From the NCBI GenBank assembly GCA_020724485.1, contig DYGW01000002.1, positions 1 through 49,651 on the forward strand: DNA of 49,651 nt, in the 5' to 3' direction. Below the pieces are notes generated by a model that saw only the letters and a program-made list of their open reading frames with translations, did no database searches and was not told the origin of the DNA. Every line of letters begins with the position of its first letter. Positions within the stretch are counted from its first letter, which is position 1. Positions 1 through 49,651 of this stretch are shown here, piece by piece. Source of the DNA: Thermoflexus sp. Its GTDB lineage: Bacteria; Chloroflexota; Anaerolineae; Aggregatilineales; Aggregatilineaceae. A program made the translations under genes and the position numbers.

Positions 1-2
1 TC

Positions 3-1190
3 AGCGCGGTCGAGACGGCGAACGGCGTGCGCCACGTGTGGACGACCTTCAGCAGCGACCAGATCGATCTCAACTTCGCCAACCCGGATGTGCTGCTGGC
101 CATGGTGGACGTGCTGCTGTTCTACGTGGCGCACGGCGCGAGCATGATCCGCCTGGACGCCATCGCCTACCTGTGGAAGACCATCGGGACGGGCTGCATT
201 CACCTGCCGGAGACTCACGCGGTCGTGCGCCTGTTCCGCGACATCCTCGATGAGGTCGCGCCGGACGTGGCCCTGATCACCGAGACGAACGTCCCCCACG
301 CCGAGAACGTCTCCTACTTCGGCGACGGCACGGACGAGGCCCAGCTTGTCTACCAGTTCACGCTGCCGCCGCTGCTGCTGCACACCTTCGCCACCGGCGA
401 CGCCACCAAGCTCAGCCAGTGGGCGGCGGGGCTGGAGAAAATCTCCGACCAGACTTCGTTCTTCAACTTCACCGCGTCGCATGACGGGATTGGGGTGCGC
501 CCGGTGGAGGGGATTCTGGCACCGGAGGAAGTGGCCGCGTTGGTGGCGCGGGCGCGCGCGCACGGCGGCGACGTGTCCTTCAAGAACAACAGCGACAGCA
601 CGCGCAGCCCTTACGAGCTAAACGTCAATTACTTCGACGCGCTCTCCGACCCGGCGGGCGGCGAGCCGCTGGTGCTGCAGGCGCGGCGCTTCCTGGCCTC
701 GCAGGCGATCCAACTGGCGTTCATCGGCGTGCCGGGCATCTACATTCACAGCCTGCTCGGGTCGCGCAACTGGAACGAGGGCGTGGCCCAGACCGGGGCG
801 CTGCGCACGATCAACCGCGAGAAGCTCTGGTGCGACACGGTTGAGGGTGCGCTGGACGATCCGGGGTCGCTGCGCAGCTACGTCTTCTACGCCTACCGCG
901 ACCTGATCGCCCGCCGCACCAGCGAGCGCGCCTTTCACCCCAACGGCGCGCAGCGCGTGCTGGCCCTGCACCCGGCGGTTTTCGCCCTGCTGCGCACGTC
1001 GCCGGACGGCGCTGAGCACATCGTCGCCCTGACCAATGTCTCCGACGGGCCGATCACCGTAGACCTGGCCGGCGTGCCGCTGGATGGCGTCCGCGCCTAC
1101 CGTGACACGCTGACGGGGCAGGAGATAGCGCCCGCCGCGCCGCTGACGCTGGAGCCGTACCAGGTGGCCTGGCTCAAGCCGGTGGGATAG
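3..1190 (+). CDS. GH13 subfamily 18 glycoside phosphorylase (5' partial)
   Basis: The frame is open to the window edge, so the N-terminus lies outside. The visible part covers the second half of a GH13 barrel and the C-terminal beta domain. Catalytic residues are visible: the nucleophile Asp in MIRLDAIAYLWK (codon 156-158), the acid/base Glu in ITETNVPH (282-284) and the stabilising Asp in SHDGIG (483-485). These motifs fit GH13_18, which holds sucrose, glucosylglycerol and glucosylglycerate phosphorylases that release glucose 1-phosphate. The stretches ETNVPHAENVSYFG and NFTASHDGIGVRPVEG remind me more of the YcjM-like glucosylglycerate phosphorylase clade than of classical sucrose phosphorylase, but I cannot test that. 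No signal peptide can be judged. A GT4 glycosyltransferase follows after a 140-base gap that holds an inverted repeat. Confidence 0.8.
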   Translation, partial: SAVETANGVRHVWTTFSSDQIDLNFANPDVLLAMVDVLLFYVAHGASMIRLDAIAYLWKTIGTGCIHLPETHAVVRLFRDILDEVAPDVALITETNVPHAENVSYFGDGTDEAQLVYQFTLPPLLLHTFATGDATKLSQWAAGLEKISDQTSFFNFTASHDGIGVRPVEGILAPEEVAALVARARAHGGDVSFKNNSDSTRSPYELNVNYFDALSDPAGGEPLVLQARRFLASQAIQLAFIGVPGIYIHSLLGSRNWNEGVAQTGALRTINREKLWCDTVEGALDDPGSLRSYVFYAYRDLIARRTSERAFHPNGAQRVLALHPAVFALLRTSPDGAEHIVALTNVSDGPITVDLAGVPLDGVRAYRDTLTGQEIAPAAPLTLEPYQVAWLKPVG

Positions 1191-1195
1191 GGAGA

Positions 1196-1307
1196 GGTGA
1201 TCAGTGATCGGTGGTCAGTGATCAGTAGAAGGCAGGGCGCAGCGCGTTGGGTCGCTACACTGACCGCTGACGACTGAAAACTGACGACCGATCACCGATC
1301 ACTCACC
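1196..1307. repeat. Imperfect inverted repeat of GTGATCAGTGATCGG type
   Basis: Left arm 1196-1219 (GGTGATCAGTGATCGG then TGGTCAGT) is the approximate reverse complement of 1280-1307. The left half also contains overlapping direct copies of TGATCAGT. The element fills almost the whole gap between the phosphorylase and the glycosyltransferase. It could fold as a long hairpin in the transcript. No coding potential is visible. Confidence 0.65.
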
Positions 1308-1330
1308 ACCACACACAAGAGCAGACTCCC

Positions 1331-2575
1331 ATGCGCATCGGATTCGTCGCCACACGCATCGCCGGGCTGGATGGCGTCTCGCTGGAGATCACCAAGTGGG
1401 CCGAGGTGCTGCGGCGGCTGGGCCACGAGCCGACCTTCTGCGCGGGCGAGTTGGGCGAGTACGCCCAGCCGGGCCTGGAAGCGCCGCCTTTCCACTTCCA
1501 GGACCCGGAGGCGGTCGCGCTGCACGACGAAGCCTTCAGCGGCGCGGACGAGTCGCGCGCGCTCTACCGGCGCATCGCCGACTCGGCGGGGCGGCTCAAG
1601 GCGACGCTCTACGAGTTCGCAAACCGCTTCCAACTGGACTGGATCATCACCCAGAACGCCCAGGCCATCCCCATGCAGATCGCGCTGGGCGTGGCCCTGC
1701 GCGACTTCATCAGCGAAACGCACATCCCGACCATCGGCCATCACCACGATTTCTACTGGGAGCGCGAGCGCTTCATCGTCAACCGCATCCCCGACATCCT
1801 GCTGACTGCCTTCCCGTCGGAGGGCACTTCGACGCGGCACGTGGTGATCAGCACGGCCATGCAGCGCGAGCTATTCATGCGCCGCCGCTTGAGCGCGATG
1901 TATGTCCCCAACGTGTTCGACTTCCGCAACCCGCCCCCGCCGCCGGACAACTACGCGCTGACGGTGCGCGACGAATTGGGCATCGCCCCGGACGAGCGGC
2001 TGATCCTCCAGCCGACGCGCATCGTGCGCCGCAAGAACATCGAGCGGGCGGTCGAGCTGGTACGCCAGTTGAGCGAGCGCGACCCCCGGCACCGCTATAT
2101 CCTGGTCGTCACCGGTTACGCGGGCGACGAGTCCGGCTCGTACTACGACTGGCTGCTGCGCCAGGTGGAGACGGCGGGCATCCGCGCCCTGTTCATCGGC
2201 GACCGCATCGTCGAGCAACGCGGCGTCCAGGACGGGCGGCGCACCTACACGCTGTGGGACATCTACCCGCACGCCGACTTTGTGACCTATCTCAGCTCGT
2301 ATGAGGGCTTCGGTAACGCGCTGATTGAGACGCTCTACTTCCGCAAGCCGCTGGTCGTCAACGCCTACACGGCCTACCGCTCCGACATCAAGCCGGCGGG
2401 CGTGCGCGCGGTGGAGATTCGCGAGGAGGTGACGCCGCAGACGGTGCGCGAGGTGCTGGCCCTGCTCGAGGATCCGGCGGAAGTGGCGCGCATGGCGGAC
2501 CACAACTACGCGGTGGGGCAGGCGCACTTCTCGTATGAGGTGCTGGAGGCCAGGCTGCGGGCGCTGTTGGGGTGA
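1331..2575 (+). CDS. GT4 family retaining glycosyltransferase
   Basis: A 414-residue GT-B glycosyltransferase. The N-terminal Rossmann half begins MRIGFVATRIAGLDGVSLE. The C-terminal donor-binding half carries ILQPTRIVRRKNIERAVEL and the EX7E motif in SSYEGFGNALIETL (Glu325 and Glu333), typical of GT4 enzymes using NDP-sugars. There is no signal peptide or membrane segment, so the enzyme is cytoplasmic. The overall look recalls GT4 proteins annotated as mannosylglucosylglycerate synthases. With the adjacent GH13_18 phosphorylase this could mean glucosylglycerate-based solute metabolism, but donor and acceptor cannot be read from sequence. The ATG has only a weak upstream purine stretch. The stop is followed by the LacI promoter region. 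Confidence 0.75.
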   Translation: MRIGFVATRIAGLDGVSLEITKWAEVLRRLGHEPTFCAGELGEYAQPGLEAPPFHFQDPEAVALHDEAFSGADESRALYRRIADSAGRLKATLYEFANRFQLDWIITQNAQAIPMQIALGVALRDFISETHIPTIGHHHDFYWERERFIVNRIPDILLTAFPSEGTSTRHVVISTAMQRELFMRRRLSAMYVPNVFDFRNPPPPPDNYALTVRDELGIAPDERLILQPTRIVRRKNIERAVELVRQLSERDPRHRYILVVTGYAGDESGSYYDWLLRQVETAGIRALFIGDRIVEQRGVQDGRRTYTLWDIYPHADFVTYLSSYEGFGNALIETLYFRKPLVVNAYTAYRSDIKPAGVRAVEIREEVTPQTVREVLALLEDPAEVARMADHNYAVGQAHFSYEVLEARLRALLG

Positions 2576-2651
2576 GGGAGAGGCGCAATCAGATAGTTGA
2601 GAAAGAATTTAGACAAGCAATCATTCTTTGTGCATCTCAACACCATATGAA

Positions 2652-2680
2652 TTGACATCCAAAACGTTTTGGATTATGGT
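2652..2680 (+). promoter_or_regulatory. Sigma70-like promoter of lacI-type gene with operator O1 in its spacer
   Basis: TTGACA (2652-2657), 17-base spacer, TATGGT (2675-2680). The perfect 18-bp palindrome ATCCAAAACGTTTTGGAT at 2657-2674 starts on the last base of the -35 box and fills the spacer exactly. The central CG is typical of LacI-family operators. A bound repressor would mask both promoter boxes, so autorepression is expected. Confidence 0.85.
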
Positions 2681-2690
2681 AAGAGTATCT

Positions 2691-2708
2691 ATCCAAAACG
2701 TTTTGGAT
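2691..2708 (+). promoter_or_regulatory. Second LacI-type operator (O2)
   Basis: An identical perfect palindrome ATCCAAAACGTTTTGGAT, 34 bp centre to centre from the first copy and just downstream of the expected transcription start. It ends 6 bases before the start codon at 2715. Two identical sites suggest cooperative binding by the adjacent LacI-type repressor. Confidence 0.85.
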
Positions 2709-2714
2709 ACGACG

Positions 2715-3731
2715 ATGAAAGTTACACTTAAGACGGTTGCTGAAGAAGCGGGCCTTTCCATCACCACAGTCTCGCGGGCGCTGGCCGGGTACGACGATGT
2801 CAATGAAGACACCCGCCGCCGCATCGTAGCCATTGCCCAACGCCTCGGCTACCAGCCCAACCTCGCCGCCCGCCATCTGCGCAGCAAGCAGACGCACACC
2901 ATCGGGATGGTCATCCCGCTCACCTCGTACTTTTCCGACCCGTTCTTCATGGAGCTGCTCTCTGGCGTGGGCCGTCAGGCCGCCGAGTACGGCTATGACC
3001 TGCTGCTTTCGGCCCAGCAGCCGGGCGAAGAGGAACTCAGCGCCTACCGGCGCATGGTCGCCAGCAGCCGCATTGATGGCGTGGTGCTTGCCCGCGTGCT
3101 GGCCGACGACCCGCGCATCGCCTTTCTGAAGGAAGCCCATCACCCGTTCGTCGCTTTCGGGCGCTCGAACGCCAACGACTACCCGTACATTGATGTGGAC
3201 GGAGCGACCGGCGTGTATCACCTGGTCGGGCATCTGATCGAGCGCGGGCACCGGCGCATTGCCATGATCCTGTCGCCGCGCAAGCTGGCCTTCACCACCG
3301 CGCGCTTTGAGGGCTACCAGCGTGCGCTGGGCGAGGCCGGCATTGCCCTCGTCGAGCAGTACGTCGTCGAGTCCGACCTCACGCAAGAGGGGGGGCGCGC
3401 GGTGGCGCAGCGCCTGCTCGATCTCCCCTCCCCGCCAACGGCTATTGTCGCCTGCAACGACGCGATGGCTATCGGCGCCATGCAGGCGATCCGGGCCTGT
3501 GGGTTGGCGGTGGGGCGCGATGTGGCCGTCGCCGGTTTTGATGATATTCCCACAGCGGCGTTTACCGATCCGCCGCTGACGACGGTCCGCCAGCCGATCT
3601 ATGACATCGGGCGGCGGGCGCTGGACATGCTGATCTGCGTCATCCGTCAAAAGCCGCTGGACGAGGCTCATGTGCTGCTGGTTCCAGAGCTGATCGTGAG
3701 ACAGTCCAGCGGCGCACCCCCCATCAGGTGA
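2715..3731 (+). CDS. LacI-family transcriptional repressor
   Basis: A 338-residue LacI-type regulator. The N-terminal helix-turn-helix reads TLKTVAEEAGLSITTVSRAL and the hinge helix NLAARHLRS. The rest is a periplasmic-binding-protein-like effector domain starting HTIGMVIPL and ending with TTVRQPIYDIGRRALDML. I start it at the ATG at 2715 because DNA upstream in the same frame is the promoter and two operators, not protein. It most likely represses itself through those operators and may control the downstream binding protein, permeases, ATPase and glycosidase. The sugar effector is unknown. Confidence 0.93.
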   Translation: MKVTLKTVAEEAGLSITTVSRALAGYDDVNEDTRRRIVAIAQRLGYQPNLAARHLRSKQTHTIGMVIPLTSYFSDPFFMELLSGVGRQAAEYGYDLLLSAQQPGEEELSAYRRMVASSRIDGVVLARVLADDPRIAFLKEAHHPFVAFGRSNANDYPYIDVDGATGVYHLVGHLIERGHRRIAMILSPRKLAFTTARFEGYQRALGEAGIALVEQYVVESDLTQEGGRAVAQRLLDLPSPPTAIVACNDAMAIGAMQAIRACGLAVGRDVAVAGFDDIPTAAFTDPPLTTVRQPIYDIGRRALDMLICVIRQKPLDEAHVLLVPELIVRQSSGAPPIR

Positions 3732-3742
3732 GCAATTGTGTC

Positions 3743-3754
3743 AAGGAGGTGACC
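3743..3754 (+). other. Orphan consensus Shine-Dalgarno sequence after regulator stop
   Basis: AAGGAGGTGACC is complementary to the 16S rRNA 3' end, yet no start codon lies 4-12 bases downstream and the binding-protein gene has its own site (AGGAGAG, 3828-3834). The same 12-mer recurs at 11440-11451 in the equivalent place. Function unknown: ribosome standby or RNA processing boundary are possibilities. Confidence 0.4.
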
Positions 3755-3839
3755 AGGGAGCACGGACCCCATCTCAATTTTCGTGGAGCACGTCGCGTAG
3801 CATAGTGGTTACGTACAGCCCAAAACAGGAGAGAATCGC

Positions 3840-5132
<1,293 letters not shown>

Positions 5133-5171
5133 CCCTGCCCGCACTGGCGTGACGTGCTAAGCTAAGTTCCT

Positions 5172-5211
5172 TAACAGGGGGAAGGAGAGAACTGGTTTCT
5201 TCCCCCTGTTA
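5172..5211 (+). terminator. Hairpin between binding-protein and permease genes
   Basis: Perfect 13-bp stem (5172-5184 with 5199-5211; arm core AACAGGGGGAAG) and a 14-base loop. No real U-tract follows, so this is more likely an attenuator or 3'-end stabiliser that raises binding-protein mRNA over permease mRNA than a full terminator. Confidence 0.7.
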
Positions 5212-5238
5212 TCATCTTAAGCAGAAGGGCGGCGCATT

Positions 5239-6378
5239 ATGAAGAGACTCAGGTTCAATTTCGCACCGTATCTGCTGATCTTGCCTTCGTTCATCTACCT
5301 GGCCGTGTTCTTCGCCTGGCCGATGGTGCGCTCGCTGCAACTGGCCTTCGTGCGCGACAGCCCGATTCTGCCGGTGCTCAGCGAGCCGGAAGAAAAAGCC
5401 GATGTCGTCGGACACCTGGAAATGCAGGTTGAGGTGGCGGTGGTGGATCGCGTCAAGCGCGACGAGGTGCTGCCCAACGGGCGCACGCGCCCCATTTACT
5501 GGTTCAAGATCGCGGGCGAAACCGAGAGCGGGGAGCCGGTTGAGGGCTGGGTGCACCAGAAGAACCTGTTCATCAAGTCGCGCACGGAGTCAGACACGGC
5601 CCGCGTGGTCAGCGGAGAGGGCGCGAAAGAGTGGACGCTCGATTACGTCGAGCGCATGATCAACGACTATCGCTTCCGGGAGGCGCTGCAAACCACGCTG
5701 CTATTGATCGTGCTCATTCTCCCGATCCAGTTCGTGCTGGCGATCACCATGGCCCTGGTGCTGCAATCGCAGTTGCGCGGCAACAGCATTTTCCTGTACA
5801 TCTACGCCATCCCGCTGGGCATCTCCGACCTGGCCGCCGGTCTGGTCTGGGTGACGATCTTCACCCAGCGCGGCTATCTGAACACGCTTCTCCAACAACT
5901 GGGACTCATTGACCAACCCTATGTGTTTCTCTCTGCCGAAAACCAGCACTGGATGATCGTGGCGATTGTGCTGGCCGAGGTCTGGCGCGCCACGTCTATT
6001 GTGATGGTCATCGTCGTGTCGGGCTTGCAGGCCATCCCGCGCGAATACCTGGAAGCGGGCGAGCTATTCGGGGCCAGCCTGTGGCAGCGGCTGCGCCACA
6101 TCACCCTGCCGCTGCTCAAGCCCAGCCTGCAGGTGGCGCTCATCCTGCGCACGATCCTGGCTTTCCAGGTGTTCGCAGTGGTCGTGGCGATCACCGGCGG
6201 GCGCGTGCTGACCGTGCTGGCCTACGAGACCTACCGCTGGTACGACCCCGGCGACAGCGGCTTCAACAACCCCAACATGGCTGCCGCCTATGCCGGGTTC
6301 ATCATGCTGATCTCGCTGGCCTTCGCCGTGTTCTACCTGCGCACCGTCCGCACCCAAGAGGAGGCAGCCAGAGAATGA
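5239..6378 (+). CDS. Sugar ABC transporter permease, MalF/UgpA type, with extracytoplasmic insert
   Basis: A 379-residue inner permease subunit, longer than the usual 290-310. TM1 spans about residues 12-34. Then comes an extra soluble segment of about 90 residues before TM2 near residue 150. Within it, about residues 62-111 (VEVAVVDRVKR, PIYWFKIAGET, VEGWVHQKNLF) look like a bacterial SH3 fold. The EAA loop that contacts the ATPase is EYLEAGELFGASLWQRLRHITLPLLKP. The final four bases ATGA overlap the start of the second permease. It forms the channel with the next gene and is energised by the ATPase at 7237. The SH3-like assignment is by eye. Confidence 0.9.
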   Translation: MKRLRFNFAPYLLILPSFIYLAVFFAWPMVRSLQLAFVRDSPILPVLSEPEEKADVVGHLEMQVEVAVVDRVKRDEVLPNGRTRPIYWFKIAGETESGEPVEGWVHQKNLFIKSRTESDTARVVSGEGAKEWTLDYVERMINDYRFREALQTTLLLIVLILPIQFVLAITMALVLQSQLRGNSIFLYIYAIPLGISDLAAGLVWVTIFTQRGYLNTLLQQLGLIDQPYVFLSAENQHWMIVAIVLAEVWRATSIVMVIVVSGLQAIPREYLEAGELFGASLWQRLRHITLPLLKPSLQVALILRTILAFQVFAVVVAITGGRVLTVLAYETYRWYDPGDSGFNNPNMAAAYAGFIMLISLAFAVFYLRTVRTQEEAARE

Positions 6379-7226
6379 CCACCCGCGCTCTAGACCCTGT
6401 GCAGCGCCGCGCCATTCGCCAGCGGCAGCTTCGTCGGGCCGGCGTCTACGCGCTGGCGATCCTGATCGCGCTCTGGATTCTGCTGCCGATCTGGTTGATC
6501 GGCACGATGGCCTTCAGCACGCGCGACGATGTCTACAGCTTCCCCAAGCAGATCGCGCCGATCCCGTTCACGACGGACACGATGCAGTTCTTCATTGATC
6601 AGCCGGGCATTATTGACGGCACGCGCAACAGCATCCTGGTCGCCATGATCACGCTGGCGATGTCAACGACCATTGCCGCGCCCGCTGGCTATGCGATCTC
6701 GCGCTACTTCTTTGTGGGCCGCGATGCGTTCCGGCTGGGGATTTTGGCCGTGCGCGCCTTCCCCATCGTGATCCTGGCCGTGCCGCTGGCGGTGACGTTC
6801 ATCGAGTGGGGCATGTTCGACAAAGTGTACAGCGTGGCGCTGATGCACACCGCCCTGACTCTGCCCACGACCATCCTGGTCGTGTCGAGCGTGTTCGCCA
6901 GCGTCCCGCGCGAGTTTGAAGAGGCGGCCAAAGTCTTTGGGTGCAATGCTTACCAGGCGTTCATGCGCGTGGTGCTGCCGCTGGTGATGCCCGGCATCGC
7001 GGCCTCGGCGATCTTCACCTTCGTCATGTCGTGGAACGAGGTGTTCGCGGCCACGCTGCTGACCATTCGCAACCGGACGCTGCCGGCGCTGATCCTCTAC
7101 CAGCTCAACAAGTCGTCGTTGCAGTTCCAGTATGCTGGCGGCTTCTTCATGCTCGTCCCGTCGCTGATCTTCATTTTCTTCATCCGGCGCTACCTGTTCA
7201 ACATGTGGGGCCAGATCACGAAATAG
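6375..7226 (+). CDS. Sugar ABC transporter permease, MalG type
   Basis: A 283-residue permease. I use the ATG at 6375, overlapping the previous stop (ATGA), although the frame is open further upstream. TM1 is about residues 20-42 (AGVYALAILIALWILLPIWL). The segment RNSILVAMITLAMSTTIAAPAGYAISRYFF is the usual TM2-TM3 region. The EAA loop is PREFEEAAKVFGCNAYQAFMRVVLPLVMPG. It ends FIRRYLFNMWGQITK, typical of MalG-type subunits. It pairs with the preceding MalF-type subunit, and a MsmK-like ATPase begins 10 bases later. Confidence 0.92.
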   Translation: MTTRALDPVQRRAIRQRQLRRAGVYALAILIALWILLPIWLIGTMAFSTRDDVYSFPKQIAPIPFTTDTMQFFIDQPGIIDGTRNSILVAMITLAMSTTIAAPAGYAISRYFFVGRDAFRLGILAVRAFPIVILAVPLAVTFIEWGMFDKVYSVALMHTALTLPTTILVVSSVFASVPREFEEAAKVFGCNAYQAFMRVVLPLVMPGIAASAIFTFVMSWNEVFAATLLTIRNRTLPALILYQLNKSSLQFQYAGGFFMLVPSLIFIFFIRRYLFNMWGQITK

Positions 7227-7236
7227 GGGAAAGACT

Positions 7237-8349
7237 ATGGCTGAGATCCGCGTTGAGAAGGCAGTCAAGACGTTCGGCAAGGTGGTCGCCGTAGACAATG
7301 CGAGTCTCACGGTGCATGAGCACGAGTTTGTCGTGCTGCTGGGGCCGAGCGGCTGCGGCAAGACCACGCTGCTGCGGGCGATTGCCGGGCTGGGCATGGT
7401 GGATTCGGGGCGGATCATGATCGGCAGCCGCGACGTGACCTATCTGCCCCCCAAAGATCGCAATATCTCGATGGTTTTCCAGAGCTATGCCATCTTCCCC
7501 CATATGCGCGTGTTCGATAACATTGCCTTTGGGCTGAAGATGAAGCGTATGCCGAAGGACGACATCAAGCGGCGTGTGCAGGCGGCGGCGGAACTGCTGC
7601 ACATTGAGAATTTCCTGGATCGCTACCCGTCGCAGATGAGCGGCGGGCAGCGCCAGCGCGTGGCCGTGGCCCGCGCCATCGCCGTGCACGCCGAAGTGCT
7701 GCTGATGGACGAGCCGCTCAGCAACCTGGACGCGCTGCTGCGCCTGGAGATGCGCGCCGAACTCAAGCGCCTGCTGGCCGAGCTAAAGGCGACGACGGTC
7801 TATGTGACGCACGACCAGATCGAGGCGCTGAGCATGGGCGACCGCATCGCCGTCATGCGCGACGGCAAGATTCTCCAGTTCGATTCGCCGACAACCGTCT
7901 ATGACATGCCCGCCGACCGGTTCGTGGCCGGTTTCATCGGCACGCCGCCGATGAACTTCCTGGAAGGGCAGGTGCGCCGCCAGAATGGGGCGGTCAGCGT
8001 CTATATCGGCGACTACGCCCTCAAGCCCATCCCGGAGATGGTCGAGGCGTTGGCGCGCTACGATGGCCAGCCGATTGTGGCCGGCATTCGCGCCGAGAAC
8101 ATGGAGGCGCTGAGCCAGCCCGCCGAGGATGCGCTGAAGGTCACTGTGCTGGTGGTGGAGCCGCTGGGATCGCAGAACCTGCTGACCATTCGCATTGGCA
8201 GCGACATCATCAAAGTATCCACCCATCCCGACTTTCGCGCCGTCCCCGACCAGCCGATCTGGATTCGCTTCCCCAGCGACAAGATTCGCTGGATTGACCG
8301 CGACAGCGGCAAGACACTCATCCCCGACCTAGGCGCGCTGATGTCATGA
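7237..8349 (+). CDS. Sugar ABC transporter ATPase, MalK/MsmK/UgpC type
   Basis: A 370-residue nucleotide-binding subunit. Walker A is GPSGCGKTT (residues 36-44), the Q-loop is Gln82, the signature SGGQRQR (135-141), Walker B LLMDEP with Asp158 and Glu159, and the switch histidine lies in YVTHDQIEAL. The C-terminal 130 residues are the OB-fold regulatory domain seen in MsmK/UgpC proteins, which serve several carbohydrate importers. The purine-rich GGGGAAAG lies ahead of the ATG. Its TGA overlaps the ATG of the next gene (ATGA), so it is co-translated with the glycosidase. It may also power the ATPase-less cluster at 37,658-42,151. Confidence 0.93.
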   Translation: MAEIRVEKAVKTFGKVVAVDNASLTVHEHEFVVLLGPSGCGKTTLLRAIAGLGMVDSGRIMIGSRDVTYLPPKDRNISMVFQSYAIFPHMRVFDNIAFGLKMKRMPKDDIKRRVQAAAELLHIENFLDRYPSQMSGGQRQRVAVARAIAVHAEVLLMDEPLSNLDALLRLEMRAELKRLLAELKATTVYVTHDQIEALSMGDRIAVMRDGKILQFDSPTTVYDMPADRFVAGFIGTPPMNFLEGQVRRQNGAVSVYIGDYALKPIPEMVEALARYDGQPIVAGIRAENMEALSQPAEDALKVTVLVVEPLGSQNLLTIRIGSDIIKVSTHPDFRAVPDQPIWIRFPSDKIRWIDRDSGKTLIPDLGALMS

Positions 8350-10148
8350 GCGAGGGCCAGGGGGGCCGGGCGCTGGACTCTGCCCGGCACATCAAGCCGC
8401 TGGACTTTGGGGCGGACGGCGTCATCGGCAGCGTGGATGCGAGCGGGCGCTTGATCGCGCTCAACACGTTCCATGAGCGGGCCGGTTTCGTCACGCTGAC
8501 CACGGCTGATCCCTTCTCCGAAAGCCAGCGTTATAACCCGGAAGCGGTGCGTTATTACCGCGCCGGGCTGGCGCTGCTGGACGGCTTCGGGCCGCAGTTT
8601 GCGTCGCCGGTGACCCGACGCGCCGCGCGCTTGTTGGCTGACGCCATCCCGCAGGTGCGCCTGACCCTGGCCGAAGGTGCACTCGCAACCATGACTGCCT
8701 GGGCGGGCGGCGGCGGGGCCTTCCAGCGGTGGACGGTCAACGCGCCTTACCGCTGGCGCGGGCGGTTGTCGTTGCAGCGCTGCGCGTATACGCAACTCAC
8801 CGAGGGCGGGCCGCTGCCCACGCCGCCCGTGCAGGCGCACGCGCGTTTCGCCGACGGCGCGCTGACCATCGAGAATCCGGCGCTGGGCTGGGCGGCGGCG
8901 ATTGCGGGTCTCCCGGCTGGCTCGTCGTGGGAACGGCGCGCTGACGGCCCGCTGGAGATCGCCCTGCCCGGCGCAGCGGGGACGACCACCCTGGTCTACG
9001 GCTTCGGCCCGACCGCGGCGGAAGCGCGCGCGGCGGCGAAGCGTCTCGCCCAGGGCGCGGCGGCGGACTTGCCCGCCGTGTGCGAGGCGTGGCGGGCGCG
9101 CTTCGACGGCGCGCCCGATAATCTCATCGTCCGGCGCGGCCTCGGCTACGGGCTGATGCTGGCTGTGCCGGTGGGCGAGGCGCGCTGTATCCTCACCGAT
9201 CATATGCTGCTGCCACTCTCGTGGAACCGCGACGCCTACTACGTGGCCCGCGCGCTGCTCTCCTGGCAGCCGGCCCTGGCCGAGGTAGTGCGCCGGCACC
9301 TGCTGTGGATGTTCGAGGTGGCCGAGCGCCCCAACGGTGATTGGGGGCGCTGCTACCTGGCTAACGGGCAGATCAAGGACGCGGCGTTCCAGCTCGACCA
9401 GCAGCTTTTCCCCTTGCTGGAACTGGCCGAGTACGTAGCCGAGACAGGCGACCGCGCCACCTGGGAGCGGCTGCGCCCCGCCGTCGGGCCGCTGGTCGAG
9501 ATGCTGCTGGCGCGCAAGGCGGCGCGCGCCTGGCTGTTCCCCACCGACGAGACGCCCGCCGACGATCCGGTGGCGCTGCCCTATCATCTCTCCAGCCATA
9601 TCCTGCTGTGGCATACCTTCCGCCAGGTCGCCGCGCTGGGCGCTGACGCGCGCCTGGCCGGGATCGCCGAGGACGTGCGCCGGACGGTCTTCGAGCGGTT
9701 CGCGGCGGCGCATGATGGGCAGATGCTTTACGCCTACGCCACCGATGGCGCAGGGCGCTTCCACTTCTATCACGACGCTAACGACATCCCGCTGGCCCTG
9801 GCTCCGCTGTGGGGCTTCACCCCCGCCAGCGATCCGGTCTGGCGCGCGACGGTGGCCTTCGCCTTTTCGGAGGCGAATGAGGGCGGCTGCTACGCGGGAC
9901 GGCTGGGGTCGGTGCATACGCGCGCGCCCTGGCCGCTGGGCGACATGCAGGATGCGCTGATCGCCCGTCTGCTGGGCGACGCCGAGCGCGAGCGGCGGGC
10001 CTGGGCGCGCCTGGACGAGGCCATGCAGTGGGATGGCGCGCTGCCCGAAGCCTGCCATCCGCAGACGGGGGCGGTCGTCTCGCGCCACTGGTTCGCCTGG
10101 CCGAACGCGGCGGCGGCGTGCCTGGCGCTGGGCGCGTTCGGCGCGTAG
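8346..10148 (+). CDS. Putative (alpha/alpha)6-barrel glycoside hydrolase
   Basis: A 600-residue cytoplasmic protein without signal peptide. The first 250 residues appear beta-rich. The C-terminal part is helical with WNRDAYYVARALLSW, GDWGRCYLANGQIKDAAFQLDQQLFPLLELAEYV and HDANDIPLALAPLWGF, the layout of toroidal glycosidases such as GH15, GH63, GH125 or amylo-1,6-glucosidase. Candidate catalytic acids are the Asp of WNRDAYY and the acidic residues of KDAAFQLDQQ, but I cannot assign them. It is translationally coupled to the transporter ATPase, so it probably hydrolyses the imported glycoside. An alpha-mannosidase or glucosylglycerate-type hydrolase would fit the neighbourhood, as inference only. 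An intrinsic terminator follows. Confidence 0.6.
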   Translation: MSEGQGGRALDSARHIKPLDFGADGVIGSVDASGRLIALNTFHERAGFVTLTTADPFSESQRYNPEAVRYYRAGLALLDGFGPQFASPVTRRAARLLADAIPQVRLTLAEGALATMTAWAGGGGAFQRWTVNAPYRWRGRLSLQRCAYTQLTEGGPLPTPPVQAHARFADGALTIENPALGWAAAIAGLPAGSSWERRADGPLEIALPGAAGTTTLVYGFGPTAAEARAAAKRLAQGAAADLPAVCEAWRARFDGAPDNLIVRRGLGYGLMLAVPVGEARCILTDHMLLPLSWNRDAYYVARALLSWQPALAEVVRRHLLWMFEVAERPNGDWGRCYLANGQIKDAAFQLDQQLFPLLELAEYVAETGDRATWERLRPAVGPLVEMLLARKAARAWLFPTDETPADDPVALPYHLSSHILLWHTFRQVAALGADARLAGIAEDVRRTVFERFAAAHDGQMLYAYATDGAGRFHFYHDANDIPLALAPLWGFTPASDPVWRATVAFAFSEANEGGCYAGRLGSVHTRAPWPLGDMQDALIARLLGDAERERRAWARLDEAMQWDGALPEACHPQTGAVVSRHWFAWPNAAAACLALGAFGA

Positions 10149-10184
10149 CGGGCAGCGGGCCTCTGCTGCGCCTGGCTCGAATCC

Positions 10185-10221
10185 AGACTTCCGAAGTTTC
10201 CAAAACTTCGGAAGTCTTTTT
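10185..10221 (+). terminator. Intrinsic terminator; copy 1 of the AGACTTCCGAAGT stem-loop family
   Basis: A 15-bp perfect stem (10185-10199 with 10203-10217), a 3-base loop and a T-run at 10217-10221. It lies 37 bases after the glycosidase stop and ends the first sugar operon. The same arm sequence occurs in stem-loops at 34984 and 48257. Confidence 0.9.
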
Positions 10222-10242
10222 GTGCGCGCGCCCGCCACTTGC

Positions 10243-10271
10243 TTGACTCGCCGCTCAGCCTGTCATATGAT
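10243..10271 (+). promoter_or_regulatory. Sigma70-like promoter of the GntR-LacI hybrid regulator
   Basis: TTGACT (10243-10248), 17-base spacer, TATGAT (10266-10271, 5 of 6 to consensus). The expected start site is near 10278, giving a leader of about 29 bases that contains the operator at 10286. Confidence 0.8.
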
Positions 10272-10285
10272 GAAAGTACCGACGA

Positions 10286-10303
10286 TACAAGTACGTACAT
10301 GTA
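10286..10303 (+). promoter_or_regulatory. Operator, AraR-like palindrome
   Basis: TACAAGTACGTACATGTA is palindromic at 16 of 18 positions with central ACGT. It resembles the GTACGTAC core of AraR-type (GntR head, LacI body) operators. It sits between the predicted start site and the start codon at 10307, covering the ribosome-binding region, so autoregulation is likely. Confidence 0.7.
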
Positions 10304-10306
10304 CGC

Positions 10307-11449
10307 ATGAAACCGTTTACACTTGCCCGCGAAAGTGCCCTGCCCCTGCATCGGCAGCTTCTCAACGAACTGCGCCATGCCATCCTGACTGGTGAACTCA
10401 AGCCACATGATCAATTGCCCGGCGAGCTAGAGCTGGTCAGCCAACTGGGAATCAGCCGCGCGACCATCCGCCGGGCCTGGGAAGCCGCCCTGGAAGAGGG
10501 TCTGCTCTACCGCGTGGCGGGCAAGGGGACGTATGTCTCGGACATCCAGCCCAGCCTGCCCAAGCGTAAGATCGTTGGGTTTCTGGTGCCCGGCTTTCAC
10601 AGTGCGTTTGACAGCCAACTGCTGGCGGGCGCGGAGAACGTCTTGCGCTCGCAGGGGTACGGCGTGCTCTTCGCCTGCACCGAGCGCGATGTGGACGAGG
10701 AGAACCGCCTGCTGCGCGAGATGTGTGACGACAGCGTGGCCGGGCTGCTGATCTGGCCGGCGATCACCTCTGTCACCAACGGGCGCTACATCCTAACGGC
10801 CCAATGCCGGCTGCCGATTGTGCTGCTCGACCGCCCGTTGCCGGGGTTGGCGCTGCCTTGCGTGACCAGCCACAACTACCTGGGGGGGATGCAGGCTACC
10901 AATCACCTGCTGGCGCTGGGGCACCGCGAGGTCGCCTTTCTGGCCAGTCCGCTGCTGGACTTGTGGCCCATCGCCGAGCGCTTCCGCGCCTATCAAGAGG
11001 CGATGCGTGGCGCTGGCCTAGAGCCGCTGCCGCCGCTGCTGATCGGCCCGCGTGAGGAAATCAGGGTAGATGCGGTGCGCTATTCGGTGGCCGAAGCCTA
11101 CGCCAGCGAAATCGCCGACCTGGCGGGGGCGCTGGCGCGCCCTGGCCGCCCGACGGCGATCTTTGCCATGAACGATTTGATGGCCCTGCTAACGGTCATT
11201 GCGGCGGGTCAGGTGGGGCTGCGCGTCCCGCACGACCTATCGGTGGTCGGCTTCGACAATCTCAGCTTGGTCGAGCACTTCGCGCCACCGCTGACGACGG
11301 TCGCTCAAGACCCGTTCAAGATGGGGGCTGAGGCGGCCCGGCGTTTGCTGACGATGGTTGAGGGAGAGCCAGCAAACGACGTGTGGACATTGCTGCCAAC
11401 TCGTCTGGTGATCCGTGCCTCCACAGCCCCGCCCCCCGGAAGGAGGTGA
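10307..11449 (+). CDS. GntR-LacI hybrid transcriptional regulator (AraR type)
   Basis: A 380-residue regulator. Residues 1-75 form a GntR-type winged helix (PLHRQLLNELRHAILTGELKPHDQLPGELELVSQLGISRATIRRAW, then GKGTYV). Residues 80-375 form a LacI-type sugar-binding domain (KIVGFLVPGFHSAFDSQLLAGAENVLRSQGYGVL, FAMNDLMALL, VVGFDNLSLVEHFAPPLTTVAQ). This head/body combination is that of AraR-like sugar repressors. It has its own promoter and an 18-bp operator next to its start codon. The downstream binding protein, permeases, ATPase, PHP hydrolase and GH38 mannosidase are its likely regulon. The effector is unknown. Confidence 0.93.
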   Translation: MKPFTLARESALPLHRQLLNELRHAILTGELKPHDQLPGELELVSQLGISRATIRRAWEAALEEGLLYRVAGKGTYVSDIQPSLPKRKIVGFLVPGFHSAFDSQLLAGAENVLRSQGYGVLFACTERDVDEENRLLREMCDDSVAGLLIWPAITSVTNGRYILTAQCRLPIVLLDRPLPGLALPCVTSHNYLGGMQATNHLLALGHREVAFLASPLLDLWPIAERFRAYQEAMRGAGLEPLPPLLIGPREEIRVDAVRYSVAEAYASEIADLAGALARPGRPTAIFAMNDLMALLTVIAAGQVGLRVPHDLSVVGFDNLSLVEHFAPPLTTVAQDPFKMGAEAARRLLTMVEGEPANDVWTLLPTRLVIRASTAPPPGRR

Positions 11450-11451
11450 CC
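11440..11451 (+). other. Orphan Shine-Dalgarno 12-mer overlapping the regulator stop
   Basis: AAGGAGGTGACC, identical to the copy at 3743-3754, overlaps the last codons of the GntR-LacI gene. No start codon follows at usable spacing. The rest of the 188-base leader to 11637 has no recognised element apart from GGAGGT (11623-11628), the true binding site for the next gene. Confidence 0.4.
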
Positions 11452-11637
11452 CTCAAAAGCATATCCAATTCTTCGACTTAAAGCTACCTCGTCATAACGC
11501 CGTATAAGACCGTGAGGCGGCGCGACCAACACCCGGTGAGGGGCGCACCTGCTGCCTCGTCGGGGCGGGCGTCCGCGCCGGCTGCCACAGCGGTCAGCTA
11601 GCCGTTCGAACTTAGTGGTTATGGAGGTACTCACCCA

Positions 11638-13014
11638 ATGTCACGTTCCAAGTTCCTTACCTTTCTGCTGGTGACCATCCTGGCCCTGGGCGCGCTGAAC
11701 ATCGGCCCTGCCCAGGCCCAGGAACCGGTCAAAGTCACGATCACCTGCCGCTGCGTGGTGGGCGGCGTGAATCACAACCTTGCCGTGTGGCTGACTACCT
11801 TTGTCATCCCCACCTTCGAGGAGGCGATGGCGGCGGAGGGCACGCCAGTTGATGTCGAGTTGGTCGAGTTCGGCGGCGGCGACGAGCAGCTCAAAGAGCA
11901 GTACGCGCTCGACCTGAGCGTCGGCAGCGGCTACGACATCATCTCGTTCGACGGCTTCTGGGTGCCAGAGTTCGTCGGGGCCGGGCTGCTCAAGCCGCTG
12001 GCGGAAGTGGTCGGCCCGGAGGTCAATGACTGGGAGGGCTGGGGCCACATCTCGGAGGGCATCCAGGCCATCCTGTCCTACCAGGGGCAGCGTTACGGCA
12101 TCCCCGCTGGCACCGATGTCCGCCAGATCTTCTACCGCAAGGACCTGTTCGAGCAGGCTGGCATCGCGCTGCCCTGGCAGCCCACCAGTTGGGAAGACGT
12201 GCTGAACACGGCCCGCACGCTGAAGGAAGCCGGAGTCGAGATTCCGCTGCAGATCAACGCGGGCACGGCGATGGGCGAGGCCACGACCATGCAGGGCTAC
12301 TTCATGGTGCTGCTGGGCGCGGGCCATCACCTGTACGACTTCGAGGATAACAAGTGGATCGTCAAGAGTCCGGGCATCCTCGACACGCTCAACTTCTACA
12401 AGACCGTCTACGTGGACGAGGGCCTGGGCGATGCCCGTATGCAGCTTCTGCAGGATGGCCGCAACCGCTCGTTCGTCGCCTTCCGCGACGGGCAGGTGGG
12501 CATGTTGGTCGAGGGCGACTGGTTCTGGCGCTCGGTGATCGCGCCGGGGTCGGAGACCGCCGTCGAGAACCGCAACGAGGTGGTTGGCTGGGCGATGATG
12601 CCGGCCAAGGAGCCGGGCGCGGGCTACCGTGGCCAGGACTTCGTCAGCATCTCCGGCGGCACCGGCTGGCTGATCAACCCCAATACCCCGCACCCGCAGG
12701 AAGCGTGGGCGTTCCTCTCGTACATGTCGAGCCGGGACCCGGTGCGCGCCTTCGAGCTGATCCAGCCGCGCATCAGCTTCCGCGACGATGTGCAGGTGGC
12801 CGGCGATCTGGTCATGACCGCGATGGCCTCCGCGCTGCTCCAGTACTCGACCGTGCGGCCCATGCTGCCGGAGTATCCGCTGATCTCCACCGAGATTCAA
12901 CTCATGACCGAGCGCGTGGTCTCTGGCGAGATGTCGCCCGAAGAGGCGATGGACGCCTTTGCTGAGGCTGTGACCGAGATCGCGGGCGCGGACAACGTCA
13001 AGATCATCGAGTAG
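11638..13014 (+). CDS. Sugar ABC transporter substrate-binding protein (family 1)
   Basis: A 458-residue binding protein. Its signal peptide (residues 1-27, SKFLTFLLVTILALGALNIGPAQA) should be cut before Gln28; there is no lipobox. Mature motifs are the family-1 type: YALDLSVGSGYDIISFDGFWVPEF, YGIPAGTDVRQIFYRKDLFEQAGI, VGMLVEGDWFWRSV and HPQEAWAFLSYMSS. The N-terminal VTITCRCVVGGVNHN has two cysteines close together. GGAGGT precedes the ATG. It is followed by an 11-bp hairpin, then two permeases. The substrate is unknown, but the operon ends with a PHP hydrolase and a GH38 mannosidase, so a mannoside is a reasonable guess. Confidence 0.92.
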   Translation: MSRSKFLTFLLVTILALGALNIGPAQAQEPVKVTITCRCVVGGVNHNLAVWLTTFVIPTFEEAMAAEGTPVDVELVEFGGGDEQLKEQYALDLSVGSGYDIISFDGFWVPEFVGAGLLKPLAEVVGPEVNDWEGWGHISEGIQAILSYQGQRYGIPAGTDVRQIFYRKDLFEQAGIALPWQPTSWEDVLNTARTLKEAGVEIPLQINAGTAMGEATTMQGYFMVLLGAGHHLYDFEDNKWIVKSPGILDTLNFYKTVYVDEGLGDARMQLLQDGRNRSFVAFRDGQVGMLVEGDWFWRSVIAPGSETAVENRNEVVGWAMMPAKEPGAGYRGQDFVSISGGTGWLINPNTPHPQEAWAFLSYMSSRDPVRAFELIQPRISFRDDVQVAGDLVMTAMASALLQYSTVRPMLPEYPLISTEIQLMTERVVSGEMSPEEAMDAFAEAVTEIAGADNVKIIE

Positions 13015-13042
13015 CGCTGGCGCTGACATACAGCGACGACAT

Positions 13043-13068
13043 GGGGTCAGGCCGCGTGGCCTGACCCC
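13043..13068 (+). terminator. Hairpin between binding-protein and permease genes
   Basis: An 11-bp perfect GC-rich stem (GGGGTCAGGCC, 13043-13053, with 13058-13068) and tetraloop GCGT, 28 bases after the stop. A short TTTT follows eight bases later (13075-13078). Probably partial termination or 3' stabilisation. Confidence 0.7.
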
Positions 13069-13088
13069 CGAGTCTTTTGGAGCGCACT

Positions 13089-13997
13089 GTGGAACGAAAG
13101 CACGCCATATTCCCGGCAAGAGTAGGGATTATCTTTCTGACGCCCGCCTTACTGTTTGTCGTCGTATTCTTACTGTACCCGTTCGTGCGCGTGTTCTTGC
13201 TCAGCTTCACCAACCAGACGCTGCTGGGCACGACCGCGCCCAACCCTGAATTCGTCGGCCTGGACAACTACCAGCGCCTGTTCGACCCCGACCGCTGGAT
13301 GCGCCTGGGCGAGTTCGGCAGCGCGCTGAAGATCACGGCGCAGTTTGTCGTGGGGTCGGCGCTGATCGGCCAGGCGGGGATGGGGATGCTCATCGCCTGG
13401 GCCTTTTACCGCAAGCGCGGCGTGCTGCGCGAGGTCGTCTTCACGCTGGTCATCCTGGCCTGGATCATCCCTGAAACGGTGGTGGCCTTCACCTGGGTGG
13501 CCTTCCTCGACTGGGAGTTCGGCACGCTCAACAGCGTGCTCGACACCATAGGGGTGGGACGGCCCGACTGGCTGTTCGACCGCCCGCTGCAATCCATCAT
13601 CCTCTTCAACTCGTGGCGCGGCACGGCTTTCTCCATGCTGCTCTTTTCGGGCGCGCTGGAGACGATCCCGCCCTCGTATGTGGAGACGGCGGAGGTCGTG
13701 GGGGCGACGGCCTGGCAGAAGTTCCGCGACATTTTCTTCCCGCTGCTGCGCGGGCACATTCTGACTGACCTGATCCTGATCACGCTGTGGACGTTCAACG
13801 TCTTCACACCGTTCCTGCTGACGGGCGGCGGCCCGGCCAAGCGTACGGAGGTGGTCTCCATCTATACCTACCGCACGGCATTCATGGGCCGGCACGAGTT
13901 CGGCAAAGGCAGCTCCATCGCTGTGGTGATGATGTTGATCAACCTGGCGCTGGCCTTGATCTACCTGGCGTCCATCCGCCGCCGGAGGGCGACATGA
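13089..13997 (+). CDS. Sugar ABC transporter permease, MalF/UgpA type
   Basis: A 302-residue permease. I prefer the GTG at 13089 (GGAG at 13079-13082, six bases upstream) to a TTG four codons earlier. TM1 is about residues 12-36 (VGIIFLTPALLFVVVFLLYPFVRVFLLSF). The conserved loop FVGLDNYQRLFDPDRWMRLGEF leads to TM2. The EAA motif reads PPSYVETAEVVGATAWQKFRDIFFPLLRG. The standard length shows no inserted domain, unlike its counterpart at 5239. The ATGA at its end overlaps the next permease. Confidence 0.92.
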   Translation: MERKHAIFPARVGIIFLTPALLFVVVFLLYPFVRVFLLSFTNQTLLGTTAPNPEFVGLDNYQRLFDPDRWMRLGEFGSALKITAQFVVGSALIGQAGMGMLIAWAFYRKRGVLREVVFTLVILAWIIPETVVAFTWVAFLDWEFGTLNSVLDTIGVGRPDWLFDRPLQSIILFNSWRGTAFSMLLFSGALETIPPSYVETAEVVGATAWQKFRDIFFPLLRGHILTDLILITLWTFNVFTPFLLTGGGPAKRTEVVSIYTYRTAFMGRHEFGKGSSIAVVMMLINLALALIYLASIRRRRAT

Positions 13998-14830
13998 ACA
14001 GCTTTCTGATGCGTTCGTGGCTGGCGCGGGCCTTGCTGTTCGCCTTCTCGGTGATCATCGCCGCCTTCTTCGTCACCCCGCTGCTGTGGCTGATCACCGC
14101 GCCGTTCAACACGCAGGCGAACCTGGCGGTGACGATCCCCTCCAACCCCTCGCTGGCCAATTTCGAGGCCGTCTACAACAACAAGTTCGCCATGCGCGCG
14201 CTGTTCCAGAACAACCTGATCATCGGCGGGGGAGTGATGGTGCTGGTGGCGGGCGTGGCGACGATGGCCTCCTACGGCCTGTCGCGCACGCACGTGCCAG
14301 GGCGTGATGTGCTGGTCTACGTGCTGATCCTGTTCTCGTCGGTGGTCAGCGGCACGGCGGCGATGGTGCCGATCTTCCTGCTCGTGTTCCGGTTGGGGCT
14401 GATTGACACCTACGCCGGCGTCATCCTGGTCATGACCGGCGGGCTGCTGCCGTCGGCGATCTTCATCATGCGCGACTTCATTGACTCGATCCCACGCTCG
14501 TATGAAGAAGCGGCGTTGGTCTGCGGGGCGTCGTCGCTGCGCGTCTTCCGCGATGTGGCCCTGCCGATGGTGCGGCCCGGCGTGGTGGTGGTGGCGATCT
14601 GGGCGTTTGTTAACGCCTGGGGTGCGTTCCTTATCCCGTCGGTGCTGCTGCGCAGCCCGGATCGTATGCCGGCGTCTATCGCGTCCTACTCGTTCTACAC
14701 CGAGGCGGGCACGCCCAACCTGACGCTGCTCTCGGCCTATGCTTTCCTGTACACGATCCCGGTGTTGGTGCTGTACCTGATCGTCAACTGGCGTTTTGGC
14801 TTCCGCTTCTTTGGCGGCATCAAGAGCTAA
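13994..14830 (+). CDS. Sugar ABC transporter permease, MalG type
   Basis: A 278-residue permease starting at an ATG that overlaps the preceding stop by four bases, with GGAGGG at 13983-13988 inside the upstream gene. TM1 is about residues 13-35 (LLFAFSVIIAAFFVTPLLWLI). NNLIIGGGVMVLVAGVATMASYGLSR is the TM2-TM3 region, and the EAA loop is PRSYEEAALVCGASSLRVFRDVALPMVRPG. It ends NWRFGFRFFGGIKS, the usual MalG tail. It forms the channel with the upstream subunit and contacts the ATPase encoded 25 bases downstream. Confidence 0.92.
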   Translation: MNSFLMRSWLARALLFAFSVIIAAFFVTPLLWLITAPFNTQANLAVTIPSNPSLANFEAVYNNKFAMRALFQNNLIIGGGVMVLVAGVATMASYGLSRTHVPGRDVLVYVLILFSSVVSGTAAMVPIFLLVFRLGLIDTYAGVILVMTGGLLPSAIFIMRDFIDSIPRSYEEAALVCGASSLRVFRDVALPMVRPGVVVVAIWAFVNAWGAFLIPSVLLRSPDRMPASIASYSFYTEAGTPNLTLLSAYAFLYTIPVLVLYLIVNWRFGFRFFGGIKS

Positions 14831-14855
14831 CCCTGAGCTACGGACAAACAACAAG

Positions 14856-15944
14856 ATGACGCAGATTACCTTTGAGCATGTCGTCAAGCGTTTTGGCAGC
14901 GTGACTGCCGTGAACGATGTGAGCCTGACCGTCGGCGACGGCGAGTTCGTGGCCCTGCTTGGCCCGTCCGGCTGCGGCAAGACGACCACGCTGCGCCTGG
15001 TCGCCGGGCTAGAATTCGCCGATAGCGGGCGCGTCCTGATTGGCGAGCGCGACGTGACGCGGCTGCCGCCGCGCGCCCGCGATGTGGCGATGGTCTTCCA
15101 GGACTACGCGCTCTACCCGCACATGACCCTGCTGGAGAACATCGGCTACCCGCTCAAGGTGCGCGGCGTGGGCAAGCAAGAGCGCGTCGAGCGGGTGACG
15201 GAGGTGGCCCAGCAGCTTCAGATCGGCGATCTGCTGGACCGGCGGCCGGGGCAAATCTCCGGCGGGCAGCAGCAGCGCGCGTCAGTGGCGCGGGCGGTGG
15301 TTCACCAGGCGCTGTGCTTCCTGTTCGACGAGCCGCTGAGCAACCTCGACGCGCAGCTTCGGCTGGAAGCGCGCGCTTTCCTCAAACACCTGCAGCACGA
15401 ACTGGGCGTCACGACCGTCTATGTGACCCACGACCAGGCCGAAGCGATGGCCCTCGCTGACCGCATCGTGGTCATGAACTTCGGGCGCGTCATGCAGATC
15501 GGCGCGCCGCTGGAGGTGTACCGCCGCCCGGCCAACACCTTCGTCGCCTCGTTCATCGGCAGCCCGCCGATGAACCTGCTGGCGGGCACGGTAGACCTGG
15601 GGCGCGGCATGTTCCGCCTGAACGGGGAGGAGCCGGCCATTGACATGAGCGCCCTGTTCAGGCGCTTGAACGGCAAGCTGACCGACGGGCAGACGATCAC
15701 TCTGGGCGTCCGCCCCGAACACCTGATGCCGCAGATTGAGCCGTCGCCCGGTGCGATCCCGGCGCAGGTCTACGCCGTGCAGCCGATGGGCGGCGAAGTG
15801 CTGATTGTGGTGCGCGTGGCCCGGAAGCTGGTCTCGGTGCGCCTGTTCCGCGACGAGCCGCCGGACTTGCCCCACGAGGTGTGGCTGGTGCCCGATCTGA
15901 ACATGAGCTATGCCTACGACGCGGACGGCAACCTGCTGCAATGA
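14856..15944 (+). CDS. Sugar ABC transporter ATPase, MalK/MsmK/UgpC type
   Basis: A 362-residue ATPase. Walker A GPSGCGKTT, signature ISGGQQQR, Walker B CFLFDEPLSNLD and switch VYVTHDQAEAMALADR are intact. The C-terminal OB-type regulatory domain (GVRPEHLMPQIE) identifies the MsmK/UgpC group. I start it at the ATG at 14856 (MTQITFEHVVKRFG). The Shine-Dalgarno match is poor, so coupling to the upstream permease is likely. Its stop overlaps the PHP gene start (ATGA). It is one of only two carbohydrate-importer ATPases in the window and may also serve the ATPase-less locus at 37,658-42,151. Confidence 0.93.
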   Translation: MTQITFEHVVKRFGSVTAVNDVSLTVGDGEFVALLGPSGCGKTTTLRLVAGLEFADSGRVLIGERDVTRLPPRARDVAMVFQDYALYPHMTLLENIGYPLKVRGVGKQERVERVTEVAQQLQIGDLLDRRPGQISGGQQQRASVARAVVHQALCFLFDEPLSNLDAQLRLEARAFLKHLQHELGVTTVYVTHDQAEAMALADRIVVMNFGRVMQIGAPLEVYRRPANTFVASFIGSPPMNLLAGTVDLGRGMFRLNGEEPAIDMSALFRRLNGKLTDGQTITLGVRPEHLMPQIEPSPGAIPAQVYAVQPMGGEVLIVVRVARKLVSVRLFRDEPPDLPHEVWLVPDLNMSYAYDADGNLLQ

Positions 15945-17344
15945 CCGCTCTCGCCGCGTCCACTGAGCGTGTGCTGGAGGGGCACGCTACTCCGGCGCAA
16001 GAGGGCAGCTTCCTCTACCTGCCATTCGAGATGCCGGCGGGCGTCGGGCGGCTCGACGTGTGCTACGAGTACAGCGACGCCATCGGCTCCGACCCGCACC
16101 TGACCGGCGGCAACACGGTGGACATCGGGCTGTTCGACCAGCGCGGGATCGCCTTCATGGAGGCGGGCTTTCGCGGGTGGAGTGGCAGCGCCCGCCGTGA
16201 GTTTTTCGTCGCGCCAGCGGCGGCGACGCCCGGCTACCTGCCCGGCCCACTGACGCCGGGCACCTGGCACATCTTCCTGGGGCTGTACAAAGTCGCGCCG
16301 CGCGGCTGCGATTACCGGGTGACGCTGCGCTTCAGTCCGGCGGAGGGGGTGGGCGACCCGGCGGCGCTGTCCGCCGCGCTCCCCCTGCGCCGCGACGCGC
16401 CGGGCTTCGCCCCCAGGCCGGACGGCTGGTATCGCGGCGAGCTACACTGCCACACCCATCACAGCGACGGCGATTCTTCGCCGGGCGAGGTGATCGAGGC
16501 GGCGCGCGCGCTGGGCCTAGACTTCCTGGCGATCACCGATCACAATACGCTCAGCCACCTGATCGAGCTTGCCGCTATGGACACGCCCGATCTGATCCTG
16601 ATCCCCGGCTTCGAGGTGACAACGTACCGGGGGCACTGGAACGTGTGGGGCGACCGCGGCTGGATTGACTTCCGCACGCTGACGCCGGAACTGATGGCTG
16701 AGACCATCCAGAGGGCGCGCGCGCGGGGCTACCTGACCTCGTGCAACCACCCGCGCCCTTACGGGCCGCCCTGGGAATTCGCCGAGGTGACCGGGTCGCA
16801 CTGCCTGGAGGTGTGGAACGGCCCCTGGGCGCTGTTCAACGCGGTCTCGCTGGCCTATTACGAACGGCGGCTGAACGCTGGCGAGCGGCTGGTCGCCGTC
16901 GGCGGCAGCGACGCGCACCGCCTGCGGGGTGGGGCGGCGGAAGTCGCCCGCGTGGGCGCGCCGGCGACCTGGATTTACTGCCCCGGCCCGCCCAGCGCGG
17001 CGGCGCTGCTGGACGCGCTGCGCGCCGGGCACGCCTTCGTCAGCGAGGGAGCTGCCGGGCCGCGTCTGACGATGCGCTGCGGCCCGGCGATGATGGGCGA
17101 CGTTGTCCCGCGCCCGCCGGACGACCGCCTGACGCTGGCGGTGCGCGTGGTGGGCGGGGCCGGACTGAGCCTGGAAGTGCGCGGCGCGCCCGGCTCCCTG
17201 CTTCGGTATCCCGTCACCGGCCAGGACGAGGTCATCACGATGACCCTGGACGTGTCCGGCACGGCGTATGTGCGCGCGCAACTTGTCAGCGGCGTTGACG
17301 GCGACCTGCTGCACGCGCTGACCAACCCGATCTACCTGGGTTAA
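15941..17344 (+). CDS. PHP-domain metal-dependent hydrolase (CehA/McbA-like)
   Basis: A 467-residue protein with an N-terminal beta-rich region of about 150 residues and a PHP phosphoesterase-type domain from about 160. The metal-binding motif is LHCHTHHSDGDSSP (His169, His171), followed by ALGLDFLAITDHNTLSH, ILIPGFEVTT, TSCNHPRPYGPPWEF and VGGSDAHRL, all typical metal ligand segments of this family. There is no signal peptide. It is translationally coupled to the ABC ATPase by ATGA, so it should act on something delivered by the transporter, for example a phosphodiester, phosphate ester or carbamate-type substituent. The actual substrate is unknown. An imperfect inverted repeat follows the stop. 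Confidence 0.8.
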   Translation: MTALAASTERVLEGHATPAQEGSFLYLPFEMPAGVGRLDVCYEYSDAIGSDPHLTGGNTVDIGLFDQRGIAFMEAGFRGWSGSARREFFVAPAAATPGYLPGPLTPGTWHIFLGLYKVAPRGCDYRVTLRFSPAEGVGDPAALSAALPLRRDAPGFAPRPDGWYRGELHCHTHHSDGDSSPGEVIEAARALGLDFLAITDHNTLSHLIELAAMDTPDLILIPGFEVTTYRGHWNVWGDRGWIDFRTLTPELMAETIQRARARGYLTSCNHPRPYGPPWEFAEVTGSHCLEVWNGPWALFNAVSLAYYERRLNAGERLVAVGGSDAHRLRGGAAEVARVGAPATWIYCPGPPSAAALLDALRAGHAFVSEGAAGPRLTMRCGPAMMGDVVPRPPDDRLTLAVRVVGGAGLSLEVRGAPGSLLRYPVTGQDEVITMTLDVSGTAYVRAQLVSGVDGDLLHALTNPIYLG

Positions 17345-17345
17345 T

Positions 17346-17421
17346 GGTGGTTGGTGACTGATTCTTGGTGAAGGTAGTGCCGTGTTGCGCCTGTTCTCCC
17401 AATAACCAACAACCAATCACC
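17346..17421. repeat. Imperfect inverted repeat, GGTTGGT / ACCAACAACC type
   Basis: 17346-17368 (GGTGGTTGGTGACTGATTCTTGG region) is a rough reverse complement of 17399-17421 (CCAATAACCAACAACCAATC region). It fills the gap between the PHP hydrolase and the mannosidase and could form a hairpin. Arms match at roughly two thirds of positions. Confidence 0.45.
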
Positions 17422-17469
17422 CTGTTACCAGGCGAAGTCCGTTTGGCTCCTGAATAAGGTGAGCGACTT

Positions 17470-20376
17470 ATGGCAGCACCTGTCTATGAAATGACCGTTG
17501 TCTCGCACACACACTGGGACCGCGAGTGGTACCGCACGTTCCAGGATTTCCGCCTGAGCCTGGTTCGCCTGGTGGACGACCTGCTCGACATCCTGGACAG
17601 CGACCCGGCCTTTCGCAGCTTCATGCTCGATGGGCAGACGATCATCCTGGAAGACTATCTGGCGCTGCGCCCGGAGCGCGAAGCCGATTTGCGGCGTCAC
17701 ATTCAGTCTAGGCGACTGGTCATTGGCCCCTGGCACATCCTGCCTGACGAGTTCCTGGTCGGGCCGGAGTCCACCGTGCGCAACCTGATGCTGGGGGCGG
17801 CGACCTGCGCCCGCTTCGGTGAGCGGATGCTGGTCGGCTATACGCCCGATCCGTTTGGGCACATCGGCCAGCTTCCGCAGATTCTGGCGGGCGTGGGCGT
17901 GGAGACGGCGATGTTCCGGCGCGGGCTGTCTGAGGAGCCGCTCGAGCTGTGGTGGGAAGCGCCGGACGGCACGCGCGTGCTGGCGCTGTACCTGCGCGAA
18001 GGCTACGGCAACCTGGAGTGGGCGCCCACCGATCCCGCCGTCTTCACGCGCATGGTCGAGCGCCAGATCGCGCTGCTGGGGCCGCATACGCGCACGAAGC
18101 ACCTGCTGCTGCTCAATGGGACGGATCACCAGCCGCCCCAGCCGGAAATCCCGACCCTGATTGGCGCGGCTAACGCTGCCCTGGAAGGTCGGGCGCGGCT
18201 GGTGCACGGCACCATCCCCGCCTATGCGCGGGCGGTGCGCGCGGCCCTGGGGCCTGACCCCGATCTACCCGTCGTGCGCGGCGAACTGCGCTCACCGCGC
18301 CGCCATCACCTGCTGCCGGGCGTGCTCTCGACGCGCATGTGGATCAAGCAGCGCAACCAGCAGTGCGAGACGCTGCTGGAGCGCTACGCGGAGCCGCTGG
18401 CCGCGTTGGGGACGCTGTGGGGCGCGCCGAGCCGCAGGGAAGATTTGTGGCAGAGCTGGCGCTTCCTGATCGAGAACCACCCGCACGACTCGATCTGCGG
18501 CTGCTCGATTGACCAGGTGCACGACGAGATGCGCATCCGCTTCGACTGGAGCGAGCAGATCGCCGAGCGGCTGGCCGGCGAGGGGCTGCGCGATCTGGCG
18601 GCTCACCTGAATACGGCGGTGCTGCCCGTCCCGTCGGTGCCGAATGTCGCCAGCGATCCGCCTGATTATGAAGTCACGACACTGCCCGCTGACCTGGCGC
18701 TGGTCGTCTTCAACCCAGTGCCGGGCGCGGCGACGGAGCAAGTCGAGGCTGACGTGCCCTGGCGGGGGCCGCAGCAGCATTACGCGCTGGGCGATGATCG
18801 CGGCGAGCCGGTGCCCGCCGCCTGGACGAAGGGCGGCGAGGAAGTGCTGGAGTCGCGCTGGCTGGCAGGCGACGAGTGGGCCGCGTTCCTGGAGCAGCTT
18901 GAGATCGGCATCTACCTCAACCGCCTGATCCGCGACGCTCGCGTGTGGCTGAATGGCGGCGAGCCGCGCCTTGAACTGATCCTCACCGAGCAGCACCCGC
19001 GCGACGTGATCAGCCTGGCGCGGCTGGCGCAAACGCTGCGCGAGCATCCCGCGCTGCGGGCGGCCCCGCGCTGCCATCTGACCGTGCTGTTCGGGCGTCC
19101 GTCCCGGCTGGCGTTCGAGGCGCGCGACGTGCCCGGCGTCGGTTGGCGGAGCTACCGGTTGCGGGCCGCGCCGGGGCCGGTTGAGGAGCGTCCCGCGCAG
19201 GTGACGCGCGAGACGGCCATCGAGAACGCCTGGCTGCGCGTCGAAGCCGACCCGATCACGGGTCGCCTGAGCGTGCTCGACAAGGCGACCGGGCGCGTCC
19301 TGCGCGATCTGAACGGGTTTGAGGACGGCGGCGACCGCGGCGACGAGTACAACTACTGCCCGCCGGAAAACGACTGGGTGGTGCGGACGCCCGCCGTCCC
19401 GCCGCTGATCGAGCGCGTGGACGCTGGCCCGCTGGGGCAGGCGCTGCGCGTCACCCTGGCGCTCGATCTGCCCGCGCGCCTGGCCCCGGAGCGCGACGCG
19501 CGCAGCGCCGAGATGGTGCGCGTGCCGGTCACGACGACGGCGGCGCTGCTGCCGCACGGGCGGCGCGTGGACATTCACACCGCGCTCGACAACCGGGCCG
19601 AGGATCACCGGCTGCGCGTCCTGTTCCCCAGCGGCGTGCGCAGCGAGCGGGCCATCGCCGACGGGCACTTCGACCGCATCGCCCGCACGCCCCAGCGGCA
19701 CGGCGACACATCGGATTGGATCGAGCAACCGCAGCCGACCGCGCCGCAGCGCGGATTCGTGGCGGTTGAGGCGGGCGGGCAGGGGCTGCTGGTGGCCGTG
19801 CGCGGCCTGCCGGAGTATGAGATAATCCCCGCCAGCGAGGGCGCGACGCTGGCCGTGACGCTGCTGCGCTGCGTGGGCTGGCTGTCGCGCGGCGACCTGG
19901 CCTGCCGCGTTGGGCACGCCGGACCGGAGATGGCCACGCCGGGCGGGCAGTGCCCAGGCCCTAGCGCGTTCGACCACAGCGTGATCCCGTTCGGCGGCGC
20001 GTTCAACCTGGACGCGGCGGCGCGCGAGGCGTATGCCTTTGGCGCGCCGCTAAGCGCGGCGGTCGCGCTGCTGGCCGAGGGACCGCTGCCCGCCACGCAG
20101 ACGGCGGTTGCCCTGGAGCCTGCGGCGCTGGTGCTCACCGCTGTCAAGCCCGCTGAAGCGGGCCAGGGGCTGATCGTGCGCTTCTACAACAGCAGCGAGA
20201 CGGCGGTGGAGGGCCGGGTGCGCTTTGGTTTCCCCGTGCGGGAGGTCGTGCCGGCGAACCTGCTCGAAGCGCCCGCTGGCCCGCCGTTGACCCCGGCGGA
20301 GGATGGCGCGTTCGTCGTGGCGGTGCCCGCCAAGCGCATCGTCACCCTGGCGGTGACGCCCGCGCCGCTCGTCTGA
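17470..20376 (+). CDS. GH38 alpha-mannosidase (mannosylglycerate hydrolase-like)
   Basis: A 968-residue family 38 glycoside hydrolase. The N-terminal catalytic domain starts with the zinc motif SHTHWDREWY (His13, Asp17) and continues to GYTPDPFGHIGQLPQIL, whose Asp127 is the expected nucleophile. ENHPHDSICGCSIDQVHDEM near residue 340 supplies further zinc ligands. The beta-sandwich C-terminal half is complete (EYNYCPPENDW, HGDTSDWIEQ). There is no signal peptide, so it is cytoplasmic and acts on imported or stored mannosides. MngB-type 2-O-mannosylglycerate hydrolases share this architecture and the HTHWDREWY start, but alpha-mannan oligosaccharides are equally possible. It is the last gene of the second sugar operon. 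Confidence 0.9.
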   Translation: MAAPVYEMTVVSHTHWDREWYRTFQDFRLSLVRLVDDLLDILDSDPAFRSFMLDGQTIILEDYLALRPEREADLRRHIQSRRLVIGPWHILPDEFLVGPESTVRNLMLGAATCARFGERMLVGYTPDPFGHIGQLPQILAGVGVETAMFRRGLSEEPLELWWEAPDGTRVLALYLREGYGNLEWAPTDPAVFTRMVERQIALLGPHTRTKHLLLLNGTDHQPPQPEIPTLIGAANAALEGRARLVHGTIPAYARAVRAALGPDPDLPVVRGELRSPRRHHLLPGVLSTRMWIKQRNQQCETLLERYAEPLAALGTLWGAPSRREDLWQSWRFLIENHPHDSICGCSIDQVHDEMRIRFDWSEQIAERLAGEGLRDLAAHLNTAVLPVPSVPNVASDPPDYEVTTLPADLALVVFNPVPGAATEQVEADVPWRGPQQHYALGDDRGEPVPAAWTKGGEEVLESRWLAGDEWAAFLEQLEIGIYLNRLIRDARVWLNGGEPRLELILTEQHPRDVISLARLAQTLREHPALRAAPRCHLTVLFGRPSRLAFEARDVPGVGWRSYRLRAAPGPVEERPAQVTRETAIENAWLRVEADPITGRLSVLDKATGRVLRDLNGFEDGGDRGDEYNYCPPENDWVVRTPAVPPLIERVDAGPLGQALRVTLALDLPARLAPERDARSAEMVRVPVTTTAALLPHGRRVDIHTALDNRAEDHRLRVLFPSGVRSERAIADGHFDRIARTPQRHGDTSDWIEQPQPTAPQRGFVAVEAGGQGLLVAVRGLPEYEIIPASEGATLAVTLLRCVGWLSRGDLACRVGHAGPEMATPGGQCPGPSAFDHSVIPFGGAFNLDAAAREAYAFGAPLSAAVALLAEGPLPATQTAVALEPAALVLTAVKPAEAGQGLIVRFYNSSETAVEGRVRFGFPVREVVPANLLEAPAGPPLTPAEDGAFVVAVPAKRIVTLAVTPAPLV

Positions 20377-20381
20377 GGGGG

Positions 20382-20416
20382 GCCAGTCCGGGCCTCGCCC
20401 CCGCGGGGAGACTGGC
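20382..20416 (+). terminator. Stem-loop after the mannosidase gene
   Basis: GCCAGTC (20382-20388) pairs with GACTGGC (20410-20416), and the 21-base loop contains a further GC-rich helix. No U-tract follows, so termination is uncertain. Confidence 0.45.
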
Positions 20417-20447
20417 TGATCAGCGGGTGATCGCCGCGTTTCCCGCT

Positions 20448-20476
20448 TTGGCAATCGCGCCCAAGAATCCGATAAT
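20448..20476 (+). promoter_or_regulatory. Sigma70-like promoter of the heliorhodopsin gene
   Basis: TTGGCA (20448-20453), 17-base spacer, GATAAT (20471-20476). The expected start is near 20483, giving a leader of about 86 bases. This suggests the gene is transcribed separately from the mannosidase operon. Confidence 0.75.
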
Positions 20477-20568
20477 CTGTAGCGGTTCAGCGCACGACAC
20501 GGCTCCGCCCGTGTCTGGCCTCGCCTTGCGCCGGTCACTTATCCCAAGCACACAGGAAGAAATGAGTC

Positions 20569-21345
20569 ATGATGGGAGCAACCGATCAACCGTACACGAA
20601 GCTACGCCGTTTCAACGCCCTGATGGGCGCGTTCCATTTCGTGCAGGGCGTGCTGATGCTCGCCCTCAGCAACGACTTCACCGTCCCGATCAACACCTAT
20701 TTCCTCAAGTTCGACGAGGCGACCGAGAGCCTGGTTTCGAACCCGCAGACGGCGTTTGAGCTGCCGCTGGGGCCGTTCATCGCGTCGTTCCTGTTCATGT
20801 CGGCGCTGGCCCACTTCCTGGTTGCCGCGCCGGGCATCTACCCGTGGTATGTGCGCAACCTGAAGAAGGGCGTCAACTACGCCCGCTGGATCGAGTACTC
20901 GTTCAGTTCCTCGGTCATGATCGTGGCCATCGCCGCGCTGTTCGGCATGTATGACATCGGCGCGCTGGTGCTCATCTTCGCCCTGAACGCGACGATGATC
21001 CTCTTCGGCTGGATGATGGAACTGCACAACCAGACCACGCCCAAGACGGACTGGACGGCCTTCATCTTCGGATCGCTGGCGGGGATCGTGCCCTGGATCG
21101 CCGTGGGCATCTACTTCGTCGGCTCGATCACCAGCGGCGAGAACGTGCCCAACTTTGTCTACGCCATCTACATCTCGCTGTTCATCTTCTTCAACATCTT
21201 TGCCGTGAACATGGTGCTGCAGTACAAGAAGGTGGGGCGCTGGCAGGACTACCTCTACGGCGAGCGGACGTATATCGTGCTCAGCCTGGTGGCTAAGTCG
21301 CTGCTGGCCTGGCAGGTCTTCTTCGGGACGCTGCAGCCGAGCTAG
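20569..21345 (+). CDS. Heliorhodopsin
   Basis: A 258-residue seven-helix retinal protein. The last helix reads YGERTYIVLSLVAKSLLAWQ with the retinal Schiff-base lysine at Lys243. ARWIEYSFSSSVM in helix 3 supplies the counterion Glu109. His23 (AFHFVQG), His82 (ALAHFLV) and Ser239 match the polar residues described around the chromophore in heliorhodopsin 48C12. These signatures separate it from type-1 rhodopsins. Heliorhodopsins have an inverted topology (N-terminus inside) and slow photocycles; ion transport is not general and the role is debated. AGGAAGA (20554-20560) precedes the ATG by eight bases. It has its own promoter and downstream hairpins, so it looks monocistronic. No carotenoid or retinal biosynthesis gene is in the window. 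Confidence 0.95.
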   Translation: MMGATDQPYTKLRRFNALMGAFHFVQGVLMLALSNDFTVPINTYFLKFDEATESLVSNPQTAFELPLGPFIASFLFMSALAHFLVAAPGIYPWYVRNLKKGVNYARWIEYSFSSSVMIVAIAALFGMYDIGALVLIFALNATMILFGWMMELHNQTTPKTDWTAFIFGSLAGIVPWIAVGIYFVGSITSGENVPNFVYAIYISLFIFFNIFAVNMVLQYKKVGRWQDYLYGERTYIVLSLVAKSLLAWQVFFGTLQPS

Positions 21346-21370
21346 GCGCTGGCGCGCGACGATCTTACGC

Positions 21371-21434
21371 GGGGGCGGGTTTGGCCCCCATGCAGACGGA
21401 CGGGCGGTCTGGTGTCAGGTCGCCCGTTTCTGTT
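21371..21434 (+). terminator. Two hairpins after heliorhodopsin
   Basis: GGGGGC/GCCCCC (21371-21376 with 21384-21389), then ACGGGCG/CGCCCGT (21400-21406 with 21421-21427), the second followed by TTCTGTT. The second is the likelier terminator. They also separate this gene from the convergent carboxylase gene. Confidence 0.6.
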
Positions 21435-21454
21435 GGGTGAGACGGAGGCGTAGC

Positions 21455-24106
21455 CTAGCCCGTATTCTTCAGGCCGGCAGCGATGCCGTTGACGGTGAGC
21501 ATGAACGCCTGCCACAGGTCCTGGTAGGCAGGCGCTGTCGGGTCAAGCTGGCGCAGTTCGCGCAGCAGTTCCACCTGGATGAAGTTCAGCGGGTCAATGT
21601 ACGGGTTGCGGCGCTCGATGGAGTGGCGGATGACCGGCATCTCGGCCAGCAGGGCTTCCTGGCCGGTGATGGCCGTGATCCACTGGCAGGCGCGGGCGTA
21701 TTCGCCCTCGATCTCGCCGAAGATGGCCTCGCGCACCGCCGGGTCGCTCACCAGCGAGGCGTACAGCCGGGCGATGCCCATGTCCGCTTTGGCCAGGTCC
21801 AGCTCAACGTTTTGGATCAGCGCGGAGAAGAACGGCCATTCGCGGTACATGGCGTGCAGCAGGTCGAGACTCTCGTTGGCGCAGTAGGCGGCGAAAGCGT
21901 GGCCGACGCCGTACCAACTGGGGATGATGGCCCGGCTCTGCATCCAGGAGAACACCCAGGGGATGGCCCGTATCTGGGCAAACCCGCCCTGGCCGCGCCT
22001 GGCCGGGCGCGACCCGATGGGCATCTCGGCGAGTTCGTTGATCGGCGTGGCCTGCTGCCAGTAGTTGAGGAAGCCGGGCGTCTCGTAGACGAGGCGGCGA
22101 AAGGCGGCCTGGCCCGCACTGGCAAGCTCGGCCATAGCCTCGCGCCACTCCGGGCGCAGGCCGGTCAGTGGGGGCGCGGCGGTGCTCAGCAGCGCGGCGT
22201 GCGTCACTTCGTGTAAATGGCGGCGGGCGATATCGGCGTTGCTGTAGCGGTGGGCGATGACTTCGCCCTGCTCGGTGATCTTAATCTGCCCGCGCATGGC
22301 GCCAGGGGGTTGGGCGAGGATGGCGCGGTTGGTGGGGCCGCCGCCGCGCCCGATGCTGCCGCCCCGCCCGTGAAACAGCTCCAGGGTGACGCCGTGCGCG
22401 TCGCAGACGGCGCCAAGCTGCTCCTGTGCCGCGTACAGCCCCCAGTTAGAGGCCAGGTATCCGCCGTCTTTGGCGCTGTCCGAATAGCCGAGCATCACCT
22501 GCAGATGGTTGCCCCGCCCGGCGAGATAGTCCTGGAAGGAGGGCATGGCCAGCAGGTCGCGGACAGTGTCCGGCGCGGCGCGCAGGTCGTCTATCGTCTC
22601 GAACAGCGGCACCAGGTTCACGTTGCGCTGGATGCCGACTTCATGGGCGAAGAGCAGCAGGGTCAGCACGTCGCTGGGCGCGCTGCTCATGCTGGCGATG
22701 ACCGTGTCTATCGCCGCCGGGCCGTAGCGGGAATGGGCAGTGGCGATCATGCGCCAGGTGGCGATGACGCGGTTCGTCGGCTCGGAGAAGGCCGGTTCGA
22801 CGGGAAAGAGCGGGCGCGGGTTGACGATCTCGCACAGCAGGTGGGCCTGCCTGTCTGGCTCTGGCAGGGCCAGGTACTCCGGGCAGATCTCGTAGGCGCG
22901 CAGAATCTCGTCAATGGCCGCCGCGTAGACCCGCGCATCGTCGCGCACCTCCAGCGGGACCAGGTGCAGCCTGAATAGCTCCACCTGGCGGATCAGCCGG
23001 CTCAGCGCGCCATCGGCGACGCGCTCGGCACCGTGAGCGGCCAGGCTGTCCTTGATCAGGCGCAGGTCGGCCAGCAGGTCGTCCCCGCTCCCGTAGCTGT
23101 CCGCGCCTAGCTTCTCCCAGATGATGTCGAGCATCTCGCGGTAAAGCTCGCCGGGGAAACGCAGCGTGTCCCCGTCACGTTGCTGGGCAATGGCCGCGCG
23201 CAGCGCGCCCGCAGGGGGCAGGTCGTCGGTGGACTGGGTGAGATGCTCGCGCAGGAAGGCGACCGCCTCGCGGTAGACAGCGCTGATCGCGGCGCGCTGC
23301 GCCCGTAGCGTGTCCAGCGTGACCCCCGGCGTGACGTTGGGGTGGCCGTCGCGGTCGCCGCCGACCCACGAACTGTAGCGCACCAGCGGCGGCAGGGCGC
23401 GCCAGTCCTCGGCGGGGTAGTACGCTTGCAAGCTGGCGCGCAGATCGTCCGTCAGGGCGATGAGCACGTCCATGACCACCGAGGTCAGGAAGTAGACCAC
23501 GAAATCCACCTCGTCGGCGATGGAGGCGCGCGAGGCACGGGTGGGGCGCGTCTGCCATAGCTCCTCGATCTCCTCGGCGAGGGCCGCTTCGAGGGCGCTC
23601 ATCTCGCGCGGCAGCAGGGATTCGCGCTCGCGGCGGGTCATCATCTGGACGATGTGCCGCTGCTTGACGAGCACCTCTTTGCGCTTGGCTTCGGTGGGGT
23701 GGGCGGTCAACACCAGACGCACAGTGATCCGCCCCAGCAGATCGCGTACCTGGGCGGCGCTGAGGCCCGCCGCGTGCAGCGCGCGGATGGCATCGCCGAT
23801 GGACTCGCTCAGCGCCTCATCTGCCTCGCGCTGGCGCAGCACGCGGATGCGCTGCTGGTCTTCGGCGGCGTTGATCAGTTGGAAGTAGTTGCTGAACGCC
23901 TTGATCAGGATGCGCTTGCCCGCGAGGTTCTGCTGGCGGATGTGGGCGAGCAGGGCGTCAGCAGCGCCCGGCTCGTCGGCGCGGCGCGCTTTGGCCGCCG
24001 CGCGCACCGCCTCGACCGTGTCGAAGGCGTCGTCACCGTGCTGCTCGCGGATGACCACGCCCAGTAAGCCGCCGAGCAGACGGATGTCAGCGCTGAGAGG
24101 ATTCAT
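21455..24106 (-). CDS. ppc: Phosphoenolpyruvate carboxylase
   Basis: An 883-residue enzyme that adds bicarbonate to phosphoenolpyruvate to give oxaloacetate, refilling the TCA cycle. Family motifs are intact: LTAHPTEAKRK with the catalytic His136, VGGDRDGHPNVT, MLGYSDSAKDGGYLAS, FHGRGGSIGRGGGP and the C-terminal LTVNGIAAGLKNTG ending in the conserved Asn-Thr-Gly. I chose the ATG at 24106 (MNPLSADIRLLG) because AGGA lies six bases upstream; an ATG 11 codons earlier has no ribosome-binding sequence. It is a single gene convergent with heliorhodopsin. The upstream gap (24107-24248) holds a GTAGGGGCG-type palindrome and no clear promoter. Confidence 0.96.
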   Translation of the reverse strand: MNPLSADIRLLGGLLGVVIREQHGDDAFDTVEAVRAAAKARRADEPGAADALLAHIRQQNLAGKRILIKAFSNYFQLINAAEDQQRIRVLRQREADEALSESIGDAIRALHAAGLSAAQVRDLLGRITVRLVLTAHPTEAKRKEVLVKQRHIVQMMTRRERESLLPREMSALEAALAEEIEELWQTRPTRASRASIADEVDFVVYFLTSVVMDVLIALTDDLRASLQAYYPAEDWRALPPLVRYSSWVGGDRDGHPNVTPGVTLDTLRAQRAAISAVYREAVAFLREHLTQSTDDLPPAGALRAAIAQQRDGDTLRFPGELYREMLDIIWEKLGADSYGSGDDLLADLRLIKDSLAAHGAERVADGALSRLIRQVELFRLHLVPLEVRDDARVYAAAIDEILRAYEICPEYLALPEPDRQAHLLCEIVNPRPLFPVEPAFSEPTNRVIATWRMIATAHSRYGPAAIDTVIASMSSAPSDVLTLLLFAHEVGIQRNVNLVPLFETIDDLRAAPDTVRDLLAMPSFQDYLAGRGNHLQVMLGYSDSAKDGGYLASNWGLYAAQEQLGAVCDAHGVTLELFHGRGGSIGRGGGPTNRAILAQPPGAMRGQIKITEQGEVIAHRYSNADIARRHLHEVTHAALLSTAAPPLTGLRPEWREAMAELASAGQAAFRRLVYETPGFLNYWQQATPINELAEMPIGSRPARRGQGGFAQIRAIPWVFSWMQSRAIIPSWYGVGHAFAAYCANESLDLLHAMYREWPFFSALIQNVELDLAKADMGIARLYASLVSDPAVREAIFGEIEGEYARACQWITAITGQEALLAEMPVIRHSIERRNPYIDPLNFIQVELLRELRQLDPTAPAYQDLWQAFMLTVNGIAAGLKNTG

Positions 24107-24189
24107 GGCCTGTCCTGACTGTGCTTCCGCCAAGATCATAGCAGGGCGGTGGGCAGTTGTCGTGTGCGGCCAGCAGGTAGAGACAAATC

Positions 24190-24215
24190 AGGGGCGTATG
24201 CGATACGCCCCTACG
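24190..24215. repeat. GTAGGGGCG-family palindrome, copy 1
   Basis: AGGGGCGTAT (24190-24199) pairs with ATACGCCCCT (24203-24212) around a GCG loop and is followed by ACG. It belongs to a five-member family with shared outer arms and variable centres. Confidence 0.8.
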
Positions 24216-24248
24216 AGCACATATGGCGGAGCAGTCACGCCGGATGCC

Positions 24249-25244
24249 CTACGCTACCTTCTTGGAAGCCTGCGGATCGAACGCATCGCGCATCCCGTCG
24301 CCAATGATATACAGGCACAGGACCGTGAGCACGATCAGGAATCCGGGCAGAAAGACTAGGTGCGGCCCACGATCAAAGAAACTCTGCGCGTTGTTCAGCA
24401 TATTGCCCCAACTGGGCGTCGGCGGCCTGACCCCCAGCCCCAGGTAGCTTAAGGCCGATTCCACCAGGATCAGCGAGCCGACGTCAATCGCCAGCGTCAC
24501 CACGATGATCGAGAAGACATTCGGCAGGATGTGGACAAACATGATCCGCCAGGAACCTGCGCCCATAGCGCGGGCCGCGATGGTGTATTCGAGTTCGCGC
24601 CGGGCCAGCGTTTCGCCGCGTACCAGTCGCATGGTGCCCGTCCAGCCCAGAAAGGTCAGGATCAGGATCAACACGACTACCGAGGAGCCGAGCGCGCTCT
24701 GCTGCGCGCGCAGCACTGAGGCGACGATCAACAGCAAGAACAGGGTGGGAATCGAGTTCAGCGTGGTCACAAACCACATGATCGCATCGTCAATGAACCC
24801 CAGCGGCCCGCCCTGGTAATACCCGGCAATGACACCAACCGTCACCCCAATGGCTAGCGAACCGATGGCTGCCGAGAAAGCAATGGTCAGCGAGACGCGC
24901 CCGGCATATAGCAACCGTGCCAGTTCGTCACGTCCCAAGTCGTCAGTTCCCAGAATGTGCCCTGGCGATCCAATGGAGAGAAACGCGGCGCTGTCGGTGC
25001 GGGTGTAACTGACATTGAGAGCATCTGTGATGACTGGGGCCAGCAGTGACAGCAGCGCCAGCAGGAGGACAATGGCGATAGCGACCAGGGTCAGATAGTC
25101 TCGCCGCAGCCGCCGCAGCGCTAATGTGTACAGCGATTCGCTGGCACCAGACCGCTCTTCACTCAGGGAAAGCACGGCGCTGGTGGACTCTTCGGGCGTG
25201 ACTGTCGTTTGGGGAACGGGTGTCGTCTTTGTTTCAGTTGTCAT
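24249..25244 (-). CDS. Peptide/oligosaccharide ABC permease, DppC/OppC type
   Basis: A 331-residue permease. The N-terminal 50 residues are cytoplasmic and Thr/Ser-rich. TM1 is about residues 52-74 (YLTLVAIAIVLLLALLSLLAPVI). HILGTDDLGRDELARLLYAGRVSLTIAF is the diagnostic DppC signature. The EAA loop is RRELEYTIAARAMGAGSWRIMFVHILPNV, and the end has GVRPPTPSWGNMLNNAQ. It is the third gene of the cluster after the binding protein and DppB, seven bases from the DppB stop. No DppD/DppF ATPase follows; the next gene is ppc, so ATPase must come from elsewhere. Confidence 0.94.
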   Translation of the reverse strand: MTTETKTTPVPQTTVTPEESTSAVLSLSEERSGASESLYTLALRRLRRDYLTLVAIAIVLLLALLSLLAPVITDALNVSYTRTDSAAFLSIGSPGHILGTDDLGRDELARLLYAGRVSLTIAFSAAIGSLAIGVTVGVIAGYYQGGPLGFIDDAIMWFVTTLNSIPTLFLLLIVASVLRAQQSALGSSVVVLILILTFLGWTGTMRLVRGETLARRELEYTIAARAMGAGSWRIMFVHILPNVFSIIVVTLAIDVGSLILVESALSYLGLGVRPPTPSWGNMLNNAQSFFDRGPHLVFLPGFLIVLTVLCLYIIGDGMRDAFDPQASKKVA

Positions 25245-25251
25245 CGCTTGC

Positions 25252-26319
25252 CTACCCTAACCGAATGCGCGGATCGATCAGCGCATACAGAATATCTGAC
25301 AGCAAATACCCCAGAACGGTTATCACGCCGCTCAACAGGACCACCGCCATGACCATCGGGTAATCCTGTTGAATGACTGCTTCAAACGACAGTCGTCCTA
25401 GCCCAGGCCAAGAGAAGATGGTTTCGGTGATCACTGCGCCGCTCAACAGGCTGGGAATCGCCGGGCCTAGAATGGTGGCGATGGGGATCAGCGCATTGCG
25501 GGTCGCGTGAACAAACCAGACCTTCGAATTGGGCAACCCCTTCGCCTGCGCCGTTCGAATGTAATCCTGACTGAGCACATCCAACGTAGAGGTGCGCATG
25601 TAGCGTGAAAGCACGGCAATCCACCCCGTCCCCAGCGTGAAAACCGGCAAGACCAGGTGACTCACGCGATCCTCAAGGGTGACACAGCCCTTGATCGTCA
25701 AGGGACACTGATTGCCCATTGGCAAGGCTCCCAGCCATTTGCCAAATACCAGGATCAACATCAGCCCCAACCAGAACACCGGCACGGCGTTGAACAAGAC
25801 AGCCAGGACGCGAGAACTATTGTCGAAAAGGCTGCCCCGCCGGACCGCTGACAGGATGCCGATAGGAATCCCGATGCTAAAGCCAAGCACCAACGCCGTG
25901 AAGCCTAGCTGCACCGTCGCGCCGGCGCGCTGTTTGAGCATGTCAATGACTGGGCGCTTATAAAATAATGATCGCCCGAAATCCAGACGAATAATGCCTC
26001 CGCTCGTGCCCGGCTTGGTGCCTATCTCGTTGCCCTGCCGATCAAAGACCGGCACGTCGCGCCCGCCCCACAGCGTGACCCCCAACACCTTGATCGGCTT
26101 TTCGCCCAACAACCAGCGCACATATTGCACCGGGAGCGGGTCATTGAAGCCCAGCTTCTCTTGCATCGCCTCGCGTTGTTTGGCAGGCACTTTGGGATCA
26201 AACGTCAAGGCCGCCGCCGGTCCGCCCGGCGCTGCCGACATAATCAGAAACGAGAGCACCGTGATCCCCAATATGGTTGGGATGGCCTGGATCAAACGCC
26301 TCAGAACATATCGCCCCAC
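25252..26319 (-). CDS. Peptide/oligosaccharide ABC permease, DppB/OppB type
   Basis: A 355-residue permease starting at GTG (MGRYVLRRLIQAIPTILGITVLSFLIM), with AGAGG about eight bases upstream. TM1 is about residues 9-31. A long extracytoplasmic loop (residues 35-125) contains FDPKVPAKQREAMQEKLGFNDPLPVQYVRWLLGE and is longer than in E. coli DppB. The EAA-like loop is DYIRTAQAKGLPNSKVWFVHATRNALIPI, followed by SGAVITETIFSWPGLGRLSFEAV. It couples with the DppC-type subunit encoded next. Confidence 0.94.
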   Translation of the reverse strand: MGRYVLRRLIQAIPTILGITVLSFLIMSAAPGGPAAALTFDPKVPAKQREAMQEKLGFNDPLPVQYVRWLLGEKPIKVLGVTLWGGRDVPVFDRQGNEIGTKPGTSGGIIRLDFGRSLFYKRPVIDMLKQRAGATVQLGFTALVLGFSIGIPIGILSAVRRGSLFDNSSRVLAVLFNAVPVFWLGLMLILVFGKWLGALPMGNQCPLTIKGCVTLEDRVSHLVLPVFTLGTGWIAVLSRYMRTSTLDVLSQDYIRTAQAKGLPNSKVWFVHATRNALIPIATILGPAIPSLLSGAVITETIFSWPGLGRLSFEAVIQQDYPMVMAVVLLSGVITVLGYLLSDILYALIDPRIRLG

Positions 26320-26357
26320 CGCAACACCTCTTCTGTCCCCATTGACCTCATTAGAAG

Positions 26358-26394
26358 GGTCTGGTCGGTTACGGGGTGTGTAACCGACCAGACC
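26358..26394 (-). terminator. Strong hairpin between binding-protein and DppB genes
   Basis: A perfect 15-bp stem (26358-26372 with 26380-26394; GGTCTGGTCGGTTAC) and a 7-base loop, 35 bases after the binding-protein stop on the minus strand. No U-tract. Probably keeps binding-protein mRNA in excess of the permease message. Confidence 0.75.
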
Positions 26395-26428
26395 GGCATG
26401 AACTCATGCACGACTCGGACGAATAGTG

Positions 26429-28153
26429 CTACTTGGCGATCTTCCAGGTCTCTGCCTGCCAGAACAGGTTGTTCGGCTGCGGGCTCCAGTTCTCGATGCT
26501 CTTGTTAGCCGCGTAGAAGCCGTTCTGGTTGAACAGCCAGACGTACGCCTGATCGTCCTGGAGGATGCGCTGCAGCTCCCAGTAGAGCGGAGCACGATCT
26601 TCCGGCTTGCAACCGGGCACATTGTTGGCCGCCTTCATCAAGCGGTCCACTTCGGGGTTGCTGTAGGACATGCTGTTAAAGCCGCTGCCCACAATGTCGC
26701 CGTCGGTGGTGAACAGGCCGGTCCAGTCCGGATCATCCGGGTAGCTGTTCCTCCAGCCAAGAATGATCGCGTCGAACGTCTGGGCATCCCCGATGTCCAG
26801 CAGTTGGTTGAAGTCAATGGCGGAAACCTGCACTTCGATGCCGACCTGGGCCAGGTGCTGCTGCACCAGCTCGGCAATCTGACCACGGCGGGTGTTGCCT
26901 TCGTTGGTGAGCAGTTCGAAGGAGAATTTCACGCCATCTTTGTCGAGGATACCGTCACCGTCGGTGTCTGTCCAGCCAGCTTCGGCCAGCAGCGCCTTCG
27001 CCGCATCCACATCGCGCGCGATCGGTGCCAGGTCGGCATCAAACGCCCACGAGGACACGCTCAAGAACGAGGGCATCACCGTGCCTTCGCCCAAGACGGC
27101 CTTTTCCATGATCTCGTCGAGATCGATGGCAAGCTGAATCGCCCGGCGCACGCGGACATCGCCAAACAGCGGGTGGGGGTCCTGCGGAACCGGGATCGGC
27201 AGACCGTTCTCATCCAGCACCGGGTTGCCGTCGGCATCCTTCTCGAAGCCGTCCATCGGGTTGTCGGGATTGGCGAAGTTCAGCGACAGGTAATCCCACA
27301 AACCGGCGGTATAGCTATAGCTCTGCAGGTTGGGGTTATTGCGGATTTCCTCGCGTTTGGCGGCCTGCGGGTTATCGATCACGTTTAGCTCGCCAGCGAT
27401 GAAGCGTTCCGCCATCACGACCTGATCGGGCACCGTCACATACAGGAACCCTTCGGGGATAACGGTCTTGTAGTAGTTTTCGTTGGTCAGCAGCACCACG
27501 CGCTCGCTGTCCATTGATTCGAACACAAACGGCCCACCGCTCACATCGGGGGTGACTTCATAGGGGTGCTCGATCAGCGACGCCCAGTCGAAGCTCTCGC
27601 CGATTTCCGGCGTCCAGCCGAAGACATGCGACGGAACCACGTTCTTGGCCGCATCGCTCAAGACACCGCAAGACGCCGAAAGGAACTTGACGGTCACGGT
27701 GTAGCCGTCTTCGCTGACTTCGACCGTGTCAATATCGTCCACTGTGTAGCCATAGGGCGATTCGAACTCGTCAGCGTGCTTGTAGGCGTAGTAGGTAAAC
27801 AGGTAGTCCCAGCCGTCAACCGGCTCGCCATCGGACCAGACCAGGTTGTCCACCAGGTTGAAGGTGTAGGTCATGCCGTCTTCGCTGACGGTCCAATCCT
27901 TGACCATCGCGCCTTCGATGTTCGGCGCAAAGTACTGGGTAACGGGGTCCACGCCGAGGAAACCGACCGCCAACCACTGCGTCACCGCGCGGCAGTCGGT
28001 GCCGCTGCAACGCAGATCGTTGATGGGGCCAATGGACGTGCCACCATTGCCCTCAATGATCGGGCCGCCGCTGCCGGGTTCCTGGGCGAACACAGTCATC
28101 GGGGCCAGGATCGTGGCCAGGATGACGATAACAAAAATGGTTGTCCTTTTCAT
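26429..28153 (-). CDS. Peptide/oligosaccharide ABC substrate-binding protein (family 5)
   Basis: A 574-residue family-5 (DppA/OppA-like) binding protein. I start at the ATG at 28153 (MKRTTIFVIVILATILAPMTVFA), preceded by AAGGAGG; the open frame upstream is promoter DNA. The signal peptide should be cut before Gln24. Family motifs are AVTQWLAVGFLGVDPVTQYFAPNIEGAMVKDWTVSEDGMTYTFNL and VRRAIQLAIDLDEIM. A DTDGDGILDKDG loop looks like a calcium-binding repeat. It begins the minus-strand transport cluster and has its own promoter about 140 bases upstream. Peptides or oligosaccharides are possible ligands. Confidence 0.94.
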   Translation of the reverse strand: MKRTTIFVIVILATILAPMTVFAQEPGSGGPIIEGNGGTSIGPINDLRCSGTDCRAVTQWLAVGFLGVDPVTQYFAPNIEGAMVKDWTVSEDGMTYTFNLVDNLVWSDGEPVDGWDYLFTYYAYKHADEFESPYGYTVDDIDTVEVSEDGYTVTVKFLSASCGVLSDAAKNVVPSHVFGWTPEIGESFDWASLIEHPYEVTPDVSGGPFVFESMDSERVVLLTNENYYKTVIPEGFLYVTVPDQVVMAERFIAGELNVIDNPQAAKREEIRNNPNLQSYSYTAGLWDYLSLNFANPDNPMDGFEKDADGNPVLDENGLPIPVPQDPHPLFGDVRVRRAIQLAIDLDEIMEKAVLGEGTVMPSFLSVSSWAFDADLAPIARDVDAAKALLAEAGWTDTDGDGILDKDGVKFSFELLTNEGNTRRGQIAELVQQHLAQVGIEVQVSAIDFNQLLDIGDAQTFDAIILGWRNSYPDDPDWTGLFTTDGDIVGSGFNSMSYSNPEVDRLMKAANNVPGCKPEDRAPLYWELQRILQDDQAYVWLFNQNGFYAANKSIENWSPQPNNLFWQAETWKIAK

Positions 28154-28301
28154 TACAAGTGCCTCCTTATTAGGTATGGCTTGTGCAACGCAGCGAGTTT
28201 GTTCTTCCGATAGCGCAGTCCTGCAATAGGGCCACCTTTCCCCCCAACGCCTTTCGGTTCCCTGGGGCAATGCTACAGATGCCATTGACTATGGGCGGAT
28301 A

Positions 28302-28330
28302 GTTATACCAAGCTCCACGCCATGATGCAA
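28302..28330 (-). promoter_or_regulatory. Sigma70-like promoter of the family-5 binding protein
   Basis: On the minus strand TTGCAT (28330-28325), 17-base spacer, TATAAC (28307-28302). The expected leader is about 140 bases. I see no operator palindrome here. Confidence 0.6.
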
Positions 28331-28365
28331 CGCGACGCTACGTTTGGTCTATGTGGCGGCTTGGC

Positions 28366-29346
28366 TCACAGCTTCTCTGCACCGCGCACGGCTACCCCCC
28401 ACAACTGGCGGATGGCGATGCTGCGCGCCAGAAAAGTCACCAGCACGGCAGCCAGAATGACGCCAGGGTTCAATTCGAGCAGGTAGCCGGCGAAAGGGCC
28501 GAGCACGATCATGGTGACGAGACTGAACCCGACATCCCGAACCTCGCCCACTGGCTGAATCGCCAGCACACCTACACCTACCATTATATCCATCCCCCAG
28601 GCTAGCAGCGAGGCGGTCACGGCTGCCGTCGCGGCCTCGCGGACTGAGGAAGATGGTGTGCTGGCGGCCAGCGCGGCGACGATCATCAAGACCAGCTGCT
28701 GCACGCGATCAAACAGGTAGCCGCCGGCAACTGCCAACACCAGCCCGATGGTTCCTACGCATAGCAGATTCTGCGTGGAGCTGCCCCACTCTTGGCTGGA
28801 AACGCGCAGCGCGCCCGACACCAAGGCGATCCCGCTGCCGATGAGCAGGCTGGCGATCAGACCCTGGACTTGCACGTACCACAGCCACCATAGCCGGTCG
28901 CGCAGCGATCTCAGAGCGCCCTGGGCCTTGGCCAGCAGGATTTCCTCTGTGCTGTAGGGCGTGGCGCGCAGGACTTCCAACGTTCCGCCCTCGCGCTCGC
29001 GGGCGATGATCGGGGCTAGCGTCAGACCCAACGGGAGTGCCCACACCAGCAGCGACGGGGCGAACAAGGCCAGCGGTGCCAACAACAGCAGCGGCGCGCT
29101 GAGGCAGACCGGTGCCTGGGTTGAGCGCGAGTATAACACGGCCCCCACATATAAGCCCACCACCAACACCCAGACCACGCCGGGGATGCGCGGCACGATC
29201 GCGGAGATGCGCGCCAGGGCCAGCGAGCCTACTTTCTCGCGGCGGGCCAGGGGTAGTCTGCTAGCAGGCGGTTCCTGCCAGGGGAATAGGCCCCGCAGTA
29301 CGTCCCAACTGTTGATCGCCCGCAGCCACTCACGAGCTTTACGCAT
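28366..29346 (-). CDS. ABC-2-like multispanning membrane protein (paralogue A)
   Basis: About 326 residues if started at the ATG at 29346; an in-frame ATG at 29367 is also possible. The N-terminal 70 residues are soluble, followed by about eight hydrophobic segments. APIIAREREGGTLEVLRATPYSTEEILLAKAQGAL resembles the cytoplasmic loop of ABC-2 exporter permeases. It is clearly homologous to the protein at 34002: shared are I(A/V)xER(E/A)xGxxEVLxATP and DRxQQxxLMxVAAxAAS. It is divergent from the peptide transporter cluster at 29770. No ATPase is adjacent. Function unknown. Confidence 0.7.
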   Translation of the reverse strand: MRKAREWLRAINSWDVLRGLFPWQEPPASRLPLARREKVGSLALARISAIVPRIPGVVWVLVVGLYVGAVLYSRSTQAPVCLSAPLLLLAPLALFAPSLLVWALPLGLTLAPIIAREREGGTLEVLRATPYSTEEILLAKAQGALRSLRDRLWWLWYVQVQGLIASLLIGSGIALVSGALRVSSQEWGSSTQNLLCVGTIGLVLAVAGGYLFDRVQQLVLMIVAALAASTPSSSVREAATAAVTASLLAWGMDIMVGVGVLAIQPVGEVRDVGFSLVTMIVLGPFAGYLLELNPGVILAAVLVTFLARSIAIRQLWGVAVRGAEKL

Positions 29347-29533
29347 TGGTTCAGCCAATGGCTGCATCCCATCACCAACTGCCGGAGCGCACCCCAGCCC
29401 CGCCGCTGGCGGTTCCCCTGCGCAGCGGCGCGCAAGATGCCGTAAAGCAAGTATACCCTGTGGCAAGAGAGGATCAACTGCGCGGAGGGCGCGACGCAAG
29501 GCAACCGCATCTACTGCACGCGCACGCTGTTTT

Positions 29534-29627
29534 ACCTCACCCCCTGGCCTCACTGCGCTCGGCCTTTCCCCCTCTCCGTTACGAAGAGGGGGAAGTGAGG
29601 CGCGTCAGCGCCGAGCGGGGGTGAGGT
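29534..29627. repeat. Nested palindrome (large), copy 1
   Basis: Outer arms ACCTCACCCCC (29534-29544) and GGGGGTGAGGT (29617-29627), then GCTCGGC/GCCGAGC, then TTCCCCCTCT/AGAGGGGGAA (29566-29575 with 29585-29594). The element lies in the 423-base divergent gap 29347-29769 and could form a long hairpin. Similar nested C-rich/G-rich elements occur at 37440 and 43441. Confidence 0.7.
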
Positions 29628-29687
29628 CAACTGGCTGGCGTGCGGCAGATTTTGAGGCGATGGCCCTGATCCCAATGTAAAAATTCC

Positions 29688-29715
29688 TTGCGCACTGCGG
29701 ATTCCATGTCATAAT
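29688..29715 (+). promoter_or_regulatory. Sigma70-like promoter of the second family-5 binding protein
   Basis: TTGCGC (29688-29693), 16-base spacer, CATAAT (29710-29715), in an AT-richer stretch directly after the nested palindrome. Leader of about 48 bases. Confidence 0.55.
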
Positions 29716-29769
29716 AAGAAAATCAGATCGTTCTGGATTTCGTACTTAAGTAGCCTGGGAGGGTTTTCT

Positions 29770-31443
29770 ATGCCTAAGCAAGTCCGCGTTACACTCTTCA
29801 TGGTGCTCGTATTGTCGTTGGCGCTCACCGCACTTGCTCCGGTGAGTGCCCAGGGGAAGATTCTCAGGGTCGGTATGGGCGCTGCCGGTACAACCGTCGA
29901 GTTTGATGTGGCCCTGGCGACCGACACCACCTCGCACACGTTCATCAACATGCTGTTCCCGGGGTTGGCCCCTCGTGACGAGACGACCGGCCTGCCGCAG
30001 CACGGCATGGCGGAGAGCTGGACAATCTCCGAGGACAGCCGCACCTACACCTTCAGCCTCAAGCAGGGCGTGCCGTGGGTGACCTACGACGCGGCAGCGG
30101 ATGCCGTCGTTGAAGTGACCGACGAAGCGGGCGCTGTCCGCTACGTGACCGCCCAGGACTTCGTCTATGGCGCGCTGCGCACGATGGACCCGGCCACGGC
30201 GGCGGAGTATGGCTATCTGCCCGCTGAATGGACTGAAGGGGGCGAGGCGTTCAACTCTGGTGAGGGATCAGCCGAAGATGTGAAGATCAAGGCGCTGGAC
30301 GACTACACGCTCGAGATCACGTCGCCTGAGCCGGCTGGCTTCCTGCTGCAGGTCTATGGTGAGTGGCTCTTTGCCGCCCAGCCGCGCTGGACGATCGAAG
30401 AGAACGGCGATTCCTGGACGCTGCCCGGCAACTACCACAGCTACGGCACGTTCGTGCTCAAGGAATACGAGCCAGGCTCGCGCGTCGAGATCGTCAAGAA
30501 CCCCTTCTGGACCGGCACCGAAAGCCACCCGGTGCCCGCGCTCGACGTGATCGAGGCGCGCTTCCTGGATGCTTCGGCGTCGCTGGCCGCCTTCGAGGCC
30601 GGTGAGCTGGACACGATCGAAGACATTCCGCTGGCCGACCTGCCCCGCTTGAAGGTCGAGCGCCCCGACGAGCTGTACATCGGCTCGCGTGACTGCACCT
30701 ACTACTATGGCTTCAACGTGACCAAGGCGCCGGTGGACAACGTCCACATGCGCCGCGCGCTCTCGCTGGCCATTGACCGCCAGACTCTGGTGGATGCGAT
30801 CCTGCAGGGCGGCCAGCAGCCGGCCGGGTTCTTCTCGCGGCCCAACTTCGCCGCCTCGGCCACCCAGGAAGAGTACCCCGACCTGGGCACGCGCAGCGAT
30901 CCCGAGCTGGCCAAGCAGGAGTTGGAGCTCTACTTCCAGGACACGGGCAACACCCTGGCTACCATCCCGCCCATCACCCTGGTGCACAACACCAGCGAGG
31001 CGCACGCCATCGTCGCCCAGGCTGTCCAGCAGATGTGGAAGCAGAACTTGGGCATCGAAGTGGGCATCGCCAACCAGGAATGGCAGACTTACCTCGACGG
31101 GCTGACCGTGGACCCGCCACAGGTCTGGCGTCTGGGCTGGTGCGCGGACTACTCTGACCCTCATAACTTCCTGGGTGACGTGTTCAAGTCGACCTCGGGC
31201 AACAACCACACCATGTGGGGCAATGAGGAGTTTGACGCGCTGATCGACCAGGCCAAAGTGATGGCGGACTTCGAGGCGCGCAAGCCGCTCTACGCCTGTG
31301 CCGAGCACATCCTGACCTGGGAAGATGCGGCCATAGCGCCCATCTACTTCTACACCAAGCTCAGCATGATCGGCAAGCACCTCGACTCGTCGCCGTCGAT
31401 CATCGGCATCGAGCGCTACGACAAGTGGGACATCAAGAGCTAG
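29770..31443 (+). CDS. Peptide/oligosaccharide ABC substrate-binding protein (family 5)
   Basis: A 557-residue family-5 binding protein. The signal peptide covers residues 1-27 (VTLFMVLVLSLALTALAPVSA) with cleavage before Gln28; no lipobox. Family features are HGMAESWTISEDSRTYTFSLKQGVPW, SPEPAGFLLQVYGEWLFAAQPRW, NVHMRRALSLAIDRQTLVDAIL and VWRLGWCADYSDPHNFLGDVFKS. GGGAGGG (29757-29763) precedes the ATG. It heads a cluster with DppB and DppC types. The SDPHNFL-like peptide-binding region fits peptide importers, but the ligand is not certain. An 11-bp hairpin follows. Confidence 0.94.
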   Translation: MPKQVRVTLFMVLVLSLALTALAPVSAQGKILRVGMGAAGTTVEFDVALATDTTSHTFINMLFPGLAPRDETTGLPQHGMAESWTISEDSRTYTFSLKQGVPWVTYDAAADAVVEVTDEAGAVRYVTAQDFVYGALRTMDPATAAEYGYLPAEWTEGGEAFNSGEGSAEDVKIKALDDYTLEITSPEPAGFLLQVYGEWLFAAQPRWTIEENGDSWTLPGNYHSYGTFVLKEYEPGSRVEIVKNPFWTGTESHPVPALDVIEARFLDASASLAAFEAGELDTIEDIPLADLPRLKVERPDELYIGSRDCTYYYGFNVTKAPVDNVHMRRALSLAIDRQTLVDAILQGGQQPAGFFSRPNFAASATQEEYPDLGTRSDPELAKQELELYFQDTGNTLATIPPITLVHNTSEAHAIVAQAVQQMWKQNLGIEVGIANQEWQTYLDGLTVDPPQVWRLGWCADYSDPHNFLGDVFKSTSGNNHTMWGNEEFDALIDQAKVMADFEARKPLYACAEHILTWEDAAIAPIYFYTKLSMIGKHLDSSPSIIGIERYDKWDIKS

Positions 31444-31489
31444 TTACGGTCTGTGGTGTCCGTGAACTGCAAGTGACATAGGATGTGTT

Positions 31490-31515
31490 GAGAGAGAGCC
31501 GTCCGGCTCTCTCTC
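31490..31515 (+). terminator. Hairpin after the second family-5 binding protein
   Basis: An 11-bp stem GAGAGAGAGCC (31490-31500) with GGCTCTCTCTC (31505-31515), loop GTCC. C-rich sequence follows rather than U. Same placement as hairpins at 5172, 13043 and 26358. Confidence 0.7.
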
Positions 31516-31617
31516 CCCTATCCGGGTTCTTAAGGGGTTAACGACCTATCCACGAATTGCTGGGCGCAGCAGAGCAGCGTCCCTCGTGCGAATTGACGAT
31601 CATGATCGGCAATCGCT

Positions 31618-31647
31618 GTAGGGGCGGGTTTGCAAACCCGCCCCTAC
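31618..31647. repeat. GTAGGGGCG-family palindrome, copy 2 (perfect)
   Basis: A perfect 30-base palindrome, each half GTAGGGGCGGGTTTG or its complement. It lies in the 425-base gap 31444-31868. The remaining stretch 31648-31868 includes GCGCAGAGCAGCGC and GC-rich self-complementary runs but no ORF or promoter I can defend; it may be structured leader RNA for the DppB gene. Confidence 0.85.
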
Positions 31648-31868
31648 GAGTGCGCAGAGCAGCGCTCCTACGCGGGCAAATTTGCGGATAGAATAGTATT
31701 AGAGACCGCGCAGGACTTGCGGAAGGTATAGAACAGCCCGGCGCAGCGAGCCTGCCCGAAGGTTGGTTGTGTAGGGAGACTGGGCTAGTGAGCCGGCAAG
31801 CGGTCTTCCGGCGGGTTGGATAGGCGTTCAGCTGGTCGCCGGAGGTTGGCGACGGCGGGAGAGGACAC

Positions 31869-32882
31869 ATGGTACAGTATTTCACACGCAGTCTCTTGGG
31901 CTTGTTGTTCGTGATCTTCGCGGTCTCGGTCATCACCTTCTTCCTGATGCATCAAATCCCAGGTGGGCCGTTTGCGCGCGAGAAGAAGCTGCCCCAGACC
32001 ATCCTGGACAACCTGAACGCCAAGTACAAGCTGGACGATCCGATCTGGAAGCAGTATGTTGATTACATGAGCGATCTGCTGGTCCCCACCATCACCACCG
32101 GGCCGAAGAAATTCTCAGTCACGGACGATCATCTGTTCAATGTCAAGCTGCCCGTTGGGGACGAGACTACGGTGCGCTGGATGAACTTTGGGCCGTCCTA
32201 CACCGACCGGACGCGCTCGGTTAATGGTATCATTCAGAAGCACCTGCCGGTCTCCTTCAAGCTGGGCGTGGCCTCCATGCTGGTGGCGATGGTCATCGGC
32301 ATCCCGCTGGGGACTATCGCCGCGTTGCGCAAGAACTCAACGGCAGACTACTTCAGCATGAGTGTGGCGATTCTGGGCGTGTCCATTCCGGCCATTGTGC
32401 TAGGCCCGCTGCTGCAGTATGTGATCGGGGTTGAGCTTGGATGGTTGCCTACGTCTGGCTGGGGCAGCTTCGAGCAGCTCATCATGCCCGCGGTCTCGCT
32501 GGGATTCGCCCAGTCGGCGCTGTTGGCCCGCCTGACGCGCGCCAGCCTGCTGCAGGTCTTGAACGAGGATTACATTCGCACGGCGCGGGCCAAGGGGCTG
32601 CACGGCAGCCAGGTGGTCGTCATTCATGCCATGAAGAACGCGATGATCCCCGTGGTGACCGTGCTGGGGCCGCTCTTCGCCGCCCTGTTGACCGGCACCT
32701 TTGTGACGGAGAAGGTCTTCGGGCTGCCCGGCCTGGGCCAGTACTTCATCATCAGCATCAACCAGCGCGACTACGCGACGATCATGGGCACGACGCTGCT
32801 CTTCGCCTTCTTCATCGTCGTCGCCAATTTCATCGTGGATCTGACCTACGTCTGGCTGGATCCGCGCATTCGCTTTGACTAG
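31869..32882 (+). CDS. Peptide/oligosaccharide ABC permease, DppB/OppB type
   Basis: A 337-residue permease. The N-terminus MVQYFTRSLLGLLFVIFAVSVITFFLMHQIPGGP is the classical DppB start with TM1 at residues 8-28. A long loop (residues 35-110) precedes TM2. The EAA-like loop is DYIRTARAKGLHGSQVVVIHAMKNAMIPVV, followed by TGTFVTEKVFGLPGLGQYFIISI. It ends with VWLDPRIRFD. GGGAGAGG (31857-31864) gives a good start. It is followed after 18 bases by the DppC-type partner. Confidence 0.94.
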   Translation: MVQYFTRSLLGLLFVIFAVSVITFFLMHQIPGGPFAREKKLPQTILDNLNAKYKLDDPIWKQYVDYMSDLLVPTITTGPKKFSVTDDHLFNVKLPVGDETTVRWMNFGPSYTDRTRSVNGIIQKHLPVSFKLGVASMLVAMVIGIPLGTIAALRKNSTADYFSMSVAILGVSIPAIVLGPLLQYVIGVELGWLPTSGWGSFEQLIMPAVSLGFAQSALLARLTRASLLQVLNEDYIRTARAKGLHGSQVVVIHAMKNAMIPVVTVLGPLFAALLTGTFVTEKVFGLPGLGQYFIISINQRDYATIMGTTLLFAFFIVVANFIVDLTYVWLDPRIRFD

Positions 32883-32900
32883 CCAGGGAGAGGCAAGATC

Positions 32901-33959
32901 ATGACCGCAGAGACATCGGAGCACGTGACTCAGCCGCTCCCTGGGACTGTGCAACTGGGTAAGGAGATTGAGCGCAGCCGCGGCCCGTGGGTGGACGCCG
33001 GGCGGCGCCTGATTCGCCACCGGGCGGCGATTGTGGGCCTGGTGGTGATCATCGCCTTCATATTGATTGCCATCTTCGCGCCCCGCCTGACGAGCTATAC
33101 CTACGAGGAGCAGAACTATCTGGCCGTCAACACCGCGCCCAAGTGGGTCATCGACGTCTTTCCCAAGATGAAGGCGACCGGCGAGGAGATGGGTTACGTC
33201 CGCGTCAACAACGACTACCTCTTGGGCACGGACGCGCTGGGGCGCGATCTGTGGACGCGCATTATCTTCGGGGCGCGCATTTCGCTGGCGGTGGCCTTCA
33301 TTGGCCCGCTGACCAGCCTGCTGGTGGGCACCGTCTTCGGGATGGTCTCCGGCTATGTCGGCGGCCGGGTGGATAACTTCATGATGCGCTTCGTGGACAT
33401 CATGTATGCCTTCCCCACGCTGCTGCTGATCATCCTGATGATGGCCTTCTTCCGCGCCAGTTTCACCCAGAGCGAGGTCGGGACGCTGGCTTATCGCCTG
33501 AACAAGATTGACGCGGCTTTTGGCGGGATGCTGTTCATCTTCATCGGCGTCGGCATCACCTCGTGGATGGACACGGCGCGCCTGGCGCGCGGGCAGGTGC
33601 TCTCGCTGCGCGAGAAGGAGTTCGTTGAGGCGGCGCGGTCCATCGGCGTGCGCGACACGGCGATCATCTTCCGGCATGTGCTGCCCAACATCATGGGGCC
33701 GGTCATCGTGCGCGAAAGCCTGGCCATCCCGCGCTACATCTCGCTGGAGGCGTTCCTCAGCTTCATCGGCCTGGGCGTCAACCCGCCCACGCCAAGCTGG
33801 GGCAGCATGATCTCCGAGGGGTCGCAGGCCATCAAGAGCTACCCCAACCAGGCGATCTTCCCGGCGCTTGCTCTGTTTCTGATGATGTTCGCTTTCAACT
33901 TCCTCGGCGACGGGCTGCGCGACGCGCTCGATCCGCGCGCCTCGGAAGCCAACAAATGA
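32901..33959 (+). CDS. Peptide/oligosaccharide ABC permease, DppC/OppC type
   Basis: A 352-residue permease. Residues 1-45 are cytoplasmic, and TM1 is about residues 46-67 (AAIVGLVVIIAFILIAIFAPRL). YLLGTDALGRDLWTRIIFGARISLAVAFIG is the diagnostic segment. A roughly 20-residue insertion (RASFTQSEVGTLAYRLNKIDAAFG) sits between later helices. The EAA loop is EKEFVEAARSIGVRDTAIIFRHVLPNIMGP. It ends FLGDGLRDALDPRASEANK. The operon lacks DppD/DppF; the next gene is an ABC-2-like membrane protein instead. Confidence 0.94.
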   Translation: MTAETSEHVTQPLPGTVQLGKEIERSRGPWVDAGRRLIRHRAAIVGLVVIIAFILIAIFAPRLTSYTYEEQNYLAVNTAPKWVIDVFPKMKATGEEMGYVRVNNDYLLGTDALGRDLWTRIIFGARISLAVAFIGPLTSLLVGTVFGMVSGYVGGRVDNFMMRFVDIMYAFPTLLLIILMMAFFRASFTQSEVGTLAYRLNKIDAAFGGMLFIFIGVGITSWMDTARLARGQVLSLREKEFVEAARSIGVRDTAIIFRHVLPNIMGPVIVRESLAIPRYISLEAFLSFIGLGVNPPTPSWGSMISEGSQAIKSYPNQAIFPALALFLMMFAFNFLGDGLRDALDPRASEANK

Positions 33960-34001
33960 GTCGGCGCCCCGCCTGGGGCTGAATTCCACGGCGGGCTGGA
34001 C

Positions 34002-34925
34002 GTGAGCTGGAGACACGTTGCGCTCAGGCTGCCGGCACTGAGCTCCTGGAAGCTCTTCGTCCACGCGCTTGTCTTCTGGGACGCCTTCGAGAATCCTGTC
34101 TTCCTGCGTGACATCAACCGCCAGCCCATCTGGTATGGGCTGGCGCGTCGTTTTGCGGCCTTCCCCGGCCTGACGCTGGGCCTGGTTGGGGTGCTAAGCC
34201 TCGCCTGGGCGCTGGTGGCCCTGTACCTGGGCACCTTGTGGGTGTGGTTGCTGCTGGTCCTGTTACTGCTGGTCTTCATGACCAGCGCTGCCCTGGGGCC
34301 AATCGTCGTCGAGGAGCGCGCCAAGGGGCGCTGGGAGGTGCTGCTGGCCACGCCAGACGGCGTGGAGAGCGTGCTGCTGGGCAAGGTGGGCGGCGCGCTG
34401 TGGTGGATCCGCTACCTGATCATCGCGCTGAGCGCGCTGCTGGCCCTGCTGGCGGCGGGGATCGGTTTCATCAGTCTGGTGCTCATCCCCACCGGCCTGA
34501 CGACCCTCGATGATCTGCCGATTTTCTTCCTGTGCGGCGCGGCGGTGGCGCTGCCAATTACCAGCGCTGTCCTGTTCGTCATTGATCGCACCCAGCAATA
34601 CCTGCTGATGGTGGTGGCCGCCACCGCCGCCAGCGCCTCGGCTGCTTCCATGCGCGCGGCCTTTGCCACCTCTGCCGCCGCCGTGCTGCTGGTGTGGGTC
34701 GCCGAATTCGTGCTGGCGGCGACCTTGCTGGCGCTGCAAGCGGGCGCGACCAGACTGTCGGACCTCACTTACATGCTGGCCCTGGCCGCGCTGGGGCCGA
34801 CGGTTGGCTACATCATAGACATGGACTTGCCCCACGCTGTGCTGTACGCCGCTGGCACGCTGCTGCTACGCGAAACTCTGATTGACACCCTGTGGCGTTG
34901 GTCGCTGCGCAGGGCGAGACCGTAG
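34002..34925 (+). CDS. ABC-2-like multispanning membrane protein (paralogue B)
   Basis: A 307-residue membrane protein from a GTG start. About 55 N-terminal residues precede about seven to eight hydrophobic segments. LGPIVVEERAKGRWEVLLATPDGVESVLLGKVGGALWW resembles ABC-2 permease loops (ER..G..E.LLATP), and DRTQQYLLMVVAATAASASAASMRAAF matches paralogue A at 28366. It lies 42 bases after the DppC-type gene and is probably in its operon. No cognate ATPase is seen. Whether it is a transporter subunit or an accessory membrane protein is unknown. Confidence 0.7.
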   Translation: MSWRHVALRLPALSSWKLFVHALVFWDAFENPVFLRDINRQPIWYGLARRFAAFPGLTLGLVGVLSLAWALVALYLGTLWVWLLLVLLLLVFMTSAALGPIVVEERAKGRWEVLLATPDGVESVLLGKVGGALWWIRYLIIALSALLALLAAGIGFISLVLIPTGLTTLDDLPIFFLCGAAVALPITSAVLFVIDRTQQYLLMVVAATAASASAASMRAAFATSAAAVLLVWVAEFVLAATLLALQAGATRLSDLTYMLALAALGPTVGYIIDMDLPHAVLYAAGTLLLRETLIDTLWRWSLRRARP

Positions 34926-34937
34926 GGGGCAGGGAGG

Positions 34938-34956
34938 AGGGGCGGAACGCCCCTAC
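34938..34956. repeat. GTAGGGGCG-family palindrome, copy 3 (short)
   Basis: AGGGGCG (34938-34944), GAA loop, CGCCCCT (34948-34954), then AC. A shortened member lacking the variable central stem. Confidence 0.7.
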
Positions 34957-34983
34957 AAGCCGCGTGTACGGGTATCTAAACTC

Positions 34984-35016
34984 AGACTTCCGAAGTCGCG
35001 CAGACTTCGGAAGTCT
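34984..35016 (+). terminator. Stem-loop, copy 2 of the AGACTTCCGAAGT family
   Basis: AGACTTCCGAAGTC (34984-34997) pairs with GACTTCGGAAGTCT (35003-35016) around GCGCA. It lies 58 bases after the paralogue B stop, between convergent genes. Only a weak pyrimidine run follows. Confidence 0.8.
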
Positions 35017-35089
35017 CTCCTTGAAGCTCTGCCGCATTCAGTCTCGGCTGGCGGCTGGAAGCTGAGGGCTGTGCAGGGCTTGTGCCGGC

Positions 35090-37288
35090 TCAGCGGATGG
35101 TGATCGTCACGGCCTGTGGAGCCAGGCGCGGTGTGACGGCCCGCACCGTGACCAATCCCGGCTCGTGCCGCGCGCGGACGTAGACGGCGGCCTGGCCGCC
35201 CATCACGGCGAAGGGGTTCTCGCCGATCAGGTCTGCCGGGCCGTCTAGCGCCAGGAACACGGGCTGGTTGGTGTAGGGCAGGCGGTTGCCGTAGCGGTCT
35301 ACGATCTTGAAGACCACCCGCGTCATGTCCGCGCCGTCGGCACACAACTCCGCGAAATCCGCCTGCAGAACAAGCCTGTCCGGCAAGGTGCGCGCGTCGA
35401 GGCGATGCTCGGCCACGGCCCGCTCTCCCAAGTAGCCGATGACGCGCAGATCGGGGAACTGCTGGCCCCACGTCAGGTTGTTGACTGCCAGCGGCACCTG
35501 GTACGGCGGGTGGGGCAGGTGCGGGAACGCGGCGCGATCCGGCGCGAAGCGCCCGATGCGCTGGTCGCCTGCGAAGACTTCGATGCTGTCGCAGTTGCTG
35601 AAGACGACCAGCCGCTCGATCCGGCCTGCGTCATGATCGCCCAGTGCCCAGAACGACGCCGCAAACAGCACCACGCGGCGGGCCGGGTCTAGCTGGCTGG
35701 CGTAGGCGTAGGCGGCGAACTTGGGCAGGCGGAAGATGTCCATCACCCCGTGATAGCAGATGCGGTCACCGGAGCCGAATTGGTGGTGCGTGTTGTAGTC
35801 GAACGCGCACCAGCCGATGGCACCCGCGACATTGCCCATGCCAAGCTGCCGGTCGTGGATGCGCGCGTGACGTAGCGCGTGCTCGACCTGGCGCTCCTCG
35901 TGATCCCACAGCTTGGTTGGGAACATATGCCCGTTGAACTCGGTGATCAGGTGCGGCGTGCGCACCGGCTCGACGACCGTGTTAGAGAAGTCGTTGTAGG
36001 TGAACACGTCTTCCAGGAACTGGCTTTCCAGGAAGTTGCGCACGCCACCGGTGGGGCGCGTGGGGTCAAGGGCGCGGGCCAGGGCGTTGGTGCGGGCGAA
36101 GAAACGCTCGTCATCGGGCGATTCGTTGATGCGCACGCCCCAAATGATGATCGCCGGATGGTTGCGGTCGCGCTCGATCATGGCGCGCACGTCGCGCAGG
36201 CTGAGCGCCTGCCAATCCTCGTCGCCGATGTGCTGCCAGCCCGGAATCTCCTCGAAGACCAGCAGCCCGATCTCGTCGCAGCGATCCAGGAAGTGCGGCG
36301 ACTGGGGGTAGTGGGACGTGCGCACGATGGTGCAGCCTAGCTCGTGCTTGATGAGGTCGGCGTCCTGGCGCTGCAGGCGCGGTGGAGCCGCCGGACCGAT
36401 GTACGGGTACGTCTGGTGGCGGTTGAGGCCGACGAGCTTGAGCCGCTCGCCATTGAGGTAGAAGCCGCCGTCGGCGCGGAACTCGGCCTGGCGCAGCCCG
36501 AAGCGCACCGTCACCGCGTCGAGAGCGTTGTTCCCCGCTCCTGTCTCGTACAGGCGCGTCACACACTGGTAGAGCCGGGGATCGTCCAGCGTCCACAACC
36601 GGTAGTGCGCTTCCGGCAGGGCCAGCGTCACCTTGACCGTCTCCCGCGCGGGAACGTCCACGCTGCGCCGCGCCTCGGCCAGCGTTCCACCTTCGCTTTC
36701 TACCGCGCAGGACAGATCGCGCCGCGCGGGATGCTCGCTCTGGTTGCGCAGCCACACGTCCACTTCGACGCGCGGCGCGGCGCTGAGCACTTCCACAGGC
36801 CGGACGAATACGTTGGCGACGTGGCATGGCTCGACCAGCCGCAGCCACACGTCGCGGTAGATGCCACCGAAGGTCAGGTAGTCCACCACGTTGCCGTAGG
36901 GCGGGATGTCGGGGCGCTCGCTGGAATCCAGGTGCACGACCAGCAGGTTCCCGGCGCGCGCGCGCACGTGCTCGGTGATGTCAAAGGAGAAGGGCGTGTA
37001 GCCGCCCGGATGCTCCGGGAAGGCGTGCCCGTTGACGCTGACTGTGGCGGCGATCATCGCCCCGTCGAAGTCCAGGTAGACGCGCCGCCCGTTCAGCGGC
37101 TCCAGCAGCGCGAAGTGCTTGCGGTAGGTTGAGACGAACTCGTATTCCGCGCTGTCGAAGTTGTGGTGGGGAAATACTTTATTGCAGTGCGGCAGCGTCA
37201 CGCGCGCAAAGGCGCTGTCGGGCACGTCGCTGCCGGCCCGGTCGGGCAGGTAGAGCCAGTCATCGTTGAACGGAATCAGTGCGCGCAC
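35090..37288 (-). CDS. GH2 family glycoside hydrolase
   Basis: A 732-residue GH2 enzyme (beta-galactosidase, beta-glucuronidase or beta-mannosidase group). I start at GTG 37288 (VRALIPFNDDWLYLPDR), with AAGGAG six bases upstream; the longer frame lacks support. An N-terminal jelly-roll (YEFVSTYRKHFAL, GGIYRDVWLRLVEP) is followed by the Ig-like domain and the TIM barrel. The acid/base Glu389 lies in IIIWGVRINES and the nucleophile Glu450 in HLITEFNGH. TSHYPQSPHFLDRCDEIGLLVFEE is the family signature. A C-terminal beta domain similar to that of GH2 lyase-linked enzymes is present. There is no signal peptide, so it hydrolyses imported beta-glycosides. It is the last gene of the LacI-controlled locus. 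Confidence 0.9.
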   Translation of the reverse strand: MRALIPFNDDWLYLPDRAGSDVPDSAFARVTLPHCNKVFPHHNFDSAEYEFVSTYRKHFALLEPLNGRRVYLDFDGAMIAATVSVNGHAFPEHPGGYTPFSFDITEHVRARAGNLLVVHLDSSERPDIPPYGNVVDYLTFGGIYRDVWLRLVEPCHVANVFVRPVEVLSAAPRVEVDVWLRNQSEHPARRDLSCAVESEGGTLAEARRSVDVPARETVKVTLALPEAHYRLWTLDDPRLYQCVTRLYETGAGNNALDAVTVRFGLRQAEFRADGGFYLNGERLKLVGLNRHQTYPYIGPAAPPRLQRQDADLIKHELGCTIVRTSHYPQSPHFLDRCDEIGLLVFEEIPGWQHIGDEDWQALSLRDVRAMIERDRNHPAIIIWGVRINESPDDERFFARTNALARALDPTRPTGGVRNFLESQFLEDVFTYNDFSNTVVEPVRTPHLITEFNGHMFPTKLWDHEERQVEHALRHARIHDRQLGMGNVAGAIGWCAFDYNTHHQFGSGDRICYHGVMDIFRLPKFAAYAYASQLDPARRVVLFAASFWALGDHDAGRIERLVVFSNCDSIEVFAGDQRIGRFAPDRAAFPHLPHPPYQVPLAVNNLTWGQQFPDLRVIGYLGERAVAEHRLDARTLPDRLVLQADFAELCADGADMTRVVFKIVDRYGNRLPYTNQPVFLALDGPADLIGENPFAVMGGQAAVYVRARHEPGLVTVRAVTPRLAPQAVTITIR

Positions 37289-37439
37289 CAATTGCTCCTT
37301 GTCGTGTCGGCATTTTCGCCCCGTGCTGGGGATACATCCGGCGGGGCTGCTCGCTCGCGCAGCCCCGCCCCGATAACCGTATCGTGATTGCCCGCTCCGC
37401 GCCACATCCGCAGGTCAGCGGGTGGGTGCGAAATCTCTC

Positions 37440-37587
37440 AGAGCGTGTACGGCAAGCCAGTTGAGTTCCCCTCATCCCCCGGCCCCTTCTCCCTCGCAAG
37501 CGGGGAGAAGGGGAGCAAAACGCGCAATTTCCCCTCAGCCCGCTGAGGGAGAGGGGTGCAGGGGTGAGGGGTTTCCATACACGCTCT
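37440..37587. repeat. Nested palindrome (large), copy 2, about 148 bp
   Basis: Outer arms AGAGCGTGTA (37440-37449) and TACACGCTCT (37578-37587), then CCCCTCATCCCC with GGGGTGAGGGG (37468-37479 with 37561-37571), then further C-rich and G-rich stems. It occupies most of the 369-base gap 37289-37657. Discrete terminal inverted repeats give it a MITE-like look, but no target duplication was identified. Confidence 0.7.
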
Positions 37588-37657
37588 CAGGCAATTCGCT
37601 GCCGATTTTTGCACGCGCCCAGGCCAGCGCATAAGCCCTCCTGTGCCGGGCCTGCGC

Positions 37658-38887
37658 TTACCCCTTCACGCCAGACGCGGCGACCCCCTCGATGAAGTAT
37701 TTCTGCGCCAGGATGAACACGATCATCGGCGGCACGATGGCAATGGCCGCGCCGGTCATCACCAGGTTGGGCTTGTCCGCCGCAATGTTGCTCAGCCGGA
37801 TCAAGGACAGGGTGAGCACGTGATTCGGCTCGTTGCCCTCGCCGATGATCAGCAGCGGCCACAAGAAGCTGTTCCAGGCGTAGAGGAAGGTGAAGATCAC
37901 CTGGGTGGCGATGGCGGGCGTGCTCAGCGGCACGAAGATTTTCCACAGGATGCGCAGCCGGTTGCACCCGTCCAGCAGGGCGGCCTCCTCGATCTCGACC
38001 GGGATGGTGATGAAGAACTGGCGCATCAGGAACGTGCCGTAGGCGGTGAAGATCCAGGGCACGATCAGCGAGACCAGCCTGTTCTCCCAGCCGATGGCGA
38101 CCATCAGCTTGTACATGGGCACGACCAGCACCATGAAGGGGATCATGATGGACCCCAGGTAGAGCAGGAATAGCGTGTCGCGGCCCTTGAACGGGATGCG
38201 CGCGAAGGCATAGCCGCCGAAGACCGACGTGACGACCTGGCCCAGCGTGACGCCCACCGTGACCAGGACGGTATTGATGAACGCCCGATCCAGGTTCAGG
38301 CCGAACACCGTGTCGTAGTTGCTGAGCTGGAAGTCCACCTTTTCAACAGCTTTGGCCGTGCGCGCGATGGCATAGACGACTGTCTGCGGATCGTCCGGGT
38401 CCGCAAAGGTGTCGAGCCGGGCGCGATAGGCGAGCAGCAGCGGCTCGGTCTGGCCGGGCACCTCGTAAGCGTCAAAGCTGGCCGAGCTATCTCCGCTCCC
38501 GCTCACAGTGACCTGCTCGCCTGTCGCCATTGCCTCGTCGAGCTTCATCTCAACCAGGATCGTGCTCGCGCGCGGGTTGTCCGCGTTGAGCAGGTCGGCG
38601 CTGGTGAAGTAGCCGAACGTCTCTTTGGCGTCGGTGAGCACAAGCTCGCGCACGCGCCCATCAATCTCGAAACGGTAGAGCGGGGCCTCTTTCTCGGCGT
38701 AGCTCGTCGTGACCGGACTGTAGGGCAGCAGGCGCGGTGGGTAGCGGAAGACATCGCCCGATGCCTTGAACGACGTGAAGACCATGTAGGTGAAGGGAAA
38801 GAGCATCAGGAACGCAGCCGCGCCCAGCACGAGATACACGACGGCGCGAGTGGCCCACAGCTTGAAGATGCGATTGCGCTCGTTCAT
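37658..38887 (-). CDS. Sugar ABC transporter permease, MalG type, with large extracytoplasmic insert
   Basis: A 409-residue permease, about 130 residues longer than typical MalG subunits. TM1 is residues 15-37 (AVVYLVLGAAAFLMLFPFTYMVF). The extra region, about residues 60-185, lies between TM1 and TM2 and should be outside the membrane; it has the pattern of a beta-rich domain (LYRFEIDGRVRELVLTD, STILVEMKLDEAMATGEQVTVSG). From residue 190 (NYDTVFGLNLDRAFINTVLVT) the normal MalG core resumes. The EAA loop is PVEIEEAALLDGCNRLRILWKIFVPLSTP. No ATPase is encoded in this locus. Confidence 0.9.
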   Translation of the reverse strand: MNERNRIFKLWATRAVVYLVLGAAAFLMLFPFTYMVFTSFKASGDVFRYPPRLLPYSPVTTSYAEKEAPLYRFEIDGRVRELVLTDAKETFGYFTSADLLNADNPRASTILVEMKLDEAMATGEQVTVSGSGDSSASFDAYEVPGQTEPLLLAYRARLDTFADPDDPQTVVYAIARTAKAVEKVDFQLSNYDTVFGLNLDRAFINTVLVTVGVTLGQVVTSVFGGYAFARIPFKGRDTLFLLYLGSIMIPFMVLVVPMYKLMVAIGWENRLVSLIVPWIFTAYGTFLMRQFFITIPVEIEEAALLDGCNRLRILWKIFVPLSTPAIATQVIFTFLYAWNSFLWPLLIIGEGNEPNHVLTLSLIRLSNIAADKPNLVMTGAAIAIVPPMIVFILAQKYFIEGVAASGVKG

Positions 38888-38908
38888 TGTGCCACCTCTC
38901 CGTCGTGA

Positions 38909-40606
38909 CTAGTCGTAGGCACCCGCCCGCGAGAAGCGGAACTGTACCAGCGTGACGATGAAGATCAGCGCGAAGAGCAGCCAGGCCACCGCCGACGCAT
39001 AGCCGAACTCGAAGTTGAAGAATCCGGTTCGGTACAGGTAATACACGGAGGTTGTCGCCGGAAGCGGGATGGGGCGCTGCGGAATGAGGGCGTAGGGTTC
39101 GTTGAAGACCTGCAGGCCGATGATGATCGTCGTCACCATCACGAAGAACGTCGTCGGGGCGAGCAGCGGTAGGGTCACGTGGCGGAACTGTCGCCAGCGC
39201 CCGGCTCCGTCCACGTAGGCCGCTTCATATAGGATGCGCGGCACGCCCTGCAAGCCGGCCAGGAAGAGCACCGTGTTGAAGCCGATCAACTGCCAGGCGG
39301 CCAGGAAGACGATGGAGATGAGCATCGTGCTGTTGTCGGTGAGCCAGTTGTACTTGGGGTCTACCAGGCCCAGACCGAATGTGCCGTTGAGGAACTCGAC
39401 CACCCGCTTGATCGCGTAGTTGATGTAGCCGATATTGGCGTTGTAGAGCCAGCGCCAGATGAGCGCCGTCCCCACCACCGCCGCCACGCTTGGCAAGAAG
39501 TAGAGCGCCCGGAAGAAGTTCATGCCCGGTATCTTGGAATTAAGGACGATAGCCAGCGCCAGCGCGGGAATGATGCTCAACGGCACCAGCAACAGGCAGA
39601 AGACGATGGTGTTGCGCAGGCTTTGCCAGAACTGCGTGTCGCGCGCGCCGACGACCAGGCGGTGCGAGCTGAGCCTGAGTGTCTCCAGGACAAAGTAGCC
39701 GCGATCCAGCGCGGCCTGCGGCTCGACGCTGAGATCGTCCTGGAGCGCGAAATCGAGGGCCAGCAGCTCGCGGTAATTGTCCACCCCCACGAAGTTGGGC
39801 GGGTTGACGCCGGTGCTGTCGGTGAAGCTGAGATAGAACGAGAGCAGAAGCGGCCCGGCGAAGAAGAGCATGAAGCCGATGGCGTTGGGCGAGAGCATGA
39901 GCCAGCCCTGCCAGGCGATGCGCTGGTCGGGCGTCTCGCCGAAGTATTCGCCGAGGTGCAGCATACGGTAGGCCAGCACCGCGAAGACCAGGATCATCAG
40001 GGTCGCCAGCCAGGTGCTGAGGCTGTCGTAGGTGCCCAGGATGTGGGCGAAGCCGCTGACCGCGTTGCCCACCCACAGCAGCACGATCAGCGTCAGCATG
40101 GCGATGCCTAGCGCGGCCTGTTCCAGCCATGCGCGAGCGCGTGATTTTTCGGGCACCCGTCCGGCCAGCCAGAGGAGGGCATAGGCGATAGGGAAGCCCA
40201 GCAGCCACTGCCAGTGTTTGTACAGCGCGCGCGCGATGTCATCCACGCCCACGAAGACGCCCCACAGGTGCAGCAGATAAACGGCGGACAGCACCATCCC
40301 CAGGTAATTGGTGATCAGCGCCAGCGAGCGGCCAATCGCCCGGCGTCTGTTGATCAGGATGGAACTGAGCACGGCCAGCAGCGCCGGCACCAGGGCGCAC
40401 AGGCTGACGAACTGCTGCACCGCGCCGCCGAGATTGTAGAAGTCATCCATGTTGCGCACGTGCAGCGCCAGCATGACGCTGCCCGCCACGATGACATGGT
40501 TCCAGGCGATGTTGGCGTCAACGACAAACGAGGGGCTGCGCCAGGTTTCCCGGAGGCTTTGAGCGCCCGGGCGCAGTCTGTGGGCTAGATCGGCAAAGCG
40601 TGACAT
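38909..40606 (-). CDS. Sugar ABC transporter permease, MalF type, fused to an N-terminal membrane domain
   Basis: A 565-residue protein. The MalF/UgpA-type core starts near residue 231 (AWQGWLMLSPNAIGFMLFFAGPLLLSFYLSFTD) and has the EAA loop PRILYEAAYVDGAGRWRQFRHVTLPLLAP. Ahead of it lie about six extra hydrophobic segments (about residues 31-50, 66-86, 94-118, 131-149, 160-184, 196-215). The periplasmic part of the core is also enlarged (LALDFALQDDLSVEPQAALDRGYF). The core pairs with the MalG-type subunit downstream. The N-terminal domain is not one I recognise. Confidence 0.88.
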   Translation of the reverse strand: MSRFADLAHRLRPGAQSLRETWRSPSFVVDANIAWNHVIVAGSVMLALHVRNMDDFYNLGGAVQQFVSLCALVPALLAVLSSILINRRRAIGRSLALITNYLGMVLSAVYLLHLWGVFVGVDDIARALYKHWQWLLGFPIAYALLWLAGRVPEKSRARAWLEQAALGIAMLTLIVLLWVGNAVSGFAHILGTYDSLSTWLATLMILVFAVLAYRMLHLGEYFGETPDQRIAWQGWLMLSPNAIGFMLFFAGPLLLSFYLSFTDSTGVNPPNFVGVDNYRELLALDFALQDDLSVEPQAALDRGYFVLETLRLSSHRLVVGARDTQFWQSLRNTIVFCLLLVPLSIIPALALAIVLNSKIPGMNFFRALYFLPSVAAVVGTALIWRWLYNANIGYINYAIKRVVEFLNGTFGLGLVDPKYNWLTDNSTMLISIVFLAAWQLIGFNTVLFLAGLQGVPRILYEAAYVDGAGRWRQFRHVTLPLLAPTTFFVMVTTIIIGLQVFNEPYALIPQRPIPLPATTSVYYLYRTGFFNFEFGYASAVAWLLFALIFIVTLVQFRFSRAGAYD

Positions 40607-40721
40607 GAGCCGCTCCCCCTGGCAGGACTGGTGTTAGGTGAAGAGAGGGGGGCGACCTGATACTCTTTAGGATTACTCTGGATACGTCGCCGCCCGCTGG
40701 CGCGTGAGGCCGACGGCGTTC

Positions 40722-40755
40722 TTGTAGAGGCGGGTTTCGAACCCCGCCCCTACAA
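40722..40755. repeat. GTAGGGGCG-family palindrome, copy 4 (imperfect)
   Basis: Arms beginning TTGTAGAGGCGGG and ending CCCGCCCCTACAA around TTTCGAA. It lies in the 264-base gap 40607-40870 between binding protein and permease genes, together with copy 5. Confidence 0.75.
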
Positions 40756-40780
40756 TGGACGCAGCAGCGCAGCGCCCACC

Positions 40781-40808
40781 GTAGGGGCGTATTGCAATAT
40801 GCCCCTAC
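40781..40808. repeat. GTAGGGGCG-family palindrome, copy 5
   Basis: GTAGGGGCGTATTG pairs with CAATATGCCCCTAC, one G-T position. It stands 25 bases from copy 4. The pair occupies the place where other loci carry a dedicated hairpin after the binding protein gene. The intervening GCAGCAGCGCAGCGC resembles sequence next to copy 2. Confidence 0.8.
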
Positions 40809-40870
40809 GCGGCGACGCATCTCGCAAGATTTCTTAAAGAGCAGCGAGTCTCCCCCCGGTGCGTGCGGGC

Positions 40871-42151
40871 TTACTCGAAGTTGGCGTCGGCTTCCTGGCA
40901 GACGGTGTCCGCGAATTCCTGCGCGGTCATCTCGCCATTCAGGACTTTGGTGACGCCGTTGTAGTAGATCACGTCAATCTTGGGCCAGTCGCCCTTCCAC
41001 AGCGGGGCTTCGGCCACGCCGTAGGACAGGCCGTTGATCCACGCCTGGTTGTTGATCGCCCCGTCGAAGGTCGCCAGGAAGGCGTCTACCGCCGCCTGAT
41101 CGCTGTAGGCGCGGCTGGGGATGTTGGCGCCCAGCGCGGCAACCTTGCCCTGGATGTCGGCGCTGGTCAGTTGCATCAGCAGTTGCCAGGCTTCTTCGGG
41201 GTGCTCGGTCTTGGTGTTGATCACATACGCGCCCCAGAATAGCCAGTTACTCGGACCAGCCGGGCCGATGGGCAGCTCGGCCACGTCCCAGTTGAAGGTG
41301 GCATTCGCCAGCACGCCGGGGGTCGCCCAGCGACCGTTGAAGAACATGCCGACATTGCCGGCCAGGAACGGCGGCTCGGAGTCCTCGCCCCAGGGCACGG
41401 CCATGCCCTCGGTGTAGAGCTTGCTGGCGAAGGTGAGGCCCTCGACCGTGCCGGAGTTGTTCAGACCGCAGGCGGTGAAGTCCTCGTTGAAGAAGCTCGA
41501 CCCGGCGGCGTTGATGAAGTAGCCGTAGTTGGCCCACCAGGCGTTCATGCCGAAGCCCTTGATCTCGTCGCCGAGCTGATCAATGGCCTTGGCCGCGTTG
41601 TAGAACGCATCCCAGTCCCAGGGATCGACATCTACGGGGTAGTCCAGGCCGGCCTCGTCAAACAGGTCCTGGTTGTAGAAGATGACGAAGGCCGACACGT
41701 CGCGCGGCAGACCCCACAGCGCATCGCCGCCGTCCAGCGAGACGGTCAGGTGCTGCATGATCTGGGGATAGAACGTGTCCACGCTGAAGGTCTCGTCGGC
41801 GGCGGCCAGGTCAGCCAGGTTGAGGATCAGGCCCAGCTTGGCGAAGCGCGCCACGTCGGTGCCCGGAATCCAGAACAGGTCCGGCGCGGTGCCCGCCGTC
41901 AGCTCGGTGATCAGGACGTCCTGATAACCCGCTGTCTCGGCGCCGCCCGGCTCATACTTGAGGCTGACGCCTTCCCAGGCGGCGTCAATGGCATCGCTGG
42001 CTGCCTGGTAGACGTCAATCTCGGCCTGGTTGTCGGGCCGGGTGCGCCAGCGCAGGGTGATTTCTTCCTGGGCGCTGGCCGGTGCGCTGACCACAAAGGC
42101 CGGCAGGGCCAGGGCCAGGACGAGCAATCCGATCAAAAGCCGCTTGTACAT
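40871..42151 (-). CDS. Sugar ABC transporter substrate-binding protein (family 1)
   Basis: A 426-residue binding protein. I start at the ATG at 42151 (MYKRLLIGLLVLALALPAF), preceded by AAGGGA. The signal peptide should be cleaved after APASA, before Gln28; no lipobox. Family-1 signatures are ITELTAGTAPDLFWIPGTDVARFAKLGLILNL, GLPRDVSAFVIFYNQDLFDEAGL and LFWGAYVINTKTEHPEEAWQLLMQL. It is preceded by a LacI regulator and followed by two enlarged permeases and GH2. A beta-glycoside substrate is suggested by the GH2 gene. Confidence 0.92.
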   Translation of the reverse strand: MYKRLLIGLLVLALALPAFVVSAPASAQEEITLRWRTRPDNQAEIDVYQAASDAIDAAWEGVSLKYEPGGAETAGYQDVLITELTAGTAPDLFWIPGTDVARFAKLGLILNLADLAAADETFSVDTFYPQIMQHLTVSLDGGDALWGLPRDVSAFVIFYNQDLFDEAGLDYPVDVDPWDWDAFYNAAKAIDQLGDEIKGFGMNAWWANYGYFINAAGSSFFNEDFTACGLNNSGTVEGLTFASKLYTEGMAVPWGEDSEPPFLAGNVGMFFNGRWATPGVLANATFNWDVAELPIGPAGPSNWLFWGAYVINTKTEHPEEAWQLLMQLTSADIQGKVAALGANIPSRAYSDQAAVDAFLATFDGAINNQAWINGLSYGVAEAPLWKGDWPKIDVIYYNGVTKVLNGEMTAQEFADTVCQEADANFE

Positions 42152-42259
42152 TTCCCTTGCTCCCAAATTGACTCGTATGACCACGAACGATTCGTAGATG
42201 GACGGTGGCAGAAGGTCGAGTGTGCACTTTCCTGTGATACGTATGGGTACCCTTCATGG

Positions 42260-42270
42260 CCTCCTTTCCT
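42260..42270 (-). other. Strong Shine-Dalgarno-like sequence after the regulator stop
   Basis: On the minus strand AGGAAAGGAGG lies 13 bases past the LacI stop and 109 bases before the binding protein start. An ATG follows only two bases after the GGCC, too close for normal initiation, and opens a frame that runs out of frame into the next gene. Similar orphan sites occur at 3743 and 11440. Confidence 0.35.
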
Positions 42271-42282
42271 GAAGCGGATTGA

Positions 42283-43290
42283 TCACGGTGGCGGTGCCGA
42301 CGACTGGCGAGCGATCAGGTGGGTGGGCATAGTCACCAGCTCTGGCTGTCTGCCGGCCAGCACATCGAACAGCATCCTCGCGGCGCGGCTGCCCAGTTCC
42401 GGCCCCTGCTGCGAGATGGTGGTGAGCGGTGGGGCGAAGACGGAGGCCATGGGGATGTCGTCGTAGCCGGCGACGGTGAGAGTGCGCGGCACGTGCCGTC
42501 CCATCTCGCGCGCCTGCTGGATGGCCCCCATCGCCATGCGGTCGTTCAGGCAGATCAGGGCGGTGAGGTCGGGCTGCCGCGCGAGCAGCTCTGCGGCGCA
42601 TCTGGCCCCGCCGGGCGTAGACCAGTCGCCATAGGCCAGGGGCATGGCGTCGAAGTCCAGCCCGGCAGCCTCGGCGGCAGCGCGCATCCCGGCCAGACGC
42701 TCCGGCACGCACAGATGGTCCCTGGTCGGGACGGCGATGAGGCCAATGCGCTGGTGGCCCAGGCCGACTACGTGCTGCATCAACTGGAAGCCGCCGGAGC
42801 GGTCGTCGCTGCGGACCTGGTACGTGGTCGGGTGATAGCCGATGCCGACGCAGGGAATTCCCTTCTTGTGCACAGGTTCCAGCACCGACGCAACCGGGTA
42901 GCTGTCCAGCGCGATGACGCCGTCGAGATAGCCGCTGCGCACCAGCAGTAGGTAATTCTCGTCGGCTCCGGTGGCGGTCAGGCGTGGCGTGCTGAGGAGT
43001 ATGTTGTAGCCACGCTGGCTGCACTCCGCTTCGACGCCCTGCAGAATGTTGAGCACCATCGGGTCGGCGAAGATCGCGTCGTAGACATAGGGGAAGACAA
43101 CGCTGATGATGTGGGTTTTGCCGGAGGACAGGGCGCGCGCGGCTAGGTTGGGGATGTAGCCCAATTCCTCGACCGCCTGCATCACTTTCCTGCGCGTCTG
43201 TTCGGTGAAGTAGGGCGTGTTCGAAAGAACTTTGGAGACGGTGGCGGTTGAAACGCCAGCGCGCTTGGCGACATCTTCTAAAGTAGCCAC
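42283..43290 (-). CDS. LacI-family transcriptional repressor
   Basis: A 335-residue regulator. I start at GTG 43290, giving the canonical MATLEDVAKRAGVSTATVSKVLS; a TTG eight codons upstream is the alternative. The helix-turn-helix is followed by the hinge NLAARALSS and a sugar-binding domain (HIISVVFPYVYDAIFADPMVLNILQGVEAE, GYDDIPMASVFAPPLTTISQ). Two operator palindromes of TTAAGCGTTTAA type lie upstream, one next to the -10 box, so it is autoregulated. It should control the binding protein, permeases and GH2 gene downstream on the same strand. Confidence 0.93.
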   Translation of the reverse strand: MATLEDVAKRAGVSTATVSKVLSNTPYFTEQTRRKVMQAVEELGYIPNLAARALSSGKTHIISVVFPYVYDAIFADPMVLNILQGVEAECSQRGYNILLSTPRLTATGADENYLLLVRSGYLDGVIALDSYPVASVLEPVHKKGIPCVGIGYHPTTYQVRSDDRSGGFQLMQHVVGLGHQRIGLIAVPTRDHLCVPERLAGMRAAAEAAGLDFDAMPLAYGDWSTPGGARCAAELLARQPDLTALICLNDRMAMGAIQQAREMGRHVPRTLTVAGYDDIPMASVFAPPLTTISQQGPELGSRAARMLFDVLAGRQPELVTMPTHLIARQSSAPPP

Positions 43291-43325
43291 GCCAAGAAGA
43301 CCTTTCGACGACAAAACCCCGACCG

Positions 43326-43343
43326 TAGTTAAGCGTTTAACTA
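43326..43343 (-). promoter_or_regulatory. LacI-type operator, proximal
   Basis: TAGTTAAGCGTTTAACTA, palindromic at 16 of 18 positions, in the leader of the LacI gene. It is 53 bp centre to centre from the distal copy, about five helical turns, so looping is possible. Confidence 0.8.
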
Positions 43344-43378
43344 GCGGGCGAAAAATAACAACGGTCGTGCCGCTGCCA

Positions 43379-43396
43379 TAGTAAAGCGTTTAACTA
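43379..43396 (-). promoter_or_regulatory. LacI-type operator, overlapping the transcription start
   Basis: TAGTAAAGCGTTTAACTA directly abuts the -10 box at 43397-43402. A repressor bound here would cover the start site. Confidence 0.8.
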
Positions 43397-43426
43397 TTTA
43401 TAGTACGGTTTTGTGGGTCTTGTCAA
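43397..43426 (-). promoter_or_regulatory. Sigma70-like promoter of the lacI-type gene
   Basis: On the minus strand TTGACA (43426-43421), 18-base spacer, TATAAA (43402-43397). Perfect -35 and near-consensus -10. Confidence 0.8.
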
Positions 43427-43440
43427 GTGGTTGGTGGCAG

Positions 43441-43630
43441 GGGGTCCACGAACGACCTGTTAGGGGGCTGGGCACTTGGGCGCTGGGATTGCCCCCCATT
43501 CCCCAACCCCTTCCCCCACGCTGCGCGCAGGGAAGGGGAGCCGGCCCGCCGCTTTTCTCCCTTCCCCCCTCGTGGGGGAAGGGCTGGGGATGGGGGGGAC
43601 AAACACGTTCACGACTTGTTCGTGGACCCC
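43441..43630. repeat. Nested palindrome (large), copy 3, about 190 bp
   Basis: Terminal inverted repeats GGGGTCCACGAAC (43441-43453) and GTTCGTGGACCCC (43618-43630) are perfect. Inside are C-rich and G-rich complementary runs (CCCCCCATTCCCC region with GGGGATGGGGGG region). It lies between the LacI promoter and the thrS-locus promoter. Architecture matches the element at 37440, with different terminal arms. Confidence 0.75.
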
Positions 43631-43645
43631 TTTGCACCATAAGCC

Positions 43646-43674
43646 TTGACAGCGACCACGCCCTCCAGTATCCT
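43646..43674 (+). promoter_or_regulatory. Sigma70-like promoter of the T-box / thrS locus
   Basis: TTGACA (43646-43651), 17-base spacer, TATCCT (43669-43674). The expected start near 43681 places the T-box stem I at the 5' end of the RNA, as required for that element. Confidence 0.75.
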
Positions 43675-43680
43675 GTACAA

Positions 43681-43973
43681 CAGCAAAGCGCATACCCTCC
43701 AACACGTTGACCGGGACGAGTACTGGCTCATCCCCGGTTCCAGGGAGAGCGGATCGCCGACTGCAAGCCCGCTCATCCGGCGAGCCAGGAAAACCCCCCG
43801 TGAGCGCGTCGCCTAACGGCACTCTGTGCACCCAGTAAGCGACGCCGGTTGGCCCCGTTAGCAGCCGCCATGAGAACAGCGCGCCGCCCTTCGCTGCGCC
43901 CTGTCGAACTTGGGTGGAACCGCGTGGATGCTTGTGACCCTCGCCCCAACTTCGGGCGGGGGTCTTCATTTTT
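43681..43973 (+). ncRNA. T-box leader with antiterminator and terminator
   Basis: The T-box core TGGGTGGAACCGCG is at 43911-43924. The antiterminator has helix TTGGG/CCCAA (43910-43914 with 43945-43949), the 7-base TGGAACC bulge (43915-43921) and GCG/CGC (43922-43924 with 43942-43944). It excludes the terminator stem 43936-43946 with 43954-43964, which is followed by TTCATTTTT. Stem I shows AGTA (43719-43722), helix CTGGCTC/GAGCCAG (43723-43729 with 43782-43788), then GAA at 43789-43791. The next triplets are AAC or, one base on, ACC (43793-43795, Thr), so the specifier is not settled. CTAACGG/CCGTTAG (43813-43819 with 43855-43861) forms another stem. Uncharged tRNA should favour read-through. 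Confidence 0.9.
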
Positions 43974-44038
43974 GGGGCGTTATCGGTGTAGTATGGTGGT
44001 ATGAGTTTGTGCCGGATGAGACAGTAAGGATCACAGCC

Positions 44039-44386
44039 GTGTTCGTCAAACGTGTGTGGATTGAGCCTGAGCCGAGGATCGGATTCGACCCGCTCAGCGA
44101 CAGCGCGGATGTCCTGGTGGAGATGGAAGACAACAAGCTGTGGCAAGCCCACTTCGTCACCCTGCAGCATCTCCAGCAGGAAATGCAGCTCAGCCTGGAT
44201 GTCGCCCGCCAGCACAACGGCGCGCTGGCCCCGACGCAATTCCTGGCCTTGGAGACGCCTCACGTCATCGTCGAGAAGCTGACGCCGGAGATCATCGAAG
44301 ACGTGGTGGACAACCTGATGGCGCTTGGCGTATTCGAGAGCGTCTTCGTTGAGTTCGCCAGCGAGGCCGGGCCGCTGCCCGACTGA
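44039..44386 (+). CDS. Unknown 115-residue protein between T-box and thrS
   Basis: I start it at GTG 44039 (FVKRVWIEPEPRIGFDPLSDSADVLVEM), with AAGGAT about eight bases upstream; an open frame further 5' covers the T-box and is not coding. The protein is acidic and soluble, with an N-terminal beta-like segment and a helical C-terminal half (TPEIIEDVVDNLMALGVFESVFVEFASE). No cysteines, no signal peptide, no motif I recognise. It is the first gene after the T-box terminator, and the threonine-rich leader peptide starts 13 bases after its stop. An accessory role in threonine or tRNA metabolism is a guess from position only. Confidence 0.7.
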   Translation: MFVKRVWIEPEPRIGFDPLSDSADVLVEMEDNKLWQAHFVTLQHLQQEMQLSLDVARQHNGALAPTQFLALETPHVIVEKLTPEIIEDVVDNLMALGVFESVFVEFASEAGPLPD

Positions 44387-44398
44387 AAGGAGCGCCCT

Positions 44399-44455
44399 AT
44401 GACCGATCTCCCTACTGACACCAGAACGCGCACAACTGCCGGGCGGCTCGGGTAG
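44399..44455 (+). CDS. Threonine-rich leader peptide upstream of thrS
   Basis: An 18-codon ORF, MTDLPTDTRTRTTAGRLG, with six threonine codons (ACC, ACT, ACC, ACG, ACA, ACT) among 17 residues after Met. AAAGGAG (44386-44392) lies six bases before the ATG, one of the best ribosome-binding sites in the window. It is followed seven bases later by a 17-bp stem-loop and, 200 bases on, by thrS. This is the layout of amino-acid attenuation leaders: ribosomes slow at Thr codons when charged tRNA-Thr is scarce and change downstream RNA folding. The four different Thr codon types would sense all tRNA-Thr isoacceptors. Confidence 0.8.
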   Translation: MTDLPTDTRTRTTAGRLG

Positions 44456-44461
44456 GGACCT

Positions 44462-44520
44462 TCTGCGCTGATCCCTGCCGGGCGCGCCGCACCGACGCCG
44501 GCAGCAGGGGTCAGCGCAGA
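44462..44520 (+). promoter_or_regulatory. Candidate attenuator stem-loop before thrS
   Basis: A 17-bp stem (44462-44478 with 44504-44520, one G-U pair) starts with TCTGCGCTGA / TCAGCGCAGA. CCGGCAG (44498-44504) could instead pair with CTGCCGG at 44436-44442 inside the leader peptide, and GGTAGGGA (44451-44458) with TCCCTGCC (44472-44479). Ribosome position on the peptide could therefore select between folds. TGCCGGGCG occurs at 44437, 44476 and 44571. No U-tract follows, so the output may be Rho-dependent or translational. Confidence 0.65.
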
Positions 44521-44652
44521 GCATCCCTGCTCGTCCCCACGTGCCTCATCATCTCAGATGTGCCTAGTGCTGCCGGGCGCGTCGTCCTAGCGGTGACTCG
44601 CGCGCCCGTCCGCAGCAGCGACGCAAGCCAAGAGGAGAAGACCGACAAGCTC

Positions 44653-46452
44653 ATGGAACGCTACCAAGACAGCAAGCTCTACCGCATCCGCCATTCGACG
44701 GCGCACGTCATGGCCCAGGCCGTGCTGGAGAAATTCCCCCAGGCGAAGATCGCCATCGGCCCGCCCATCGAAGACGGCTTCTACTACGACTTCGACCTGC
44801 CGCGCCCGCTGACGGACGAGGACCTGGCCGAGATCGAGGCGCGGATGCGCCAGATCATCCGTGAGGGGTACGACTTCGTCCGCAAGGAGGTCAGCGCCGC
44901 TGCCGCCCGCGAGCTATTCCACGACCAGCCGTACAAGATCGAGCTGATTGACGGGCTGGAGCGCGGCGGCGTGGACGAGTACGGTGAGAAGACCGACGAA
45001 GCGGTCGTGATCAGCACGTACACGCAGGACACGTTCGAGGACCTGTGCCGAGGGCCGCATGTCGCCAACACGCGCGAGATCAACCCGGACGCGATCAGCA
45101 TCACCTTCAAAGCGCCCGCCGGTGCCTATTGGCGCGGTGACGAGAAGCGCGAGATGCTCACCCGCATCTACGGCACGGCCTGGGAGACCGCGGAGCAGCT
45201 TGAGGAATACCTGGCGCTGCTCGAAGAAGCTAAGAAGCGCGATCACCGCGTGCTCGGCCAGCAGCTTGGCCTGTTCACCTTCAACCAACTGGTGGGCAAG
45301 GGTCTGCCGCTGTGGAAGCCCAACGGCGCGATCCTGCGCGACCTGCTGGAGCGCTTCCTGCGCGACGTGCAGATCGAGCGCGGCTACGAGCCGGTCATCA
45401 CGCCGCATATCGCGCGCGTGGCGCTCTACGAGAAGAGCGGGCACTACCCGTACTACAAGGACAGCCAGTACTCGCCCTTCGAGGTGGAGGGCGACCTGTT
45501 CATGCTCAAGCCGATGAACTGCCCGCACCACATTCACGTCTTCAAGGACGATCTGCACTCGTACCGCGATCTGCCGGTGCGCATGGCCGAGTTCGGCACG
45601 GTCTACCGCTACGAGAAGTCGGGCGAGCTGCACGGCCTGACGCGCGTGCGCGGCTTCACCCAGGACGACGCCCACATCTTCTGCACGCCGGAGCAGCTTG
45701 AAGACGAGTTCCTGGGCGTGGTAGACCTGGTGGAGTTCATCTTCCGCAGCCTGGGACTGACCGACTACCGGGCGCGCGTGGGCGTCCGCGACCCGCAGAG
45801 CGACAAATACGTGGGCAGCGACGCAGTCTGGGAGCAAGCGACCCAAGCGATCATCGCGGCGGCGACCAAGAAGGGTCTCAACTTCACGGTGGAAGAGGGC
45901 GAGGCGGCCTTCTACGGCCCCAAGCTGGACTTCATCGTCCGCGACGCGCTCAAGCGCGAATGGCAGATCAGCACGGTGCAGGTGGACTACAACCTGCCGG
46001 CGCGCTTCGAGTTGGAATACGTCGGCGAGGACAACGAGCGCCACCAGCCGATCATGATTCACCGCGCGCTGTACGGCAGCATGGAGCGCTTCGTCGCCGT
46101 GCTGATCGAGCACTACGCGGGCGCGTTCCCGGCGTGGCTGGCCCCGGTGCAGGTCGCGCTGATCCCGGTGGCCGACCGGCACATCGCCTACGCGCAGGAC
46201 GTGGCGAAGATTCTGCACGGGAGGGGACTGCGCGTGCAGGTGGACGACTCCAACGGGCGCGTGGGCGGCAAGATTCGCGCGGCGACGCAGCAGAAGATCC
46301 CCTGGATGCTGGTCGTCGGCGACCGCGACGCGGCGTCGAGCACAGTCAGCGTGCGGTTGCGCTCCGGCGAGGACCTGGGCGCGCAGCCGGTACTGGCCTT
46401 CACCGACCTGGCGACGCGCCTCGTGGAGAGCAAGGCGCTGACGCTGGCGTAA
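44653..46452 (+). CDS. thrS: Threonyl-tRNA synthetase
   Basis: A 599-residue class II synthetase that charges tRNA-Thr. It begins directly with the editing domain (RIRHSTAHVMAQAVLEKFPQAKIAIGPPIEDGFYYDFD; DLCRGPHVANT) and has no N-terminal TGS domain, unlike the 642-residue E. coli enzyme. Catalytic motifs are present: motif 1 around GKGLPLWKPNGAILRDLLERF, zinc-ligand KPMNCPHHIHVF, motif 2 RYEKSGELHGLTRVRGFTQDD and motif 3 PIMIHRALYGSMERFVAVLIEH. The C-terminal anticodon-binding domain is complete (PVADRHIAYAQDVAKIL). AGGAG at 44633-44637 lies 15 bases before the ATG, rather far. An intrinsic terminator follows. Confidence 0.96.
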   Translation: MERYQDSKLYRIRHSTAHVMAQAVLEKFPQAKIAIGPPIEDGFYYDFDLPRPLTDEDLAEIEARMRQIIREGYDFVRKEVSAAAARELFHDQPYKIELIDGLERGGVDEYGEKTDEAVVISTYTQDTFEDLCRGPHVANTREINPDAISITFKAPAGAYWRGDEKREMLTRIYGTAWETAEQLEEYLALLEEAKKRDHRVLGQQLGLFTFNQLVGKGLPLWKPNGAILRDLLERFLRDVQIERGYEPVITPHIARVALYEKSGHYPYYKDSQYSPFEVEGDLFMLKPMNCPHHIHVFKDDLHSYRDLPVRMAEFGTVYRYEKSGELHGLTRVRGFTQDDAHIFCTPEQLEDEFLGVVDLVEFIFRSLGLTDYRARVGVRDPQSDKYVGSDAVWEQATQAIIAAATKKGLNFTVEEGEAAFYGPKLDFIVRDALKREWQISTVQVDYNLPARFELEYVGEDNERHQPIMIHRALYGSMERFVAVLIEHYAGAFPAWLAPVQVALIPVADRHIAYAQDVAKILHGRGLRVQVDDSNGRVGGKIRAATQQKIPWMLVVGDRDAASSTVSVRLRSGEDLGAQPVLAFTDLATRLVESKALTLA

Positions 46453-46476
46453 GCTGGCGGCGGCCAGCGAAAAGGC

Positions 46477-46515
46477 ACCGCCCCCGTGCGCAGGGAGTCG
46501 CGCGGGGGCGGTTTG
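46477..46515 (+). terminator. Intrinsic terminator of thrS
   Basis: ACCGCCCCCG (46477-46486) pairs with CGGGGGCGGT (46503-46512), with the stem extending to about 14 bp, followed by TTTGTG. It lies 24 bases after the stop. Confidence 0.8.
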
Positions 46516-46529
46516 TGTGAAGAACCACC

Positions 46530-46558
46530 TTGATTTATCGCCTGCCTTCTACCATAAT
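46530..46558 (+). promoter_or_regulatory. Sigma70-like promoter of the antitoxin gene
   Basis: TTGATT (46530-46535), 17-base spacer, CATAAT (46553-46558). Two inverted repeats follow immediately. Confidence 0.75.
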
Positions 46559-46604
46559 ACATATTGTTATGTAATGTTGCGCATCAATGAGCAATGATGC
46601 GCAA
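46559..46604 (+). promoter_or_regulatory. Two operator-like inverted repeats before the antitoxin
   Basis: ACATA/TATGT (46559-46563 with 46568-46572) abuts the -10 box, and TTGCGCATCA/TGATGCGCAA (46577-46586 with 46595-46604) is a perfect 10-bp-arm repeat. Phd/YefM antitoxins bind such sites to repress their own operon. Confidence 0.65.
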
Positions 46605-46624
46605 ACCTGTAAGGAGAGAGCACC

Positions 46625-46963
46625 ATGCCCGTCCAACGATCAACGCCAGTTGCCATCCCCGCGACCACTGCTCACCGCCAGTTTGGCGACCTGCTGCGCC
46701 GCGCCTTTTCGGGCAAGGAGCATTTCATTGTCGAGAAGGACGGCCTGCCGGTTGTCGCTATCCTATCCATGTCTGAGTATGAGGAGCTGATGCAAGAACG
46801 CGAGCGTCACCAGGAACGGCTCAAGCGCTTTCGGGAAACAGCCCGCGCCATAGGCGAGGCCTACGAACAGCATGGTCTGAGCGAGGACGAGGTTCTGGCC
46901 GAGTTGGAGAAGACCCGCGAGCAGGTCTACCGGGAACGCTATGGCGACGCCCCGGCGGAGTGA
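46625..46963 (+). CDS. Phd/YefM-type antitoxin
   Basis: A 112-residue protein. The N-terminal DNA-binding fold IPATTAHRQFGDLLRRAFSGKEHFIVEKDGLPVVAILSMSEYEEL is characteristic of Phd/YefM antitoxins. The charged helical C-terminus (ERERHQERLKRFRETARAIGEAYEQHGLSEDEVLAELEKTREQVY) is the expected toxin-binding region. AAGGAG (46611-46616) precedes the ATG. A promoter and two inverted repeats lie upstream, consistent with autorepression. The partner overlaps its 3' end but is a truncated PIN gene, so this may be an orphan antitoxin. Confidence 0.9.
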   Translation: MPVQRSTPVAIPATTAHRQFGDLLRRAFSGKEHFIVEKDGLPVVAILSMSEYEELMQERERHQERLKRFRETARAIGEAYEQHGLSEDEVLAELEKTREQVYRERYGDAPAE

Positions 46964-47072
46964 TCTGCGCGTCATGGTTGACGCCAACATCCTGGTTGCC
47001 GGAACGGGATGGCCGCGTTTTCCCTCCCATGCCCCACCTGCCTCCAAACGGCAAGATGGCTTATCGGAGTAG
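46941..47072 (+). pseudogene. Truncated PIN-domain toxin
   Basis: The reading frame starts inside the antitoxin's last codons (23-base overlap) and reads LRVMVDANILVAGTGWPRFP, the start of a PIN-domain ribonuclease with its first metal-binding Asp (Asp14). After residue 28 the similarity ends in an unrelated Pro/Ser-rich tail and a TAG at 47070, 43 residues in total against roughly 130-150 for the family. The other three acidic active-site residues are missing, so it cannot be a nuclease. A breakpoint near 47027 joins it to the next gene's upstream DNA. Confidence 0.75.
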
Positions 47073-47077
47073 GGCCC

Positions 47078-48253
47078 ATGAGCAAGAAACATGCCAATAG
47101 AAGCAAAGGGCCAATGTGCTATCAGAACTGGCACGCGGCGTTGGAGGACAAACCGCTACAATGGACCGTTGAGGTTCCCCTGTATTCCGATGTTGGAGGA
47201 ATAACGGGCCAGCTAACGAAAGGCTTCGGCCCCTACCAACTTCTGAACACGGGTGCGTTTCTGTTCCCCAAGAGCACTTCAGTGCGTCCTGTGATGGTTC
47301 TCCGCGTAGATGAACACCAAGAACTCGAATGGGGTGATATGGATCGCACTGAGACCCAGGACTACCATGGAGGGAGTCTCTGTGATGAGATTGCTGCCCT
47401 GGTCTCATTATGCCTCGGTATCAGGTTGAAGGCGGGAGAGATTTCTCGCAGATTCGACCCCAAGGGCGATCCCAAAGGCAGTCCTCAAGCCATCGGTTTG
47501 CAGGAAGTGCCTGTGTTTTCTGGGAACCGGTGTGGACGGGTCCTGCCTGAGGCGGTTGGAGAACGTTCTATCCAGAACATTCCGCTCCTATGTAAGCTGC
47601 CAAAGCTGTGCCCCAAAGACGCCGCAGTTCTTGTCCGTTCGGCACGGATGTATCAGGAAGCGATATGGGTTGCAGAAGCACAGCCGGAACTCTCCTGGCT
47701 GCTGCTGGTATCCTCAGTCGAGGTGGTAGCAGACCATCGCATGGTAGAGAATACACCCATAGAGACCATGATCGAGATAATGCGAACTTCTGAGCCGGAA
47801 CTGGTTGCAGTACTGGAGAAATGCGGCGATGAGGCACTCGTCAGGGAAGTCGCGCAGGTGAGCAAGAAGCGATTGGGTGCAACAAGAAAGTTCTCCGATT
47901 TTCTTCTTGAGTTTTGCCCACCCCCACCCAAAACGCGACCATCAGAACCCTTGCGAGTGGTGTGGAAAGATCAGGAAGGTGCTTTCAGGAAGGCACTAAC
48001 TGTCATCTATGGCCATCGTTCAAGGGCGCTGCACGGTGGTATTCCTTTTCCGCCACCCATGTGTGAGGCCCCTCTTGAGGGTAACAACTTCTCGGAGATT
48101 CCTATCGGCTTGGCCACCAAAGCCAGAGGCGGAACCTGGGTTCGTAAAGACACGCCCATGCTTCTCCACGCCTTCGAGTATATTGTGAGGAACGCTCTGC
48201 TCAACTGGTGGGAGTCAATGCCACTAGAAGTCGAGGGGCGAGGCGGCGCCTGA
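47078..48253 (+). CDS. HEPN-domain protein (Apea-like)
   Basis: A 391-residue soluble protein from the ATG at 47078, with GGAG (47066-47069) eight bases upstream; an in-frame ATG at 47009 is less likely. The C-terminal region FRKALTVIYGHRSRALHGGIPF carries the RX4H motif (Arg314, His319) of HEPN ribonuclease domains and looks like the Apea-type group known from abortive-infection systems. The N-terminal 200 residues match nothing I recognise. Base composition is visibly lower in GC than neighbours, suggesting transfer. A stem-loop of the AGACTTCC family starts four bases after the stop. Defence function is inferred from motif and neighbourhood. Confidence 0.65.
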   Translation: MSKKHANRSKGPMCYQNWHAALEDKPLQWTVEVPLYSDVGGITGQLTKGFGPYQLLNTGAFLFPKSTSVRPVMVLRVDEHQELEWGDMDRTETQDYHGGSLCDEIAALVSLCLGIRLKAGEISRRFDPKGDPKGSPQAIGLQEVPVFSGNRCGRVLPEAVGERSIQNIPLLCKLPKLCPKDAAVLVRSARMYQEAIWVAEAQPELSWLLLVSSVEVVADHRMVENTPIETMIEIMRTSEPELVAVLEKCGDEALVREVAQVSKKRLGATRKFSDFLLEFCPPPPKTRPSEPLRVVWKDQEGAFRKALTVIYGHRSRALHGGIPFPPPMCEAPLEGNNFSEIPIGLATKARGGTWVRKDTPMLLHAFEYIVRNALLNWWESMPLEVEGRGGA

Positions 48254-48256
48254 AAG

Positions 48257-48290
48257 AGACTTCCGAAGTCTGCGGAGACTTCGGAAGTCT
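48257..48290 (+). terminator. Stem-loop, copy 3 of the AGACTTCCGAAGT family
   Basis: A perfect 15-bp stem (48257-48271 with 48276-48290) and GCGG loop, four bases after the HEPN gene stop. TGTTGT follows. Same arms as at 10185 and 34984. Confidence 0.85.
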
Positions 48291-48337
48291 GTTGTCCCCG
48301 CGACCACACCAGCGCCCGCGTCTAGATCGCAAGCTCT

Positions 48338-48412
48338 CCCACCAGCACCGCCGCCAGCAGGTCCACCGCCGCGCGAACGTCGCCGATGTCGGCAGACTCG
48401 ATCTGTGGGGGC
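48338..48412. repeat. 75-bp direct repeat, left copy
   Basis: About 96% identical (three mismatches seen) to 49172-49246, 834 bases away. On the minus strand it encodes PPQIESADIGDVRAAVDLLAAVL followed by a few residues and a stop, so it looks like the C-terminal tail of a lost gene. The two copies bracket the MNT/HEPN pair. The gap 48291-48491 otherwise contains only a possible GATAAT -10 (48456-48461). Confidence 0.85.
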
Positions 48413-48491
48413 AATCTGCGCTCCAAAGGTAGTTTTCTCTCCGCCGCGTTTGGGGGATAATAGGCGCTCAAAGAGTGAGGGTGATTGAGCG

Positions 48492-48821
48492 ATGGAGATG
48501 AGCAAGAGGCAAGACCGGCTGCCGATCGATCTGCCGATGGATGACATCGCCGTGTTTTGCCAGCGGTGGAACATCATCGAACTGGCGCTATTTGGCTCGG
48601 TGCTGCGCAGCGATTTCGGGCCGCAGAGCGATATTGACGTGTTGGTGACATTCGCGCCAGAGGCCGATCCTGTTCCCGACCGCCAGGCGATGCGCAGCGA
48701 ACTGGAGGCGCTGCTGGGCCGCCAGGTAGATTTGCTCTATCGCAGGGTCATCGAGCGCGACCCGAACTATCTTCTGCGCAAGGCCATTTTGCAGTCAGCG
48801 CGGGTGGTGTATGCAGCGTGA
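48492..48821 (+). CDS. MNT-domain nucleotidyltransferase (MntA-like antitoxin)
   Basis: A 109-residue minimal nucleotidyltransferase. The active-site motif GSX10DXD is complete: Gly35-Ser36 in LALFGSVLRS, then Asp47 and Asp49 in SDIDVLVTF. In studied MntA-HepT pairs this enzyme adds AMP to a tyrosine of the HEPN toxin and silences it. It overlaps the HEPN gene by 11 bases, ensuring coupled translation. GAGGGTG lies about nine bases before the ATG; an ATG two codons later is an alternative start. Confidence 0.92.
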   Translation: MEMSKRQDRLPIDLPMDDIAVFCQRWNIIELALFGSVLRSDFGPQSDIDVLVTFAPEADPVPDRQAMRSELEALLGRQVDLLYRRVIERDPNYLLRKAILQSARVVYAA

Positions 48822-49155
48822 CCTGGTCTACCTGCTCGATATGCTGCAAAGTGCGCAGATGATCCAGAGCTTTGTGCATGGGATGGATCGTGCCGCCTTT
48901 GAGCAGGACATCAAGACTCAGGACGCCGTAATCCGGCGGATCGAGATCATCGGCGAGACTGTCCGGCGCATCTCAATGGCTTTTCGAGCCAACCATCCAG
49001 AGATACCCTGGCAACAGATCGCGGGAATGCGCAGCAAGCTGATCCACGAATATGACCGGGTCGATCTCGTAGCAGTCTGGGAAGTGGCTCAGCAAGACAT
49101 TTCCGTTTTGATCGCTCAGATCGAGCCGCTCATTCCACCGGACGAGAGCGAGTAA
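48811..49155 (+). CDS. HEPN toxin of the HepT family (DUF86)
   Basis: A 114-residue all-helical protein. The ribonuclease motif RX4HXY is intact in MRSKLIHEYDRVD (Arg74, His79, Tyr81); Tyr81 is the expected AMPylation target of the MNT partner. IIGETVRRIS and PEIPWQQIAGMRSKLIHEY are the family hallmarks. HepT toxins cleave RNA, in studied cases tRNA ends. The gene overlaps the MNT gene and ends 16 bases before the right-hand direct repeat region. The pair is probably functional. Confidence 0.93.
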   Translation: MQRDLVYLLDMLQSAQMIQSFVHGMDRAAFEQDIKTQDAVIRRIEIIGETVRRISMAFRANHPEIPWQQIAGMRSKLIHEYDRVDLVAVWEVAQQDISVLIAQIEPLIPPDESE

Positions 49156-49171
49156 CTACACCTCAACCTCC

Positions 49172-49246
49172 CCCACCAGCACCGCCGCCAGCAAGTCCAC
49201 CGCCGCGCGAACGTCGCCCATGTCCGCAGACTCGATCTGTGGGGGC
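49172..49246. repeat. 75-bp direct repeat, right copy
   Basis: Matches 48338-48412. On the minus strand it reads PPQIESADMGDVRAAVDLLAAVLVGEV then stop. It stands directly after the stop of the partial gene at 49258 but in a separate, start-less frame. Confidence 0.85.
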
Positions 49247-49257
49247 GCTGCCCGAAC

Positions 49258-49651
49258 TTATGCCTCATCGTCGGATGGTTCGTCTGCCTCATCCACCTCG
49301 GATTCGAGTTGGTCATCTGCAACGGCGAGAATAGCGGAACCTTGCTGCTTGTACCGTTTGTACTCATGCAAGTTGCGGTAGGGTGGATACTCCATCCCTT
49401 CTGCGCGTGCATCGGCCATGGTGCGATAGTTCATCCAATAGTCATCAAATACTTCGATCCCCAATGAAGCAAAAACCCCCGTCCCGTTGTTCAACCGCTC
49501 CTCGAACACGGTGGAGCCAATGTTGCGGGTGTTTCCGCTCCCTGGGCGATCCGCCGCAATGCGATATTTCTCGTGCAGGAAGAAGTCGAAGTCTCTGGCA
49601 ACCGCAGGAATGTCTGCCAGTTGGCCGATGTCATAGACACGCCGCTCATCA
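49258..49651 (-). CDS. Unknown protein, 5' end outside the window
   Basis: The frame is open to the right edge, giving at least 130 C-terminal residues. It begins DERRVYDIGQLADIPAVARDFDFFLHEKYRI, continues with GSGNTRNIGSTVFEERLNNGTGV and IEVFDDYWMNYRTMADARAEGMEYPPYRNLHEYKRYKQQG, and ends in an acidic tail (ESEVDEADEPSDDEA). No membrane segments. I do not recognise the family. Its neighbourhood next to toxin and HEPN genes hints at a defence or mobile context, but nothing in the sequence proves it. Confidence 0.7.
   Translation of the reverse strand, partial: DERRVYDIGQLADIPAVARDFDFFLHEKYRIAADRPGSGNTRNIGSTVFEERLNNGTGVFASLGIEVFDDYWMNYRTMADARAEGMEYPPYRNLHEYKRYKQQGSAILAVADDQLESEVDEADEPSDDEA

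Follow-up and report, generated by a model that had tools for sequence, protein, structure and literature searches.

Most leader-peptide attenuators on record come from Proteobacteria and Actinobacteria, and most T-boxes from Bacillota. Both kinds of element meet in front of rtpA (yczA, anti-TRAP) of Bacillus subtilis, where the ribosome that finishes the leader itself blocks the rtpA Shine-Dalgarno (SD) sequence. At this locus, transcription depends on a Trp T-box and translation on RtpLP, a leader with Trp codons (PMC2311275). Within the Bacillota, thrS is reported as the only synthetase gene with tandem T-boxes (PMC12452182). Here, we analyzed a window of 49,651 nucleotides from a member of the Chloroflexota (Thermoflexus sp., contig DYGW01000002.1) that contains thrS. 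Judging from this sequence and its relatives, the thrS operon likely carries two sensors of tRNA-Thr charging in series, i.e., a T-box and, behind it, a switch built on a leader of Thr codons. The coordinates of all features are given in Table 1.

Table 1 Features around thrS, with positions in the window.
Feature	Position	Strand	Basis
Promoter-like site TTGACA-17-TATCCT (sigma-70-like)	43646..43674	+	motif scan
T-box leader (RF00230), specifier ACC (Thr) at 43793-43795, antiterminator motif TGGAACCGCG near 43915	43698..43951	+	covariance model match
Intrinsic terminator of the T-box, with T-run (hairpin 43936-43964)	43936..43974	+	terminator scan
Gene A, 115 aa, no assigned family, kept between T-box and thrS	44039..44386	+	ORF, loci comparison
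SD of the leader ORF (AAAGGAG)	44386..44392	+	read from sequence
Thr-rich leader ORF, 18 codons, MTDLPTDTRTRTTAGRLG and stop	44399..44455	+	sequence, loci comparison
Segment 0 (CTGCCGGG), possible small hairpin with segment 1	44436..44443	+	read from sequence
Segment 1 (GGGTAGGGA), includes the leader stop codon	44450..44458	+	pairing comparison
Segment b (TTCTGCGCTG), lower part of the long hairpin	44461..44470	+	pairing comparison
Segment 2 (TCCCTGCC), partner of 1 or 3	44472..44479	+	pairing comparison
Segment 3 (GGCAGCAGGG), partner of 2 or 4	44500..44509	+	pairing comparison
Segment b' (TCAGCGCAGA), partner of b	44511..44520	+	pairing comparison
Segment 4 (TCCCTGCTC), partner of 3 or 1; where relatives have gene B, also of its SD	44524..44532	+	pairing comparison
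thrS, threonyl-tRNA synthetase (tRNA-synt_2b, HGTP_anticodon, tRNA_SAD)	44653..46452	+	domain matches

The promoter-like site is the only one between positions 43300 and 44700 (one found, 0.2 expected), and the transcript probably starts there, upstream of the T-box. The T-box matches RF00230 over its full length (1-219) with 75.8 bits and an E-value of 2.9e-16; the gathering score of 93 is not reached in the window and is exceeded by the orthologues at loci L025 and L056. Its specifier loop reads GAAA-ACC, a Thr codon that matches the downstream thrS, and the TGGNACCGCG motif is present, followed by the intrinsic terminator, which is the only terminator-like site in the region scanned. A GAAA-ACC T-box also precedes thrS in most of the relatives in which the pattern was found, and 12 of the 15 leader-bearing loci tested gave a T-box match. 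We consider it very likely that the T-box controls thrS in the window.

The gene A product returned no Pfam match, and its AlphaFold2 model (mean pLDDT of 88.8) no PDB fold match at E ≤ 0.001. Gene A is kept in front of thrS across the order, and this constant linkage suggests a role in Thr-tRNA metabolism. Six other T-boxes were found in the same genome (L001-L005 and L007), with, as judged by eye, trpE, leuS, serS, a methyltransferase gene and then valS, pheS, and an acetyltransferase gene behind them; no leader rich in the respective amino acid was seen behind these six. Just 5' of the promoter, a large G+C-rich inverted repeat spans positions 43484-43604 (CCCCATTCCCCAACCCCTTCCCCC ... GGGGGAAGGGCTGGGGATGGGGG), and a similar stretch occurs in L021, upstream of the leader of that locus. 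This repeat is probably a dispersed palindromic element, and we therefore regard Rfam miRNA matches as chance.

The leader ORF lies 435 nt downstream of the T-box terminator. The initial annotation had described at this place a strong SD, an 18-codon ORF with six Thr codons and a 17-bp stem-loop whose strands can pair alternatively with the end of the leader, and all of these were recovered. Behind the AAAGGAG sequence, the ORF opens with ATG at 44399, closes with TAG at 44453-44455 and encodes the peptide MTDLPTDTRTRTTAGRLG, with Thr at codons 2, 6, 8, 10, 12 and 13 (ACC, ACT, ACC, ACG, ACA and ACT, in this order). Folding of the stretch places a long hairpin at 44461-44520, 3' of the ORF, and the end of the leader (GGGTAGGGA, 44450-44458) can pair with either of two pyrimidine strands, TCCCTGCC at 44472-44479 or TCCCTGCTC at 44524-44532. 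When the 266-nt gap that separates gene A from thrS was shuffled by mononucleotides, 2 of 2000 copies held any short ORF with at least six Thr and at least 30% Thr, the binomial P for the Thr content of the ORF is 4.6e-5, and the leader and hairpin stretch folds only moderately better than its shuffles (z of -2.4). No Rfam leader family, e.g. the Thr operon leader, was matched at the gathering score in this stretch, where the weak matches (E up to 5) belong to unrelated miRNA and sRNA families. The strong evidence for the putative leader switch is comparative and does not come from the window alone.

For this comparison, we employed the thrS upstream regions of 60 related genomes and the surroundings of gene A at 63 named loci, all from MAGs filed as Anaerolineae or Chloroflexi and two of them as Aggregatilineales. 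At 20 thrS loci of the families f1, f4 and f7, a Thr-rich ORF is found, generally with an SD and right behind gene A; examples of leader peptides from relatives are MTDPTGSTTGRPW, MTEPPTRTITNGTTGRHW, MTDPSTDTTVSTDATASTDGTVGVTARRPG, MTEDETFTITPGPR, MTDDDTSATITLSPR, MTDPDTGETGTQTLTRLGV and MTEPDTDGTGTGTPLLTRQGA. A covariance model (R1) built from 14 f1/f4 loci was then searched in 154 genomes of the order, and its matches at E ≤ 0.001 fell on thrS loci only, at one place per genome; the second match per genome is this palindrome again, read on the opposite strand. A dispersed repeat or mobile hairpin was rejected because R1 matches one place per genome, always at thrS. Outside its training set, R1 found the genome G028 of family f6 (E of 6e-8), which has the leader MTDDTTGTTTGRRGR, ending in a stop, plus all four helices. 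Over about 1.4 kb of upstream sequence at this locus, no T-box was found, and the two sensors may therefore be separable. Directly 5' of the intact thrS of G028, thrS pieces occur in different frames (L141; G028:C25:314625-316396), which we take for a decaying tandem duplicate or an assembly artefact. Two genomes of the same genus as the window, G002 and G003, as well as G010, keep the T-box and gene A without leader and hairpin. No comparable ORF was seen at gene A loci of lineages without a T-box (e.g. L080-L094). Thus, the check proposed with the initial annotation, i.e., a search of relatives for conserved Thr-rich short ORFs and covarying stems, was positive in f1, f4, f6 and f7; the conservation it expected extends over these four families and fails in some close relatives, two of them congeneric.

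Thr makes up 109 of the 362 leader residues (30%) at the 20 loci, with Gly as the next commonest at 43, against 4.2% in a background formed by the thrS and gene A sequences of these loci. The choice of codons is also skewed. ACC and ACT, the codons read by the GGU anticodon of the tRNA that the T-box specifier would read, account for 84 of the 109 leader Thr codons versus 178 of 529 in that background (odds ratio of 6.6, with P values that take the loci as independent while the genomes are related). The bias persists with an odds ratio of 8.1 in a control count that leaves out the last two Thr codons of each leader, which RNA pairing could fix. The argument from Thr codons rests on three or four families agreeing. 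Between the leaders of L008 and L009, Thr positions shift and the Thr count stays. The peptides of f7 and f1 have little in common beyond their richness in Thr and the distance from the last Thr codon to the stop, and a C-terminal GR motif recurs among the f1 peptides. This distance is exactly 5 codons in 16 of the 21 listed loci (f1, f4 and f7) and 5-7 codons in all but two of the 21, the window having 6. The leading edge of a ribosome lies about 12-13 nt from the first base of the A site. From these dimensions, a ribosome stalled at the last Thr codon would end at about the stop codon and leave most of segment 1 free, and one at the stop codon would cover it.

The RNA segments of f1 and f4 follow each other in the order 1 (with the stop codon), b, 2, loop, 3, b' and 4. 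As segments 1 and 3 are purine-rich and segments 2 and 4 pyrimidine-rich, two mutually exclusive arrangements result, namely 2:3 (with b:b' and 1:4) and 1:2 together with 3:4. Helices b:b', 2:3 and 1:4 together have 97% of their cells paired versus 41-49% in slid versions, with compensatory changes in 11 of 22 pairs, and helices 1:2 and 3:4 are paired to 90% versus 39-54%. Segments pair better with partners from their own species than across species for 1:2, 2:3 and 3:4, and do not do so for 1:3, 2:4 and 1:4. Within clades this test is weak (p of 0.12, 0.06 and 0.36), so part of the signal lies between clades. Family f7 uses different segments, with one helix formed by S3 and S1, which holds the stop codon, and another by S2 and S4; these helices cross each other and covary, and in four species their self pairing is the best of all 24 permutations. 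This suggests that the peptide sensor was kept in at least four families while the RNA output was rebuilt, the RNA architecture of f7 being a different one. Equilibrium folding favours 2:3 over 1:2 plus 3:4 by 2-25 kcal/mol at all loci tested, and 2:3 also dominates equilibrium models of RNA masked by the ribosome. The switch must therefore be kinetic or ribosome-driven.

Further features of the hairpin were noticed alongside. At L057, segments b and 2 occur twice on its 5' side, and the switch is rearranged. A motif resembling GCCGCAUC is retained in the apical loop (44480-44499 in the window) of f1 and f6, and the leader keeps GGG CGG codons able to pair with this loop (GCGGC with GCCGC). 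A pseudoknot between the two is possible and is not explained by the four-segment scheme.

Turning to the output, no intrinsic terminator was found at the leader and switch, where no U-run stands behind the hairpins, and a classical terminator attenuator was rejected for want of a U-run after the switch. Six f1 loci (L015-L019 and L039) hold a second small gene, gene B, between switch and thrS. At all six, segment 4 together with the adjoining 3' bases is complementary to the SD of gene B and the sequence just 5' of it, with pairing energies of -18 to -25 kcal/mol (shuffle p of 0.01-0.06 in five loci, 0.38 in L018); in G028, the SD so matched by segment 4 is that of the next ORF (-25.4 kcal/mol, p of 0.03). 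With constrained folding, the SD paired in this way was less accessible in the stop state than in the stalled one in three cases out of five. The gene B product (~70 aa) has no Pfam family and shows the motif EWANVG.CGGMFRP and a DDWQPH.RCC C-terminus; in L016, gene B lies at -303 to -81 from thrS. Coverage of the thrS SD by segment 4 was tested in loci without gene B and no such pairing was found; in the window, its complementarity to the thrS SD is not unusual (p of 0.81), and the accessibility of this SD hardly differs between the states (0.64 vs 0.57). The f1/f4 loci without gene B have 136-268 untranslated nt from leader stop to thrS. In the 60 nt after b', C exceeds G by at least 7 in 12 of 14 loci, a C-richness within the top 16% of gene A and thrS windows of the same loci. 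This C-rich, G-poor stretch after the hairpin is compatible with Rho.

The initial annotation had thrS controlled by ribosome stalling at Thr codons. Its sensor is well supported by comparison, since the Thr-rich ORF is conserved with covarying stems in f1, f4, f6 and f7, and the ORF and refolding RNA very probably sense ribosomes that stall for lack of threonine. Stalling would not be the sole control of thrS: a T-box with a Thr specifier and gene A precede the leader on the same transcript, so the leader is the second element and stalling would be a second layer of control. The switch has no intrinsic terminator. We propose that, by homology to other T-boxes, the first stage would let RNA polymerase past the terminator when tRNA-Thr(GGU) is uncharged. 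In the second stage, for which the sensor draws on the comparative evidence and the output is conjectural, a ribosome would translate the 18-codon leader behind gene A. When charged tRNA-Thr is scarce, it would stall some 5-6 codons ahead of the stop, at a Thr codon, and its front would reach segment 1 or fall slightly short of it. Segment 1 could then pair with segment 2 and leave segment 3 free to pair with segment 4. When threonine is plentiful, the ribosome would reach the stop codon inside segment 1 and cover it, the stronger 2:3 hairpin would form and segment 4 would be released. Released segment 4 would lower expression downstream and, where relatives have gene B, would do so by binding the SD of that gene. 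For the window species, initiation of thrS translation or Rho acting on the untranslated C-rich stretch is a possible output.

On balance, we lean towards a dual tRNA-Thr checkpoint as the reading of these sequences, in which the T-box is joined by a terminator-free Thr-leader switch that would gate thrS, and in some species the intervening gene, by SD sequestration or Rho. A Rho-dependent attenuator with the same sensor is possible but rather doubtful: full translation of the leader would let 2:3 form and leave the C-rich stretch open to Rho, so that transcription ends before thrS, and in the stalled state 3:4 and the trailing RNA would deny Rho its site. The missing U-run, the long untranslated stretch up to thrS at f1/f4 loci without gene B and the excess of C over G after b' all speak for it. 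However, segment 4 must be pyrimidine-rich merely to pair with segment 3, and SD pairing already appears as an output in the loci with gene B.

Two further explanations do without stalling. If the T-box were the sole regulator, the Thr-rich ORF would encode a small functional peptide and the hairpin, lying between gene A and thrS, would serve in processing or in mRNA stability. The T-box is indeed present, several relatives manage without a leader and the GR motif recurs in f1, yet we consider this unlikely, as Thr positions move with their number kept, the choice of Thr codons departs strongly from genes of the same locus, the leader stop codon lies inside a covarying alternative helix, and the f7 and f1 peptides are alike in little but Thr content and the spacing of the last Thr to the stop. 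It is highly improbable that the hairpin is an operator bound by excess ThrRS, with translation blocked as at E. coli thrS. Its position upstream of thrS and the loop sequence kept in f1 and f6 would fit; by eye, however, none of the Thr anticodon triplets (GGU, CGU or UGU) is seen in the loop motif that is conserved, no Rfam regulatory family was matched at the hairpin, and the Thr codons would be left unexplained.

In the literature searched, no paper joined ribosome-mediated attenuation with Chloroflexi, and one paper covering T-boxes, Chloroflexi and thrS gives only ile and trp T-boxes for Dehalococcoides. Neither an earlier described case in Chloroflexota, in searches that covered few subscription journals, nor an earlier report of a T-box paired with a leader-peptide sensor for thrS was found. 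Within the reach of these searches, neither thrS nor the Chloroflexota had a leader-peptide attenuator on record, and this one would be the first for both. Leader and T-box would read the same tRNA on one transcript, in a phylum with little work on gene control, which bears on why thrS tends toward double control (compare the tandem T-boxes in Bacillota) and offers a stalling switch that lacks an intrinsic terminator and can be put to the test. It also suggests that similar leaders inside operons, behind other genes, have been missed by searches that look only at 5' ends.

Compared with the E. coli attenuators thrL, trpL, hisL and pheM (before pheST), the locus shares a small ORF that has a good SD and is enriched for the codons of the amino acid to be sensed, a stop codon inside segment 1 and the mutually exclusive 1:2/3:4 and 2:3 pairings. 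It differs from them in having no terminator hairpin with a U-run and no Rfam leader match, and in lying inside an operon, behind a T-box. We therefore do not class the switch as a classical attenuator, whose defining terminator is absent, though the sensing half would work alike. With the E. coli thrS operator it has in common a structured RNA before thrS; that operator works by tRNA mimicry and ThrRS binding, without Thr codons, and no resemblance to it was found. The tandem T-boxes of Bacillota thrS likewise provide double control by tRNA-Thr charging, whereas the second sensor here is a translated leader. The arrangement resembles B. subtilis rtpA, where a T-box is also followed by a leader peptide with codons of the same amino acid. 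It departs from rtpA in the gene that separates the T-box from the leader, in the four-segment RNA switch through which the leader would act, placed well 5' of the next start codon, and in its target, a gene for a synthetase in Chloroflexota.
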